DNA of 64,000 bases from Rhyzopertha dominica (Eukaryota > Arthropoda > Insecta > Coleoptera > Bostrichidae), in contig QCXZ01000041.1 of NCBI GenBank assembly GCA_025024175.1, forward strand, positions 6,443,786 to 6,507,785, read 5' to 3'. This document shows positions 1 to 64,000 of this stretch, piece after piece. A model generated the notes under the pieces. It ran no database searches, was not told the DNA's origin, and saw only the letters and a list, made by a program, of their open reading frames with translations. The position numbers were made by a program, and so were the translations under genes. The first letter of the stretch is position 1. Every line of letters starts with the position of its first letter.

Positions 1-1575
1 TTAGAAGCAAGTTTCATATGCGATGCTCATAAGCTATCCTCTCATAAGAATCGTAGTGATAACTGTATTGATAATATTGTTATAAATATAATGTCGACCG
101 AATATGAAGTAGTGCCTGTTAATGCTGGCATTTCAGATCAGATATACTTGCAACTGAAATATTGGTATTATTTGGGTAACGGCGCCTGTAGCATACCTAT
201 AATAAAGAAAAATTACCGACCTATCCCTAAGGTTAGCAAAATGTTATTTTATTAGCTTTTGGAAATTGCAGACTGGTCTTTTATAAGTTCTAACAACCTA
301 GATGTACTTAGTAAGTTTCGTTTGTTTGTAGATACTACACAGGAAAAANATTACGAAGCATTCCCTGAAAAAGTTTGCACAAATTTGACGTAGGCACTGT
401 GCGGGTGGGCTGGTATTGCAAGAGACTTAAACTAATGAAAAATCATTTACATCTTATTACTAGATGGCATTTATAGACACACAGGTTGGTTGTTCTAAGC
501 CTGGGAGGTTGAGAAACGAATTCAGGCGAGTCTATAGAGATGCAATAAGGCGTTCAAAAACAGGTGCCAACGATAATTTTATAAATACTGCCTCTAACAA
601 AATTAAAGCGATGTGGAACATAATTAAACCGACGAGAAAAAACAAAAATTCGCCTCCGGACTGCGGCATTATAACTCATACTTTTCTAATGGAGCAGGCT
701 ACATTCTAAACAACCTGTCTAAGAACTACAATGATCCCATTTCATTAATGGCCCTGTCTGACGGTAATGAAATCAATGATTATTCCTATTTCAGTCAAGT
801 GTCTCAAGCCTACGTTAAAGACGTTGTGTCGGGTCTTAAAATTTAAAAAACTAAAGATGTATATGGTTTAAATGTAGAACTGCTTAAATCCGTAATAGAA
901 GTATTGATCACCTCGCATACCATTTTAATAAATATGTGTATAAGTAGCAATACTTTTGAAAATTGCTTGAAAGAGCGCTGGTTATACCGACTTATAAAAA
1001 AGGTGATGCCAGTGGCATAAGTAACTACAGACCTATTTCACTGCTCCCAGTTTCCTCTAAAATTATTGAAAAAAATATTATCGAAGCAACTAACAGTTTA
1101 CTTGGAAAACAGGGCAGTCATTGTTAATAATCAGCATGGTTTCAGACAGGGCCACTCAACTGCCGATGCTCTTATGCCATTGATTAATAATGTTACTCGA
1201 GCTTTCGATGGAGGAGAGGATGTTATATCATTCTTCCTGGACTTGTCAAAGGCCTTTGGCTGTGTTGACCCAGTAATACTTATTCGTAAACTGTATTATT
1301 ACAATCTCCATCCAAGTAGCTGTGTTATAATCACTTTATTTCTTTCTAACCATTCACAGAAAATTATTTTTAATGAGTTTTCTCATGAATTTTCTCTATA
1401 TATTGGTGTGCCTTAGGGCTCGGTGTTGGGGCCTCTATTATTTCTTTTTTACTATTAACCATCTGCCTCTCTGTATTGATCAGGGTGGTACTACATCTCG
1501 TTATGAACAAGGATAAGTCAACTCCAACTTCCTGGGAGTCACTCTTAATTCAGGATTGCCTTTGCATGCGCATGG
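1..1575 (+). pseudogene. Broken ORF2 (endonuclease end, linker, reverse transcriptase)
   Basis: This is the remnant of the endonuclease/reverse transcriptase that would copy the element RNA at a nicked target. The longest open piece, 1066-1416, reads through the RT fingers and palm: NQHGFRQGHSTADAL, then LDLSKAFGCVD, where the first metal-binding Asp is kept but the usual AFD is AFG. A stop follows IGVP, and GSVLGPLLFLF continues in the next phase. No YADD box is visible. FLGVTLNSGLPLHAHGE at 1526-1575 matches the conserved segment after the RT. Internal stops at several points show that it makes no protein. Family assignment is from recognised motifs, not a search. Confidence 0.78.
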
Positions 1576-2340
1576 TGAAAAAAAAACAGAAAAAATTCCT
1601 AATAAAAACACCCTACAAGCAAAATTATTTTATAATTTCCAAATAGCAAGGCATATTTGCCTTATTGTTGTTTTATTATTGTTCCTCGACGTCTATTTTA
1701 TTTTACAAGGTATTCCCCTACGGGTATTCAGCTTCAGTACACTAAAGTGTTATATAGTTTAGTATTAGGAACGTTTTCACAGAAAAATTATAAAACAGTG
1801 TTAAGCACCGTTTTATACTCATAAAGGTTTACATAATTTTTAATGAAATATCTATAATTATAGAGAATATATCTCGGTCTGAGGACATGTTTTATTTTAC
1901 GGAAGTGGAATATGGGTTGCAACTTTACCCAATCGTTAAGAAATAAATCATTTTCCGCCAAATCAGTTAAAACACCGAAAGATTCCTTTGAAGATGCTGA
2001 ATGCAAACCGTTTTGTAACTGATTTATAGTAATTTTTATACCACCTCTGTAACTATCTACAAAACTATTCTATAACACATACTAAAACCATTATGGGATA
2101 CTGTATATAACTAAAATGTTTTATAAAGGTGCGCCTTTTTGCATCTCTAAGCATTCTATAAACGTTGTGACAATGTTTACAGAAGTATCACTGTTTTTTT
2201 AAATTGTTTTATAAACGTTTGCCTGACCATTATAAGCTGTAAGTTGCTAGTTGGGCATCTTTATTTTGCGGAACCTCAGTAAACATGTTTAGAGAGAGAC
2301 TTTAAGGGTGGCCTATTTTGGTTTAATACACAGTAATTAT
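1576..2340. other. Interval separating the two LINE parts; unidentified
   Basis: AT-rich sequence with no recognised family. A near-perfect hairpin lies at 1791-1815 (TAAAACAGTG, 5-nt loop, CACCGTTTTA). A 72-codon open stretch on the minus strand (1788-2006) opens without an ATG and is not recognised. It could be an insertion into the LINE, since LINE coding sequence resumes at 2345. Confidence 0.3.
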
Positions 2341-2344
2341 TTCA

Positions 2345-2535
2345 TATGGATTGTGGCTATGGAATTACTCTTGTATTAGATAACAAATATTTGTACTTCA
2401 AAGACGCGCAGTACGCATTATAGATAAACTTAACTTCACAGCTGACTGCAGAATTTCATTCAAAGATCTATTTATTTATAACGCTCTTCCTGCGGAATAC
2501 TAAATACCAAAACTTTTAAATTAAAACTAAATCGG
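2345..2535 (+). pseudogene. 3' terminal coding scrap of the same LINE
   Basis: The frame contains IFVLQRRAVRIIDKLNF and, after TADC, RISFKDLFIYNALPAEY. This is the typical C-terminal segment of Jockey-type ORF2, where a basic helix precedes a cysteine and a KxL motif. It lies 770 bp after the rest of the ORF, so either an insertion or a rearrangement sits between them. Stops surround it. Confidence 0.6.
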
Positions 2536-2739
2536 TTACTGATTGACAATACTTTTTACAGCTTTTCGTGATCCCAATGTGTGTGTATTATGTTCCTCTC
2601 AAAGACTGCTTGTTCGCCTGTGCTGTCTCTCTGTCTTATGTCATGCAATATCATTGACTTGTGCAAAAAATATATTTTTAATATGCATATATAAAGATTA
2701 TGATTATGATAATCTCCTAAAGTTGTGGATTTAATATAA

Positions 2740-5700
2740 TTCTAGAAGTAATATACTGAGTGGTGGGTTTCGAAATATGCGCTGCATCTACCTATTTTTT
2801 TAGTTCATCCCACGTAAGCAAATCTTATATAAAAAGTACACGAATCAAATACTTTTTCAAGGATACAAAATTAACTATAGCTATCTATTCTAACTACTGT
2901 TTTGTAATGTAAAAATTTCACTTGTTACACAACGCGACGGCAGCTAGTTGTTCGGTTAGAGCGGGGTCGTGGATTTTAATATGATTTCTTAAGGGCGCCA
3001 CCAATTTTACACAGACACTAAAAATTGGAAATCAGAGTGCAGACAAAAAAAATAAGCGATCGCCGGTCCGGTTGAAATAAGTATTTTATTTACGGTGTTA
3101 CTACAGCTGTGATAACTATTTAGGTAAATTTGTCTTATAAGAACAAAAGCGGTATCCCTATCAAAGCTTTGAACGGGCTAACATTCATTCACAGTAAAAC
3201 CAAAGTATCTGATAAAAGATGGTTAAGTACTGACCGCTATGATGAAACTATATAAATGGAACTTAGCTGTTTCCTGTCCAGATATCGGAGTTCACAAAAT
3301 GGCTGTTACTGGGAATCGGTTTTCCTAGACGGAACTGCTGCTTCGGACTCGAACCAAGTTTTTGATATTCCAGGTGATAAGTGTTTGGTAGAAAATTTGT
3401 ACTGGATACTGGCGCTAGGCCTCCACCAAAAGACCCTATTACATTTAGGAAATAAATTACACAGTAACAATGATTTCACACAAGGTTACCTCACTTGTTG
3501 AAGGTCTTTCTCCCAAAATATAACAATTTGCAAGATATTGTTATTTGTTAAATGGCGTGTATGACGGATGCTCTTAACAATTTTATGATCTTAACATATG
3601 GATCACAATTTGGATTATTCAAATCACGTCTTAATAAATGTGTGCTCTGTCTTTCGATGCCAGTCACAGAATGCTGGTTTTTTGTGGAAAGCATGGCCAA
3701 GTGAAAAGGTGATAATGAAAGGAAGATATTCAATTTTAAACCTCACGTAGGCAACCCAGGTTACTCATACAGGTAAGTAATTATTTTACAACATGAAGTA
3801 ATAATAACATTTCATTTTCAGGAAAGACAGCAAATAGTGTTAGTTTGAGTACGAGTAATGTATGCATGTATAGTATTTGTTTCCTTCAATTTGTTGATTA
3901 TGTAAAATGATAAAATAAATGTTATAGTTTGTAGCTTGTTGCTTTCACGGCTCATTGCGATGCCAGTTGTTTGTGTGCAACGTTATTATCCTCAAGTTGG
4001 TGTTGCCCAAAGAAATAGCTTTAAAGTTATGTTACCCAGTACCTTTTTGTCGCAAAAGGTCACGGACAAATTGGATATTTTGTAATTTATTTGGTAAATT
4101 AATGTGGTCGCCGTCTCATCTAATAAAACACACTTTTTGCCACCTTTCTTCCATTGCTGATGTTCTTCCATCATTTTGCATTTTGTCGACTTTAAATCGA
4201 CATGCTATGAACTCACAGAACATATTTGACAACATTGTTGCATCTCAGCGTTGTGCTCACGTCTATCTTGCGATGGTAATGGAAACATGTCATCAATGAC
4301 GTAACTTTAAAGCTCTGTGAATAGCCCTCCTAAAGCGTTCGCAAAAAGCAAAGAACAATGGCAGATACCTGCAGGATAACAGACCAAATTGGCGTAAGAG
4401 AGGGTTCCTTGGGGATTTGAGCAACAAATTCACTGAACTAAAGGACATCAAATGACATAAAACAGGAGGAACATCAAAGGGCGTCCCACTTGCGGTCGAT
4501 ATGCCGCACTTTGATGGCGCTATCGGTTGATTTAATAACTCCCGGGGAAGATATAAAAAAGAAAGCAATTAGGAATTTCACGGTCATTAAGAATCTGCGT
4601 TCCGTGAAACTCCCTTGTTATTTTATAATTTATTTCCTTTGAAATTACTGCAAGAAGCGCAGACGACGCCAGAAACAGTCGCATACGGTAGCGTCGGAAA
4701 GATGATTGTTTAATCAGGCTGCGGTAAAATTGGAAGCATTTACATTAACATAGGTCTGGTAATGAGACCGTTCCGGTGATATTGCCAAAACAGTGGATTC
4801 CGGGCGAGGACCCGGTTCAATTTCAGTTTTCCGCGGGGCATACTCTCATGCGTTTGTTTATACACCTGCTGTTTCAATTTGCTACAAATGTATAAATTAT
4901 ATGTCTATAGGACCAATGTGGATAGGCTGGAATTCTAGAATGGAAATCACTGGTCGTTAACTACTGTTACCTGATAAGGAGTGTTTGAATGATAAACAGC
5001 TACCTTTAATAATTTCTGTGAATATTCCTGGTCATGTTAATATTAGAAGTCTGCCCCTGGCAGACATTACCCCTAATTTTTAATGAAGAAGGGGATTCGG
5101 GCAATACCTCACCTTATTTTAATTTCTATTTTATCAAAAGCCGTTTGTGAAATGATCTTATTAGATTTGGCCAACACCAATCAGTAATTTTACATAGTAT
5201 CAACTGAAGAGATCAGCAAGATTGCGGAAAGGTATGACAAAAACGCACTGAAAGGTTTACAAAGAAAGTTCTACCAACAAAGCAATCGTCTGTTTACTAA
5301 AAATTTTCAAGAACGAAGGCATTATGATGGACTTGCAGGCCGCATTGCATACAACACTATACTCTATAAAGTTACACAGGGCGGAGTAAACGTACCACTC
5401 CATCTAAATGGTTGTTAACATTGAACAAGGGATGTCAAGTGCGTCTACTTCAGAGATGCTAGGCAAAAGAACACCAAATAAAAAACCGNAACGATTGTTC
5501 TTAACTCCAAAATCGAAATGAAAGAAGACAAGAATTTGGTTCAAAAGCTGTTCAATGGTTATTAACCATCTCAATATCTGGACATGCCTAGGCGCGCAGA
5601 GGATTGGGAATTGATACCAAGATGGTAAAAATAACAATTAGTTTAAACCGTCCTTCCGCTGTAAGCAATTTGACAAACAACTAGCTACATAACTCATATA

Positions 5701-5850
5701 CAAAAAAAATGTTTCGAATATTGTATACAATAATTGTGCGTTCCTAGTATAGTTTCTTATACTGCCAATGATATTGTCTAATAGTTAATAGCGGTTGTTG
5801 TTTCATCCAGGTTTTCGATACCATTGGCTTTTTTGTAACGGATTTTATTG
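2740..5850. other. Unassigned AT-rich interval
   Basis: No recognisable gene or element. An ATG-started 81-codon ORF at 3256-3501 and a 114-codon ORF at 3955-4299 resemble no family known to me. A stretch of more balanced composition at 4640-4870 may be old unique host sequence. The sequence at 5220-5640 has a mildly protein-like texture but no motif I can name. Confidence 0.3.
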
Positions 5851-5854
5851 ATTT

Positions 5855-6065
5855 TATTCCAGTAGCTGACCACATAATAGACAAGTTACAGGTAGCCAAA
5901 ATAAAGGAACAAATTTCCAATTTAGAGGGCCTTGCATGTGGTGAGCCTTAGAATCCATACTAGGCCCCCTGTTATTTATTATATATAGTTGCAGGCTTTT
6001 ATCAGCTATATAATTTTGCAGCTCATGTTTTTATATAAGTAGATGATTCCATGATTTAGGTCTAT
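5855..6065 (+). pseudogene. Reverse-transcriptase scrap of a non-LTR element
   Basis: At 5953-5988 the plus strand reads ESILGPLLFIIY, the RT palm motif normally written QGSxLGPLLF. About 60 bp on, in a shifted frame, VDDS matches the YADDS catalytic loop with its two aspartates. A stop precedes the first motif and a frameshift separates the two. This is a short eroded piece of a Jockey/CR1-like ORF2. Its limits are uncertain and no 3' tail was seen. Confidence 0.6.
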
Positions 6066-6439
6066 ATTCTTTGGTCACTTTGTAATTCTATTTGGAATGC
6101 GATACCATTGACAAGAGGTCAAAAAATAAGCACAATAAAATAACTGATCAAAATGTCCGAAAGCGTACACAGTAAAAATCTCATTTATTATATAAAGTGG
6201 TAGGATTTTGCAAATCTTATAAATTTTAAGATGGTGGTTTCAGTTGATCGACTGACTAATTAATATCTCACCCTTGTTATTATAATGAAGTCCATATAAG
6301 TCGATTTTTACCTGCATATATCAACTATTCCTCTCTGCAATGTTCCAAATACTGAAGGATTGTCATTATTAATATTATAGGATGCACAAATGAAAAAATT
6401 GCATGTAATAATTATAAGCTTCCTAGCTATGACAAACAA
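6066..6439. other. Unassigned AT-rich interval
   Basis: No repeat, reading frame or motif recognised before the inverted-repeat element that starts at 6440. Confidence 0.3.
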
Positions 6440-8241
6440 CCCACACAGCACAAGCTGCTCTAATTGATATCTATAAAACGTAATTTCTGGATATCCATGA
6501 CATCTATCAGATGTCCAGGGATATCCATAATATGTCTAAAAGTAGTCCAAATGACCGGGTAAATATCCATATCTTTGTGGATATCAAATACATATCTTAT
6601 AGATGTGCTTTTTAACATCTAATGGACAGCTTGATCTATTGGCTACAACCTGTAGCTGTGGATGCTTGATGGATATGTATTTCATATCTAATGCTCTTCT
6701 AATAGTAGCATAAAAAATATAGAGTATAATTGTAAAGTTTATTAGTAAAAACTTTTCTCATACAAAATTTAAAAAAGAACATTTCACTTATATGTATATG
6801 TAGGTCATTGAAGCCACTAACTTTGATGATCAGTCCTGCAAAAAATAAATTGATAAGATAAAAATACGGGCATGTTACATGAAATTCTTTGTTAGCTAAT
6901 CATTTAATATGGTTTAAACACATAGTACAATAGACAAAATTTTACAATTCTAAATTATTCTTGTAATTTCAGTTGTTACATTCTAAATTATTTATTTGAA
7001 TGCTAATTTTCTTGTTGCTGATGGATTTCCAATGAAATAATTTAGTCAATCCACGTAGACCAAATAAGTTTTCAACTTTTAAATAATAAATGGTTTTTCA
7101 AAATTACAGAATAGAATTATTTATTAAATCTAATAATAAATTGTTACCCGCATGACAAAAGTGTTGTCTTTTACACATTTAAATGGTTAACAATTGTTAT
7201 TTAGGTTCATAAAGTTAGCATGGGATTTTATTTAATAATTTGATATTCATTAATTACTAATCTCTCAACTACTGTTTCATTATCAGCAACGTTCAATGGA
7301 GAATTCACACCAATATCTCTTACATACAAAGCACAAGGTTTTGCAAGAAAGTGAGGTTAAGTTTACAGTAAATGCCAAATATTTAAACCATATATCGACG
7401 GTAAATAATGTTGCTTAAGATAAAACATAAAACGTCAACAAAAGAAGAAATACTTACCGGTAACGTTAAATGTATTTTCCATATCTGATCATCGCACAAT
7501 TACAAACACGTTATTTTTATGGTTATAGCAATGGCGCACATTATTACTTCGCATAACAGAGACAGACGATCCAAGCTGGATGCGTGGAGTAAGACGTTGC
7601 CAATGCCTCAATTACTAGTATCTCGGTAGTGAACTTGTATTGCTTTAAGTCTAAATAATAGTAGGTAATGTTAAATAAAATGGCATTATAGTTTAAAGAT
7701 TTTTTTTACTAATATAGCACTTGTCATACGAAAAAAGTAATTTTATAATGATTGCTTTTCTGACACAGCTTTTGTAGATGTTCATCAGCTTTCCCACATT
7801 TGGCAACACTGACTAAGTGGATTAGATATATTATATTATGCCTACACAAACTTCGGGATAAAAAATTTAATGAACTAATTCTCCATATAGTATTAAAGAA
7901 TAACAATAAATGATTAGTGTACAATAATTTATACACCTAAATAGATTTTGCCAAGATTGTTGTTTACGTTATAGAACGTTTATATATCCATTAGACATCC
8001 ATTATCAAACCGAGTAGACATCACCATGATTTTATTACTCTTTAAAATAGAAATGATTGGTATTGTAAAGCAGGTAGGTATATGATGTTACGTACAACTT
8101 ACAAAATAATGACAATTTGCATGATTTGGCATATGTGATTCATGAATATCTATTTCACATCTAATGGATATATCACATAGATGAGATATGGATCATTTTG
8201 TTATCTGATAGATATCCACAGGCTATCATGTGCTGTGTGGG
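6440..8241. mobile_element. 1.8-kb inverted-repeat DNA element with subterminal repeats
   Basis: The ends are a perfect 13-bp inverted repeat: CCCACACAGCACA at 6440-6452 and TGTGCTGTGTGGG at 8229-8241. Just inside each end (6460-6670 and 8140-8228) are many copies, in both orientations, of an ATGGATAT/ATATCCAT motif mixed with AGATGT/ACATCT. Such clustered subterminal repeats are typical transposase-binding sites of cut-and-paste elements. The interior is AT-rich with a possible small spliced ORF on the minus strand and no transposase. I could not find a clear target duplication (flanks ...ACAAACAA and AAATTACT...), so the superfamily is open. Probably non-autonomous. Confidence 0.65.
7228..7482 (-). 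CDS. Possible two-exon mini-ORF (37 codons) inside the inverted-repeat element
   Basis: On the minus strand an ATG at 7482-7480 opens MENTFNVT and runs into a strong donor (G then GTAAGT at 7457-7452). A 141-bp intron ends in AG at 7318-7317, and splicing there keeps the frame: D I G V N S P L N V A D N, then E T V V E R L V I N E, ending at a TAA at 7230-7228. Without splicing the frame closes quickly. I know no family for this peptide. A sequence of balanced composition at 7500-7640, upstream of the ATG, could hold its promoter. What is seen is the ORF and splice consensus; expression is inference, and chance is quite possible for so short a frame. Confidence 0.3.
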
Positions 8242-8249
8242 AAATTACT

Positions 8250-9355
8250 TATAAGGACTACTTGATAGTGAAATCTATAAGTACATGGACATTTTTGCTT
8301 CTGGGAGAACTAGAACTAACAGTGACGGATTTTTTGTTTTCCCTAGACCTAAACGACAAATAACAAGATGCTACTCAGAAAACAGTTTAAAATTTGTATG
8401 CAAAATATCGCTAGCAAAACATGAGTTTAATTGTTAATTTGCCTAATAAGCCCTTATTACGTGGCTGTACTGTATTGTCAGTTGCTTCCAAATAACCTAG
8501 AAACATATCCAATCAATATTAAGGTGATGAGTGTAAAGAACACACCATGTCTAATAAGCTCTTGGTAAACAAATTTGATCCATATAAATGCAAAAGCCGC
8601 AAAAGGAAATGATCTTGAAGGTTTAATTCTAATGCTAATAACAAATATTAACTTTACATCCAATAAAACGCCTTGGGTTTGCTCAACAAATATACACAAT
8701 GATATAACGTTTTTAGATCATGTTTATTTACCTATTTGTTTTTAACAGCAAACAGGATATAAGATATATATAAAACCCGTACCATAAAATTTTGATGGTG
8801 CGCCTTTTTAATAGATATTTAGTTACAATCTACAATTTGAGTGATGGTAAATTTGTAAGATTTTGGAACAGTGAATGAACAAAGTAATTAATTGCAATTA
8901 CTTAAATTAGTAATTGAAATACTTTCATTGTGACTGAAGCAGTATTGCTTACCAACTGTAATTCACAAATTAGGCCTGCAATCAAAATATTTCCAACAAA
9001 AAGCAAATATAGCGGATATAAGTTTACCGTGAATACATGTCTATAAACTAGGATGGCAGTCTCTAAAATGCAAGTACTATGTCCAAATGACGTCTGCAAG
9101 AACGCGAAAATGCTTTCTACAACATGATTGCCGTAAGCAGATGGAACTGATTATTTGAAATTACATCAAAGCTTGTAATTATTTTTTATTCCTTACAATT
9201 TGTTCTAAGTAAATGTAAGTGTACTACTAATTACATATTGTGAAGTAATTTTAGTATCACTGAATATGAAATCACAAATAACTAAAAGTAGCTAACCCAA
9301 CAACAACTTAACGCTGTAAAACTTAAACAATCTTTAGAATCAGCTGATTCTGCAT
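8250..9355. other. Unassigned AT-rich interval
   Basis: No gene or element recognised. A short palindrome (CCATAAAATTTTGATGG, about 8792-8808) is the only local structure noted. Confidence 0.3.
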
Positions 9356-9890
9356 TTCTTTGCAGGGCCCTCGTCTTGCCTCCAAGGGCTGCAAATCACT
9401 CAAGACATCTTAAAAGCCTAGCAGCGTAATGATTCCGCAACATAACAAAACAGATGTAGCTGAACGTTCGTCCGCGCTATTTATTAAAAAAACTGAAACT
9501 TTTAAGAGCTTGTGCCGTTTGCAACACGGATACCCTCCTTAAAAGCGAGTCGTGCTTTCAGAATCTCAGTTGGGCAAAGTTGGCTGGCACCTTTTATTTA
9601 TAATCTAATAAAGTGGCAGCGTAGATCATCCGTTTCGGGTGTTCAGCGACGCCTACAGCTATTACTAGAACGTAAGGATTACTTTACTCGCAGAAACTTT
9701 GGAAGATATCGCCCCCTGCACTTTATTACGACGTGAGACAATGCTTATTCGGTGATACCACCTCGCATATTGGGCCATTTAACTCGCGATTTATTCAAAT
9801 GCCCCCTCCAAAGTTCTCAATTCCAGCTCTAATGCATCTTCACGATGTATGCGAGGAGTTTAAGATTTTTGGTATTTAGTAAGTGCCGTC
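9356..9890. other. Island of balanced composition, probably unique host DNA
   Basis: Base composition rises clearly above the AT-rich surroundings, with no repeat or transposon motif and no sustained reading frame (74 codons at most). One of several such islands in the window. Could be conserved non-coding sequence. Confidence 0.35.
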
Positions 9891-10685
9891 TTTCATCAGT
9901 TGCCTGAAAAGGGAGTGAAATAAAAAGAACAAATAAGTAACTAATGAATTAATTAGGCTAAAATTATCCAGCTTTATATCGACACTGGAGCTCAAAAGTG
10001 AAAATATAATAATAATATTATGCGTCTAGGGTTTGTAACTAGAAAACTGAAAGGCAATTCTACAAAACAATTATATATGTCTAGTAATTGGGTATTGTTG
10101 CGAAGTATGGACACTAGAAAACCTGGAGCAGTCTGTGAAAGAAATTATTGTTTGGACGGAAAAGAAATAGATTGTCATGGACAAACAAATAACTGGAAGT
10201 GTATGCAAGGCACTCGGCATTATAGCATAAATCGAAGAATCGTGACGAATAGGAAATATCAATTCGGTGTAGTTAGTACAAACATTTTAATGCTTTTTAA
10301 TACAACACAAAATATCGGCACTTGTAGCTTTAAATAATTTTATCCTATGACTCGAATAGATTCCAATCGATTTTAGACGATCTCAATAGATTGAAAACGA
10401 TTGCTAAAGATTCGCTCAAATGATTCGAATCGAAATTTTTGTACTCTATTTTATGAAATAAAAATCAATGGTAATTTGATTACCTACTCTATAAAACTGT
10501 CAACTTCCGTGATTTATAAATCTGAATTAATAAATTTGACGCAACAAAATAATGTACGGAAGTGCAACCCAAAGAAGCGAGTTCCTGAAAATAAAATTGC
10601 AGAAAAAATGTTTGCTGTTTCCACGCATCAAACGTACAACCCACCCTTGTGATCATTATAAAAGGCATACTTAACATACCTCCTA
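9891..10685. other. Unassigned interval
   Basis: Holds a 105-codon ATG-started frame at 10020-10337 with no recognised motif. A degenerate run of ATTCGAAT/ATAGATT-type words lies at 10345-10430. No element ends seen. Confidence 0.25.
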
Positions 10686-11010
10686 AAAATCAACCTTTGA
10701 AACGCGTTTAGCGAACCGAGCGCGGCGCCTCCACCAAAAGTGCTCACGAAACATCAAGGCGGATTTGTTCCTGGATTTATCTGCGTACGTGCTAGCGGCC
10801 ACTATTTAACGATGCTGCCGTCGAAGACTATCCGGTGCAGTCGTGAAAGAAAATTAAACGGCGGAAGGGTTAATGAGCCAGGGCTATCGCCGAATCGGCC
10901 GTCCCGGAGCTCAACAGCTGACTTCGTTATGATTTATTGCGGTAGAGCTATTTCGGGCGACTCGCCTACAACCAACGTACGGGGAGTGGAAAATTAAGAC
11001 GGTTTTCAAG
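10686..11010. other. Island of balanced composition, probably unique host DNA
   Basis: Relatively GC-rich stretch without repeat character. An 85-codon frame at 10740-10997 does not start with ATG and shows no family motif. Resembles the other host-like islands. Confidence 0.35.
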
Positions 11011-11179
11011 GGCGCTTTATTATTGTTAAATTAAAGCAGTGTAGTTCTTCTATAAGGTGAATAAACACATGTAAATAAACAACAACATATACACTCATCG
11101 GTAAGGAACCGGATGAGTTTTTCTTTCGCTTAAACTTAAAGTAATATCGCTTTTTCATGTTTTACCATATCTTTATGTA

Positions 11180-11186
<7 letters not shown>

Positions 11187-11238
<52 letters not shown>
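11187..11238. repeat. (AT)26 microsatellite
   Basis: Fifty-two uninterrupted bases of alternating A and T. Confidence 0.97.
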
Positions 11239-11241
<3 letters not shown>

Positions 11242-11253
11242 ACTAAATTTCTT

Positions 11254-11340
11254 GGGGGAATTCGACCTGGTGGTTAAATTTAAAGAATACTCTTTATTTT
11301 TAGGCCAAGCTTTCGGCTGTTTTATTTCAGCCTTCGTCAG
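11254..11340. repeat. Single terminus of a palindromic transposon family
   Basis: The stretch GGGGGAATTCGACC... ACTCTTTATT... CCAAGCTTTCGGCTG... CAGCCTTCGTCAGGG has the same motif order as both arms of the palindromic element at 61219-61674: the GGGAATTCGAC block, an AGTACTCTTATT block, a GCCAAGCTTTC block and a self-complementary GGCTG/CAGCC segment. It sits directly after the (AT)n tract. I found no inverted partner within a few kilobases, so it appears to be one surviving end. Confidence 0.5.
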
Positions 11341-11956
11341 GGCTCTTACTACAAACAACAATTCATTACATTAAGTTCTTTTTTAACAGATGGAACATAT
11401 TACTTACAAAGTTTGAGTTTTAATTCAGCAGCTCTATTTTGAAATCAGCCTTTAAGGATTTGACCGTTTAACTGTAAACTGCACTATTTATATAATACAA
11501 TGTGAAATTTTATGTTAATATCAATTTTGGGAAAATAAGTTGACATACATGTCGTAGTCAATTTCATAAACTACTTTTGTTATAATTTTGAATTCTGATT
11601 CCTACGTTTTTTTTATAATATGAACATTAAATCTTTATATGTCTGTTTAATATCAAAATTGCAACAATATACCTAAAAGATTCTAGTACACTAAACTTAA
11701 ATTTTGAAAAATTTATGAAAAATTCATTAATAACTAGTTTAATTTTCGTTTTGTTAATTTGTTAAATATTGACAACTAGACGACCACGAATAATATTATT
11801 GAGTATATAAATATATATATTGACGTATTTTCCTAAAAAAAAAAATGGTGTACTTGGTTTGTTGGCCGTGTAAGCCTTTTCCTGAGATGGCTACCACCAG
11901 CAACAAAAATATAAGAAAAAGACAGGTAAAATACTTTTTGGTATGATTTTTATTTT

Positions 11957-12985
11957 GTAGATGATGATGACTCATATAAATCTAACGAAAGTGACGATTA
12001 TGTCCCTAGGGATGATAAGACGAGCACCTGACGCCGAGCAAAACAAGAAACCGTAGAAAAATCACTTTGTGGGACAAGAATGAAAAGAAGCAACTCCGAA
12101 CAGCAGAAGTATGTTAGGCACAAAGGAAAAATTCATTCAAAGAGAAACCTCAGACCTTATGATCATACATGCAAGTACAGCTGTGGTAAAATTTTCGAAC
12201 CAGAAAAAAGCTCTTTTTCAAAAATTTTATAAAATTCTTACATATTACATATTCTAGAAACTACGTTTTTAGCCCCTTGTACACAAAAGTTATTAGAAAA
12301 GACGATAGAGCTGAAAGTAACCGTAGGTTCTCTACTAAAATAACGTTGTCAAAAAACTGAAAAAGCATGTGAAATAAAAAAAATGATTCTGAAAATAGTA
12401 AAGCCTTACAAAACCGTATCTGGCAGAGGTTTCCAAGAAACATGATCATGTTTGCTGCAATTTTTCAAGTCCCTTCCATCCAATGCTACAAAAGTAATAA
12501 AAATGTATGTAAATTGTTTATGCTTATAGTAAAGCCCGCCCATATTAAATTATTTACCACAAATTCCTGAAGACAGGTCATACCTACATAAAATGTAATC
12601 GAGATTTTGCACTTATAGATAATAATAAAAAAGGCTTTTCTAAGTTTTTGTTTCAGGCCACCGGAGGGAACTAATTGCAGCTTTAAACGAAAATTTATAG
12701 TTCAGAACATAAGCAGTGAAGTGTTTTACTCTCTTGAAAATCTAAATCGCCTAGTAAAAGATCCCAAAGAGGATGAAGGAGGAAAGCCAATAAAATTTAA
12801 AGATAAAGATAAAAGCCATGGGAATGGTGAATTCATCCATTACTCCATCATAGTTATATTTCACCCTTTCCAGTTTATGAAAAAAGTCCTGAATGCGCGT
12901 GAGTATTTATCAGTATTAAAAAACTGCGTTACAATCATATATTTACTTACAAGAAAGGCAATACGAAGAAAGCTTATATAACACT
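11957..12985 (+). pseudogene. Broken multi-exon transposon-type gene (unnamed insect family)
   Basis: A pyrimidine-rich acceptor (TTTTATTTTGTAG) precedes DDDDSYKSNESDDYVPRDD at 11957. After a stop and frameshifts, pieces in three frames line up as one protein: ITLWDKNEKKQLRTAE, KYVRHKGKIHSKRNLRPYDH, then CKYSC, and farther on FSPLYTKVIRKDDRAESNRR. A second acceptor (TTGTTTCAG, about 12648-12656) leads to EVFYSLENLNRLVKDPKEDE, followed by GGKPIKF. The order (acidic leader, basic W-x-N-x-x-K-x-L segment, GKxxxxK, C-x-x-x-C pair) matches a widely expanded, mostly uncharacterised insect protein family tied to mobile elements. This is my recollection and was not searched. Frameshifts and stops make it a pseudogene. 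Confidence 0.45.
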
Positions 12986-13019
12986 TTTGAGAGGAGGACT
13001 AAGCCAAAAGGAAAGTTTA

Positions 13020-13580
13020 TGCCCCCCCTTGCACTTTTCCAGTGCTCCTAACGCCCTCGCAAATTTCTCTATTTTTAATTACGCAATTGCAACTTTTCGA
13101 CGCGCATTCAAGTTTTTACGAGCAAGGGTTTTAATAATAAACTATAATGGGCCAGTCCGCTGATTTAGACCCTACAGAATTTAAATGCAATTAAAGTGTT
13201 TAATTAGCGCGACACTCCTGCACGGGGCAGGCGTAATTGTTGCTGCGACAGTACGCACAGGAAATGCGTAAAGCCGTCCCGCGTAGCCCCGGATCTCATA
13301 CGTCGAACGCGAAAGGGGAAAAATAAATTGGAACTGCTAAAAAATACCTGACGATGAGAAGAATGATAAGAGGAACGACGGAGGTCGACGCAAGATGGAT
13401 GTTGGGAGGAGAACGTGACCCGAAGGCAAAGGTGGCTTCCCAAAGAAGGGGGAATTGTAAAAGTTTGTAAGAATGCCGATATAGGCACGTGTATGGGTAT
13501 GCAGATATGGAAGAGGCGAACGGCATTCGGTAGTATTAAAATTGTTGGTTTACTTAGACCTTACGGGCTCTCGATTGAAA
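13020..13580. other. Island of balanced composition, probably unique host DNA
   Basis: GC-richer stretch between AT-rich neighbours. Overlapping open frames of 94 and 76 codons lie on the minus strand (13204-13526), in two phases over the same bases, which points to composition rather than coding. No family motif. Confidence 0.35.
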
Positions 13581-14042
13581 TTCTGAACAAGTAGGTCAGT
13601 GAAATGGAATTGTACACTTCATATTCATGAAGGCGGCCTGTCTTATAAGGCGATACGCAAACTACATCTCAATGAGAGATTTCTTGGACAAGCAAGGTTC
13701 TGTAGCAAACCTCTGGGGGTTGGTAGGGGTCTAGCGCACTTTCATTTTCACTTTTGCGTGGGGGACATTAAGTTACAAGTAATCACTAGTCAATTATCTG
13801 TCTTGACAAGTGCAAAGCTATATTTAAATACTATGGAAAAAAAGATTTATAACACGAAGTATAAATTTTCATGTTACAGGAATACAAAGGCCCGTATAAA
13901 GTACCGTTTTTGCGAAACACATTCGCTTATGCTACTTACACATTTGAATACATAAATGATTGAAATATTTTCATGTAAACCAATATTAAATTGTTTACTA
14001 GCGACAGTAGTCCGTATTTGTACAAACTATATAACAATTCTT
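13581..14042. other. Unassigned interval
   Basis: A 118-codon plus-strand frame at 13599-13955 (KWNCTLHIHEGGLSYKAIRK near its start) opens without a strong start and matches nothing I recognise. The first 30 codons look somewhat like a helix-turn-helix opening, but this is weak. Confidence 0.25.
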
Positions 14043-14057
14043 CATACGAGTCCTGAC

Positions 14058-14275
14058 ACAAAAATGTTCGGACATCAACTGATTTTTCGTAAAAGTTTGA
14101 AAATTTCCATAAGGAATTCAATATCATCTTTTTCTTTTATAGGACACTATAATATGTATTGTTTTACATCATATTTACGACATTGTTTTGAAATAACACA
14201 ATATTTATTTATAAAACTAAACTAATGTGGATAACAATACAATAATTATTGACACATAAATGTTTTTACAAGCTT
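14058..14275 (+). repeat. Tc1-like terminal module, copy A
   Basis: Begins GACACAAAAATGTTCGGACA and ends near GACACATAAATG. It matches copies B and C in inverted orientation over nearly its full length. Confidence 0.85.
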
Positions 14276-15284
14276 TTCGCAATCTTCCGCGGTAGAAGAA
14301 TCCCATATATTTTGCAGTTTTACGCGCAAATCAGAAATGTTGCACTGCGGATCATTTCTTAATTGCTGTTTCACCTTGTGCCGTATAGTTTCGATTACAT
14401 TTAGATCAGGACTGCTGGAGGGCCAGTCAAGGACGGAAATGTTGTTGTCTTGCAGCCACCTTCTTGTGGTCTTGGCTGTATGGCAGGAGGCGCTATTTTG
14501 TTGAAAAGTAAAATTTTCATGAGGTGATAACATTGGAATTGACACCAACAAATTGGTTTCAAGAATATTCTGATATTTCACTGCGTTTACAGTTCCGTCT
14601 ATGAAGTGCAGTTTTCCAACACCATTAGCAGACATGCTTCCCCATGCCATAACACCTGATGGAATTTTATTTTTCTTTTTAGGCAGTCTTTGTGGAAGGC
14701 TTCATTTTTGTTTCTTATAACACGTGATCGATGGTCACCCACGTAAACATCAAATCAAATTCATCACTAAAAATGATCCTTTTCCAATCTTCGAAAGTCC
14801 ACAATGCCCGTTCCTTTGCCCACGCTAATCGTCTCTTTTTTTTTTGTTTTTCCGTGAGGAACGGCTTTTCTTTTGCCTTAAGCAATGATAATGATGAATA
14901 TGAAATTTTGCTTAAACATAACATACGTACCTTATAAAAATGTAAACCAGATTTATGAATCTAGTGACGACACGTTTCTCGTGAAACATTGCCCATTGTT
15001 TCTTCATTCCATTTTGCTGTTATTTCTCTTAACGTACTTCGACGATCAGTTTTACAAATCCGAACAAGGCATCTTTGCATTCTGGAAGTGATTTTGCATG
15101 GCCGACTAGCACCATGTCTTGAAATTGGAATTGAACTCGTTTCTCTATACTTTTTCACAATATCTGACACCGTGGACTTTGCGACATTTATTTGCTTAGC
15201 AATATCCCGAAACGTTTTTCCTTGGTGAAACAGTTTTACAATTAATTCTCCGATTGCACGATTAGTTGCTTTACCGCGTGACAT
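14246..15284 (-). pseudogene. Tc1-like (DD34E) transposase, broken
   Basis: Cut-and-paste transposase. The N-terminal part at 15284-14961 starts with ATG (MSRGKATNRAIGELIVKLF) and holds the paired-type helix-turn-helix (DIAKQINVAKSTVSDIVKKY). The middle piece at 14924-14715 includes the first catalytic Asp (FSDEFDL). The last part at 14650-14246 carries LDWPSSSPDLNVIE with the catalytic Glu. The usual QQDNAPCH is QQNSASCH here, so the second Asp is Asn; counting 34 residues from it to the Glu gives the DD34E spacing. Frame breaks between the three pieces also disable it. The upstream terminal module begins about 105 bp before the start codon. Confidence 0.85.
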
Positions 15285-15388
15285 TTTGTAGTCAATTGAT
15301 ATCTAATCGACTTAATTGTCAAGTTAAAAGTCACATGGAAACATATTCTTTTTATTCCAAGGATTGCTATTTATTTGTTTTACTAACG

Positions 15389-15597
15389 TGTCCGAACATT
15401 AATGTGTCAGCAAATATTGCATTGTTATCAACATTAGCTTAGTTCTATAATTCAATATTAATTTATTTCAAAACAACGTCGTAAATATGATGCAAAACAA
15501 TACATATTATAGTATCCTATAAATGGAAAACATGATATCGAATCCCTTACGGAAATTTTCAAACTTTTACGAAAAATCAGTTGATGTCCGAACATTT
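15389..15597 (-). repeat. Tc1-like terminal module, copy B
   Basis: Inverted relative to copy A. Begins TGTCCGAACATTAATGTGTC and ends GATGTCCGAACATTT. Confidence 0.85.
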
Positions 15598-15604
15598 CCG
15601 TCTT

Positions 15605-15768
15605 TGACTGGTTCTCCAGCAGTACTGATCTAAATGTCATCGAAACTATATGGCACAAGATGAAGCAGCAACATTTCTGATTTGCGAGTAAAATTGCAAA
15701 ATTATACTTTGCCAGAATAAAAGCAGTTATTAAGGCAAGGGGAGACGCAACCAGCTATCGTCTTGTAT
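15605..15768 (+). pseudogene. C-terminal scrap of a second Tc1-like transposase
   Basis: The plus strand reads DWFSSSTDLNVIETIWHKMK, nearly the same as the DWPSSSPDLNVIE segment of the minus-strand transposase at 14246-14650. An SDLRVKLQN-like stretch follows in a shifted frame. Only the catalytic Glu region remains. Its opposite orientation shows that it comes from a second element copy that ends in module C. Confidence 0.75.
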
Positions 15769-15986
15769 TGTCCGAACACTTATGTGTCAATAAATATTGT
15801 ATTATTAGCAAGATTAGTTTAGTTTTATAAATCAATATTATTTTATTTCAAAACAATGTCGTAAATATGATGTAAAACAATACATATTATAGTGTCCTAT
15901 AAATGGAAAACATGATATTGAGTCCCATACGGAAATTTTCAAATTTTTACGAAAAATCAGTTGATGTCCGAACATTTTTGTGTTAG
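15769..15986 (-). repeat. Tc1-like terminal module, copy C
   Basis: Inverted relative to copy A, parallel to copy B. Its outer edge (ATTTTTGTGTTAGGACTCGT) mirrors the outer edge of copy A better than copy B does. Confidence 0.85.
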
Positions 15987-15999
15987 GACTCGTATAAGG

Positions 16000-17860
16000 G
16001 AAAATATATTTTACAGATATTAAGATTTAATTTCATATCAATAATTTAAAAAAATCACACACGACCCTGCTTCATATAAGAAGAATTCAATGTTACCACT
16101 ATGGTAGATTGCAACAGCGTTATTGCACAAAAACAGAATAAAGCGGAAGTACGTTCATTAAGGCCAAGGAAAATGGAAATTATGCCACATAACCAAATTT
16201 GAACATCACGAATAAGTAAAGTGTGTGGATGTAAATATAAAATCAGATAAACTGACAGGATGTCAAAAGTTACCTAGTAGCCATTACAGGAACTACTTGT
16301 TGCAGGAAGTGACCTGTAGTCTGACAAGTTAGCATACACCTGCATACGTCAACTTAACAGGCTGGCGGGCATTTTTGTTCGACTTACAATACATTTGCAG
16401 TTTCAGAACAATTTAGCAAGAAGGCAAGCACACTACCTAATGGTATAACGAACAAGCTGAAGTCGGGTAGTATAAGAAAAAGCATGAAAGTGATGAAAGC
16501 ATAACAAATGATTTAAGAATAACCAATAACGACAAACATACGCCTATCTTTATGTTGGATATTTTGGCAGAGCTACTGAAAGTAAAAGGCACGACACGTT
16601 TACACTCCTTGAAACAACCGCAGTCATATTGAGCGCATTATTAGCTTAGTCCTCTAATGAACGTATTGTTCTTATAATGAGCCGCCCGCTCGTTATTAAC
16701 CACTGTAAACGAACAAAGTCTGGAATTCACGCTCGGTCTCAACCGGTACAGTTTAGAGCGCCTTTGAGTCGGGTCCCAATTGACACGATATTCCAACATT
16801 AATTTTTGGCCACCCTGAGGGAGCGGCTAAACACCTCAGCCTTTCGGAATGAATTATGATGCAAATCCGAAAGCGGTTTCCTGTTGGGAAAACATTGATT
16901 TAATCAATTTGTCCCCTGCTGCATTTGCAATTCGAAACGAAACACAGAGGAACAAAAGTTCTGTAACGCACGACCACAAAAGCAGGTTTGTTTGCTTTAC
17001 AACAATGCTATTGAGGCTGGTGTATTGATACTTTGCGGCGAATTTCGATACCACTGTGGCGAGGTATTTGGATATTCCGCGCATGTGGACCAACATTTAT
17101 GTCTGGTTTTACTTACATTTTGGAATGGGCATATCGGCGAAGAGTGGTGCCTTACCTGTAATAAAAGCATATATGTTAGTATCATCGAGTAAGGGGGATA
17201 GATAGAATACGGACAATTTAAAGTTTTAAAACTTAATGCTAAATGCATAAAATAGCAATCGTTTTATAGATCATAAAGTATAGACCGCGTAAGAAAAAAT
17301 TGCGGTTTGAAATTAAAAGCACCACATTATAAGAAGTCTGTCCAAATATCAGATTTTTCATACGATTAATGTGCACCTTAAAAGGAAACTTTATCGTACA
17401 CGTAGAAATATTTCACGAAAACATTCTTGTTAAACTATTTAACTAATCATCACAGGGCAGTATAGAGTTAAATAAATATACATTTTAACAATTATGTACA
17501 TTCCGTATTTTTTGGGCTGAAGCGTACATTTCTTTTTGGCAATTAGGACATCACTGACCAAATGAGACCAAAAAACGTCATCCAACTTTCTGACCGTTTT
17601 GCGAAGAATCTTAAGAGCAGTGGAGTTACTGTTGACGAAATATACAAGGTACTCAGTTTTATTCAGCCTGATGTAACGTATGTGCCATAATATTTGGCAC
17701 AAAATTCGGACTGAAAATTTTCCACCTCCTGATAATTTTAACCAAACTTTTATGTTACGCTATTATTCACGCTACTTTCATCTATCTTATAAACCAATTA
17801 GAGCAAGGCAAAAGGCTAGTGGTTCGCAACCACGCGCACACGTCGCCGGGTGTCATTCAT
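16000..17860. other. Unassigned interval with a host-like island
   Basis: Mostly AT-rich sequence without motif. The stretch 16660-16960 has balanced composition and resembles the other host-like islands. A hairpin (GTGCCA, 7-nt loop, TGGCAC) lies at about 17682-17700. No reading frame of note. Confidence 0.3.
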
Positions 17861-17867
17861 AAAGTTC

Positions 17868-18245
17868 TGGACAATTCTAAATTATATACTTTTCGTGAAA
17901 GAATTGCCCAAAAATCCTCAATAGCTCGGGCCTGTGGAAGATTTGTTGGATTATCATTTTTGGGGACAAACCGAATGTTGTGCTCATGGAGCCACTGCTG
18001 TTTTGTTCGGATGTAATGACAGGACGCTAAGTCTGGTCAGAATATATCATTGACCATCCAGCGCTTCTCCCAAAACTCGACCAATGTGAGCGCGAGAACT
18101 TCCTGCGGTAGAAATGGCACACCAGATCAGAATTTTGTCAGCAAACTTTGCCTTCGCTTTATATCTTACATCATTTGACACCTCTGCTAGTTTATCGGAA
18201 TAGAAACTATCGTTTCCCTTGATTTCTTTGATTGTCTTCAGCCTC
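17868..18245 (-). pseudogene. DD37E-type Tc1/mariner transposase scrap
   Basis: C-terminal half of a cut-and-paste transposase. In order on the minus strand: KEIKGNDSFYSDKLAEV, KFADKILIWCAISTAGSS, a stop, PDLASCHYIRTKQQWLHEHN, then RFVPKNDNPTNLPQARAIED, followed by FWAILSRKVYN. From the Asp of PDLASCH to the Glu of AIEDFW there are 37 intervening residues, which is the DD37E spacing. The segment before the first Asp is missing and one stop lies just ahead of PDL. It belongs to the same family as the interrupted gene at 59870-63631, but preserves the catalytic spacer that copy has lost. Confidence 0.75.
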
Positions 18246-18765
18246 AGCTAATAAATTATTCTCATAAAAGCCTCCTTTGGAGGAAGAGCCTGGTTATTTT
18301 TAATCAACACTTGTTTGTGTTCAGATTTAGAACTCCAATTCCATGCCAAAAGAAAATCATACAATGGTTAAAAAAATACTTCTGTATTCCGATGGCGAGA
18401 AGGCAACTTACAAATCATGTTTCAGTACATTTTGTACCTTTGCTGAGAACGAATAGTGTGAAACAAAGAACAAACAAAAAGCAGCTTGTTTATAAGCTAT
18501 TTAATATAGATATTTCACATGTTTCACACACAATGCACCTTTGAAAGTATTCACTGTGTAACTGATTTATTGTATTGTAGTTTTGTTTTATTATATGAAT
18601 ACAATCTATAAAATCACGGATTAATTAAAAACAATTTCAGTGTCAGGAAAAATCAAATGGAATTTTCTTGAAATCGGTCTCAGCGGTATTGAAAATGACC
18701 GACGTATTTTAGAAGTAGTCTAATGTGGATTTTAAGGAATACTTGCTAGATTTACAATTTGAGTT
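18246..18765. other. Unassigned AT-rich interval
   Basis: No gene or repeat recognised. Confidence 0.3.
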
Positions 18766-18769
18766 TGTC

Positions 18770-18890
18770 GTACTTTACGTTACGTTATGTTACCTTAGGT
18801 TACGTTACGTCTTACGTCGCGTCTTTCATTGCGACTTGCATTACGTCTTCTAGCGTTACGTCTTATGATGCGTCCTACGTTAACCATAGG
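18770..18890. repeat. Degenerate TTACG/ACGTT tandem tract
   Basis: About 120 bp built from diverged copies of short words such as TACGT, TTACG and GTTACGT (for example GTTACGTTATGTTACCTTAG, then GTTACGTTACGTC). The phase drifts, so it is an old simple repeat rather than a clean satellite. Confidence 0.6.
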
Positions 18891-19235
18891 TTAGTACTAC
18901 GTTAAGTATTGTTCCGCTATCATTGGGTGGACAGATAAACGCATGTAAGATCGAATTTAGTATAATGACATGCCTATTGCTCGTCTATATCAAGGTAACT
19001 TCTTTTGTTTTTAAGTATGTGACTAGATTGAACCCTTCATAATTAAAAAAATATTCGATTTTAATTTCTCTAAATAAACCACGATTGAGGAAAAACATAT
19101 ACAACTTGAGACATACAAATGGAGAATGTCCCGACTTATTTATAATTAACAGTTGGAATACATAAATACAATATACTCCATCAACACATATATGAGATAA
19201 TGCTCAAATAATAGACCCAACTTATCCCTATCCCG
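18891..19235. other. Unassigned AT-rich interval
   Basis: Nothing recognised. Confidence 0.3.
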
Positions 19236-19645
19236 CAAGAAGCCCGGAAAGTACCCGGCGTTGTGTATTAAATCTGAATGTTGGCTTCTTTGTCATGTCA
19301 CAAAGCTCTGCCAGGCCACAAAAACCTCCAGCAAACACAGCCTCCTTAAAATCCGGCCGCGTTTCGGAAAATGACACGGGCACGAAACCCTAATCCTCTA
19401 TCTCATAAATGCTAACGGAATGCATTTGTTACGGGAAACCATCAGTCGGATTATCTCGTCAGCGTGTGACTCTAAACAAACGGCAAAGGCCGCAGGCCAG
19501 GGCTTCCTCACAAAGGGCTGCCNTTGCTGTCGGGGGTGCGTGCTGCACACAGAAAAAAAAACTAAAAACACGCCCGGAATATTAATTAAGTCATTAATCA
19601 CTAAGCCGGGAATTATCCCCGATTATATATTTCGGTAAGAGTCTT
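19236..19645. other. Island of balanced composition, probably unique host DNA
   Basis: GC-balanced stretch with no repeat character. Open frames on both strands over the same bases (19398-19638) argue for composition rather than coding. One ambiguous base at 19523. Confidence 0.35.
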
Positions 19646-20511
19646 AGAAAGACACTGAGTTACGGCTGCATTAGGGAGAGGGGTTTTTCAGGAGCGATAC
19701 CATCACGACTGAGATTAATCAGATGTTAAACTTTCACTAAAAACGCAACACCCAGTATTGTAAGGCAGGCATACCTTTCAGGAATTACTATATGGTAAGT
19801 CATAAGTAGTGAACCTAAAAGCCAAAATATACACAACAGATTGCCAATTGTGATGAAATAGTTTCTAATTAAGTTGTAAACTTGATGAATGTCCACAACA
19901 AATTACAAATTTTTAAAACGTTCAAAAGCCTAAAAAATGTTTAGCTTTGAGGGGATGCTTAGTAGACTTTAATAGAATTCATTTATGTAGAAAGGGATAG
20001 ATAAAAATACCAAGTTTGAAAACTTCTATACCCACACTGCATGACAAATATATCTAAAACTAAAGCTCAACGTAGTGTCACCGAATGAAGAACATCATTG
20101 AGATTTTTTTAGACGTAAAAACAGTAGGTACCTCAATCTAATACGGAACATCAAAAAGCTTCTTACTACGAATTAATTTATATGCTGATTTCTTTTGAAA
20201 ACACAAGCTAGTGAATAAAAAACATTATAATTTTACAGAAGCACATTCAGCATCCATCTATTTCTTAGAGATTTATGAAAATACCAAAAAGACGTGTCCA
20301 ACACAACCGGAAGTTAGAGGTTATAGTAGTAGTATAAGTATGTTAGGAAGAAATAATTCCGTAATTTAGCAAACTGTATCCCATACCTATTAACAATTAA
20401 AAAATAAATCAAACCCCATATAAATGAATGTCGTCAGTGAAACTATGTAAGCATCCAAGTATGGCAGGTAGTGATAACTTTACTTAAGAAACAAACAAAA
20501 ACAAACTACTT
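19646..20511. other. Unassigned AT-rich interval
   Basis: No gene, repeat or element end recognised before the hairpin unit that starts near 20512. Confidence 0.3.
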
Positions 20512-20741
20512 AGTATATAGTGACAGACAATTATTGCCTGAATTCGATTTTAATGAACGTAGATGATAGTGCCGTCTGCACTAGACCTAAACTGTACTGA
20601 TGAGCTATAATGATAGCGAAATAAATCTATTTGCAGTTGGTTGCGGTGCAGATAGTACATCATAGATATGCATTTGAATGTAGATGATATTTTAATTTTT
20701 AAAACGAATTCAGACAATAATCTGTCGCTATATATAGTATA
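20512..20741. mobile_element. Inverted-repeat unit carrying hammerhead ribozyme A
   Basis: Imperfect inverted arms of about 40 bp (20512-20553 and 20699-20741) share GACAGA, TTATTG, CTGAATTCG and TTTTAA blocks. Inside them, a 14-bp direct repeat, GAACGTAGATGATA at 20555-20568 and GAATGTAGATGATA at 20676-20689 (one mismatch), brackets a 107-bp core that contains the ribozyme. The simplest reading is that a small ribozyme-bearing unit inserted into a hairpin element and duplicated 14 bp of target. The mechanism is inference. Confidence 0.55.
20574..20653 (+). ncRNA. Hammerhead ribozyme, type I (copy A)
   Basis: All invariant core positions are present. CTGATGA lies at 20597-20603. Stem II is GCTAT/ATAGC (20604-20608 with 20613-20617) with an AATG loop. 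GAA at 20618-20620 and A20621 follow. Stem III is ATA/TAT (20621-20623 with 20628-20630) with a 4-nt loop, then U20631 is the cleavage-site base. Stem I has an inner helix AACTGTA/TGCAGTT (20590-20596 with 20632-20638, one G-U) and an outer helix GTCTGCAC/GTGCAGAT (20574-20581 with 20646-20653), with a 7-8 nt internal loop between, the usual partner of loop II. Predicted cut between 20631 and 20632. Stem II covaries with copy B. Animal hammerheads of this kind occur in retrozymes and Penelope-like elements. Confidence 0.88.
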
Positions 20742-21755
20742 CTTGGGTTGTAATTAGCTGTTGGTAGCCATAATCTGGCCACCGCAGCGAATTACGCCCT
20801 GAAGATCGAAAATACTGAGCGACGAGCGATTCAGCTGCAAATGCGCCGGATACCGTTCAGCAGCGCAGCGTTACATTGTAAACTTTGATGTATATATGCC
20901 GCTTTGACCTCGATTATGAATAGGGCCTTGATACCAACACGTCACAAATCAATATATCAGATTTTATACGAAAAATGGGCAATTTGACCACAGGGGCAGC
21001 ACGCTAGTGACACCACCCCAAAAACACTTGGAGGCGATAATATACTATTTGCTGAAAATCGTAGGTCAATCCGATGCTTAGGAGCCAAAATTGTACCTTT
21101 GGTAGGTTGCGATCAAAACAAAACCGCTAGGTCCTGAACTGAGTACTTTAACTATTTACAACACGTAGGACATTTTCCATCAATTAATTAAATATTAGCA
21201 CATTATTATAATAACTAAAGCTTAGAGAACGTGGGAAAACCCACAAAATTCAAAACATAATAATCTAAATAAACCACCCTTAATTATAAAATTATACGAT
21301 TTGTGAAAATTGTGTCCTTATACATAAAGATACTTCTGGTGTTTAGCTGCGAATGAACTAGTCATAACTATATCTATAAATATTTTTGTGCTTTAAAAAA
21401 ATTAAATACCTTATTCCAAACCACTGGCAGTTTGTGTCAAGCTAGTAGAACACAAAATTTTGTATACATTCTTATGTAATATAGTGTATACAGTCATTCG
21501 TGTCCACGTTTCGCAAACAAAACTATCAATTTTGCATTGACGGCCATAGTACTGAGCGACAGTTACAGATCTGAGAATTTTTCAATTCGATTAACGCTCA
21601 ATTGAGTATTTGTAGTGTCTGCTTCAGTAGAACAAATTTATAATTATTGCGTACAGAATTAAGAGCGCAAATCTGCTGCCTGCGCTTTTGTGTTAGTGCG
21701 TGCTGCTCGTATGTGCGTAGCTGTGAAGCTGATGCCAACGAAGTCCATCATTCTA
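20742..21755. other. Unassigned interval
   Basis: A short balanced-composition stretch at 20770-20890 and otherwise AT-rich DNA. No gene or element recognised. Confidence 0.3.
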
Positions 21756-23201
21756 CTAATAGTGACTACTATCTTACTTTACACATGTTTAACATAGATG
21801 AGAATGACATTTTTAAAGCTGCTAAAAACATTAAATGTATCAAGTGATCACATTTTCAATATAATTTTGAAATAACAACTTTTCTCGATGTACGGAAAAC
21901 GTCACGAATATTTCCAGTTTTTAAAAATGGTGATAAAGCGGATGTTTGCAATTATAGCCCTATTGCTCTTATGGCCAATTTTGCAAAGTTATTTGAGTTG
22001 GTCTTGTCTTAAGTTATTTATCCACATATTGAGCCCTATACAGCACCGGAACAGCACGGATTTGTTAAGGGAAAATCAACGACTTCTAATATTTGCGAGT
22101 TTACACATATTGTATCTAAATCTCTTGATGAACGTTTACAGGTTGACGTTGTCTATACTGATTTGAAAATGGCTTTTGATCGTGTTAATAATTGGTTTCT
22201 ATTAAATAAACTACAAAATTTTGGATTTTGCGNTGGGCTCGTCTCTGTTGTTAAGTCTCTTTTGATGGATAGGCGGCAATTTGTTGAGCTTGATGGTTTC
22301 AGATCTAACACTTTACATGCAACTAGTTGAGTGGTTCAGGGTACGATCCTGGGCCCACAATTATTCGTAATATTTATCAACAATGTAGTGAAATCGCTTA
22401 ACTGTAGTGTTTATATGTATACCGAATAGTGAAGGCTATAAGTTCTTATTCAGACTGCTTGCTTCTTCAGCAGGACATTAACAATTTAAATAGATGGTGT
22501 TTCACGAACAAACTTGAATTAAATATTTATAAGTGCAAAATAGTGACTTTCGGCAGAAAAATGTAAACATTAACTTTTTCTACAACATCTCAGGGAATTT
22601 ACTTTCGAGATGTGATGAAATTAGAGACGTAGGTGTTATCGTTGACTGTAAGTTGTCTTTTGTTCAGAACATTGAAAATGTTGCGGCCGCTGCACTTAAG
22701 ACTCTTGGGTTTATTATGCGAAATACTTCGGAATTCAATAACATTTTTGCTATAAAGTTATTGTTTTATGCCTTAGTTAGGTCTAAGCTCGAATACTGCA
22801 GTGTAATTTGGAGTCCTTACCAGCAGCAGTATATTGATCTGTTGGAAAATATTTTAAGAAAGTTTTCCAAGTATCTCTACTTTAAAATGTTTGATGTTTA
22901 CCCTACAAGACATTGCGATCAGAGCGCGCTATTAAATGTTGTGAAGGAAGTCTCTCTTGAGAGTAGACGAAAATTGGCATTAAATGGTTTTTTGCAGAAA
23001 CTTATTTGCGGTAAAGTAGTTAGTATTACTCTTCTGAATGAGATAAGCATAAATGTCCCCAGAGTTATTAGCAGATCGCCTGTTACCTTTTATTACAGTG
23101 AACCGTCTACTCAACATCATTTCAACTGCGGCATGATAATGGCATTTAAGTTATGTAATTGTGTGATGTCCAACATGACAACTTTTCAACTAGTTCAGTG
23201 A
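21756..23201 (+). pseudogene. Broken ORF2: reverse transcriptase and thumb region
   Basis: Pieces in order: FNIDENDIFKAAKNIKC (linker), FPVFKNGDKADVCNYSPIAL (RT start), HGFVKGKSTTSNICEFTHIV, VYTDLKMAFDRVN with the first catalytic Asp, then VQGTILGPQLFVIFINNV. The YADD box is eroded: the frame ends shortly after VYMYTE. The longest open stretch, 22533-23201, covers the region after the RT, including LLFYALVRSKLEYCSVIWSP, followed by YQQQYIDLLENI, a hallmark of this LINE group. At least three frame breaks and stops lie upstream of it, so the open stretch is a survivor, not a gene of its own. Confidence 0.8.
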
Positions 23202-23235
23202 AACGAAAGTTGCTGGAATTGTTTGCTTAGTTTAT
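21756..23235 (+). mobile_element. 5'-truncated non-LTR retrotransposon (Jockey/CR1-type)
   Basis: Contains the linker end, the RT domain and the post-RT region of a LINE on the plus strand, with frameshifts and stops in the RT. No endonuclease domain is present, so the copy is 5'-truncated. The 3' end is not clear; coding similarity stops near 23235. Confidence 0.8.
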
Positions 23236-24375
23236 GAGATTTATTGGTGTTTACTAATGAATTATTAAGCAATTTGCCTACATAAAGCAAACATTCCTTG
23301 CTTTATTGCTTCTTCTTGTAAGTTGCACTAATAACTATTTGCATACTCAATAAGTAGCACCCTGCAATTTAACTTTTCTTATCAGATACAATACATTCGT
23401 AACATAAATGAGGATGACATTAACGAACTTTTTTTGTTAATCGCTGATTGAATAATTATGCAGAAATTAATATAAAAATAGATTTATCGCTAAAAAGCCT
23501 GTTAAAATGCACATTATTAGTTATTATTGATTAATTTTATAGCCGCATTCTACCCCAACCGTACATACAACACCGTGCTGTTTAAATGAGATGAAATAGT
23601 TAATAATTAATTGCATTTACCTGCGAACAAATATGTGCACACAAATTGAAACGATTTTACAATAATTACTACTAGCTGCCTACACAAAGCTATAAATGCC
23701 AAAGCGACAAGCAATGCAGTATATACGAACAGGAATCCTAACAGCAGTGTCACAGGCTTTGAAATTCCCATTTAATCCAAACTAAACTGTGCAAATTTGC
23801 AGTGCGTACTGATTAGCTAGGCAATGTAGACATTCTTACTTGCTTCAGTTGTGTAAACAGCGCATATCCACAGTGTATGTCCATTAATAGTCAGCAAATT
23901 GAGATAATTGCTACGTAACATATATTTTAGTGAAAACGAGCCACCCTCATTAATTCCTGAAATAGGTCGTTTTTATTTCGCAAGGAGTTATTAGATAACC
24001 CTTTACCTCTGGCAGCTCTTAATTGTTAGGTAGATGTCGAGTAATGACTCGTTTCGAAAGCCTTCAAGTTTTGTTTAATGCATAAGAAAAAATACAACCA
24101 AATACCTTCGAAAAGTTCAACTTTTAGACAGGAAATGTTCAAAATGACTCTATTAGCTGCTTTGCTATTACTGCATGTTTATCGGATTGAAAACTGAAAC
24201 AATATAATCCGTTTTTTAACCTGCTGACTTTTTTCACGCCCTATAAATTGAATTTTCTTCCTCAATTGGTTGCATTGCATTTGCAGTTATAATTTTGTAG
24301 TTAAATGCTACGTATTGTTGAAAGTTATTAATTAAACTTTGAACTTAAGGAAACTAAAGCAATTAAAAACCGTCA
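23236..24375. other. Unassigned AT-rich interval
   Basis: No gene, repeat or element terminus recognised. Confidence 0.3.
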
Positions 24376-24379
24376 ACAT

Positions 24380-25035
24380 AAACCCGTCCGAATAATTGTT
24401 GATGAAAGAACTGCTGTTACTGTTCTGGGTCATGCTGCTGTCATGGAAAATTCGCAGTCTGTTCTAAAGATATCGCTAGTTTCTACAGTCAGCATATCAC
24501 CAGTTCTTAAGATAATCTTTTCAAAGTTCATTTGACGAATAAATTAAATAAGGACGATTTTAACGACTACTGGAATTCTGTGAAAACTTAATGCACCGCA
24601 TTAGAAACAATACTTGCTTCTCAGACAAGTCTTCATTTTTATTGAATGACCATCTTGATCCACATGACTGCAGATACTGGACTAATGTTAGTCCTCACTA
24701 TATGCAGGAAGTAAACACTCAGAGAAAATAATATGTGGACTGGGATATTAAGTCATTATACGGTATGCAGTTCCTTCCTCGAGGAAAATTCCAGCAGTCA
24801 GCTTTATCGCGATATAAGGTATATTAAAATCATTGAACAAGATGAAGATTTAAATAAAAATGAACCAGTTTATCAGCAGGTCCCAGTACCGTCTCATCAT
24901 GCAGCTCCTGTCAGGCAATTTCTTGATCACTGTCTTCAGGGGCATTGGATTAGACGGAGGATACACATTGGATGGCCAGGACAGCTTCCAAATCTTATAT
25001 CCCTAGATGATTCGTTTGAGGACACATAAATTTGA
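24380..25035 (+). pseudogene. Mariner-like (DDxD-type) transposase relic
   Basis: Pieces match a mariner-like transposase in order. An N-terminal helix-turn-helix stretch reads RTAVTVLGHAAVMENSQSV, followed in another phase by a VSTVSISPVLK-like segment. The central part contains LNDHLDPHDCRYWTNVSPHY. The C-terminal part, in the open stretch 24733-25029, reads YQQVPVPSHHAAPVRQFLDH, then GHWIRRRIHIGWPGQLPNLI, corresponding to the family segment in which a W-I-G-R-G turn and a W-P-x-R-S-P-D-L-x-P-L-D motif carry the last catalytic residue. Stops separate the parts and the QQD aspartate is lost (QQV). The same family is seen at 41560-41890 and 55672-57473. Confidence 0.65.
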
Positions 25036-25189
25036 AGGTTTTTGAAACGCAATCAGCATTCTAATGAGAATTACATCAAATAATTGAATCAAGGTTATTT
25101 ATTACCTCTATGTGTTCATAAAGTAATGCTACTGATCGCCATCTGGCGCTTTTGTAGCTGACACGCTCCTCGCTTCGTATTTGCAAGTT

Positions 25190-25320
25190 TCAAATCGGTA
25201 TTCTGCTACAATGCAGTCGCACCTTTGACTAGCATTAAAGAGGTCCCGGGTTTGATTCTTAGTCAAAGCTGACAATACTTTTTCAGAAATATATTTGTCT
25301 GTAAACCCAATTAAACACTT
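25190..25320 (+). repeat. tRNA-derived SINE, copy 1 (fragment)
   Basis: CTTTGACTAGCAT, GGTCCCGGGTTTGATTCT, CAAAGCTG and AATACTTTTTCA occur in the same order and spacing as in the better copy at 32305-32400. The B-box-like GGTTTGATTC is mutated and the first half of the tRNA-like head is degraded. The tail after AATACTTTTTCA also aligns with the other copy (TGTAAACCCAATTAAACAC), so both share more than a tRNA. Confidence 0.6.
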
Positions 25321-25329
25321 TTTATAATG

Positions 25330-26890
25330 AGTATCAAAGAATAGTCTTTGGGTGCCAGAGTTGAGCCCATAGATGTTCAGAAACGTCAGGCATGTGCATT
25401 CGTCTCCCAATGGAATTATAGAGGTAACTCGTTCACATACAAACGCCAGATATGCGAGGGGTGATTTGTATATCATCTACTTGGACATAGCGAACACAAG
25501 TAGTAGTTGCTGTCAAGTTGCTGTAACATTTTAACAGTTGCTGACCAAATACTTGTTGTTTCTGTTTCGCCTTAGCTGACAAAATATGAGTGAAATTCGT
25601 CTTAGCATACAAGCATAATTAAATTTTTGACAAAGGAATGAAATCGACCCAATGACATTATCCAAAGTCCGGCTAAAACGTATAGGGAGATACGCCATCC
25701 AAATTGTGGTCCATGCAGTTTTGATGGGGTGAGGAATCAATTGAATATGGCCCAATATGCGGAACAAAAATATCAAGAAAGTTGAGGTTCTAGTCTTAAC
25801 AGCTAGAAGAATTAAATTTTTAATGATCCCTGCTGAAGCACGAATATCGGAAGCTGCAGCGTTAAAAATTTTACATAAAGATTTATGTATGAAAAAGCCC
25901 TCAGTTAAATTTGCTAAGAAAACTTGAGGTGTTTAGCTGAAGACGAAGAGCTTTTCCTTCATGACTAGGTAGAAAATATACAAATCTCCTTTCGTAACAA
26001 TGTGGTATAGGAAATTATAAAGAAGGGGGGTATAGTACAATATAAAGCTGTAGATACGTATATACGAAGTCTATATCACGACGAGTTTCTTTAGACGTAT
26101 AAAAAGAAGTTCGTATAATAGAAACTTGTATATCTTTTTTGCAAATCAAGATTAAAAATAAAATATTATACATACTTCATATATTGGTCAATATAAGTAT
26201 TTTAATATTAAAATTTCCGAGCAACACGCGTCCTTTTTCAATATCTTTGTACTTTATACAATAGACTTCTACAACACTAACGACAAGGGTCTAAACTAAA
26301 TTTTTGTCTACTTATAATTTTGAAAATAGCGCAGGCTGCAGCTGATGCTCAAATATTAGACATCATTTTTATACCACGTGATTCAAATATGCTGTAATCT
26401 ACAAGACCTGCATTAACTCCAAATGCGAGTAACAACTACGGCTACGCTTTAAACTTTTCCTGTGCTCGGTTGCTGGAAGTTGGAAACATGCATCCGACAT
26501 CTACAAGTAGCTATCTGACGTGGTTATCTCTCGAATACAATAGGTCGTCTCGGAGTTCGTAACTGTACGCATAAAGGCAATTCTGTACGAATTAGGATAT
26601 TGATCCTCCTTCAAAACTTTCGCGTGCTTCCTCCTATTAAGTGACAAGAACCAGGAAGCGATCGAGAGGCACCACTAACCCATAAACACAAAAAGATATG
26701 TGGCGCGTCACATTTGGTTTTCAAATAAAATGTGCGCACGACAAGACTGCTGCTGCTCTAAAAATAAAGGTTATGCTTTGGTTTAACAGAATTTATGACC
26801 AGTTTTATATTGGTATTATCACCAAGGATTTCTGTTTGTCCGTTTCCGTCTATTGGTAGCATTTTGTTGGTACTATTTAAATTAAATACC
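25330..26890. other. Unassigned AT-rich interval
   Basis: No gene or element recognised. Some imperfect inverted words occur around 26080-26160. Confidence 0.3.
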
Positions 26891-26892
26891 GT

Positions 26893-27578
26893 CAACCAGC
26901 AACCCACCACGGCTTCGCACGGGTAGTAAAGCATATCATGCCTACAACAAATACCCTCCAGTCGTCACCTCCATTCGCTCCAAAAGTCTGTTTATTATAG
27001 GAGTACGCGCGCGTCAGCGCTCGGTTTATATAGAAACAGTGATGAATTTATTGAATTTATTTTAGCGCGCATTAGTTTTTTCAATAACTCCTAAGATGTT
27101 CATTTAAATTATATGGTGTATAAGATTATAATTACGTGCATGAAATGGTTAAAGTATTTAAGTGGATAAGGATTAATACTAAATCCGTCTAAATAGCTTT
27201 CCAATTACCGCATTGTACGTGACCATCTTCAGGGTACAGTGAGCAGCTATCCTTGAAACGTTAATATATACCATCCCGGACTTTTTTGTAGTCCTATAAA
27301 AGAGGAATATCTTGCCATACATTGTTTTGTTATATCTTAAAGGGATTAGGCAAAGTTTTCGATGAAAGCTGCCTGGCGGCTTGACCTTTTCCGACGCACA
27401 ATTATCCTTATATTTCAACCAATTTACATAAAATTATAAATTATATACCTAAACCTTCCTCACGAATCACTCTATCCATTGGTGAAAACCGCATGAAAAT
27501 CCGTTCAGTAGTTTTTGAGTTTATCGCGACCAGACAGACAGACAGACGCGACGGAGGCCTTTGTTTTATAATATTTTA
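26893..27578 (+). repeat. Dispersed insect repeat with GGCTTCGCACGGGT head and ACAGACAGACGCGACGG tail
   Basis: The head CCACGGCTTCGCACGGGTAG near 26907 and the tail block AACCGCATGAAAATCCGTTC, AGTAGTTTTTGAGT, (ACAG)n, ACGCGACGGAGG and TTTGTTTTATAATATT are signatures of short, very abundant non-LTR-type repeats (SINE-like or RTE-derived) found in many insects. It has no coding capacity here. Family recognition is from memory of these signatures; exact ends are approximate. Confidence 0.7.
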
Positions 27579-28080
27579 ATGCATTCCTTTGCTACTTCTT
27601 TAACGATAAGCAAAGATAAAGGTCCTGAGATGTGTTGGATAAGTTTGAGCGAAAACATTTTTTTTTATTTATTTATGTATAACGGCACCTTTAACGCAAC
27701 CTCATATAATGCTGCGAGTGATAATAGTGACTGGGTGAGCAAATAAATGGATATAAAAAATGTAGGGAACATTTATCGATGATGGACTAACTACTATGAT
27801 TAATAAATTTATTAATGGTTTACGGCAGGTATTAAAAAATACCCCAGAATTTCATTGCTTTAACACGTTTCAATTACTTAATTAAAATTAACATAGATAC
27901 TCGCACAATCCAGTAGAATATACAGATCGCCAGACAATAAATTTTAATTTAAGCATGGTCGAAACCATCGTAAAATAATTCAATTAATATGGGAAACAAA
28001 GCAAAATTGCAAACAGTTTGTCTTATTCTTCGAGAGTATTCAATTTATTAATGCAAAACATTAAATATATTAATTAAATC
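27579..28080. other. Unassigned AT-rich interval
   Basis: Nothing recognised. Confidence 0.3.
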
Positions 28081-28081
28081 A

Positions 28082-28288
28082 TAGTGCATAGAGCAGATTT
28101 GTTACTTTACTTAACATATAGTTCCATGCCGTGCTGTCTGCACTAAACCTAAACTGCACTGATGAGCTGTAACGACAGCGAAATAGATATATCTGCAGTT
28201 AATTGCGGTGCAGACAGTATAGCATATGCATGCATTTTAAATTATTTAGTATAGTAAATCTACATACGTATACCTATAATATGCACTA
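28082..28288. repeat. Weak inverted-repeat context of hammerhead ribozyme B
   Basis: TAGTGCATA at 28082-28090 is mirrored by TATGCACTA at 28280-28288, and AGATTT/AAATCT blocks lie further in. The span (about 207 bp) is close to that of the arms around ribozyme A (230 bp), but the arm sequences differ. The right arm abuts the start of the next dispersed repeat. Suggestive only. Confidence 0.3.
28134..28217 (+). ncRNA. Hammerhead ribozyme, type I (copy B)
   Basis: The core is complete. CTGATGA lies at 28159-28165. Stem II is GCTGT/ACAGC (28166-28170 with 28175-28179) with an AACG loop. GAA is at 28180-28182. Stem III is ATA/TAT (28183-28185 with 28190-28192) with a GATA loop, followed by C28193, giving a canonical AUC cleavage triplet. 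Stem I has an inner helix AACTGCA/TGCAGTT (28152-28158 with 28194-28200) and a 10-bp perfect outer helix CTGTCTGCAC/GTGCAGACAG (28134-28143 with 28208-28217), with internal loops of 8 and 7 nt. Predicted cut between 28193 and 28194. Compared with copy A, the fourth stem II pair changes from A-T to G-C on both strands, a compensatory change that supports structure over chance. Confidence 0.9.
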
Positions 28289-28760
28289 GTTACCCGCTGC
28301 TTTGCTAGTGTAGAAATATATGCCAAATGTCAAATATCGAAATAAATACATTTTGAAACACATGCTATATATCAAATAGCAATATCATCTCACGTTTATT
28401 TTAACTTTTAGCTTCGAAAACAATGAAAGCCTTCATCCCCATTTCACCCATTTAGGGGTGTAATTTTAAAGAACGATGGAACACGAACACACATCCAAAG
28501 CCTAAATAATAATGTTTCATATTTTTAACTTCAAGAACGACAGAACTGTCATGCAAACTATTATTTTTTACAAGTTTTTTGCATCCTTTAGGATGAATTT
28601 TTTTCAAAAAAGCTAAAAATATAGTTTCATGCTTCTAGCTTAAAAAATGGCATACTTTCATACAAACTTTTAACCTCCAATTCACATCTTTAAGGATAAA
28701 TCTCCAAAAAGGACCCTACTGAACAAATTTCATGCATCTAGCATCTAAAGTTTTCAGAAA
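28277..28760 (+). repeat. Dispersed insect repeat with ACCCGCTGCTTTGC head
   Basis: The head CTAGTTACCCGCTGCTTTGC and the later repeating units (CCCATTTCACCCATTTAGGG, GTTTCATGCTTCTAGCTTAA, ATACAAACTTTTAACCTCC, TTTCATGCATCTAGCATC) are typical of a common insect dispersed repeat built from diverged internal units. Non-coding. Recognition is from memory; the right end is approximate. Confidence 0.55.
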
Positions 28761-30454
28761 CTTTAAACGAGACTCACTAGTAGAAAAATGGGACGGAATA
28801 ATGGAAAAGAACAAGAGCTCTATTTGCAGAAATTACTTTACAGGCAGTAGGAATACTTATGTTTTTCTTGACAATGCTGTGTCGAACTTTCGCTTCAAAA
28901 TATCAAAGTCACAAGTCATAGTTACCTGAAAATCAGGATAGCAAGACCGCGCAACACCGAAAAATCGTAAATTTACATGGGAAGTTTTTGTCAAAAAACT
29001 CGAACCGAACATATGGATTTACAGACTGACGAAAGAATTTACCGTTTGAGAAAATTATGCAATGGATAAGATTATGTTAAATTCCTGCAAAATGAGTCTT
29101 GATTCATTAAATTTGATTGTGGCGTTAAAAAAATAAAATATCTAGAAATTGTAAGGCGGTTTTCTTTTGCGGTATTGTCGTCGGAACAACTAGAGAAAAA
29201 ATGTTGAAACAAAGATTCCTAAAAGTCTATTTTTCCACATAAATTTTACAAATATGCCTCCTAGGGGAAAATATGTTCTTATCAGATAAGTCATTGCTGG
29301 GCTGTCTCCTGAAACAAGACACTGTCACTCAGAATCATTGGGAATTTAGCATTTTCATATTTATGAGGGATATTTGAACTTTATACAATGTTCCGAAAAG
29401 GCAGTTGGCAATTTTTCAATTAATGGAGCAATTTTAAGAAGAACTGTTGGGTTGTAAAGGGAAGAGACGTGTCTGCTTATTATATTCAATAAAATGGTCA
29501 TTGGCTATAGTTAAACAGTTATACGTATGTTAGCTTCTATAATCCATAATTATTAGTTACTAATTTAAATCCATACGAAGAATGTTTCTAACATTTGACT
29601 ACACTCCTATAAAACACATATATTTTTTGGTGCAACTGTTTGTTGATCCAATGTTATTCTGCTGTTTATGCATGATTTGCCACAAATAAACAGTCAATTG
29701 AAACAAATGTATGACATTTTAATGGTAATATTGTCAGAAAACTGTTTTGACAGCAATACTAGTTTGACTACAATAAGTTTAATTGTTAGAAAGAGCGCGT
29801 GCTATGGTATTTATTTAAGTTACCATAGACGGTAACAGAGATTTCCAAATTTGCAGCAAAATCATTCTATTTTTCCTGATAATACTAAATTAAAGTTTTC
29901 AACGTTGGCGAAAATCCCATTACGATAGGAATCAAAAGAGCGTCAGTCCAAAATGTCATAGAAAATGGGACACCCTGTACAATAATAGCGCTTTTGGAAA
30001 ATGAAATACAATTTTCCAGGACTCATGGACACGAATTTTTACAATAATCAACGTATCTATGATACAGTTGATTTAGATATAGACGATATTGCAACTAAAT
30101 GTCTTCGTAGGACAAACTCTATTATTCAATGAGTTTATGAGCAAAGGAAAATAATTTATTAAGTCTATATTAGTTACTTTAGAAGGACTCAAAGTACGTA
30201 TATAGCACATGTAAGGTATCTACCAAAAAAATTGTGAAAAGAAAAATTGTGTCGAGTAATCGAAATCNTTCCTTATTATACCTATATANTTAATTAAAAC
30301 TTGCCTATGAAATATTTATGACTAAAACAAGAAACGTATTANTTACCNAATTGTAAAAATTAAATTATNTTTTAAATTCTGTAGATGTTANTACAAAATC
30401 TGAATTACTTAAGCCAGTTCTGATTTCTAAAGGACTTTTCCACTTTCAAAAAGA
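28761..30454. other. Unassigned AT-rich interval with poor-quality bases
   Basis: No gene recognised. The motif GGGACACCCTGTAC at about 29968-29981 is the complement of a TACAGGGTGTCCC mariner-type terminus, without a visible partner. Six ambiguous bases at 30268-30391 mark low sequence quality. A 35-codon ATG frame at 30025-30132 was considered and not accepted. Confidence 0.3.
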
Positions 30455-30960
30455 ATTGTTTGCCCTTTTGGTGTTCGTGTCCTTGTTCACGTGGACTTTA
30501 ATTCCAGGCCACATTTCCGCGAAACTGCCACAAAACTGCCATTTACCTCGAATCCCAAGATCCAGATTCGCTCCCCGAAGCCATAGCCGCCTCTGCTCTC
30601 AGCGGGACTCAACTTCATCCATCAACAGGCCGGTCATTTTAAAAACCTCGCAAATACATCTTTTTCCGACCAAGAAAGAATGACTACAACAACAACTCAA
30701 CTAGCAACCACCTCTCATCTCAAATAATATCGCGTGCCAGGTTTCGAAAATTGATATCGATTCCTCGGAGCCGTTGCGATCTCCTGGCGCGCGGACCTCG
30801 TGCAGGTGAGCGCGACGTTCCCTGCGCTTAGGAGCGTCGGCGCGCAACTGACGACGCTCAAGGCGACGCTGCACCAGCGGTCTGGGTAGCCGACGGCGGT
30901 GCACTGCGCTTGCCGCACCGTGTTGTTTATGTTTATACATCATATAGCGCGGATACTCGT
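30455..30960. other. GC-rich block, possible host exon or promoter region
   Basis: This is the most GC-rich stretch of its neighbourhood, with CG dinucleotides frequent at 30760-30920. Seen: an acceptor-like TTAATTCCAG at about 30499-30508, then frames such as LESQDPDSLPEAIAASALSG; farther on a donor-like CGTGCAG|GTGAGC at about 30801-30813. Minus-strand frames rich in Arg and Ala (30701-30943) are probably composition. I cannot name a product. It could be a first exon with promoter or a conserved non-coding block. Confidence 0.3.
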
Positions 30961-31410
30961 TTGTTTCATTAAAGTTGCATAATTGGAAAAAAGTTGATTA
31001 AAGTGATGGTTCAAGTCATACAGAAACCAAATTACGGTGTCGTTGTGAGAGAAATTATAGAGTTATTGGATTATCGACCGCAGACTGAAAAAAGTGTTGT
31101 TNATGGATTCCATGAATAANAATATTGTCAGATACCTTTCAAATTTGAATTTGCCGCCTTATGCGCATATATGTACCTGTATTACCGGCATCATGCAACG
31201 TTTATACAGGAGTGGCCTTGGGGAGAAGCGTCAAGCTCACATGTACTGTTTGACTTTGTGCAAAATGGGGCCTTTTGCCGCGAAATCTAACTTTACAATA
31301 GAGGTACCAATAGTGTCCAACCGAAACAAAGTTTATGATTATCATGAATCCAATAATCCGACTGAATAGTAACAGCAACCTTAGAGACTCAGTGGAAGGA
31401 GTCTAGAGGA
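30961..31410. other. Unassigned interval
   Basis: A 91-codon open stretch at 31094-31369, containing two ambiguous bases, has no recognised motif. Confidence 0.25.
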
Positions 31411-31411
31411 C

Positions 31412-31485
31412 GCTGATATGTTTAGGTGATTTCAATAGTAGAATAGGAAGAGACGATGATATATTGAGAACACATTGGGATTACA
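31412..31485 (+). pseudogene. Scrap of a LINE APE-type endonuclease
   Basis: CLGDFNSRIGRDDDILRTHW corresponds to the GDFNARxG motif of APE-type endonucleases in non-LTR retrotransposons, with the catalytic Asp and Asn present. Only about 25 codons are readable before stops. No other domain lies nearby. Confidence 0.55.
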
Positions 31486-32230
31486 TTTTATAGACGCAAA
31501 AATATGCTCAAACTGTGTCCAGAACAATACACTGATATAAAAAATGTCAAGGCGTGCTTAGAGCATACCTACATGTTGCAAGAAATAATCATAGTAGGAA
31601 ATATCAGAAACAGGTCCAACGACCAAAACGTTTGAATGCAAATTAGGAGATCGTGTAAATTTGAGGAACGTTCTGCAATAAAGGTATGTAAATGTCTTAC
31701 GCCAGATAAAAAAATTGGCAACAAACTGGAGACAAGTAAGGAAACAAAAATATTTTAAAACATGGAAGAAACAGCTTAGGGAAAATTTACGAAGGTCATG
31801 TCAAAATTCCTGCACACACAACGCTTACTCCATCGAATTACCGTTGAACTATCCACACACGACGCCTGTCAAGCTTGTTGTAATAGACCTTTGAAGTTTT
31901 TTTAGAGCAATGTTCCAATTTTGATTTACGCACGTTATCAGCTATAGTGAGGCCTATTGGAGAATCTTTTATACATCAACTAAACTGAGCTACCCACATT
32001 CTAATATAGTTAGGTGATATCTCAATGGTAGCTGGATATGTGCAGGATATATGACATGACATTCGTGCATAATTGTTGCAAATACAGATAACACTCTCAT
32101 GACTCATGACTTTTCATCTTGCTCGTCTCATACACGAAAAGTTACGAAAGTTATGTCAATAATAGCATCTCATTTAACTGTTTAATTAAAATAATACTTG
32201 AAAGACTGTTATTGGGACAGCAGACCAACA
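31486..32230. other. Unassigned interval
   Basis: Low-complexity AT-rich sequence. It may include more eroded LINE sequence after the endonuclease scrap, but I cannot support it. Confidence 0.25.
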
Positions 32231-32235
32231 TATGC

Positions 32236-32410
32236 TATGAAAAAGTATTGCTAGTTTTGACTGGAAATCGAACGCACGGCCTTTTGACGTCTAATCCGAA
32301 TAGGGCTTTGGCAGTGCATTGGTTAGCAAGTTTGACTAGCACTCATACGGTCCCGAGTTCGATTCCCGGCCAAAGCTGGAAATACTTTTTCATAACATGT
32401 GTTAGCCCAA
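32236..32410. repeat. tRNA-derived SINE in palindromic arrangement (copy 2)
   Basis: The right half is a SINE head at 32305-32376 plus tail (AATACTTTTTCATAACATGT). The left half, 32232-32275, is an inverted copy of the SINE 3' part: complement of GTTCGATT, CCAGTCAAAACTAGC, AATACTTTTTCA. The two halves face each other across about 90 bp, giving inverted arms of roughly 43 bp. Confidence 0.65.
32305..32376 (+). tRNA. tRNA-like SINE head (Ala-AGC-like anticodon), not a functional tRNA gene
   Basis: A 72-nt cloverleaf can be drawn. The acceptor stem GCTTTGG/CCAAAGC is perfect (7 bp). The D arm is TGC/GCA with loop ATTGGTTA. The anticodon arm TTTGA/TCATA pairs 4 of 5 around loop CTAGCAC, anticodon AGC. 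The T arm CCGAG/CCCGG pairs 4 of 5 around TTCGATT, with a good B box (GAGTTCGATTC). Because the flanks downstream are shared with the copy at 25190, and an inverted partial copy lies beside it, I read it as the head of a tRNA-derived SINE. A real tRNA-Ala would have a different acceptor stem. Confidence 0.5.
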
Positions 32411-32794
32411 ACACAATTTCTTATCTTTATTTAAAATGCATTCAGGCGATAATTACCTGTGATTAAAAATTGTAGAGAAGAGAAGGATCTAGCTGCTGGT
32501 TTTCACTCTTCAGGTTATTACAATATATTTGTTAAAAATTTTGAAGAAGCCGCAGGTTGTTACCTCCTGTTGCTAAACCGCTCGCGATAATGAATGGAAC
32601 TAATCGACTATTTTTTCAATGGAAGTGCCGAATTTTCGTTCCCAAAAATTCCTGTTATTACGTTCCTGTACATAAACTAATAACACAGTTTTCTTAAGAG
32701 AGATGTAACTACCACTATACTAGTTTATTTATAGGAAAAAGTTGTTGAAATAATTATAATAACCCACCAATTCTTTCTTTAAGAGGCCACAACT
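32411..32794. other. Unassigned AT-rich interval
   Basis: Nothing recognised. Confidence 0.3.
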
Positions 32795-32796
32795 GG

Positions 32797-33035
32797 TTAG
32801 TATCCTTTCTACAGTCCAGACTTTATTCCCTGTGAATTCGGTCTTCTTCCATTTGTGAAAAATCAATTAAGGGGTAAGAAATTTATCACCTACGAGGAGC
32901 TATGAGCAGCATGGGACGAAGTTTACTCAGATCTTGCAGATGAGAAATGGAAAGAAAGTTTTGTTGAATGGTTTATATGAAGTTATGCAAAATGTATTAC
33001 TTCTGATGGGATTAATTTTAAGAAATTGCAATAAA
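32797..33035 (+). pseudogene. C-terminal scrap of a mariner transposase
   Basis: Reads YSPDFIPCEFGLLPFVKNQL, then RGKKFITYEEL, a stop, AAWDEVYSDLADEKWKESFV, EWFI, a stop, then SYAKCITSDGINFKKLQ and a terminal stop. This matches the end of mariner transposases, where YSPDLAPCDF carries the third catalytic Asp (here Glu in PCEF), followed by the W-x-x-x-C segment and a basic tail before KCI..G.YFEKL. Two internal stops and the missing N-terminal three quarters make it a relic. The end lies near 33033. Confidence 0.75.
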
Positions 33036-34055
33036 TAAAGTGATATTTCAAAACGTAATTTCCAAAGTGCCTTGGTGTCTCGATCTGTTCTAATATAATG
33101 TCGAAACATGCTGAATAGTATACTTAAAATGGATCTGATTTGAATATTAAAATTAATTACTTTACCACTGCTTATATAAAATGTAACCTACTGAGATTTC
33201 CTGATGTCAAAAATTGCCCAGTATAAACGCGTTATGATGGAAAGCAGACGCGTCAAGTTGCAAATCAGCGGAAATTACGAGAGACAGGGACATATATAAA
33301 CTCCGCTTTTATAGTCGGTAAATTTTTCATATGTAATATCCGGGTTATGAGCACTCGAAGCTTAAACGCGTGTCTACGCATTTAGGTTTATTAACTAAAC
33401 TACGGAAAAAGCCTGCGATACATTGGCAGCGGCAGGTTATAATTTTTGTAACGGTGAGGAAATGAAAAAAAAATACATAAACGCAACTAGGTTGACCTCT
33501 GGGGTACAAAACTAAAGGATGAGGTGGTCCATTTTAGGAATATAGAATACCTATTTTATTGCATAACGGAGAAAGCTACAAGTCAATGACAAATGAAATA
33601 CAGGATTTTTGTGATAGACAGAAGTTTGACATTTGGAAAGTTACCGAGAACATGCAAAATTGGATAAGAAAAATTGGACATTAACTAAGGAACATAATCC
33701 AGTAGTAACGGATGATGTTAAATGGTGAATACTAATTTTATTCAAACCTTCTGAACGTAAAACACATTTACCAGAATAAATTCACCCTCAGCTTAATCTC
33801 CAGGAACACAGATTGGGTTGTAAAATGGAAATAATTAAGATACCTTTACAGCCAATGTTATTTTTATACAGCTTTGTGGCCTAAAATAACCTTTACGCTT
33901 TGCATTCACAAAGCAGCGTAAAACCCCACGTGGGTGCAAATAATTCCTCCCCAGCATCTTTATCCGACCGCCTTCTTGAAGGAATTTCATTACCAGAAGA
34001 AAATTCGTTTCTCCTGCCATTTTGACTCGAAATGCATAACAATTAGGAACCGAGA
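33036..34055. other. Unassigned AT-rich interval
   Basis: No gene or element recognised. Confidence 0.3.
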
Positions 34056-34275
34056 AGCCGGGCAATTAAAAGCTGCTCACCAGACCGCAAAATTGAAGCG
34101 AGTAAACAAAGTCCGAAGGCAAAACGGCGGGAGAAAGTGAAAAAGCTCGATAAATGCCGCACACGATTCGGGGAGTGGGGTAAACGTCCGAATGTAGGTG
34201 GTGACTTACATTAAGCCACGATGCGGGTCAAAGGAACAGGAACGGGGTTTACGGGGTGCCCTAATAGGTCGGTCT
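34056..34275. other. Island of balanced composition, probably unique host DNA
   Basis: GC-balanced, purine-rich on the plus strand, no repeat or coding signal. Confidence 0.3.
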
Positions 34276-34546
34276 CCATTATATAAATCGATAGTACGCA
34301 TGGTATTTTTGCACAGAAATGACTTTTTTTTATAACCTGAATACCTTCAGTTGTGCACTAATTGTGTAACAGACTGAAGTGAGTTGATTAGATAGTAAAC
34401 AGCAAAGCTCAAGTCTGAATTTGAATACTTCGCGAAATATAATGAAATCAAAATTTAACATATTAAAAAAACAGATAGAAAATCTTATATCTAGACACAA
34501 GTTTTGAATCAAAGAAATATGGAACTGTTCAAGCATATAGTAAGCT

Positions 34547-34600
34547 TATATATATATATATATAAGTATACAGGGTGTCCCGCATTATGTGGGCAACCTC
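34547..34600. repeat. (TA)n tract followed by a mariner-type terminus
   Basis: About 19 bases of TA repeat run into GTATACAGGGTGTCCCGCAT. TACAGGGTGTCC is the terminus type seen at other mariner-like elements in this window, which target TA. No inverted partner was found downstream. Confidence 0.4.
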
Positions 34601-35326
34601 CCGGAACCTGAAATCTGGTGTAACAATAGCACTATTTTACACTACTTATAACTTTTTTTCTTCCTTTATTTCATACTTTTTCTTCCCTTGCTTCCATAAT
34701 ATTGTTTGTCATTGCGCTGACGACACAACCGAGGTACTTTCCTGTCTTCCTTTTTTTAGCACTTTCTTTAGCTATTCGCCAAGGCAATGCTCTTTTAAAA
34801 GGAATTGGTATAATCACAGTCGTATCATATGAAGAACCTCCTGAAGGTTTTGATGTGTCGTACTATGAGAATTATTTTCGGTTAGTTTAGTAGGTGTCTT
34901 AAGGTTTTCTGACAAACTAAGCAATGTAGCAATAATATTGTCATCATTTATAAGTGGGGTTGATATTTCGAAGGTATTCTAAGATCTAAATTTGTATTTG
35001 TCAAGTTTTTCAACAATCTATTAACATATTTGTAGAACTTAAATAATTCCACGTCTTCTTTGGTCCATCCGACAACTTACAATTTTTTAACTCAACAAAT
35101 TTTCGGTTTCTACATATTATTCTAAAAACTTTATTCCCGATTCAAGTTCTTTCATCTTCTGTTAATTCGATTGATTTCTGGTTCGACAGCTCTGGAATAT
35201 AACACACATCGTAGGGATTCCATGGTACTAAAAGGTAAAAGCTGTTTTGGAATACAGAGGGTGCTAGTGATCCTTTTAATATAAAGCCACTATATCTTAC
35301 AAAGTACCGCAATTGTCAGCCATTTT
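34601..35326. other. Unassigned interval
   Basis: No family recognised. Overlapping hydrophobic frames at 34575-34890 reflect T-richness. The words GGAATACAGAGGGTGCTAG near 35250 resemble another element end. Confidence 0.3.
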
Positions 35327-35608
35327 GTTTCCAACTAGAGGTGGGAATGGTGTGAAGTAAGCAGATGAACGAACGTAGTTTACTATAACTACTATTCAGT
35401 TGCACTAAACTGGACAATCTAGTTCGTCAGAATAAAATGAACTAGTTCGTTTTAAACTACGCAAGGGACTTGTGTGATACTGACTGAAACAGATGCGGCA
35501 TTTGAACTGAACAACCGCCAGCGAACTATGACAGTATAGAACAGCAGCTACAATACATTTCATTCGTTCGTTTGCTTACTCTTACCATTCCCACCTCTAG
35601 TTGGAAAC
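35327..35608. mobile_element. hAT-like MITE with near-perfect inverted repeats
   Basis: GTTTCCAACTAGAGGTGGGA at 35327-35346 is mirrored at 35589-35608, and the match goes on inward (ATGG, AAGTAAGC, GAACGAA). The core TAGAGGTGGGAATGG is typical of hAT-derived MITE termini. The apparent flank TTTCCAAC/GTTGGAAA is inverted rather than direct, so the true ends and the 8-bp target duplication are not settled. No coding capacity. It directly abuts a pogo-like transposase relic at 35610. Confidence 0.65.
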
Positions 35609-35609
35609 T

Positions 35610-36285
35610 TGCATGCACTTCTCGTAAAATGGGCGAGTCTATAGATTTTCTGATCCAGCCATTGTCGTTTTCGCTTAGCTACTAGAACCTTACTGCCTTT
35701 GGGATGTATTAAAAAACCAATCTCATCCATATTAAAAACTCGTCCAGGATGATTCAAAATATCAGCGTAATTGTTAAGGAAATGCTAACTTCTTGAAAGC
35801 AATTTCTTATATGAGATGTTGTTACTGATGCTTTGGAGGCAGTCTTGTTATAAGATCAGGCTAACGCTCTCAAGGGCTACTGTACCATCTTTTTCCCGAT
35901 CTGCCATTCTTAAATGGAGTTTCAATCTTAAGAGCTTTTATCACTTTCTTCAGGCTATCTTGTAAATGATCTTTTCCCATTGGGAACCCTTATTTAACCA
36001 CGGCTCATGTTACAAGAATGTTTTTCTATATATTTGGTCACATAACAACTTCTTCCCATTCTGTGTATAATAGGTGTCTTTCTCTTTACTTTATTCAATA
36101 AAGTCACCTTGGTAGGCCAAATTTCTTCGCCGAAGTAGCTGTTGGGACACCTCGCCTACATTCTTCGATAGCTGTTTGCATGTCAGCTCGGAATACAGAA
36201 ACATCTGTCCTTTTACTGGCGGCATCGTGCTCAAATATAAATATGAAATCAACTGATCACCTAACACCCTAATAGTTGACACTGT
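35610..36285 (-). pseudogene. Pogo/Tigger-like (DDE_1) transposase relic
   Basis: On the minus strand, from high to low coordinates: PTKVTLLNKV and GRSCYVTK (HTH region), GFPMGKDHLQDSLKKVIKAL, then KIETPFKNGRSGKRWYSS, and after frame breaks PGRVFNMDEIGFLIHPKGSK, followed by VLVAKRKRQW. NMDEIGF holds the first catalytic Asp and the following HPKGSKVLVxK is the usual continuation in pogo-type DDE_1 transposases. Everything after that is missing, and the MITE starts within 2 bp. Several stops and frameshifts show it to be dead. Confidence 0.7.
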
Positions 36286-36362
36286 CTTCTTTTGGATAAG
36301 CTAATGTAAAACGAACAAAACTTAGATGTACTCTCTATTTACAGAACACAGAGACTATAATT

Positions 36363-36392
36363 GCATAAAAAATGAGCTGTTAATTTTTGATT
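36363..36392. repeat. Left target-site duplication of the 36393-38138 insertion
   Basis: GCATAAAAAATGAGCTGTTA plus ATTTTTGATT. It recurs at 38139-38167 with one fewer A (29 of 30 positions). Confidence 0.85.
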
Positions 36393-38138
36393 GATTTTGA
36401 TTGATTGATTGAACCAGCGTACGGTAGGCATTTCTGCCGCTGCCGGATATACCGACGGGCCGGCTACGTCTACGCTGGGTTGAAGGGGTTACACGCCTGT
36501 TGCTAGTGGGCTCCCACGTAGCGCATGTTACAGGAGTTTGGGGACTGGAATCGGGAGGTTTTTAGGGCATCCAACCAGCGGATACTTTTTTATTAGCATC
36601 CGTGTTGGATGATAGCTTAGTTCGACTGCATTGTTCTTGTTCTTCCTCGGACGAGCTGCTGCCTGAGATTGTTTACAACTTTAGGACCTCCCTATTTATT
36701 ATTTTCTTATCTTTTACGATTTCTGACCATTGCTGTTTCTTCAGTTACGTTTGATTTTGCTATGATTCTCCCCATCATTGTTGGTTTTTTACTCTTTTCT
36801 GTTGCTGTCCATATGATTTCTTCTTCTTCTCTGATTTGTATTTTGGTTGTTGTTCTTGAATAGTTTCTTCCAGATCTCTCTGAGCGTATGTTTCGTCTGT
36901 GATTTGTAGTTTTTTTTTCTTATTTGTCTTACAAGGTGTTTGTGTTGCGGTTGGTAGTGTTCTCAACCTATATTTTGTAGTTTCGGTCTCGCTAGATTTT
37001 TTCCACGATTACGTGATTTCTTTTATATACACTTGTCTGGATACACTGAACTACTTCACTGTAACGATAATCACAATAACAATGTAAACGCAAAAACGTA
37101 GCACTATAACACTTTTTAAACTTTAAAATTCTTAGAATTTAAAATAATTGTTTGAATCGCGTTTATGTTGCTGCTTCTTGATGGTAAGCCGATACTTTGA
37201 GTGATTTCGTATGTGCTTATCCATTTCTTGTTGGATCTCTAGATGGGATGATATTACTCCACCGGAAATTTTCTCGCCTTGTGTATTAGTTTCTTTTCTT
37301 TTCTATACATTGGAGGTTCTTTAGGACTATCCCATTTTTTTGTGACTGGACTTCTTTCCATGTTATCCTGGTTTCTGTACAGTGCTTTCTTGCTTACTGC
37401 TTCTTTTTAATCTTGTCACTATGATTTCTTCTTCCAACTTTTCTTGTTTTTTCTTGGGTGGCTTTTATGTTCTTGTTGGGTAGTGTTCTCCCTGTACGTT
37501 TGGTGACTCAATGTGCTTGGAAGACGGTTGCCGTCTCCCGAGATTTTCTGTACCACAATTGTGCGATTCCTTGCATACACTTTAAAGAGATCTAAAAGTT
37601 AATAGCAATTGTTCGGTATGTCGCCGATCGTGAGCTAACCACAAGCTGTTTTAATATTTTGGCTTATATACGTTGCCAGCATATTTCCTTTTCCTTATGC
37701 ATCTATCTTATTGCTTTCTTTGGTTGATTCGTTGTTACTGTAAGAGATTTTTTTGTTTATTTTTTCTGAAAGAACACCTGAAAAGACGAATGTAGTTTTT
37801 ATTATTTTGCTGGTTAGTTGTTCGTTCTACTTGTTCCTACTACGGTATGTATTTGTTTTTTAGGCTTCCTTAATGCTATGTGAGTTTTCTAGATATCGTT
37901 ATCGCGCTTGAAACAAGTCGATACAAATACATTTTGACCTATTTTTGAACATGCCGATTTCTCTGCTTGTTGCCCTCTTAAACGTAAACAACTTGCTATC
38001 TCCGGTCCAGGCTATTTCCCAGCATCGGAGCCTTTTTGCCGACTTTATACCTGTTAAGGGTGTGCTATTTGCCATCCAACACCGTAAGAGGCAAAATTTT
38101 GTAGGATGCTGCTACAGTCGAATGTCACCACTCGACTC
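36393..38138 (-). mobile_element. 1.75-kb LINE-type insertion with (TCAA)n tail and ORF1-like remains
   Basis: Flanked by a 29-30 bp direct repeat. The left end is (GATT)n, a simple-repeat 3' tail if the element is read on the minus strand. Next to it is a GC-rich 3' UTR-like block (36416-36570). Minus-strand coding is lysine- and glutamine-rich: TRTPCKTN-like and KKKKLQITDETYAQ stretches at 36966-36775, and KNKKSWKKKS, NMERSPVTKKWDSPKEPP, MYRKEKKLIHKARKF at about 37590-37230. No RT is present. I read it as the ORF1-bearing, internally deleted or non-autonomous form of a LINE. The clade is not determined. Confidence 0.65.
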
Positions 38139-38167
38139 GCATAAAAATGAGCTGTTAATTTTTGATT
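38139..38167. repeat. Right target-site duplication of the 36393-38138 insertion
   Basis: GCATAAAAATGAGCTGTTAA plus TTTTTGATT, matching 36363-36392. Confidence 0.85.
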
Positions 38168-39235
38168 CTAAATTGTTACAAAATCTAGCCGAAAGAAAAA
38201 GGCAGTTGTACTAATACGTCAATAATTTTATACATTTACGATATAAAAACAAACACTAGCAATAATCATTGATATGTAGAAAAAAATCATACCTCCTAAT
38301 AGTAAGTCTCCTTAAGAACATTTGCATCGGAAAGTATACGCAGGTTTTTGACCACGTATCGTAGATATCGCTAGGGGTATTTTAAATAATAATCATGTAA
38401 ACTAAATGATTACTTTTCTTAAAGGAAAAGGTTTTTTATAAAGTGTCATCCTTAAGTTTAATGTCAGGCATTGGCGCTTTTACCTTATTACGATGTAGCA
38501 GAAAACAGGAAAGCAAAACAAGACGGTAGTACCTAAGTTTGTATGGAGAACACTCCAACTTGCTTCTACTCTTTTGAATAACCTCCCTTAGTGAGTTCTG
38601 CATTGGATATCAATTGACCATTCACAGATCTCTAGGTAGCTATACATCCTCCAAACCCGAACCCTCGTCATCCCAAACCCATTTAGCACAAATTAAGGCC
38701 ATCCAGCATATTCCTGCGCCATCGACACGCCAGTGAAAGTGTCAGAGGACCAAGATTAAACATCAAAGCTCCTCGTATGCAAATGCGGCGCTCCTCGGAC
38801 GTTAGCAAGTCCCTAAATAAAGCCCCGCAAGGACCATATCGTCTTCGCAGGATCTCATACAGAGGTCGATGCTAAAGGCTAAGAGGAACCGACTTCTGGC
38901 ACGACCCCCCGCCCAGATAAGCTATCGAGTCGACTTATACACGTCCAGCCAATAAAGGCGAACTTCCTGCAGGCAGGACAATGCCGCATGTGAAATTCAT
39001 AAAAATGGACGGGCGGTCATCGAGTGGCGCGGACGGAAATTACAAAAACAAAGTTAATCAAACCGCTGTTTGAACGACAATTATGGAGGCTCCTGGCACG
39101 GTTGGATTGTTCGGCTAACAAGGACGACTTCGGTCAAACGCGGAAAATATTGCAATCGATGAAAAAATCGTGCCGAATTTTCGAAACGAAGCTTGTTTGA
39201 TAGGCTCGAAATAATGCCATGTGTACGTGGGTAAC
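38168..39235. other. Unassigned interval with a host-like island
   Basis: AT-rich to about 38640, then about 590 bp of balanced composition to 39230 with no repeat or frame. The island resembles the other probable host sequence blocks. Confidence 0.3.
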
Positions 39236-39238
39236 GAT

Positions 39239-41300
39239 CATATTTATTTATTTATTTATTGACCTTTATAAAATACACATAATATCGTAAAGGTAAGTCA
39301 GAAATATAAGTAATCACAAATTAATTGAAGAAGACACAGAATTGCCCCATGGGAGCACATAACAATAATAATAAAACATATAAAACATCAACCTATTATA
39401 GTACATATTTAAAAAGTGAAATCAAGAAATTCCTGGATGGAGTAGAAAGCATTGCATATAAAAAAATTTTTAGATATGTTTTATATTGAAGAGTGTTCAT
39501 TTGCCTAACATGTGCTGGTAACTTATTATACAGTTTTGTGCAATAAAACTTTACAGCTGNCCGTGATTTTTGAAGCCTATGAAAATCGTTAATTGGCAAT
39601 TGTTTAAATCTGGTGTGATGTTCATGGTCTATATATCCAAATGTAAAGCAACTATCTTTAACATAAACTAGACAGTTATACATGTATAAACTTGGAAAAG
39701 TCATAATTTTAAGTGTTGTAAAACTTTTGCGGCAGCATTCTCTATATTTTAATCCGTTCACGACGCGTACACATCGCCGCTGTAGAGCAAATAGAACCGA
39801 TGTATGAACTGAGTGACCCCATACCAATACACCATAGGAGAGCAAACTCTGGATGTACGCGAAGTAAGCCGTCCAACACGACCCCTGTTGATACTTTGGT
39901 CTTCAATTGTCTTATGGCATACAATCTCGAAGAGATCCTTTTGGAAATATACCGAATATGCGACTCCCAAGTTAATTTTGAATCGATTTGTACACCTTAA
40001 TGTTTAATTGGTTCGCTTTCTTCAAAAGTGTTTCTTAATGAAAAGATTATATGATGGGTTTTGTTGCTATTTATACATAATTTGTTTGACTCAAACCATT
40101 TTTGAACCTAGTTGTCAGCTGAATTTATTTGCTCTTTTAAAAAACAGGTGGAATTTTCTTTATTGTATGTTACATATTGATATCGATCACTAAGGAAACT
40201 ATTTATCAAATTTACGCTGCCCTCATCGAAACCGTATGATGAAAGCTTCTCGAGCAAAACTGAATGTGATAAACAATCGAATGCTTTTGTTAGATCATAG
40301 CAAGAGGTAAACCCGTGTTCTTTATTTTCAAAAGTTTCAATGACTCTGTCTGAAAGCTCTAGGAGCGCCTTAGAAGTTGATTTGTTGTCTCTAAAACCAA
40401 ACTGACTAGTTCTGAAGAGATTATTATTTTCAAAGTAATCAGTTATTTGCCTTCTAATTAGCCTCTCAAATATTTTTGATAGTATCGGAGTCAGTGAGAT
40501 GGGGCGATAATTCGATGGATCATTACAGTTATTTTTTTTGTAAACAGGAATGACTTTGGAAAGTTTTAGAGTTTCAGGAAAAGTGTTATGTAGAATGCAC
40601 TCATTAATTAAATTTGTGAGAGGTACAATAATAAGGTTTTTTTTGGACTTTATCATTTTTACATTGATGTTGTAGGCATCTGTACTGCTGGAGTTTTTTA
40701 TATTGTCAATTGCTGATCTAACTTCTATGTAAGATACTTTCCTAAATGTGAATCGATTATTTGTTTTTGGTTTTGAGTTGGAAGGTTTAGAGCTCTGTGA
40801 TGAATTAGGAAGACTGTCAAGAATTTTCCGGGCTGCATCGGTAAAGTAAGAATTAAATGCATCAGACGTCAAGTTTGACTCTGGACAAGAGTTTGTTCTA
40901 TTTTTTATAACTCCATGCAGCGGAGTTTTTATTGTTAGATTTTTTAATGTATTCATCATTGGCTTTGACCTTTGCAGCTCTAAGAGATGATCTATAGCTA
41001 TTTTTAACAATATTAAAGTCTTTTTTGGCGATAATATTGTTTTTGTATAGAGAATGCGAAAATTGGACTTGTTTTCGCAGGTATCTTAGATCGTAATTAA
41101 ACCAATATAACTTGCTTTTACCTTTCTTATTAGTAACAGTTTTTAAAGCGAAACACTTGTCCACCTCGCGTTTCAGAATGTCTATGAAAGATTTAAATTT
41201 TGTGATACAAGTCGAGTGTTTGTCTTTAGTAAACGTCCAGTCTGTACTTTCAACAAAGTTGTAGAAGTTGTTAAGACCATAATTATTCATAATTATTTTA
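39239..41300 (-). mobile_element. 5'-truncated non-LTR retrotransposon with (AAATA)n-type tail
   Basis: Read on the minus strand: linker (41290-40898), RT (41010-40108), post-RT region (40107-39396), and a TAAATA-repeat tail at 39260-39239 preceded by AATAAA-like words. The endonuclease is absent, so the copy is 5'-truncated near 41300. The best preserved LINE of the window. Confidence 0.88.
39396..41290 (-). pseudogene. ORF2 of Jockey/CR1-type LINE, RT with catalytic-loop deletion
   Basis: The 300-codon open piece (41010-40108) carries KVIPVYKKNNCNDPSNYRPI, then SLTPILSKIFERLI, QFGFRDNKSTSKALLELSDR, CYDLTKAFDCLSHSVLLEKL with the first catalytic Asp, and LINSFLSDRYQYVTYN. It then jumps from STCFLKEQ straight to VQKWFESNKLCINSNKTHHI, so the segment with the GPLLF and YADD motifs is deleted. 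The C-terminal piece (39845-39396) has YGVLVWG, ALQRRCVRVVNGLKYRECCR and LPAHVRQ. One frame break (about 39880) and one stop separate them. Without YADD the product could not reverse transcribe. Confidence 0.88.
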
Positions 41301-41558
41301 GCAGTTAAATTCTAACTAAATAATTTTATATTCCAATACTCAATCAAGTTTTCACATTAGCAGGTCAAAAGCAGTCATGGCTGTTGTTTCTCTTTTAATA
41401 ATTTCGAGAAAAACCCGATTAATTTTTTTTACCAACCTCAGCTCATTCTCATATTCAGAATTTCCAAACTGCATTTACATCAAGATAGTTTTGACAAATC
41501 TGTCGCAAAAAATATTCAAGTTTGGAACAGTTAAACGCAATTTAAGTTTTATAATAGC
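41301..41558. other. Short unassigned interval
   Basis: AT-rich; nothing recognised. Confidence 0.3.
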
Positions 41559-41559
41559 G

Positions 41560-41890
41560 TATCAAAATTATCTCCTTCCATGTCTAAGAAATATACGACG
41601 AATTCTTGCTCTTCGCAATTCTTAACAAATCTTGGTCGTAGTTCCTCAACATTCCTCAACACAAGAGATCTTAGATGGATCCAAAAAATCAATAGAATGT
41701 AAATCAGGCGACCTTGCAGGGCACTGTACGTAACCGCCACGACAAATCTATCTGTCAGAAAAAAACTTCATTAAGGTGCTGTCTCACATCAATATTAAAT
41801 TGGTGTGACGTTACATCTTGAAGCAGCCACATTGAGTTTCTTATTTGAAGAGCTACTTCTTTCAATAGAACAGGCAAATTGTTTCTTAGA
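41560..41890 (-). pseudogene. Mariner-like (DDxD-type) transposase relic
   Basis: The minus strand reads MWLLQDVTSHQFNIDVRQHL, NEVF, then RGGYVQCPARSPDLHSIDFL. This is the family segment with QQDGAxxHF..xVRxxLN, RWIGRGG, and PARSPDLTPLDF, whose last Asp (SIDFL) is catalytic. The second catalytic Asp survives in LLQD. A stop and frame shift lie between and after. Same family as the element at 55672-57473. Confidence 0.7.
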
Positions 41891-42059
41891 AAACATAAAT
41901 AAATCTCACGATTCAATCTAGAAGGAGAAGCAAATTATAAAAGTGTATCATTGCGACATCATTTAGCTATATTTGGAGTGCGGATAGCTCACTCAGTTTA
42001 TGTCTAACAAATTCTTAAATCACGGTAGTTTGATTCAATGGAACGCGTAAATGTAGAAG

Positions 42060-42835
42060 ATTAATGTGCATATATGAAGGCAAAAAAACAATTACCAAAA
42101 TTCACGGTGCGTTACAAGAAACTTGCCAGGAGTCGTGTGTTGATAGTTCAATAGTAACTTGATGGAGTAAGCATTCCAGAGCGTTGGACTAGTGTTAAAG
42201 ACGATCACAGAAGTTGGAGACCTCCTATTGCTACCGACAACACTTGCTGCTATTGTGGCTACAATAATGGAAGAAGACCGCGTGGACAAACAAGCAATAG
42301 ACAAATACCGAAAGACAAATGTATCTGTCTTCTTTGTGGAACATTTAAATGCATGATTCCAAAAGTGTAGACGAGATATGAAAGACAGCGGCGTAATCCT
42401 CTTGCACGATAACGCTTGATCGCAAAAATCAGTGCCAGTCAAGTTTGCGAGAACTGCTGTGAAATTCTACCACATCCGCCGTACAGCTCTGACATGAGTC
42501 CTCCAGATTTCGTTCTGTCCCTCCAGTGGAAAGAAGAATTTCGTGCATATGTATATGGGTTCCAACTGCTGAAACATCTTGACAAAAATAGCGTATTTAA
42601 CGATATTACATTACTGCCGAAGCGATGTCAACGTGTTTTGGATATGAAAGAGGATTATATTGAACGACACATAGTTCTATATTAGTATATAAGTTATTGT
42701 TGTTATTTATATTAATTTAAGAAAAATTGTACCCATAAAATGTTAATTTGTCACATACGTCGCGGATTCAAAGTACTATGTTGGCCCACTTGTCAAAAAA
42801 ATATTTAAATGCCTAAAAATAATTTTGACACCCTG
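42060..42835 (+). pseudogene. Mariner transposase relic with right terminus
   Basis: The plus strand holds, through frame shifts, SVGLVLKTITEVGD, TTLAAIVATIMEEDRVDKQA, RRDMKDSGVILLHDNA, then ILPHPPYSSDMSPPDFVLS and the tail FNDITLLPKRCQRVLDMKED. LLHDNA carries the second catalytic Asp and PYSSDMSPPDF the third, as in classical mariner transposases (YSPDLAPSDY). The likely terminal repeat TTTTGACACCCTGTATC follows at 42820-42836, complement of a ATACAGGGTGTC terminus. The left terminus was not found. Confidence 0.7.
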
Positions 42836-42854
42836 TATCTTCGTTACTTTTGAG

Positions 42855-44850
42855 TTAATTAATAAATAATGATAATAATAAGGTCTTTATTTAAAGCAAA
42901 GTCTGGCACAATTGCCATTGAACTTAACCCGAAGTACAAGAAAAAAAGAAGAAATGGATAAAATGGAAGCAACAAAAAAGAAAAAATGCTTATCTATACT
43001 TGCATGCCAATAAGCTAAATTACCACGCATTAGATGCTTTTAACATAAAGTTTCTTAAACATTTTTTAAAGGAACCCTGATTATGGTTTTTTTGAGGGGC
43101 GTCATCCAAAGAATTAAACAACTTGGCAGCATTAAACGAAAACGAGCGCTAAAACAAAGCTGTCCTATGCTTAGGAATTGTTAGAGACATAGGCTTTCGT
43201 ATATCTAAATTATGTACTGCATTACGTGGAATTAACTTATATTATTTAGATATCTAGGCAAGGAAGTGCTGAGCACTCTTGCTATGAACAAAAGAAAATG
43301 GTACTTGAACAGGTCTTGCAATTTAAGCCATGATAAATGTATAAAAGAACTCGATATGTGATCGTACTTTCTTAAGTTGTTAATAAATCTACAGCAAGTG
43401 TTATGAATTTTCTGAAGCCTACCACGGTGAAAAACATCAAGACAAGGAAAGTAAACTGCATCGCATTATGAGACTTTAGACATAATTATACTCTCGCACA
43501 ACTTTTACCTCATTGCATGATTTAAGACTCTTTTGTTTGCATATAGTACTTTCAGCTTAAAGCCTCAGAAACATGTTCAGCAAACCTTAAATTTTCATCA
43601 ATAGTTAAGCCAAGCCTTGACAAAAGAAGGGAAAGAAGTTGTTTTATCATTTACAATTATTGACAGATTTAACTTAAAAAAATCTTCATATTTTTTCTGA
43701 CAAACAAGTAGCAGTTTAGACATGATGATTGATGAGTGCAAGATTTCTGTACCTCTGAGTGTGTAACAAGGCATATCAGCAGTATATAGCAAAAATAACA
43801 ATGGTCCAAGTACTGAACCCTGTGTCACTTCAGACTGTATTAACTTTGCTGTAGAGAACTGATTATTTAGATGTAAGTGTTGACATCTGCAGTCTAAATA
43901 GCTTTCAATGAACCTGCGGGCAAGATTATCAAATCCAAAATATCTATATTTTGCTACTAACAATTTGTGGTTAATGGTATCAAACGATTTGCTAAAATCG
44001 TAAAATCCAAAAACACAGCTACAGTAGCAAGTCCCTCGTTCAATGCTCTGAGAAAGTTATCCGTGATTTCTGCCAAAGCTGTAGCACAACTATATCCTCG
44101 TCTAAATCCAGACCGGTGCAAGGGTAGAAGGTTTTTTCATTGAGAAAGTTAAAAAGTTGTTTGTAAATAACCTTTTCAAGAATCTTTGATAGTACCGATA
44201 AAATATTTATAGGTCTAAGTTCGTTATAACATACAGCATTCGGAATTTTGGGAAGAGGAACTACGTAGGCCCTCGTCCAAGATGTAGTGAAAAAACCTAC
44301 TTTTATACAACAATTCAAAATATGCAGGATGTACTAACCGATTGCCGGCAAGCACAGTTTAACCATTTGTAATATAACACAATCCGGATCCACTGAATTG
44401 GTTTTAATCACATTAATAACTTGCAATATATCTCTAAGTTTAACCATTTTTAGACTAAATCTATTGTCATTATCGTAAAAACTTGTTGTATAATATTCCA
44501 AACCTTCCCTAGATACATCGTCTCTTTTTTAAATACTGATACAAAATATTCATTAATTTTTTCCACATCCTACAATTGTTATTACAAAATCACCACGAGA
44601 ATTGATATTCATTTATTTCAATGAATTTTTAAGTAAGATAGATAAGCCGCCATTTAAAGATTCTAATTTTCAACTGACTTTAGCCTGTTATACCTACCCA
44701 AAGTCTTGTCCCTCTGCCTCAAAATGAGTTTTAGGTTATCCTTTACCCATGGTGCTCGAGGTTTGCTAACACGGACAGTCTTCAGTGGAGAAGGAGTATC
44801 AAATAATTTCGATGTTTTCATTGAATAGTCTTTTTATGGTAAAATACGCA
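42855..44850 (-). mobile_element. 5'-truncated non-LTR retrotransposon with TTATTATTATC-type tail
   Basis: On the minus strand the linker (PRAPWVKDNLKLILRQRDKT at 44760-44700), RT pieces and the post-RT tail (PRNAVHNLDIRKPMSLTIPK near 43200) end at AAATAAAGACCTTATTATTA plus TCATTATTTATTAA near 42890-42855, a known style of Jockey-group 3' end. It starts right after the mariner terminus at 42836. 5'-truncated; no endonuclease. Confidence 0.82.
43598..44318 (-). pseudogene. Broken reverse transcriptase of the same LINE
   Basis: First piece, 44318-44040: SWTRAYVVPLPKIPNAVCYN, ELRPINILSVLSKILEKVIY, the RT N-terminal region with the R-P-I-N/S motif. The segment with the first catalytic Asp lies in the gap and is broken. 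Second piece, 43963-43598: YFGFDNLARRFIESYLDCRC, then SEVTQGSVLGPLLFLLYTAD, MP. The YADD box after it is eroded (HSSIIMSK). At least three disabling changes. Confidence 0.8.
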
Positions 44851-45429
44851 AAAAACTTATGGGTGAACTTTTAGATGTTCTTACTGCTCTAANTTTATAT
44901 CCGCATCTCACCCAGCGAATTTAAAAACCCTTTGAATACCGAGCTTCATGCATTTCAATTTGGCAGGCTTCCCGTTCACGTCGCAGCATCCCCAAAAAAT
45001 GAACCCCAAAGTCCGTTTCGCAACTTTCCTCACATCTTGCCCATTGTGTGCTGGTGCCGTGTAATCTCTCATCATTACGAGCTTCTTAATTGCTAGCAAC
45101 ACGTAATAAACATAATTAGAAGTGGGTTAAATGAATCCGGGGAAGGCTAAATTTTAATGAACGCCGCGAGTGCAGCCGTGGACCCCTCGAAGCCCCCGAA
45201 AACATAATTATATTAANATGAGCGCGGCGGGTTCCCGGTCCGTTAGTGTCATTCTGCGGCTTGATGCTTCGNGCCTCAGAATGCGCCCGGGATGACCGTT
45301 CGGCCGGATTTACGCGAGGAAATGGACCCTTGCAGTGATGGGATGCGGAGGTCCATTATGTGACTGGCTACTTCGTGGAATAGTTTGAGATGTGGGCTGC
45401 GACGAAGTTGTCGATGACACATATACACT
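44851..45429. other. Island of balanced composition, probably unique host DNA
   Basis: From about 45120 to 45420 the composition is clearly GC-balanced, with three ambiguous bases in 44892-45272. No repeat, no coding motif. Among the most host-like segments of the window. Confidence 0.35.
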
Positions 45430-46580
45430 CCTCAAAATATAAAAGTAGTCACGTTTCTTAATTTAAATAATTTTATTATTTTTTAGGAATTTATATTAAA
45501 CTTATAATACAGAATCATTTATTTATGTATTTTTAACAATTTTAAAATTAAAATATATTTGAACATGTTGTAGGTACTGCCATTAATATGTAAATGTGTT
45601 CAAAATTAAAGTGGTTAATAAAAAGATCGTAATAAATAACTGACTTGTACTAATGCTGCATAACGTCGTTGCATACTGCGAATAAGCTTTCGGAAGTCTT
45701 GAATACGTCTCCCTAGCTGATCCCAAACATGCTCGATTGGATTCATGTCTGGGCTGCATGCAGGCCAATCCATTTTTCGAATATTTCGATTGTTAAGATA
45801 TTCAGTTACGATTTGGACAGTATAGGGTCTAGCATTATCATGTATTAAGATAAAATTTGGACGTCACCTGAGACTCTAGAATTTCGTCAATGTACCTTCG
45901 AGCTGTCAGTCCACCATTGCGAATGATAATAAGCTCGGTACGAGTGTGAATTGTTAAATTGTTATCCCACCCCACACCATTACGGATCCACCACCAAAAG
46001 CAACTGTTCTCCAGGCTTCCTCCAGATTCTTACACGTCCATCATTACCGGACAGAACTTAAACGCATCACTAAACAATACAGGTGACCAATGACGAAGTG
46101 GCCAGTTTAGGTGTTCTCTTCCAAATTGAAGTCTTCGGTGACGATATTCTCTGCTCAATTTGGAAAGTTTTGTGGGACGTCTTGATCTTAAATAAGCCTC
46201 TCTGTGTCTATTACGTACAGCTTGATGGCTAATTACTGTTCCTCTTGCTCTCAGGAAGACGGCTACGATTCTCACTGCTTTCAGTTGCAAAAACCGGTCA
46301 TCGTTTAGGGTGGTGTGCCTTCTACGACCCGTACCTATTCTTCTCGTTACGGAACCAGTCTCGCTATATGTTTTCCAAAGCTTCCAAACAGTTCCTTGGA
46401 CCACTTCAAGCTGTTGGACAACATAACGGTGAGAATATCCCTCTTGAAGTAACATTACGGCTCTAGTAACTTGTATCGAAGTTAATTGCTTCTTTAGAAT
46501 GACACAATGCAATATGACAGATTTAATGTTAATTGACATTAAAATTGTTTGTCTGGTTTCCATGGTAATCATGATTCAAT
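45430..46580 (-). mobile_element. Tc1-like element remnant
   Basis: Contains a near-complete broken transposase on the minus strand. The candidate left terminus is ACTCCTCAAAATATAAAAGT at about 45427-45446. I could not find its inverted partner upstream of the gene, so the 5' end is lost or diverged. Confidence 0.7.
45572..46572 (-). pseudogene. Tc1-like (DD34E) transposase, broken
   Basis: The 180-codon piece (46572-46030) has the N-terminal HTH (VTRAVMLLQEGYSHRYVVQQ, GTVWKLWKTYSETGSVTRRI, then GTGRRRHTT) and the first catalytic region (WSPVLFSDAFKF). A middle part follows in shifted frames (IIIRNGGLTARRYIDEIL). The end carries ILIHDNARPYTVQIVTEYL, then MDWPACSPDMNPIEHVWDQL. From the Asp of HDNARP to the Glu of NPIEHVW are 34 residues: DD34E. 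The SDE motif reads SDA here, and two frameshifts break the middle. The two distal catalytic residues are intact. Confidence 0.85.
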
Positions 46581-47204
46581 TTCAACAAGTTTTTGCAGCG
46601 TTCAAACATGTGAGGCTAGTTGAGTTGATGGTAACCAGAATCACTCAAGTAAAGTTCTAAAATTACTTAAGTAAATGATTATTCAATCCATATTACAAGT
46701 TTTATTTAAATTCCTTAGTTTGTAATAAACTTAATCAGGTTCTACTGTCCGACTATTTTTATATTTAGAGAAGTATAGTTCTTAACAGTGAAAATGAGAA
46801 AACGGCTTATAAGTGAAGCCTTGTACATAAGGCAATCTCAACTTTAACTTACTTTGTCCTGGCTGAGAATTTACTTGATTTGGACGAGCACTTTTATTAA
46901 AAGTTAACCACATATTCTTATTGCTATAACCATTTCTCACTGGCGCTGATTTAAAATGATATATTTCTTTTTATAAATATCCTTCGTCTGAGATTCGTTG
47001 TGCTTTAACAAAGAACGTGCTTATAAGACTATTCTTTTGAGTGGGAGGGTGGTGAGATGTGGCATGTAAATATCAGTCTGTGTGTGTTGGTTTTGTGTAA
47101 ACCTTGTGTCCTGGTGTCCTCGGTCCACTGTTCACTCAGTAAATGTGGATATCCGAGAATATTCCATAATAATCTTTTAAGGATATTAACTGTTCAAATG
47201 ATTT
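46581..47204. other. Unassigned interval
   Basis: AT-rich with a GT-rich patch at 47030-47130; nothing recognised. Confidence 0.3.
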
Positions 47205-47665
47205 AGAAACCTAACTAACCCTTTGATAACGTAGGGCCAAATAACAAAAGTATCACCTACATACATATACCAACATTTTGGCTTAAATGAAAGCTATTGA
47301 TCGCCACCTCTTCCAAATTTTCCTCAAACAAATTGGCCACTATAAGGCTTGGGCTTGAACCCATTGCACAACCTTATTTTTGTTCACAAAAATTACCATT
47401 CCTTAAGAAATAAGTTGATTTTAAACAGTGCTAAGATAATCTGGCTATCATGTCACCTAGAGTGTCTCTAGTAAGTTTGTATTTGATGTGTGGGTACTTT
47501 CGTAAATAAAAAAACCTCGTCAAAACTAAGTAAAATATCAGCTTCTAAATACCCTCTTATCAAGTTTGAAGACTTCCTGATGAAACTCCGGGTTTTTTCT
47601 ACATAAAGTTTAAATGGTTAGCACAAAATTCTGCCAGTCTGTAACAAGGACTGCCTACGATTGTA
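47205..47665 (-). pseudogene. Penelope-like element reverse-transcriptase scrap
   Basis: Pieces on the minus strand follow the Penelope-type RT order: GSPCYRLAEFCANHLNFM, ADILLSFDEVFLFTKVPT (the SFDVVSLFTNVP motif with the first catalytic Asp), YFLRNGNFCEQ, GCAMGSSPSLIVANLFEENL, and YVGDTFVIWP. The last corresponds to YVDDTF-x-IW; the first catalytic Asp of the pair is Gly here. Stops and frame shifts are frequent. No GIY-YIG endonuclease domain was found downstream. Penelope-like elements often carry hammerhead ribozymes in their repeats, which is of interest given the two ribozymes in this window, but nothing links them directly. Confidence 0.75.
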
Positions 47666-49119
47666 CTGACAATTTAAGTACCTGGCAATCGGAAATGTGG
47701 TACCATATCATATTTCCGATAAGATTTTACTTCTCCAAGCTCTTGCGATGCAGACGTCTTCGAGACTGTTAGCTTTTCCTGCGCTACACAGTAATTACTC
47801 CGACGATGTCGAGTAGTATCGGAATCCTTCAAATGGAGTGCCTACGTTCAGTCGAGTACGGCACGGGTTTAGTTCCAAGTGCACGTTTCGAGAGGTGAAA
47901 ACGCCTCCAGCGAAAGTCATTGTTACGACAGACGAGTGGAACTGAGCCGAAATAAACGAAGCCAATCTGAGACAGTTTCTCGAGTATAAATCAGATATCT
48001 GGAATGCTTAATTGAAGCCGGCTCTAAGCGAGTCGTGTTCGGCTATAAGACGGGAAAACGAGCAGTTTTTCATAAAAAAAGAGCTGCAGATTGAATTCTA
48101 AAGTTAAATTTAGAAAAGAAAATATCAACAAAAGAAAAGAATTGCTCTGCATGCAGAATAGACATAACTTGGAATTAAGTATCGACGAAGAACTAACAGG
48201 TTCAGGTAAAGTAAGAAATGTGCTAGACTTCAGTCTATCACATCGCATAAACTTCGTTTATAGCCATCGTTTACTAAACAAGAACTGCGCAGTTCCTGTA
48301 ATCTCAAAAGCAGAAAGTTTTTTATTCATAGGTAATTTGGTTACAGTCTAATTCGTCTGAATTGTGTTCTTGACTAGAATTACCCTACTAGCTGCGACAG
48401 CCCTATTTTGCATATTGTGATGTTCCCTAGGGGAAATCCACAGAATCCTGGCATCGTATAAGCCGCTTAGTAATCTTTGCTGCATAATCTTTTGTAAGAT
48501 CGCGAATACATTAATTTGATAGAAGCTACAAGTTTCTAGCGGAAATGCAGTTTTACTACGCCTAGTTGATTGCAAGATAGTGCTAATTTCTTATCTTCTA
48601 CATTAACAGCATTTACACCTGCAGATAAATAATTCTTCGAGTTTCTCAGTATAATGTTGATAACTAGAAATTTTGATTTCCGTATTTGGTACTGCTTCAA
48701 AGGCACATGAATAGTGGACATTGTGCTCGGGTTTTTATTTATATATCAAGTCTGGAACAAAATATCTTATCGGGCTTGACACCTAACTACTGTACTTAAT
48801 TTTCCTCCACTTGGGGTACCACTGGACGACGAGATAAGCGCATGCATGATCGAGCACGAAATGGTTGTTCTGTTTAACTTAAAAATTCGATCGATTTCGA
48901 TCCAACGTTGAAGCAAAATCTTTATTAATGAAGAAGAAGATAGAAAACAAATTCGGATATAATGGATTTCTAAAAAAAGACGGAACCAAACTTTACTGAG
49001 TTCAGTAGTAGAAAAGTTTTTCATAGAAACCGCTGCGTTTAGAGCCATTTTTGTACAAAAGTGTAATGTTATTTTGTTAGCATCAAAGCTTTGAAGAGTA
49101 TGTAGACACACTTTTTACT
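47666..49119. other. Unassigned interval with a host-like island
   Basis: The stretch 47740-48030 has balanced composition and looks like unique host sequence. The rest is AT-rich without recognised motif. An 86-codon frame at 48091-48351 is not recognised. Confidence 0.3.
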
Positions 49120-50840
49120 TATTTTCTATGTCTTTTCTAATAATTAAAGAAGCTGCTGAATCACGTCATTACCTATAAGTAACGCAAAATAGCTTGAGGA
49201 TCAATCCATCTTTCCACGCAGTATCGTAGGCCGCCGATAAATCTACGAACACTACTCCAGTTTTCAATCGTTTCTGGAAACCAACTTCAGCATATGCTGT
49301 TAGAGCCAAGACTTGGTCACAGCAACTTCTGTTCTTCCTAAAACCTGCTTGTTTTTTCGGGAGTGTGTCTTCAATAATAGGTCCTATCCTCTGGTAGAGT
49401 AGTTTCTCTAGTAACTTGTAGCAGACACTCAGGTAACTTCATTTGGAGGTTTCCCAGGTTTTAAGACAGCAATCGCCTTTGTTTTCTTAAACAAACTTGG
49501 AAGAGTACATGTATCTAAAATATTATTATAGAACAATAACAAACATTTTAAAGCATTCGGTCCCAGGTTTTTCAAGAATTCTGGGTAAATACCATCAAAA
49601 CCAGCAGATTTGCGGGTTTTCAGAGCACAAATAGCTTGCCCAAGTTCTTCCAATGAGAATAATTGTGACAACTCTACTGAAGGTTCGCATGTTTTTCTTA
49701 ACTGACGAAGTTTTTCCTTCATCTTTTTTAATTCCTCCGTAGATATTGGAACAGAATTTGAGATATTAACCAGTCGAGAAGCTAAAACATTAGGCGAAAT
49801 TAATGATGTTGGTTTATGTGTTTCATTAATATTTGGCTCTAATTTTTTCAACAGGTTCCAACTTCTGCGACAGGAGTGGGTGAAGTTCACGTTATGCATT
49901 AGAGTATTCCATTTTTTCTTCCGAGATTGGATCCTGTCAGCCATTTCATAATTGGAATGAACCTGATACTGTCTACACAAGGCATCAGTTTCTTTATTCC
50001 AACAAGGAACGTAGCATTTTCGAAAACCTTTTGGAATTGTTCTCTTTTCAGCAGCCTTTATTACATCAACAAATCTTTCGTAGTTTTCAGGAGTTGCTGG
50101 GACCCATCAAAGATTCATGTCAATTTGAATTCTAAATTCCAACCAGTCCGCTTTTGGAAAGTTCCATCGTGGTTTTTCAAGTGATGGCTTCGTGAAAAGT
50201 CATTCAACACTTGCCGTATCATACAAAGAGGCATTAAATTAGCATCACAGGAGAAGATGCAGAGGTCCGGATTGTAATCACGCCTCCATCTTGCCGAATG
50301 GAAGTTCTTCTTCTCTTTTTCAGAGTAAACAAGATGCAGGTTGTGCTCTTCTATCCAGCTCATTAGAGCAAGTCCGCTCATGTTGTTTTCACTGTAGCCC
50401 CATAAATTATGATGGCTGTTGAAGTCTCTAATATACACACAAGGATGTTCGTGGTATCTTAGGAAGTTGTCTGGCCAGACAGTATTCGGCGACTTATGTA
50501 TGTTGTAACTGGTGAGGTCTCCTACTTTAGTTACGATCATTTCAACCCCATTTGCACATTTGCAATTTCTCTATTCACTGATCGGAGGTTGGTTAAATCA
50601 GATTCACATAAGTTGCAGACCCATGAATTCTTAGGGATTAGGGTGTATTCCAAGATCGTCTCTCTTGAAGAAGTATCACGTCTTCTTTATTGTCTTGAGC
50701 AACTCTTGCAAAATAGTCGGATTTATCCTTAGATATACATTCTATAATTAACTGTAGAATTCGGAGACTGTGGTCAATATTAATGGACCGGGAGCAGCCT
50801 GTAGGCTGAGTACGGTCTTCTAAGTGACGTCCATTGGAGA
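49120..50840 (-). pseudogene. Inverted 5' part: APE endonuclease and RT start
   Basis: The endonuclease starts LRILQLIIECISKDKSDYFA, DVILLQE (50840-50640), then RDFNSHHNLWGYSENN and NPDLCIFS (50540-50115). The linker and RT start lie in the 183-codon piece 49980-49429: ALKTRKSAGFDGIYPEFLKN, KKTKAIAVLKPGKPP. After one break the RT continues as CYKLLEKLLYQRIGPIIEDT, LPKKQAGFRKNRSCCDQVLA, then TGVVFVDLSAAYDTAWKDGL with the first catalytic Asp (about 49210-49250). The endonuclease G-D-F-N motif is RDFN and its final S-D-H is lost. The style (FVDLSAAYDTxW) marks a different LINE group from the Jockey/CR1-type copies elsewhere here. Confidence 0.8.
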
Positions 50841-50844
50841 ATTC

Positions 50845-51100
50845 AGTTGTACAATATCTCGGATGGGCTCTGTCTACAGAGCTGAATCGCCTTCGCACTG
50901 GTCATGGGAAATGCAAGTACTTTCTTAATAAATGGGATTCATCTATCAACCCTTCTTGTGAATGTGGAGATCCCCTCCAAACAATTTAACATATGGTCAA
51001 TAGATGCCCACGTACAGCATGGCCTGGTGGTTTTGCGCCTATCCATCGTGTTGATGAAGGTGTTAAAGACTGGCTTAAGACAATAGAGATCTGATTGGAG
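50845..51100 (+). pseudogene. Plus-strand 3' part: C-terminal RNase H-like tail of the same LINE type
   Basis: The plus strand reads WALSTELNRLRTGHGKCKYF, LNKWDSSINPSCECGDPLQT, a stop, HMVNRCPRTAWPGG, then IHRVDEGVKDWLKTIEI. LNRLRTGxGxC and the C-x-C-x-x-P-x-Q-T-x-x-H-x-x-x-x-C zinc-like cluster are typical of the extreme C-terminus of this LINE group. It directly adjoins the inverted endonuclease start. Confidence 0.8.
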
Positions 51101-51140
51101 TCTTCTGCGGCTTTCTTCAATACTCTATCCAGAATAAATA

Positions 51141-52424
51141 CATACTTGTATGTATCTATTATGGATAAAGCGCAAATGCGAGATCTCTTATCGTTGAATG
51201 AATTTTTTTTTCTTTCAACCCTTTCATAAAAGTCGACCGCAGTCGCATGAAATTAACAGTACTGTGGAATGTATTAATGATTTTCATAAGAATACATATA
51301 TAGTAACGCAAAAGAAGGCTATCCAAATTAGAAAGAATGTTGAGAAAACAGTCTGCCTATGCACTTTAACACCAAATCTCACTGTGGTGCGCGTGGATTA
51401 TTTCATTAAGACCCCAGTCTGACTGCTCAGCATTAGCTTAATTACAAATCTGATTCAAGACTTTAGAGCACTACAAGAAATTAACATCGTTCACACACAC
51501 ACGCTCCATCCGTCACTTGCCACAGTAAACAATCAATTAATTTTCCCCGTTTATCACTCGAGTCTGCTTCTTAGGTGCTAATTTAAATACAACCCCCGCC
51601 GAACGCGCTGTACAGTCGCTCTAATACAGAGCCTCCGTCCCCAGAAGACGCTTAATCTCGACGGAGAGCCTTTGTTTTGTGAAATTCCGCCGTTATTAAG
51701 AGTATAGTAATTGAGCTAAGATTTTCCTAAGACGCTGCTCGGGGTAATCCCCCAACTAAGTTTTGAGCCTGCGGATCCGGCTCAAAGACTGAATATAAAA
51801 GCGGTGGATGTAGCTGCGGTCGGCCATGTCGCTGATAGCTTATGTAATAATATGGGAGCGAGTCGGGGGCTCTATAGTAATTAGGGACTAAGATTTCGGA
51901 AGTAAGGGACTTATCCTTTTACAGCTGGCCTATAAGTCTTACTGCAGTTCTTCTAGAATCATATAAGAGGCCACTAGAAGATAAACAAGAGGTTATTGCA
52001 AATACTACAGGACCCCTAATTCCTTGCACAATTCCAGCTTATAAATCAGAATGCACTACAAGGAGTTGGTTATTGGAATATATGAAGCGACTAACACCAA
52101 TGACAAAGTCATTAAGCCAATATTTATTGACTGCCACATCACTGTTCACCAAGTTTTGTCCAAACAAATAATGTGGCATCCTTACTGTCGGTATCTTTAA
52201 TATAATTAAGTACTCTAAACTCTGATACAGAATCTTCAGTCTCTCATTTAAAATCTTAAATATATTCTGACATTTAGGTTATACAAGTAGTTTTAAATTA
52301 GTTGAATACTTTCAAAATATGTTGATTTGCAATGAGTTAGATAGCTTGAAAACAAGCTGATGGTTTTAATGTGCTTTGTTTCAAGTGTTTTATCAGATAA
52401 CCCTAAGGATCGTTTCAACCAAAT
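51141..52424. other. Unassigned interval with a host-like island
   Basis: The stretch 51500-51960 is balanced in composition with no repeat character. It includes GAATATAAAAGCGG, a TATA-like word, at about 51793-51806, without a convincing initiator. The rest is AT-rich. Confidence 0.3.
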
Positions 52425-52602
52425 AATAATAATAAATTGCCTTTATTGAACAGCAAGAGAAACAAAGAAAAAAAGTTTATAATGGAAGCAATTACTGTTC
52501 TTGGACGAAGTTCAGTCTGCCACAACCGTGAAGCAGCAGCAGCCTGCTCTCCCACTTAACCCCAAAGTCTTAAAACTAGACAGTCATACACCTCACGCTC
52601 TA

Positions 52603-52633
52603 ATNCACACACTCACACACACTCACACACACC
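52603..52633. repeat. CA-rich microsatellite
   Basis: Interrupted (CA)n with CTCACACACA units, one ambiguous base at 52605. Confidence 0.85.
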
Positions 52634-52704
52634 CTATCAGACATATATAGCTTCAATCATGCCCAGGTCACACGCTCTCGCCACCCCATCATAATATATC
52701 AAAA

Positions 52705-53704
52705 TCAAAATAACCCAATGATCGTGAGACACTCAGGGATGTTATTGTAAGTTTTTGCTACATTATACATATATGAACGTTTTGCAAATTCAGTAGAGTG
52801 AGCAGGTATAGTAATCAATCTCCTGTGTCTCAAACCGAGATTATGTATGTCCGTCCCGAAAGTTATATCCTTATACAAATAATGAGGAACCTGACTTTTA
52901 ATTACCTTGTGGAAGAAACAGGCCGCATGGAAATCCCGCCTGCGACTCATGTCTAGCCACTCCAACTCTCTCAATCTTCTCTTCACACTACACCGCCTCC
53001 CAACGCCAAAAATCAAACGTAAACAAGAATTTTGCAATTTTTTTATAAGCTTTTTATCTAAAGAATCCAAACAAGGTGCGTAGATCACGTCGCAGAAGTC
53101 TAGCTTAGATAGTACTAAGCTATTACAAAGAATGCTCTTCGTTCTAACATTTAAAAGATGGCGATTTTGATACATTCTTAAGGCTACAATAAGCGCTCCG
53201 CAAAAACTTTGAAATGTGAGTTTTAAAGCGAAATGTAGAGTCAATATAAAGACCGAGGCTTTCTAGATACATCAGATACATTCAGCCTAGAATCAGAAAT
53301 TTGTATTTCAAAGTTAGTTAGTTTGTCTTTATTGACCCTTCCACCCAATAACATTACCACAGATTTATTAGGATTTAAACAAAGCGAGTGTTGACCATCA
53401 CGTAATCTCTTCAGATCCTCATTTATTTTTTTGAAAGCTAGGGCCCGTTCATTCACTTTGATAGAATAATATATTTGAGAGTCATCTGCATAGAACTGTG
53501 CTTACAGTACTTCAGGGCGCTAGGAAGAGTCGACGTATAAAGTATAAACAAAAGCGGGCCCAAAATCGATCCCTGAGGCACATCCGACTTTATTCGCCTG
53601 AAAGATGATACATGATCAGACACTTTTACAGTCTGATAACGATTAGTGACGTAGCTCATTAGCAGAGACACGACATTGTCCCCAAAGCCTATATAATGCA
53701 GCAT
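52705..53704 (-). pseudogene. RT and C-terminal region of the LINE, broken by frameshifts
   Basis: Three open pieces in successive frames: 53704-53453 (YIGFGDNVVSLLMSYVTNRY, then DVPQGSILGPLLFILY), 53456-53241 (NERALAFKKINEDLKRLRDG, LCLNPNKSVVMLLGG) and 53244-52705 (RMYQNRHLLNVRTKSILCNS, LVLSKLDFCDVIYAPC, KKLQNSCLRLIFGVGRR). The catalytic loop is intact but out of frame: QFYADDSQIYYS reads in the neighbouring phase at about 53505-53465. So single-base frameshifts rather than lost residues inactivate this RT. The region with the first catalytic Asp is beyond the truncation. Confidence 0.85.
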
Positions 53705-53745
53705 ACCCTTAAGAACCTCGTGATCAAATAACAGTCATTTTCAAA

Positions 53746-54817
53746 GAGTATCAAAATTAAACTGAGCTCAGATGTGCACAAGCTACCCAGCTATTCAGAA
53801 TGAGTGCACCATTAGACCTATATATACACGTGAAGTATTTTATTAGTGTTAATTTGTGTATTGTAATAAACGGACTTCACGAGTCGCCTTTAGAGTTCAA
53901 ATCATGTTTGGTTTAACATCCAGTGTTCTACTGTGTCAAAAAAATTAGGTGAATTGCTTATTCAAAATTCTCGAGTATTATAACTCGTACAATTTGGTAG
54001 GTTGGTAGTAGTACTGACCTTGATATCTGTGCCGAGTTTCATGTCAATATATTGAATTGTTCGATTTTCACTAGTAAAACAAAATAACAATGACCTAAGT
54101 AGAATGAAGGAGAAGGAGGGCAGACAGGCCCAAAAAGTGCAGCAAAGATTTGGGGTGTAAATAGAGAATTGTAACAGACTGTGGTACATGGAAGAAGGAA
54201 ATGAAGACCTTAACTTGGATATAATATACAGAATGATCGAAAAAGCCAGAACAGCAGCTGTATCTTGGAAATTAATCGTGCCAGAATCTTGCCGTTAATT
54301 TTATTTAAATGTTTTTATTATTTTTCTGATTGCTATGATAGCGACAAAGGAGGGGCAGAAGTTTCAGATCTTCAAAATGACATAACTCATGTATGGTTTA
54401 AGCGAATCCAACAAATGATGGCTAGCTTTAAAGTGAATTTTATAGTTATAAACTACTTTTTTGCAACTGTTTGACAATGGGAGGCACTGTTTAAGTTGTT
54501 AGTTGCTATTACTCCTTAATCAAACAAAATGAATCGAGTTAATAATTCAACCTGGCGACAGTGATGAAACAGTGTTTTTTTAAGTGACAAAAATATAATT
54601 AAAATAATGTAAAAATAATACTTAAAAAAACACTATAAGCTTTTATATGCTTATTTGTTCATTAAATTGCAATATAACTGTTAAAGTACGGCGCTATAAT
54701 GCGTATGCAACCGCCCGGCAGGTAAATAGTTTTACAGTGGTCTGTGGCTGTGTCGTAAAAATTTGGCTAAATTGTTAAATAAACTATTAATAATGAATTC
54801 CACTTTTTAGTGGCATG

Positions 54818-54857
<40 letters not shown>

Positions 54858-55671
54858 CACTTGATCTTCGACTTATCAAACTTTAACATTAACAAGAGTA
54901 TTTGATCAATTCCACCTTCAAAACAAAATGAATGAAAAATATCAAATGCCACTAAAAGCGAAATGACAAACAAGGCCTGAAGCAAGTTACTAAAATAAGG
55001 TAATTTTGCAAAATCCAAATCTAATACTATCTCGGGCTTTAATCGTTAAATGAAAAGGAATGTCACGAAATGGAATATTACTTCCGAATGTTATGCACAC
55101 TTAAATGAATTTGATCCCAGTGCCTTAGTTCCGGCTAATGTTAAACCGCGGTTCTTAGGATTTCGGTCTCGAGTTCGCTCTTTGCGTGTTCATTCATTAT
55201 AAAGTTTCGTACTCGCTCAGCGAATTAAATACATGCGACTTGTGCCGGCCCAGCGCACCAGAGGCTTCGAAATCCACGTTAAGCACGTGTTATTAAACAC
55301 CGTTTGTACTTAAAACGGCGCAAAAAGCTAAAGCGGAGATGACAGTAATCCCGCACATTCGGCTTTTATATTCGTCAAAACGGCATAAAACAGAACAGCC
55401 TCTGGTAGCAGAGGAATAAAAAACGACAAAAAGGATTGCGGCGCTTCCCTCTGCTGGTAATCTATTTTTATCCTTTGTTCTGTTTGGATGAGAACCGTCA
55501 GTCAGACTTCATGTGTATGCTTTTAATATTTACCATGTGTGTAGACCGAACAAGTGTGTATCATTTCAATCCGGTATGATGCGTGACTTTTTGGAATGCG
55601 CTTGCTGTTTTCGAGATTCTAGTCAAAATATGAAAGGACATTAAAGAAAGAAGTTTAGAGAGCGTATTCTA
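53746..55671. other. Unassigned interval with a host-like island
   Basis: AT-rich to 55050, apart from an (ATA)n tract. The stretch 55060-55490 is balanced in composition and host-like, with a small hairpin CCTCTGGTAGCAGAGG near 55399. No coding signal. Confidence 0.3.
54818..54855. repeat. (ATA)12 microsatellite
   Basis: Thirty-eight bases of uninterrupted trinucleotide repeat. It creates a spurious run of tyrosines in a minus-strand frame. Confidence 0.97.
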
Positions 55672-57473
55672 CAGGCTGTCCTCAAAATACACAGACAACG
55701 CTTGAAAAGTGATAGAAAATGCAATTCTAGGAACTTTCTTCGAATAAAAAATTTCCGAAAACGCTTTATTTTTGATATACTTACAGAGTGTAAAATTTAA
55801 GTAATAAAATAAATTTTTAATCTATTGCTCAATGATAAAAAAATTGAGGATTAGAAAGGCATAAGTTATAATAACAAGAATAAAGGTTAGTAAAAATTAA
55901 AACTGATTCATAATCTCAATTCAATCCTGTTAAATGAGAAAGGTGAGCAGCCGTTATTTTGTGACATCATAATAACAAGTATCATTGCTGTGGTATTTGG
56001 GTAATCCAACAGCAGGGCATGAAACTTATTTATTTTATTTTTTAATAAATACATATAAAAAAGCAATAAATTTTTAATAACTAAAACAATAACACAAAAC
56101 ACAATATGTATGTCTATTTCAAATACTGCTCAAAATGGTTTCCCTCATTATTAATGCAAGTGTTACACTTTCTTATTAGCGACTCTCTTGTATTAACAAA
56201 CACAATCAGTAGGTATACTGCTAATTTCTCTAAAATTCTCTGCCACAATTCCTCTTGTTTGTTGACAGGAAAAAAAACTCTTTCTTCTAATGCCTCCACA
56301 AAAAAAAATCTATGGGAGTTAAGTCCGGTGAGCAAGGGGTTACTTTATCGTTTGCTCTTCCTATCCACTTTTCCGCAAATGTTTTATTAAGATGCCCCAT
56401 CATGCAAAAAACATGCTTCTTCGAATGCTACAGGGCACACCCTCCAAAAGTAACGGCGGCCTGTACCTAACAAATTCAAAATAGGAATTCCCATTTAATC
56501 TATCGGGTATGACAACATGAGCAATCAAATTATCAATTATCCCAATCCTAACATTAATTTTAAACTGAGTTTGAAAACGTCGGGTTCTTATTTGACGTGG
56601 ATTTTCATCGCACCAGTTGTGCAGGTTGTGAGAATTGAAAACATCGCTACGTGTAAAACAAGCTTCATCAGTAAATAATGTTTTCATTGAAAACATTACT
56701 GGCACTGGCAAAATTCCAGAAGAGAATCAAGGTCAGCCTCTTCAAGGTCTTGAAGGCGTAATAAGTGATAAAGCTGCAATAATTGTTTTTTTTAGTGTTT
56801 TGTGTACATTAATTTTGACACATTTGTTTCTCTCGATAATGATCTCACACTTTCGCCAGAATTATTCTCTACTCTGTTAAGAATTTTCTATTCGGTATTA
56901 ACGTGTATCTGGCGGGGTCGTCCATCATTAAAGGATGACCTTCCAAATTCTCTTAAAAGTCTGTGCATTGATGTGGGATATCGCTAATACAACCTGGCTG
57001 TTGCCCGACAGTGAAGAACCACTCTCCTAGCACTAAATGGATGTCAATGACTTCACTAAATGAATATTTCATACCGACTTTTCACTGTTACAACTTTTAA
57101 TAAAACAAGAATTTATCTAAAATAACGTTGCCACACAAATATATTTTGCTTGACCTTTTATTTGATAGCTAAGTAATAAAATAAATATCTTTCATGGCTA
57201 CAATTAATTGGTGATTACAAAACTGTACTAGTTTTGTCTAAAAACTTACAGGCCTAAAAGGATTCTACTTTATTCCGTTATGCACTCTACCAAATTTGAA
57301 ATTGATATCTTTTATAGTTCAGGAATAGTCCTAAAAAATCATTTTTGTATTCAAAATTCAAATGTATATCAAAAACAATGCGTTTTTTAAACTTTTTTAA
57401 TTCGAAAAAGATTTTTAAAATTACATTTTCTATCACCTGTCAAATTTAGTCGGTGTATTTCGAGGATACCCTG
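55672..57473. mobile_element. Mariner-like element with both inverted repeats (1.8 kb)
   Basis: Left terminus CAGGCTGTCCTCAAAATACA (55672) mirrors the right terminus (complement of CAGGGTATCCTCGAAATACA, ending 57473). The match runs on inward for about 120 bp with blocks GTGATAGAAAATG, TTCGAAT, AAACGC and TTTTTGATATAC. A TA precedes the left end as expected for a mariner-type target; the right side reads AT. The interior is a broken transposase on the minus strand. Confidence 0.85.
56114..57045 (-). pseudogene. Mariner-like (DDxD-type) transposase, broken
   Basis: Pieces on the minus strand in order: ARRVVLHCRATARLY with RYPTSMHRLLREFGRSSFND and GRPRQIHVNTE (N-terminal DNA-binding region, 57045-56880); FTDEACFTRSDVFNSHNLHN, WCDENPRQIRTRRFQTQFKI, NVRIGIIDNLI (56711-56400, first catalytic Asp in FTDEA); HDGAS; then KWIGRANDKVTPCSPDLTPI, DFF with the last Asp; and a C-terminal tail in the open piece 56335-56114 (LIRKCNTCINNEGNHFEQYL). 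Stops and frameshifts are spread over the gene, but all catalytic positions can still be seen. Confidence 0.82.
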
Positions 57474-57955
57474 ATGTATATTCGCATAATTCGCAAAATA
57501 GATTTATTGGTTTGTTGACCTATTTTTTTAAACTGCGTCATTTAAGAAAACTTTGATGTTAGCTGTGGTTTGCTTCAAAAAACATGCAAGCCGCGATTTT
57601 AGTGAGCGTTTTATGTTACGGTTCTCATATACATGTTTTGTAAAACTTTTATAGACCAATTATAAACCATTTCCTNTTATGTTATGTCAAACGAATTGAG
57701 TCTTGTAACGAAATCCTCCTCTTTTTCAATAACCATCTGTAAACTAACGCCTCCATTTACAAAATTCAAATACGATCGTTTGCAACTGTTTGTAATAGAT
57801 GCTTTGCTACCAAACTTCGGAACTAGAAAGAGCTATTGTAGCTGAATTCCACATATTTGTGTGCATTCCATTTGTCATGTACATTTAGTGCGTTTAGTTG
57901 CGTTTGACAATGCCTGTTACCATTCTGTTCTAGTTGATTAAGTTCCGAACAACTG
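57474..57955. other. Unassigned interval
   Basis: AT-rich. It could hold the eroded N-terminal part of the transposase whose end follows, but no motif supports this. Confidence 0.25.
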
Positions 57956-57959
57956 CATT

Positions 57960-58330
57960 AAAGAAAGCGCAAAGATATAGAAGAGCTATATTTTTAAAAC
58001 GTATGTAAAAATATACTAAATTGATCAGATTGGGTTTGAGTACGATTTAACTGACCTGAGCTTACCGCCTTATCATTGTATTTTTAATCTTATCGAAATG
58101 ATATGGGGCGAATTCAAGGAAAAATTAAGGATAAGAAACGCTGGGTAAACATTGGCTATGAAACATTCATTCGAAATAATATAATAAATAAATAACTGCA
58201 GACGCTTGGAAAAAATCTGTACCGCACTTAATAAAGATAGAAGATGAATATTAGAAGAATACTGTTAAAGACCTAATTACAGACCTAGAAAATGATAGTG
58301 ACAGTGATATTGATAGTAATAGTGATTAAG
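57960..58330 (+). pseudogene. C-terminal scrap of an IS630/Tc1-type transposase
   Basis: The plus strand reads LPPYHCIFNLIEMIWGEFKE, KLRIRN, a frame shift, ITADAWKKSVPHLIKIEDEY, and an acidic-serine tail (DSDSDIDSNSD) before a stop. LPPYHCxFNPIExIW, with the catalytic Glu, followed by ITxxxWxxxVxHxxKxExxY and an acidic end, is a common insect transposase of the DDE_3 type. The first two catalytic regions are not seen. Confidence 0.7.
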
Positions 58331-59869
58331 TTTCTATTCTACTAGGATTCTATTTATAGTATGCAGCAATAGAGGGATGTAATTTTATTTTTCATTACGG
58401 ATCCGATTCTGCATGTTTGTGTTTTTATTTCCATCATTCCATTTTAACTTAAATATTTTAAGCCCGGTTCACTTGAAATATTTACCTTCGGTCGGTGTAG
58501 CTGACAATGTCGCTGACTATTACCAGTTTATTATGGGGCCTGCTGTGACGGGATGGAGTAGCAATAAATTTCTGTATAAGTCGGTTTCATAGATCCCTTC
58601 CTACAACTATATCCAAAGGCTACAATTCATCGAAGTATTTATTTATTCGGATACTTGTATGAGAGGGGTTACAAGCGGTAAAGCAGCAAAGCGCGGGTCC
58701 ATTTTAAGACACAAAGTTTCCGGCCGGCGTTCAAATAAACGCGTGTTGCCTTTGGCACTTGTATTTATTGGTTTTTAAAAGGCATCCACTCCGGAACGTT
58801 TCACGTATGCCGCAAATGTATGAGGTGTTGCAGCCATATGTTCCGTCCCGGTATACGGCAGCTGTCAGAGGTACTTAGCACCGGAGTGTTGGGCACTCGC
58901 AAAATATAGCTCAATACTCAGCCACTTCCAGATAATGTCGCGGAGAGAAAAAAAGACCAGTTTGCGGCAATTCCAGCGAGATTTACACTTTCCAGCTTAG
59001 CGATTTATTAAGAGCGAGCGCCGACACTAACGCAATCTACGGCGTTAGTTAAGCATTTTCTGAAATCGTTTCAGACAGATGAAAACCCGACCGATGGCCC
59101 ATTTGCTTGCACGCTCCAACACAGCGTGAACGCGGAACAGATGTGAGTGTGAAATCCGAAATAAAAATACGAGCGTCAGCTGTATTTTTAACACGGCGCG
59201 ATTTTTCGGAACATGCTGTCGCAAATTGATAAAGCTTGTGAACCTATACTGGACAAACAAAAACAACTGGCAATTGGGTAGCCTGAGGTTAAAGGCAATA
59301 ACTAATTAGAGTAAACGTATCGTCAACTAGATTAAAATAATCATCTTACCAGTAATAACACATATTGTTAACTTTTTTGCACTGCACCTACGCAAATTCC
59401 ACTCTCTATTTCCACCTAAAAGGCGGCCATGTATACCAAACCCATATCTGTCTTTCTGTCCCCTCTCTCAATCAGAAAACATGTTGCCGACCAAAGGCCT
59501 CAATTGTGCTATTGCCCCCAACAAAATTCCTTTCGAGTTCAGTAGAATCATGCATTCATTCACTACCCATGGATACGGCAGACCTCATCAGTTTTGAAGC
59601 AGACAAGGTTCTTCATAAACCGAAATTTTCCCCATCCAATCTTTCCAAAGATGAAAAAATTGTTCCAAAAGTCTCAAATCTAATTCAGAGATAACTATTC
59701 TCTTTCNTTTTTTGTGCATCTTCAAGATATGGAGACCTTGGTCCATGTTTGAAACATTCTTGTAACGTATGTAACATAAGTTTTGAGACAAAAATCAAAT
59801 TAACACACTTTCTGCAATATTTCAACTTTACTTAAACTATCTAAACGATTAACGATAAACATCATTTCT
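58331..59869. other. Host-like island and unassigned flank
   Basis: The stretch 58480-59060 is the longest block of balanced composition in the right half and has no repeat character. Part of it (58490-58545) shares word order with 51815-51870. The 59070-59860 flank has frames of 73 and 109 codons without motif. Confidence 0.35.
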
Positions 59870-60686
59870 TAACAATAGAAAGCTAGCGGCCCATGGTCTT
59901 CAATCCGCCGTATTTTTGTTCGCAAGTGTTTCAAAAGTTAATGGATGGTAGCAACATCGATTTCCCGAATCTTTTCGAATTGTTCCTCATTTTCTGCCTC
60001 CCATCCATTATGTTCCTGCTTAATAAGGCCCAAAATTCTTCCATGGGGCGAGCTTTGTCTGGCATAGTGACAAGATGCTAGATCAGGCCAGAACATGATT
60101 TTATCATTATTGTGATGATCGTATATAAATCTTAACAATTTAGGCAAACATCTTTTTATATAAAGACCTGCAGTGATGGCTTCTCCTCTAACATGTCCTA
60201 TGGCTGCGAAGCACCTACCGAAGAAATGGCGCACCATACCAGAATTTTGTCTTCAAATGTGGCTTTTCTTTTAAATTTTACATTATCCGAAACAGCATGG
60301 AAATCCTCGGTATAAAATCTATCATTCCCCTTTATCTCAAAGTGTGATAACGTAAATATATATTTCATCGTCGAAAATAATGATTCTGTCAATTGCAAAG
60401 TGTTGACGCCTTTGTGCTCGACAGCATCTGCACAGGTGTATATTTTGGGTATTTTCTTTTTTTCCACTTCTCTTAATTTCCCGAAGTACAGTCATGTGCG
60501 AAACTCGATAGCGCCTTCATAGTCTTCGTGTAGACGCATCAACTTTTTCTTTTGCACTTTCTCTCAACCTATGTGCTCTGATATCAGACAAAAGCCCAGG
60601 GCTTCCGGTTTTTGGCAGGTTTGCACCAGGTATTCCTTCCTCACATTCCTTAATTGTACGGTAAATAGTTTCACGGCAAATACTTC
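59870..60686 (-). pseudogene. DD37E-type transposase, main part (interrupted by hAT)
   Basis: From the insertion point down: CRETIYRTIKECEEGIPGAN, LPKTGSPG (HTH), RRYRVSHMTVLREIKRSGK, then KGNDRFYTEDFHAV, KRKATFEDKILVWCAISSVG, AAIGHVRGEAITAGLYIKRC, IMFWPDLASCHYA with the second catalytic Asp, PMEEFWALLSRNIMDG with the catalytic Glu in another frame, and a C-terminus like LRTKIRRIEDHGPLAF near 59875. About 25-30 codons between CHYA and ARPMEE are deleted, so the catalytic spacing is lost. The first part of the gene continues at 63536-63631 beyond a nested element. Confidence 0.82.
60679..60686. repeat. Left 8-bp target duplication of the hAT element
   Basis: AATACTTC, matched by AATATTTC at 63536-63543 (7 of 8). 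Confidence 0.8.
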
Positions 60687-60691
60687 TAGTG

Positions 60692-60805
60692 CTTCGGTCT
60701 CGGGTATACGAGACGGGGATTTGTGTGGTCTCGGTCTCGGAAATGCACAGTTTCTTTGGTCTCGGTGTACTTAGTCTCGGTGTCGTGGCGAGAGTCTCGG
60801 GTTTC
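60692..60805. repeat. Left subterminal TCTCGG repeat cluster
   Basis: Eight or so copies of GTCTCGG or its complement within 115 bp, interspersed with TACGAGACGG. Confidence 0.85.
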
Positions 60806-61218
60806 TGATAAGTGTGGTAATCCTAATAGTTTTGAAATCCCGATATGATTTTTTTACAAGAATCAAGGATGTCATCAAAGACGATATTAAATATATGTAG
60901 GTAACCCTCAAGACAACTAAATTGCATCGTAGATATCTTGAGATATTACTTCTACAGCTACACGGTTGTGCTTACAGGTGATTAAGTTTGGTATTTCGAT
61001 ATTTGTCCAATATTTATGCAATTTTTTTTATTAAAAATAACAGTGGAGCACACCACGTATATTTGTAATTCGTACTAAAATGATATGCCATAAATAAATT
61101 TGCGTTGTCATAAATACGTAAAATGACGACTTTTTTAAATTCTTATAATTGATTGACATTCAATGATTAAAAAGGTTTTTATATAACATTGGATGGAAAT
61201 AGCGGTCGCGACTTGTTG

Positions 61219-61674
61219 ATATTTAGAATGTGGGAAAGTTATAGGGAATTCGACGTTGATGGAATTAATTAATAAGTACTCTTATTCTGTGCCAAGCTTT
61301 CAACTTTATTCAGTCAACATAAGCGCTTCGAAAGTGAGCTTAATTCCAAGGTAGCCCCATCTACTTGTAAACTATTTGAATATTTCATAATATATAGAAC
61401 AGTATATATAGTATATATTATTTATGAACCATTATTATTTGATGGCTTTGCAACTCATTATCTATTATAATTCACAGATTGATTTAATATTAACAGATTA
61501 AAAACACATTAAATTGTCACAGATTAAAAAGTGATCAATTAAAATTAACCTCACTTTCGAAGCCGCGATGAAGACTCTCAATAAAGTCGAAAGCTCGGCA
61601 CCGAAAAAAGAGTATACCTATTAATTAATTCCATCAAGATCAAATTCCCCACAAGTTTCCCACATTCTAAATAT
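61219..61674. mobile_element. Palindromic element with ~120-bp inverted arms
   Basis: ATATTTAGAATGTGGGAAAG at 61219 is mirrored by CTTTCCCACATTCTAAATAT-like sequence ending at 61674. The match continues inward through GGGAATT, TTGATGGAATTAATTAATA, GAGTACTCTT/AAGAGTATAC, GCCAAGCTTTC/GAAAGCTCGGC and CTTCGAAAGTGAG (61326-61338 with 61549-61562). The spacer is about 210 bp of AT-rich DNA. Non-coding, so a MITE or foldback-type element. A word AATAGCGGTCGC occurs directly before each end (61196 and 61692), possibly part of a target duplication. Confidence 0.75.
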
Positions 61675-61867
61675 TTTTATATACATGTTGAAAATAGCGG
61701 TCGCACAATTGATTAATCTACATAAGTTTCAGATTCGGGGGATTTCGACCTAATGGTATCTTAAGTCAATTGTACAAAATAATGACTTTGAGGGTTGAGT
61801 ACTAAATGACACTGTGCAAAATTTGACAAAGACTCAAGTTTCGCTAAACCTTTACTTTCTAATAGAT

Positions 61868-62065
61868 TTACTTAGTAAGCACGCACATATTCATTAAAAT
61901 CATACTGAAAAGTATTTCATTGTTTGCTGATAAAAATATTGCATGTATTCTTCCAAATAATGGGAGTGAGTCAATTTCTTTTAAAAACAATTGATTTGTC
62001 GTAAAAGTTAAACCATTTGCTTCAATCCATTTAACACATCGAATAATGTCAACAGAACTGTTCAT
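61868..62065 (-). pseudogene. ORF scrap of an unnamed transposon-associated family
   Basis: The minus-strand frame RCVKWIEANGLTFTTNQLFL, KEIDSLPLFGRIHAIFLSAN, NEILFSMIL resembles a module I recall from many uncharacterised, repeat-associated animal proteins: K-W-I-x-x-x-G-x-x-x, then L-P-x-F-G-x-I, then a short beta-rich end. This memory was not checked. The piece is too short to be a gene and is followed by a stop. It lies within the hAT-like element between two palindromic elements. Confidence 0.35.
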
Positions 62066-62179
62066 TTAGGTCGAAAAAAAATATGTCTACAGCAAATATT
62101 ATATACGATTAACAGTAAGCAATGCAAAATATTAGTTAATTCAACTAAGATAGATAAAGCCATTTTTTGATACAAAAAA

Positions 62180-63035
62180 ACCTATAAATGTTTTTACGAA
62201 ATTTTTTACCTATATTATGTAATCTACTTTATTCTTCTATTGTAGAGCGCTTTCGGCTATTTCGGCTACAAAGTAGCCATCATCGGTACAATCAAAAGCT
62301 ATAAATGAAGAAAAAAACGTTTACAATTAGTTTGACAAGTCAAGAATTTAGAAACAAGCAAACTTGAGTACAAGCAAGAAATTAGGATGGCAGTGTCATC
62401 TGTCAGCATTACACTGACATGATGACAAAGCCACATGCATTTTAAACTTGAGTACAAACCAAAAGCAACCTACATATAGCAACATAAACGTAATATTAAT
62501 GTAAATCAAATAAATGATTTAGAACAGGTCAACTGAAATTACGAGAATCGTATAAAATAGTAAAATTTTGTTGGCTAATAATTCTAATTAGAGGTAAAGA
62601 ACATTTAAAGCAATTCGAAAGGTATAAAAATACAGATATTGTGACAACAAATTCATGGTTAGCTAACCATTTTTTTTAAATGAGCACATTATCACACTAG
62701 ACAATTTAAATGCATTACATTCGTGCAGCAAATATCAAAATTAAATTTTACTGCTTTAAGCGATTCATGTAATTTCAACAGTCATGTTCTAAATTATTTA
62801 TTTGCTCTAAATTAATATTACGTTTTGTGTTGCTGACGTGTAGGTTGCTTTTGGCCTGTGGTCAAGTTTGTTCTAAATTTTTGACTTTGTCAAACTAATT
62901 GTAGAAATTTCTTTTCTCTTTATTCATACCTTTTGATAGTACTGATGATGGTTACTTTGTAGCTGAAAGCGCTCTACAATAAAAGAAAAAAGTGGATTAC
63001 ACTTAAAGTAGAAATTTCATTATATACCTTTCCAA
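62180..63035. mobile_element. Foldback-type element with arms of about 300-400 bp
   Basis: Left arm about 62180-62590 and right arm about 62725-63035 are inverted copies. Matching blocks: TGTAATCTACTTT/AAGTGGATTACA, TTGTAGAGCGCTTTCGGCT/AGCTGAAAGCGCTCTACAA, ACAAAGTAGCCATCATC/GATGATGGTTACTTTGT, AACGTAATATTAAT/ATTAATATTACGTT, CAAATAAATGATTTAGAACA/TGTTCTAAATTATTTATTTG. The spacer is about 130 bp. No coding. Part of the arm resembles 6960-7025 in the element at 6440-8241. Confidence 0.8.
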
Positions 63036-63439
63036 ATTTTGCCATACAGATTTCTCTATGATACATCACTTATTGCACTTCTTTTTTATATAAAATTTGT
63101 TTTTATTTATTTTAAGGTGCTTTTGCAATATTTTAGTAAGAACTCGCCATGAATAAAATAATATAAACATGTAAAACCTCCGGTAATCTTTTGTTAAATT
63201 CGAGTAAATTCTTTCACATAAAATTAACTATATAATCAGCAGAAATTTACCACTTATAATTTTATTAGATACTATTTTAATTAAATCACTACCAAAATTA
63301 TATAAGTAGTAGAATTAGGTAAATAATTAGATTATATTGTGCGAATATTGTGTTATTTACATTTGAAGTGTTCAAGTTCGGAATTAGCGTAAATAGCGTA
63401 AACAATTCAATCTTCTTTTCATATAAATTTTTTTGTAAA

Positions 63440-63526
63440 AACACGAGACCCTTGAAACCACGAGAGTCTCATTTGTTCAGTCTCGGTCTCGTATGGGTCT
63501 CGGGTACCTTAGTCTCGGTCTCGTCA
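63440..63526. repeat. Right subterminal TCTCGG repeat cluster
   Basis: Copies of GTCTCGG, GAGTCTC and CGAGACC mirror the left cluster at 60692-60805. Confidence 0.85.
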
Positions 63527-63535
63527 GAAGCACTA

Positions 63536-63543
63536 AATATTTC
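63536..63543. repeat. Right 8-bp target duplication of the hAT element
   Basis: AATATTTC directly after the GAAGCACTA terminus; see 60679-60686. Confidence 0.8.
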
Positions 63544-63631
63544 GTCCTTGAAATTTGTTTACAATATCCGCGTTCGGCAATTGGCTAACTAAGTTATAGA
63601 TACTTTTTCGGATTTCGATTTTATACGCCAT
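63536..63631 (-). pseudogene. DD37E-type transposase, N-terminal part
   Basis: An ATG at 63631-63629 opens MAYKIEIRKSIYNLVSQLPN, ADIVNKFQG, the first helices of the HTH domain, and runs to the insertion point of the hAT-like element. The frame is open through the 96 bp. It connects to CRETIYRTIKECEE at 60680 once the insertion is set aside. Confidence 0.8.
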
Positions 63632-64000
63632 GTCACATGTCGATGACATCTGTCAATATTTATGATCACAAGGCTTACTCGAACAAATGCCAGGTAATGG
63701 TTACTAGAGTGAATGTTTTGGGTATGATGAAAATTAGCAAAGAAATTTGTCACAAAATTTGTTACATACGTCATTTCTTGATAATGGACAGCTGTCTACT
63801 TCAAATTATTCGAGACGTCATACTCATTTGCCTCATTTGCTAAAATAATAATTTTGAACGTGTTCATGTATTCAAAATATTCAAAATCGTCGGAAGGTGA
63901 AACTGTGGAAAAAAAAGCTTCTGAGAGAAAGATCGATAACGAGAATAATCTATACATCATACATCTATGAAATTTATAAAAAAGTCGTACTAACATGAAT
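63632..64000. other. Right edge of the window, unassigned
   Basis: AT-rich. It may contain the 5' end of the DD37E element, but no inverted terminus was recognised and the matching 3' end (left of 59870) was not found either. Confidence 0.3.

Follow-up and report, generated by a model that had tools for sequence, protein, structure and literature searches.

Two type I hammerhead ribozymes, copy A and copy B, lie on the forward strand of the window, the whole 64,000-nucleotide stretch of Rhyzopertha dominica DNA analysed here, and inspection together with a structural descriptor confirmed them at the places and in the form given by the first-pass annotation (Table 1). Both copies present CUGAUGA and GAA-A, a stem II of 5 bp, a stem III of 3 bp with a 4-nt loop, and a two-part stem I made of a proximal helix of 7 bp, an internal loop, and a distal helix. 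Measured against the general hammerhead core, both contain CUGANGA...GAAA, stems I, II, and III, and UH before the cut, and both are open at stem I. A strict descriptor applied to both strands of the 64 kb matched A and B only, while 120 dinucleotide shuffles gave a mean of 0.017 matches of any kind, with a maximum of 1, and none with stems of at least 5/3/6 bp. Chance as the source of the pair is rejected by the descriptor and the shuffles, as had been argued at first, and the common origin of the two copies is upheld. In copy A position 17 is U and the second pair of stem I is a U-G wobble, and because of these two features it may, on prediction, cleave poorly.

Table 1. Retrozyme pieces, hammerhead parts, and other features of the window (u, position in the consensus unit)
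Feature	Position	Strand	Remarks
Copy A, 5'-truncated retrozyme fragment	20569-20678	+	u242-351; 89% to consensus
Copy A, left target-site duplication	20555-20568	+	reads GAACGTAGATGATA; the right copy, GAATGTAGATGATA, differs at 1 position of 14
Copy A, right target-site duplication	20676-20689	+	overlaps the last bases of the element
Copy A, hammerhead core	20597-20631	+	CUGAUGA through U17; predicted cut after U20631
Copy A, stem II	20604-20608/20613-20617		
Copy A, stem III	20621-20623/20628-20630		
Copy A, proximal stem I	20590-20596/20632-20638		
Copy A, distal stem I	20571-20581/20646-20656		one mismatch
Inverted repeat around copy A	20530-20553/20698-20721		24 nt, 88%
Copy B, 5'-truncated retrozyme fragment	28120-28240	+	u231-351; 91%; end CATGCATTTTAA
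Copy B, hammerhead core	28159-28193	+	predicted cut after C28193
Copy B, stem II	28166-28170/28175-28179		
Copy B, stem III	28183-28185/28190-28192		
Copy B, proximal stem I	28152-28158/28194-28200		
Copy B, distal stem I	28133-28143/28208-28218		
Copy C, whole insertion	62360-62457		
Copy C, antisense piece ending at site 2	62372-62433	-	about u134-195; 92%; no ribozyme
Copy C, site-1 end	62434-62445	+	12 nt, CATGCATTTTAA, head to head with the antisense piece; by eye, below the BLAST filter
Copy C, left target-site duplication	62360-62373	+	AAACTTGAGTACAA; identical to the right copy, 14/14
Copy C, right target-site duplication	62444-62457	+	
Copy D, old family fragment	16248-16360	-	u47-158; 79%; no ribozyme
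Broken transposase frames (DDE_3, Tc3-type helix-turn-helix) and LINE-type reverse transcriptase frames	14246-15302; 46030-46575; 40108-41085; 1021-1416	-; -; -; +	
tRNA-like sequence	32304-32378	+	Rfam 43.5 bits; ARAGORN tRNA-Ala AGC

The pair had been thought to sit in no recognisable element, a view that a search of the 479-Mb assembly (138 contigs) with copy B overturns, revealing a dispersed retrozyme-like family with at least 41 matches spread over 13 contigs when 40 of 1372 first-look candidates were scored (the 1372, like the 1361 given below, counts first-look candidates and is not a copy number). The majority of 19 segments defines a consensus unit of 351 nt with 45% GC and one type I hammerhead, numbered u1-351, in which CUGAUGA starts at u270 and the predicted cut follows u304. 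Units of about 350 bp also stand in tandem, with three hammerheads in line in L008/L009 and two in L006, L012, and L016; runs reach three units at most among the loci examined, and the first unit is truncated in every run seen. Judged by their sequence, A and B are decayed, 5'-truncated members of a non-LTR retrozyme family. The neighbourhood in the window is rich in old mobile elements, with broken transposase and LINE-type reverse transcriptase frames and the old family fragment, copy D. A short inverted repeat surrounds copy A; the loop of a short hairpin element, older than the copy, seems to have been its insertion site. Copy B presents no convincing target-site duplication (best score 6), and among 3000 flank pairs drawn at random from the window, 2 scored as high as the duplication of copy C.

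A covariance-model search did not yield the expected hit above threshold, an outcome that the first-pass annotation had listed as refuting the ribozymes. At the Rfam gathering score no hammerhead family was found in the window, and tRNA was the only match in its whole length; the tRNA-like sequence could be a tRNA gene or a tRNA-derived SINE. The best Rfam match of A, B, and the copies in three further loci is RF02275 Hammerhead_HH9, which at relaxed E-values gave 26.4 bits (E 0.025) for B and 21.4 bits (E 1) for A window-wide, with an E of 0.0065 for A when 401 bases were searched, and 28.5-29.2 bits (E 0.0005-0.0008 in 9.3 kb) for the three genomic loci. The gathering score of this model is 52, and at 21-29 bits A, B, and their relatives are therefore not members. 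Because A, B, and the better-kept relatives all match HH9 under threshold, the Rfam negative is weighed below the structure, and we read the low score as a limit of the model and not as a missing fold.

Compensatory change, proposed at first for A and B, is borne out across the family. The core alignment comprises 33 rows of best-matching copies, 22 of them distinct (copy A plus 32 of 45 rows; duplicates, partial copies, and L031-L040 omitted), and 97.7% of its cells pair. Two-sided changes occur in 3 of the 28 scored pairs and occupy 6 cells, whereas shuffles give 0.8 cells, none of the 500 attaining 6, and every slid control gives 0; since the rows are related, the events are fewer than the cells. 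When pairs are counted instead of cells, 9 of the 500 shuffles attain 3, and when further pair types are counted there is no excess over shuffles (292/500). The changes are G-C to A-U in distal stem I (L006b and L020b), G-C to A-U in the fourth pair of stem II (A and L007), and GAUC to GUAC in the palindromic loop III (L006b and L014b), where 2 of the 28 scored pairs are palindrome positions that pair only between two molecules and are not pairs of the fold. The outer pair of this palindrome is broken in four rows. The contrast first noted at the fourth pair of stem II, A-U in A and G-C in B, is correct as an observation but is not an event between A and B; as the family consensus is G-C and L007 has the same A-U, the pair in A is inherited subfamily variation. 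Relatives that break the core, named by the first-pass annotation as speaking against the ribozymes, do exist, in 5 of the 33 rows (L003b, L005, L006b, L010, and L019) against 28 intact, as counted by eye, and core decay after insertion is expected as normal for a mobile element.

The stem III consensus is the palindromic AUAGAUCUAU, with a GAUC loop whose palindrome is lost in both A and B. A weak stem III, a palindromic tetraloop, and a unit of 330-350 bp are likewise described for the satellite-type hammerheads of newt and axolotl (PMC7229834, in its account of these elements); by the text of that paper, the axolotl stem III has 1-2 bp, compared with 3 bp here. A weak stem III capped by a palindromic tetraloop makes a dimeric double hammerhead possible, and cofolding of two cores predicts such a structure, with a stem III of 10 bp. 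Folded as a circle, the consensus unit has a predicted energy of -146 kcal/mol, with a z of -9.2 relative to 100 shuffles.

Insertion ends, taken as outer BLAST boundaries, were surveyed in the best-matching copies at 40 loci, 37 genomic and 3 in the window; L001, L009, L017, L041, and L042 were dropped as duplicates or overlaps, and copy D as an old fragment. The pieces lie head to head at 22 of the 40 loci. In 20 of these 22, site 1 (u348-351) forms one end and site 2 (u193-213), 154 nt away, forms the opposite one, while the two exceptions, L025 and L033, end at u167 and u141 in place of site 2. The same site at both ends was met at none of the 22 in this survey, which found its loci via the ribozyme side, so that copies with site 2 at both ends could escape it. 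The BLAST filter classed copy C as single-strand, and with its short site-1 end the whole insertion makes the two-end rule visible inside the window.

Target-site duplications accompany most head-to-head copies. Repeats were scored at 36 of the 40 loci (L016, L023, L038, and copy C omitted), and a direct repeat score of at least 9 was reached at 19 of the 22 head-to-head loci versus 16 of 1260 mismatched flank pairs, and two of 14 single-strand loci (L010 and copy A) reached it as well. The score is most often 13-14, and the duplications vary in length. In one of the 19, L022, the retrozyme sits in a TAT microsatellite, which fits AT-rich targets and makes its repeat uninformative. Given that 12 of the 14 single-strand loci, copy B among them, have no score-9 repeat, some insertions close another way.

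A second sample, queried with u1-196 to lessen the bias toward the ribozyme side, gave 1361 first-look candidates, 40 of them scored, from which ranks 3-12 (10 places) were taken, ranks 1 and 2 being L034 and L002. Both ends were in view in 5 of the 10, and 4 of these 5 (L073, L077, L079, and L081) combine site 1 with site 2; the exception, L074, combines u239 with site 2 and has no repeat. Repeat scores are 14-15 in L073, L077, and L081, L079 having too little flank, and in the remainder L075, L076, and L082 run off the stretch while L078 and L080 are single-strand.

The existence of copies longer than one unit points to a circular or tandem template. Derived variants are shared in 35 of 100 cases between pieces of the same insertion (25 piece pairs; of the smaller count), versus 98 of 2769 between insertions (673 pairs), as expected for one circular or tandem template per insertion. 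Mean identity is no higher within than between insertions (0.942 versus 0.941), so that it is the shared variants, and not identity, that carry the argument for the template. Many pairs within an insertion share no variant, the L037 pair aligns poorly, and duplication in place could also contribute to the sharing. As to the idea that one cDNA blocks the other, piece lengths inspected by eye show no peak at the 154-nt site distance.

A candidate for the enzyme behind these ends is abundant in the same genome. A search with the GIY-YIG profile gave at least 144 matches above the family cut-off (150 of 2080 candidates scored), many of them as opposed pairs. The reading frame at L061 contains RVT_1, and its GIY-YIG domain, at 33.6 bits in the genome search, is absent from the domain listing at E <= 0.001; among its 120 listed relatives, RVT_1 occurs in many and GIY-YIG in some. 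For two mobile-element proteins, the best-ranked named relatives are from beetles (Tribolium; Coccinella), with others from wasp, aphid, and non-insect animals. Thirty GIY-YIG loci (L043-L072), amounting to 28 to 29 distinct places because some overlap, were taken as a sample of these Penelope-like elements. The 3' end of the abundant family among them is either short (...AAAAATTA) or about 37 nt longer (...CAACAACTATA). An end query matched 21 of the 30 loci and found two ends in 10; with L063 set aside because the locus edge cuts it, and L070/L071 counted as a single locus, 8 distinct insertions remain with both ends in view. Each of the 8 pairs a short end with a tailed one, and their repeat scores, taken without a mismatched-flank control, are 10-15.

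The same arrangement of short and tailed ends is described for Penelope-like elements of Adineta vaga in the relevant part of PMC3846280, and in the part of PMC11167929 that deals with it, the Penelope-like PAc protein of Anolis cuts and extends both strands and starts cDNA at two internal sites. As characterized in those two accounts, Penelope-like elements resemble the retrozyme in their head-to-head inverted ends, partial tandems, internal reverse-transcription starts, and extension of both target strands, and they may carry a 30-40 nt tail at one end and short duplications of 8-10 bp. This insertion structure recurs in the retrozymes at 20 of the 22 head-to-head loci and in 4 of 5 in the second sample, in a comparison confined to retrozyme and Penelope-like copies, and is a parallel of structure only. 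The two differ in that Penelope-like elements code for protein, whereas the retrozyme codes for none; in that about 37 nt separate the Penelope-like termini, compared with 154 nt in the retrozyme; and in that the Penelope-like family of this genome is without CUGANGA, while the retrozyme keeps a full hammerhead. That the retrozyme is itself a Penelope-like element is rejected, its 351-nt unit having no room for a reverse transcriptase and GIY-YIG reading frame.

Nor did a Penelope-like source of the ribozyme come to light at the loci sampled. The descriptor, applied to the 30 GIY-YIG loci, met only the retrozyme in L067, Rfam searches of 8 of the 30 at E <= 10 gave no hammerhead, and BLAST of the consensus against all 30 found retrozymes in L062 and L067 only. 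At many Penelope-like loci a hairpin with GAAACGTC lies 3' of the GIY-YIG frame, with GACAAAG replacing CUGANGA (TTGAAGA in L057), possibly the remnant of a ribozyme whose core is lost and whose hairpin persists. Since the abundant Penelope-like family is without CUGANGA, the link between retrozyme and Penelope-like element does not run through a common ribozyme; nor was an end sequence common to both evident from four short words, the consensus BLAST against the 30 loci, or inspection by eye. A retrozyme lies within 1.5 kb at 2 of the 30 loci (L062 and L067), too few to form a basis for target preference. In L067 (2053-2514) a head-to-head retrozyme, with site 2 on the left and site 1 on the right, stands beyond a Penelope-like element, about 33 nt from the tailed end of the latter, and has its own 15-nt repeat with one mismatch.

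LINE insertions also show 5' truncation and 5' inversion, and retrozymes mobilised by a LINE, with head-to-head copies formed through LINE-style twin priming, would share both traits. LINE-type reverse transcriptase frames occur in the window (e.g., 40108-41085), and LINEs stand among the possible mobilisers in the discussion of PMC7229834. The observed ends agree poorly with this explanation, which we consider unlikely: two fixed internal RNA positions are used, one per end, in 20 of 22 cases; no A-rich or microsatellite 3' tail was seen by inspection of the retrozyme ends themselves (...GCATTTTA and ...CTTACTTA); a like asymmetry marks the Penelope-like elements of the genome, in 8 of 8; and a Penelope-like protein is reported to start internally on both strands (PMC11167929, in the part concerned).

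That the family is satellite DNA which owes its spread to unequal crossing over and merely carries the hammerhead along is very improbable and already largely against the data. The short tandem runs described above would suit it, and hammerheads are found in satellites of newt and cricket (PMC7229834, in the portion on these repeats; PMC2837043), but the copies are dispersed over 13 contigs with fixed end positions, those in head-to-head form are mostly flanked by direct repeats, and long arrays without insertion sites were not observed among the loci examined, whose runs hold no more than three units. Slightly less probable still is a foldback or MITE-like DNA transposon whose terminal inverted repeats are the head-to-head pieces, as the inverted halves and flanking duplications of many copies, and the position of copy A inside another short inverted repeat (20530-20553/20698-20721), might lead one to propose; the termini are two distinct sequences of one unit instead of a sequence and its inverted copy, the inner junction is variable, some copies exceed one unit, and the duplications are not of uniform length. 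Finally, a domesticated role for the ribozymes A and B, with a host transcript of this locus as their substrate, is barely credible, for although core and pairing are intact in both after their divergence, they are truncated members of a large family in DNA rich in transposable elements, each has lost the palindromic stem III loop, and A carries U17 and the U-G second pair in stem I.

The family otherwise resembles the animal non-LTR retrozymes of coral, mussel, and axolotl, stated to occur in insects too (Cervera and de la Pena 2020, PMC7229834), and all of their sequence-level features that were tested are present. In the sections of that paper describing them, these elements contain one type I hammerhead with a short stem III per unit; the unit measures 170-400 nt (351 here) with a GC content below 50% (45% here) and has no room for a protein; copies are both tandem and dispersed; duplications exceed 4 bp; the predicted circle is strongly self-paired; and Penelope-like elements occur in the same genome. 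Animal retrozymes also accumulate as linear and circular RNA, and for the present family the circle is a prediction from folding. The difference, as far as that account goes, lies in the two fixed termini, one per end, of head-to-head copies in the present family.

The explanation that we favour as a whole, at a probability of roughly 0.7, is that these are retrozymes that pass through ribozyme-made circles and are mobilised by a Penelope-like protein. Tandem copies would be transcribed, and the hammerheads would cut the transcript to unit length, alone or as a dimer via the palindromic stem III, an activity suggested by the predicted structure. The unit RNAs would then be ligated into circles, as the description of animal retrozymes in PMC7229834 suggests, and used in trans. 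A Penelope-like protein, with its reverse transcriptase and GIY-YIG nuclease, would bind the RNA and open both strands of an AT-rich target about 13 nt apart, and both target 3' ends would prime cDNA. One of these cDNAs would begin at site 1, which follows ...CATGCATTTTA and lies 46 nt beyond the cut; the second would begin at site 2, which follows ...CTTACTTA. The two cDNAs, which in some cases would exceed a unit in length, would be joined head to head, and repair would leave the target-site duplication. The end structures that underlie the priming and joining steps are observed in the insertions; cleavage, circle formation, and mobilisation in trans are what we infer from the family's sequences. 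The like end asymmetry, the similar size of the duplications, and the abundance of the autonomous element make the retrozyme look Penelope-inserted, and by analogy with the asymmetry of its own copies a Penelope-like protein probably makes the retrozyme ends.

Candidates named for the mobiliser of animal retrozymes are LINEs or Penelope-like elements (PMC7229834, in its discussion), and retrozyme repeats are described as having no conserved motif that would help to deduce the partner (PMC7761336, in the passage concerned). New here is how retrozyme copies end, with two fixed termini in head-to-head copies; no description of such two-site copies was found in the portions of the retrozyme literature searched (PMC7229834, PMC11722881, and PMC6155905 among it), and an earlier description is possible. 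The insertion ends are therefore evidence on which enzyme moves animal retrozymes, and those of the present family match the Penelope-like insertions of the same genome in their head-to-head layout, their one short and one long end, and the length of their duplications. Extended to animal retrozymes in general, we would put it at only a little better than even that they are non-autonomous partners of Penelope-like elements, whose protein would open both target strands and use two fixed internal sites on the ribozyme-made circle, each for the start of one cDNA and never one site for both, before head-to-head joining. The explanation predicts two exact start sites for the Penelope-like protein, u350 and u196, and the two-site rule offers a clue to the action of Penelope-like proteins, in a step whose study in vitro is recent (PMC11167929, in the part cited above). 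If the general reading is true, the two sites would be used unequally in a coordinated step of two subunits, one shared by Penelope-like elements and their ribozyme satellites.
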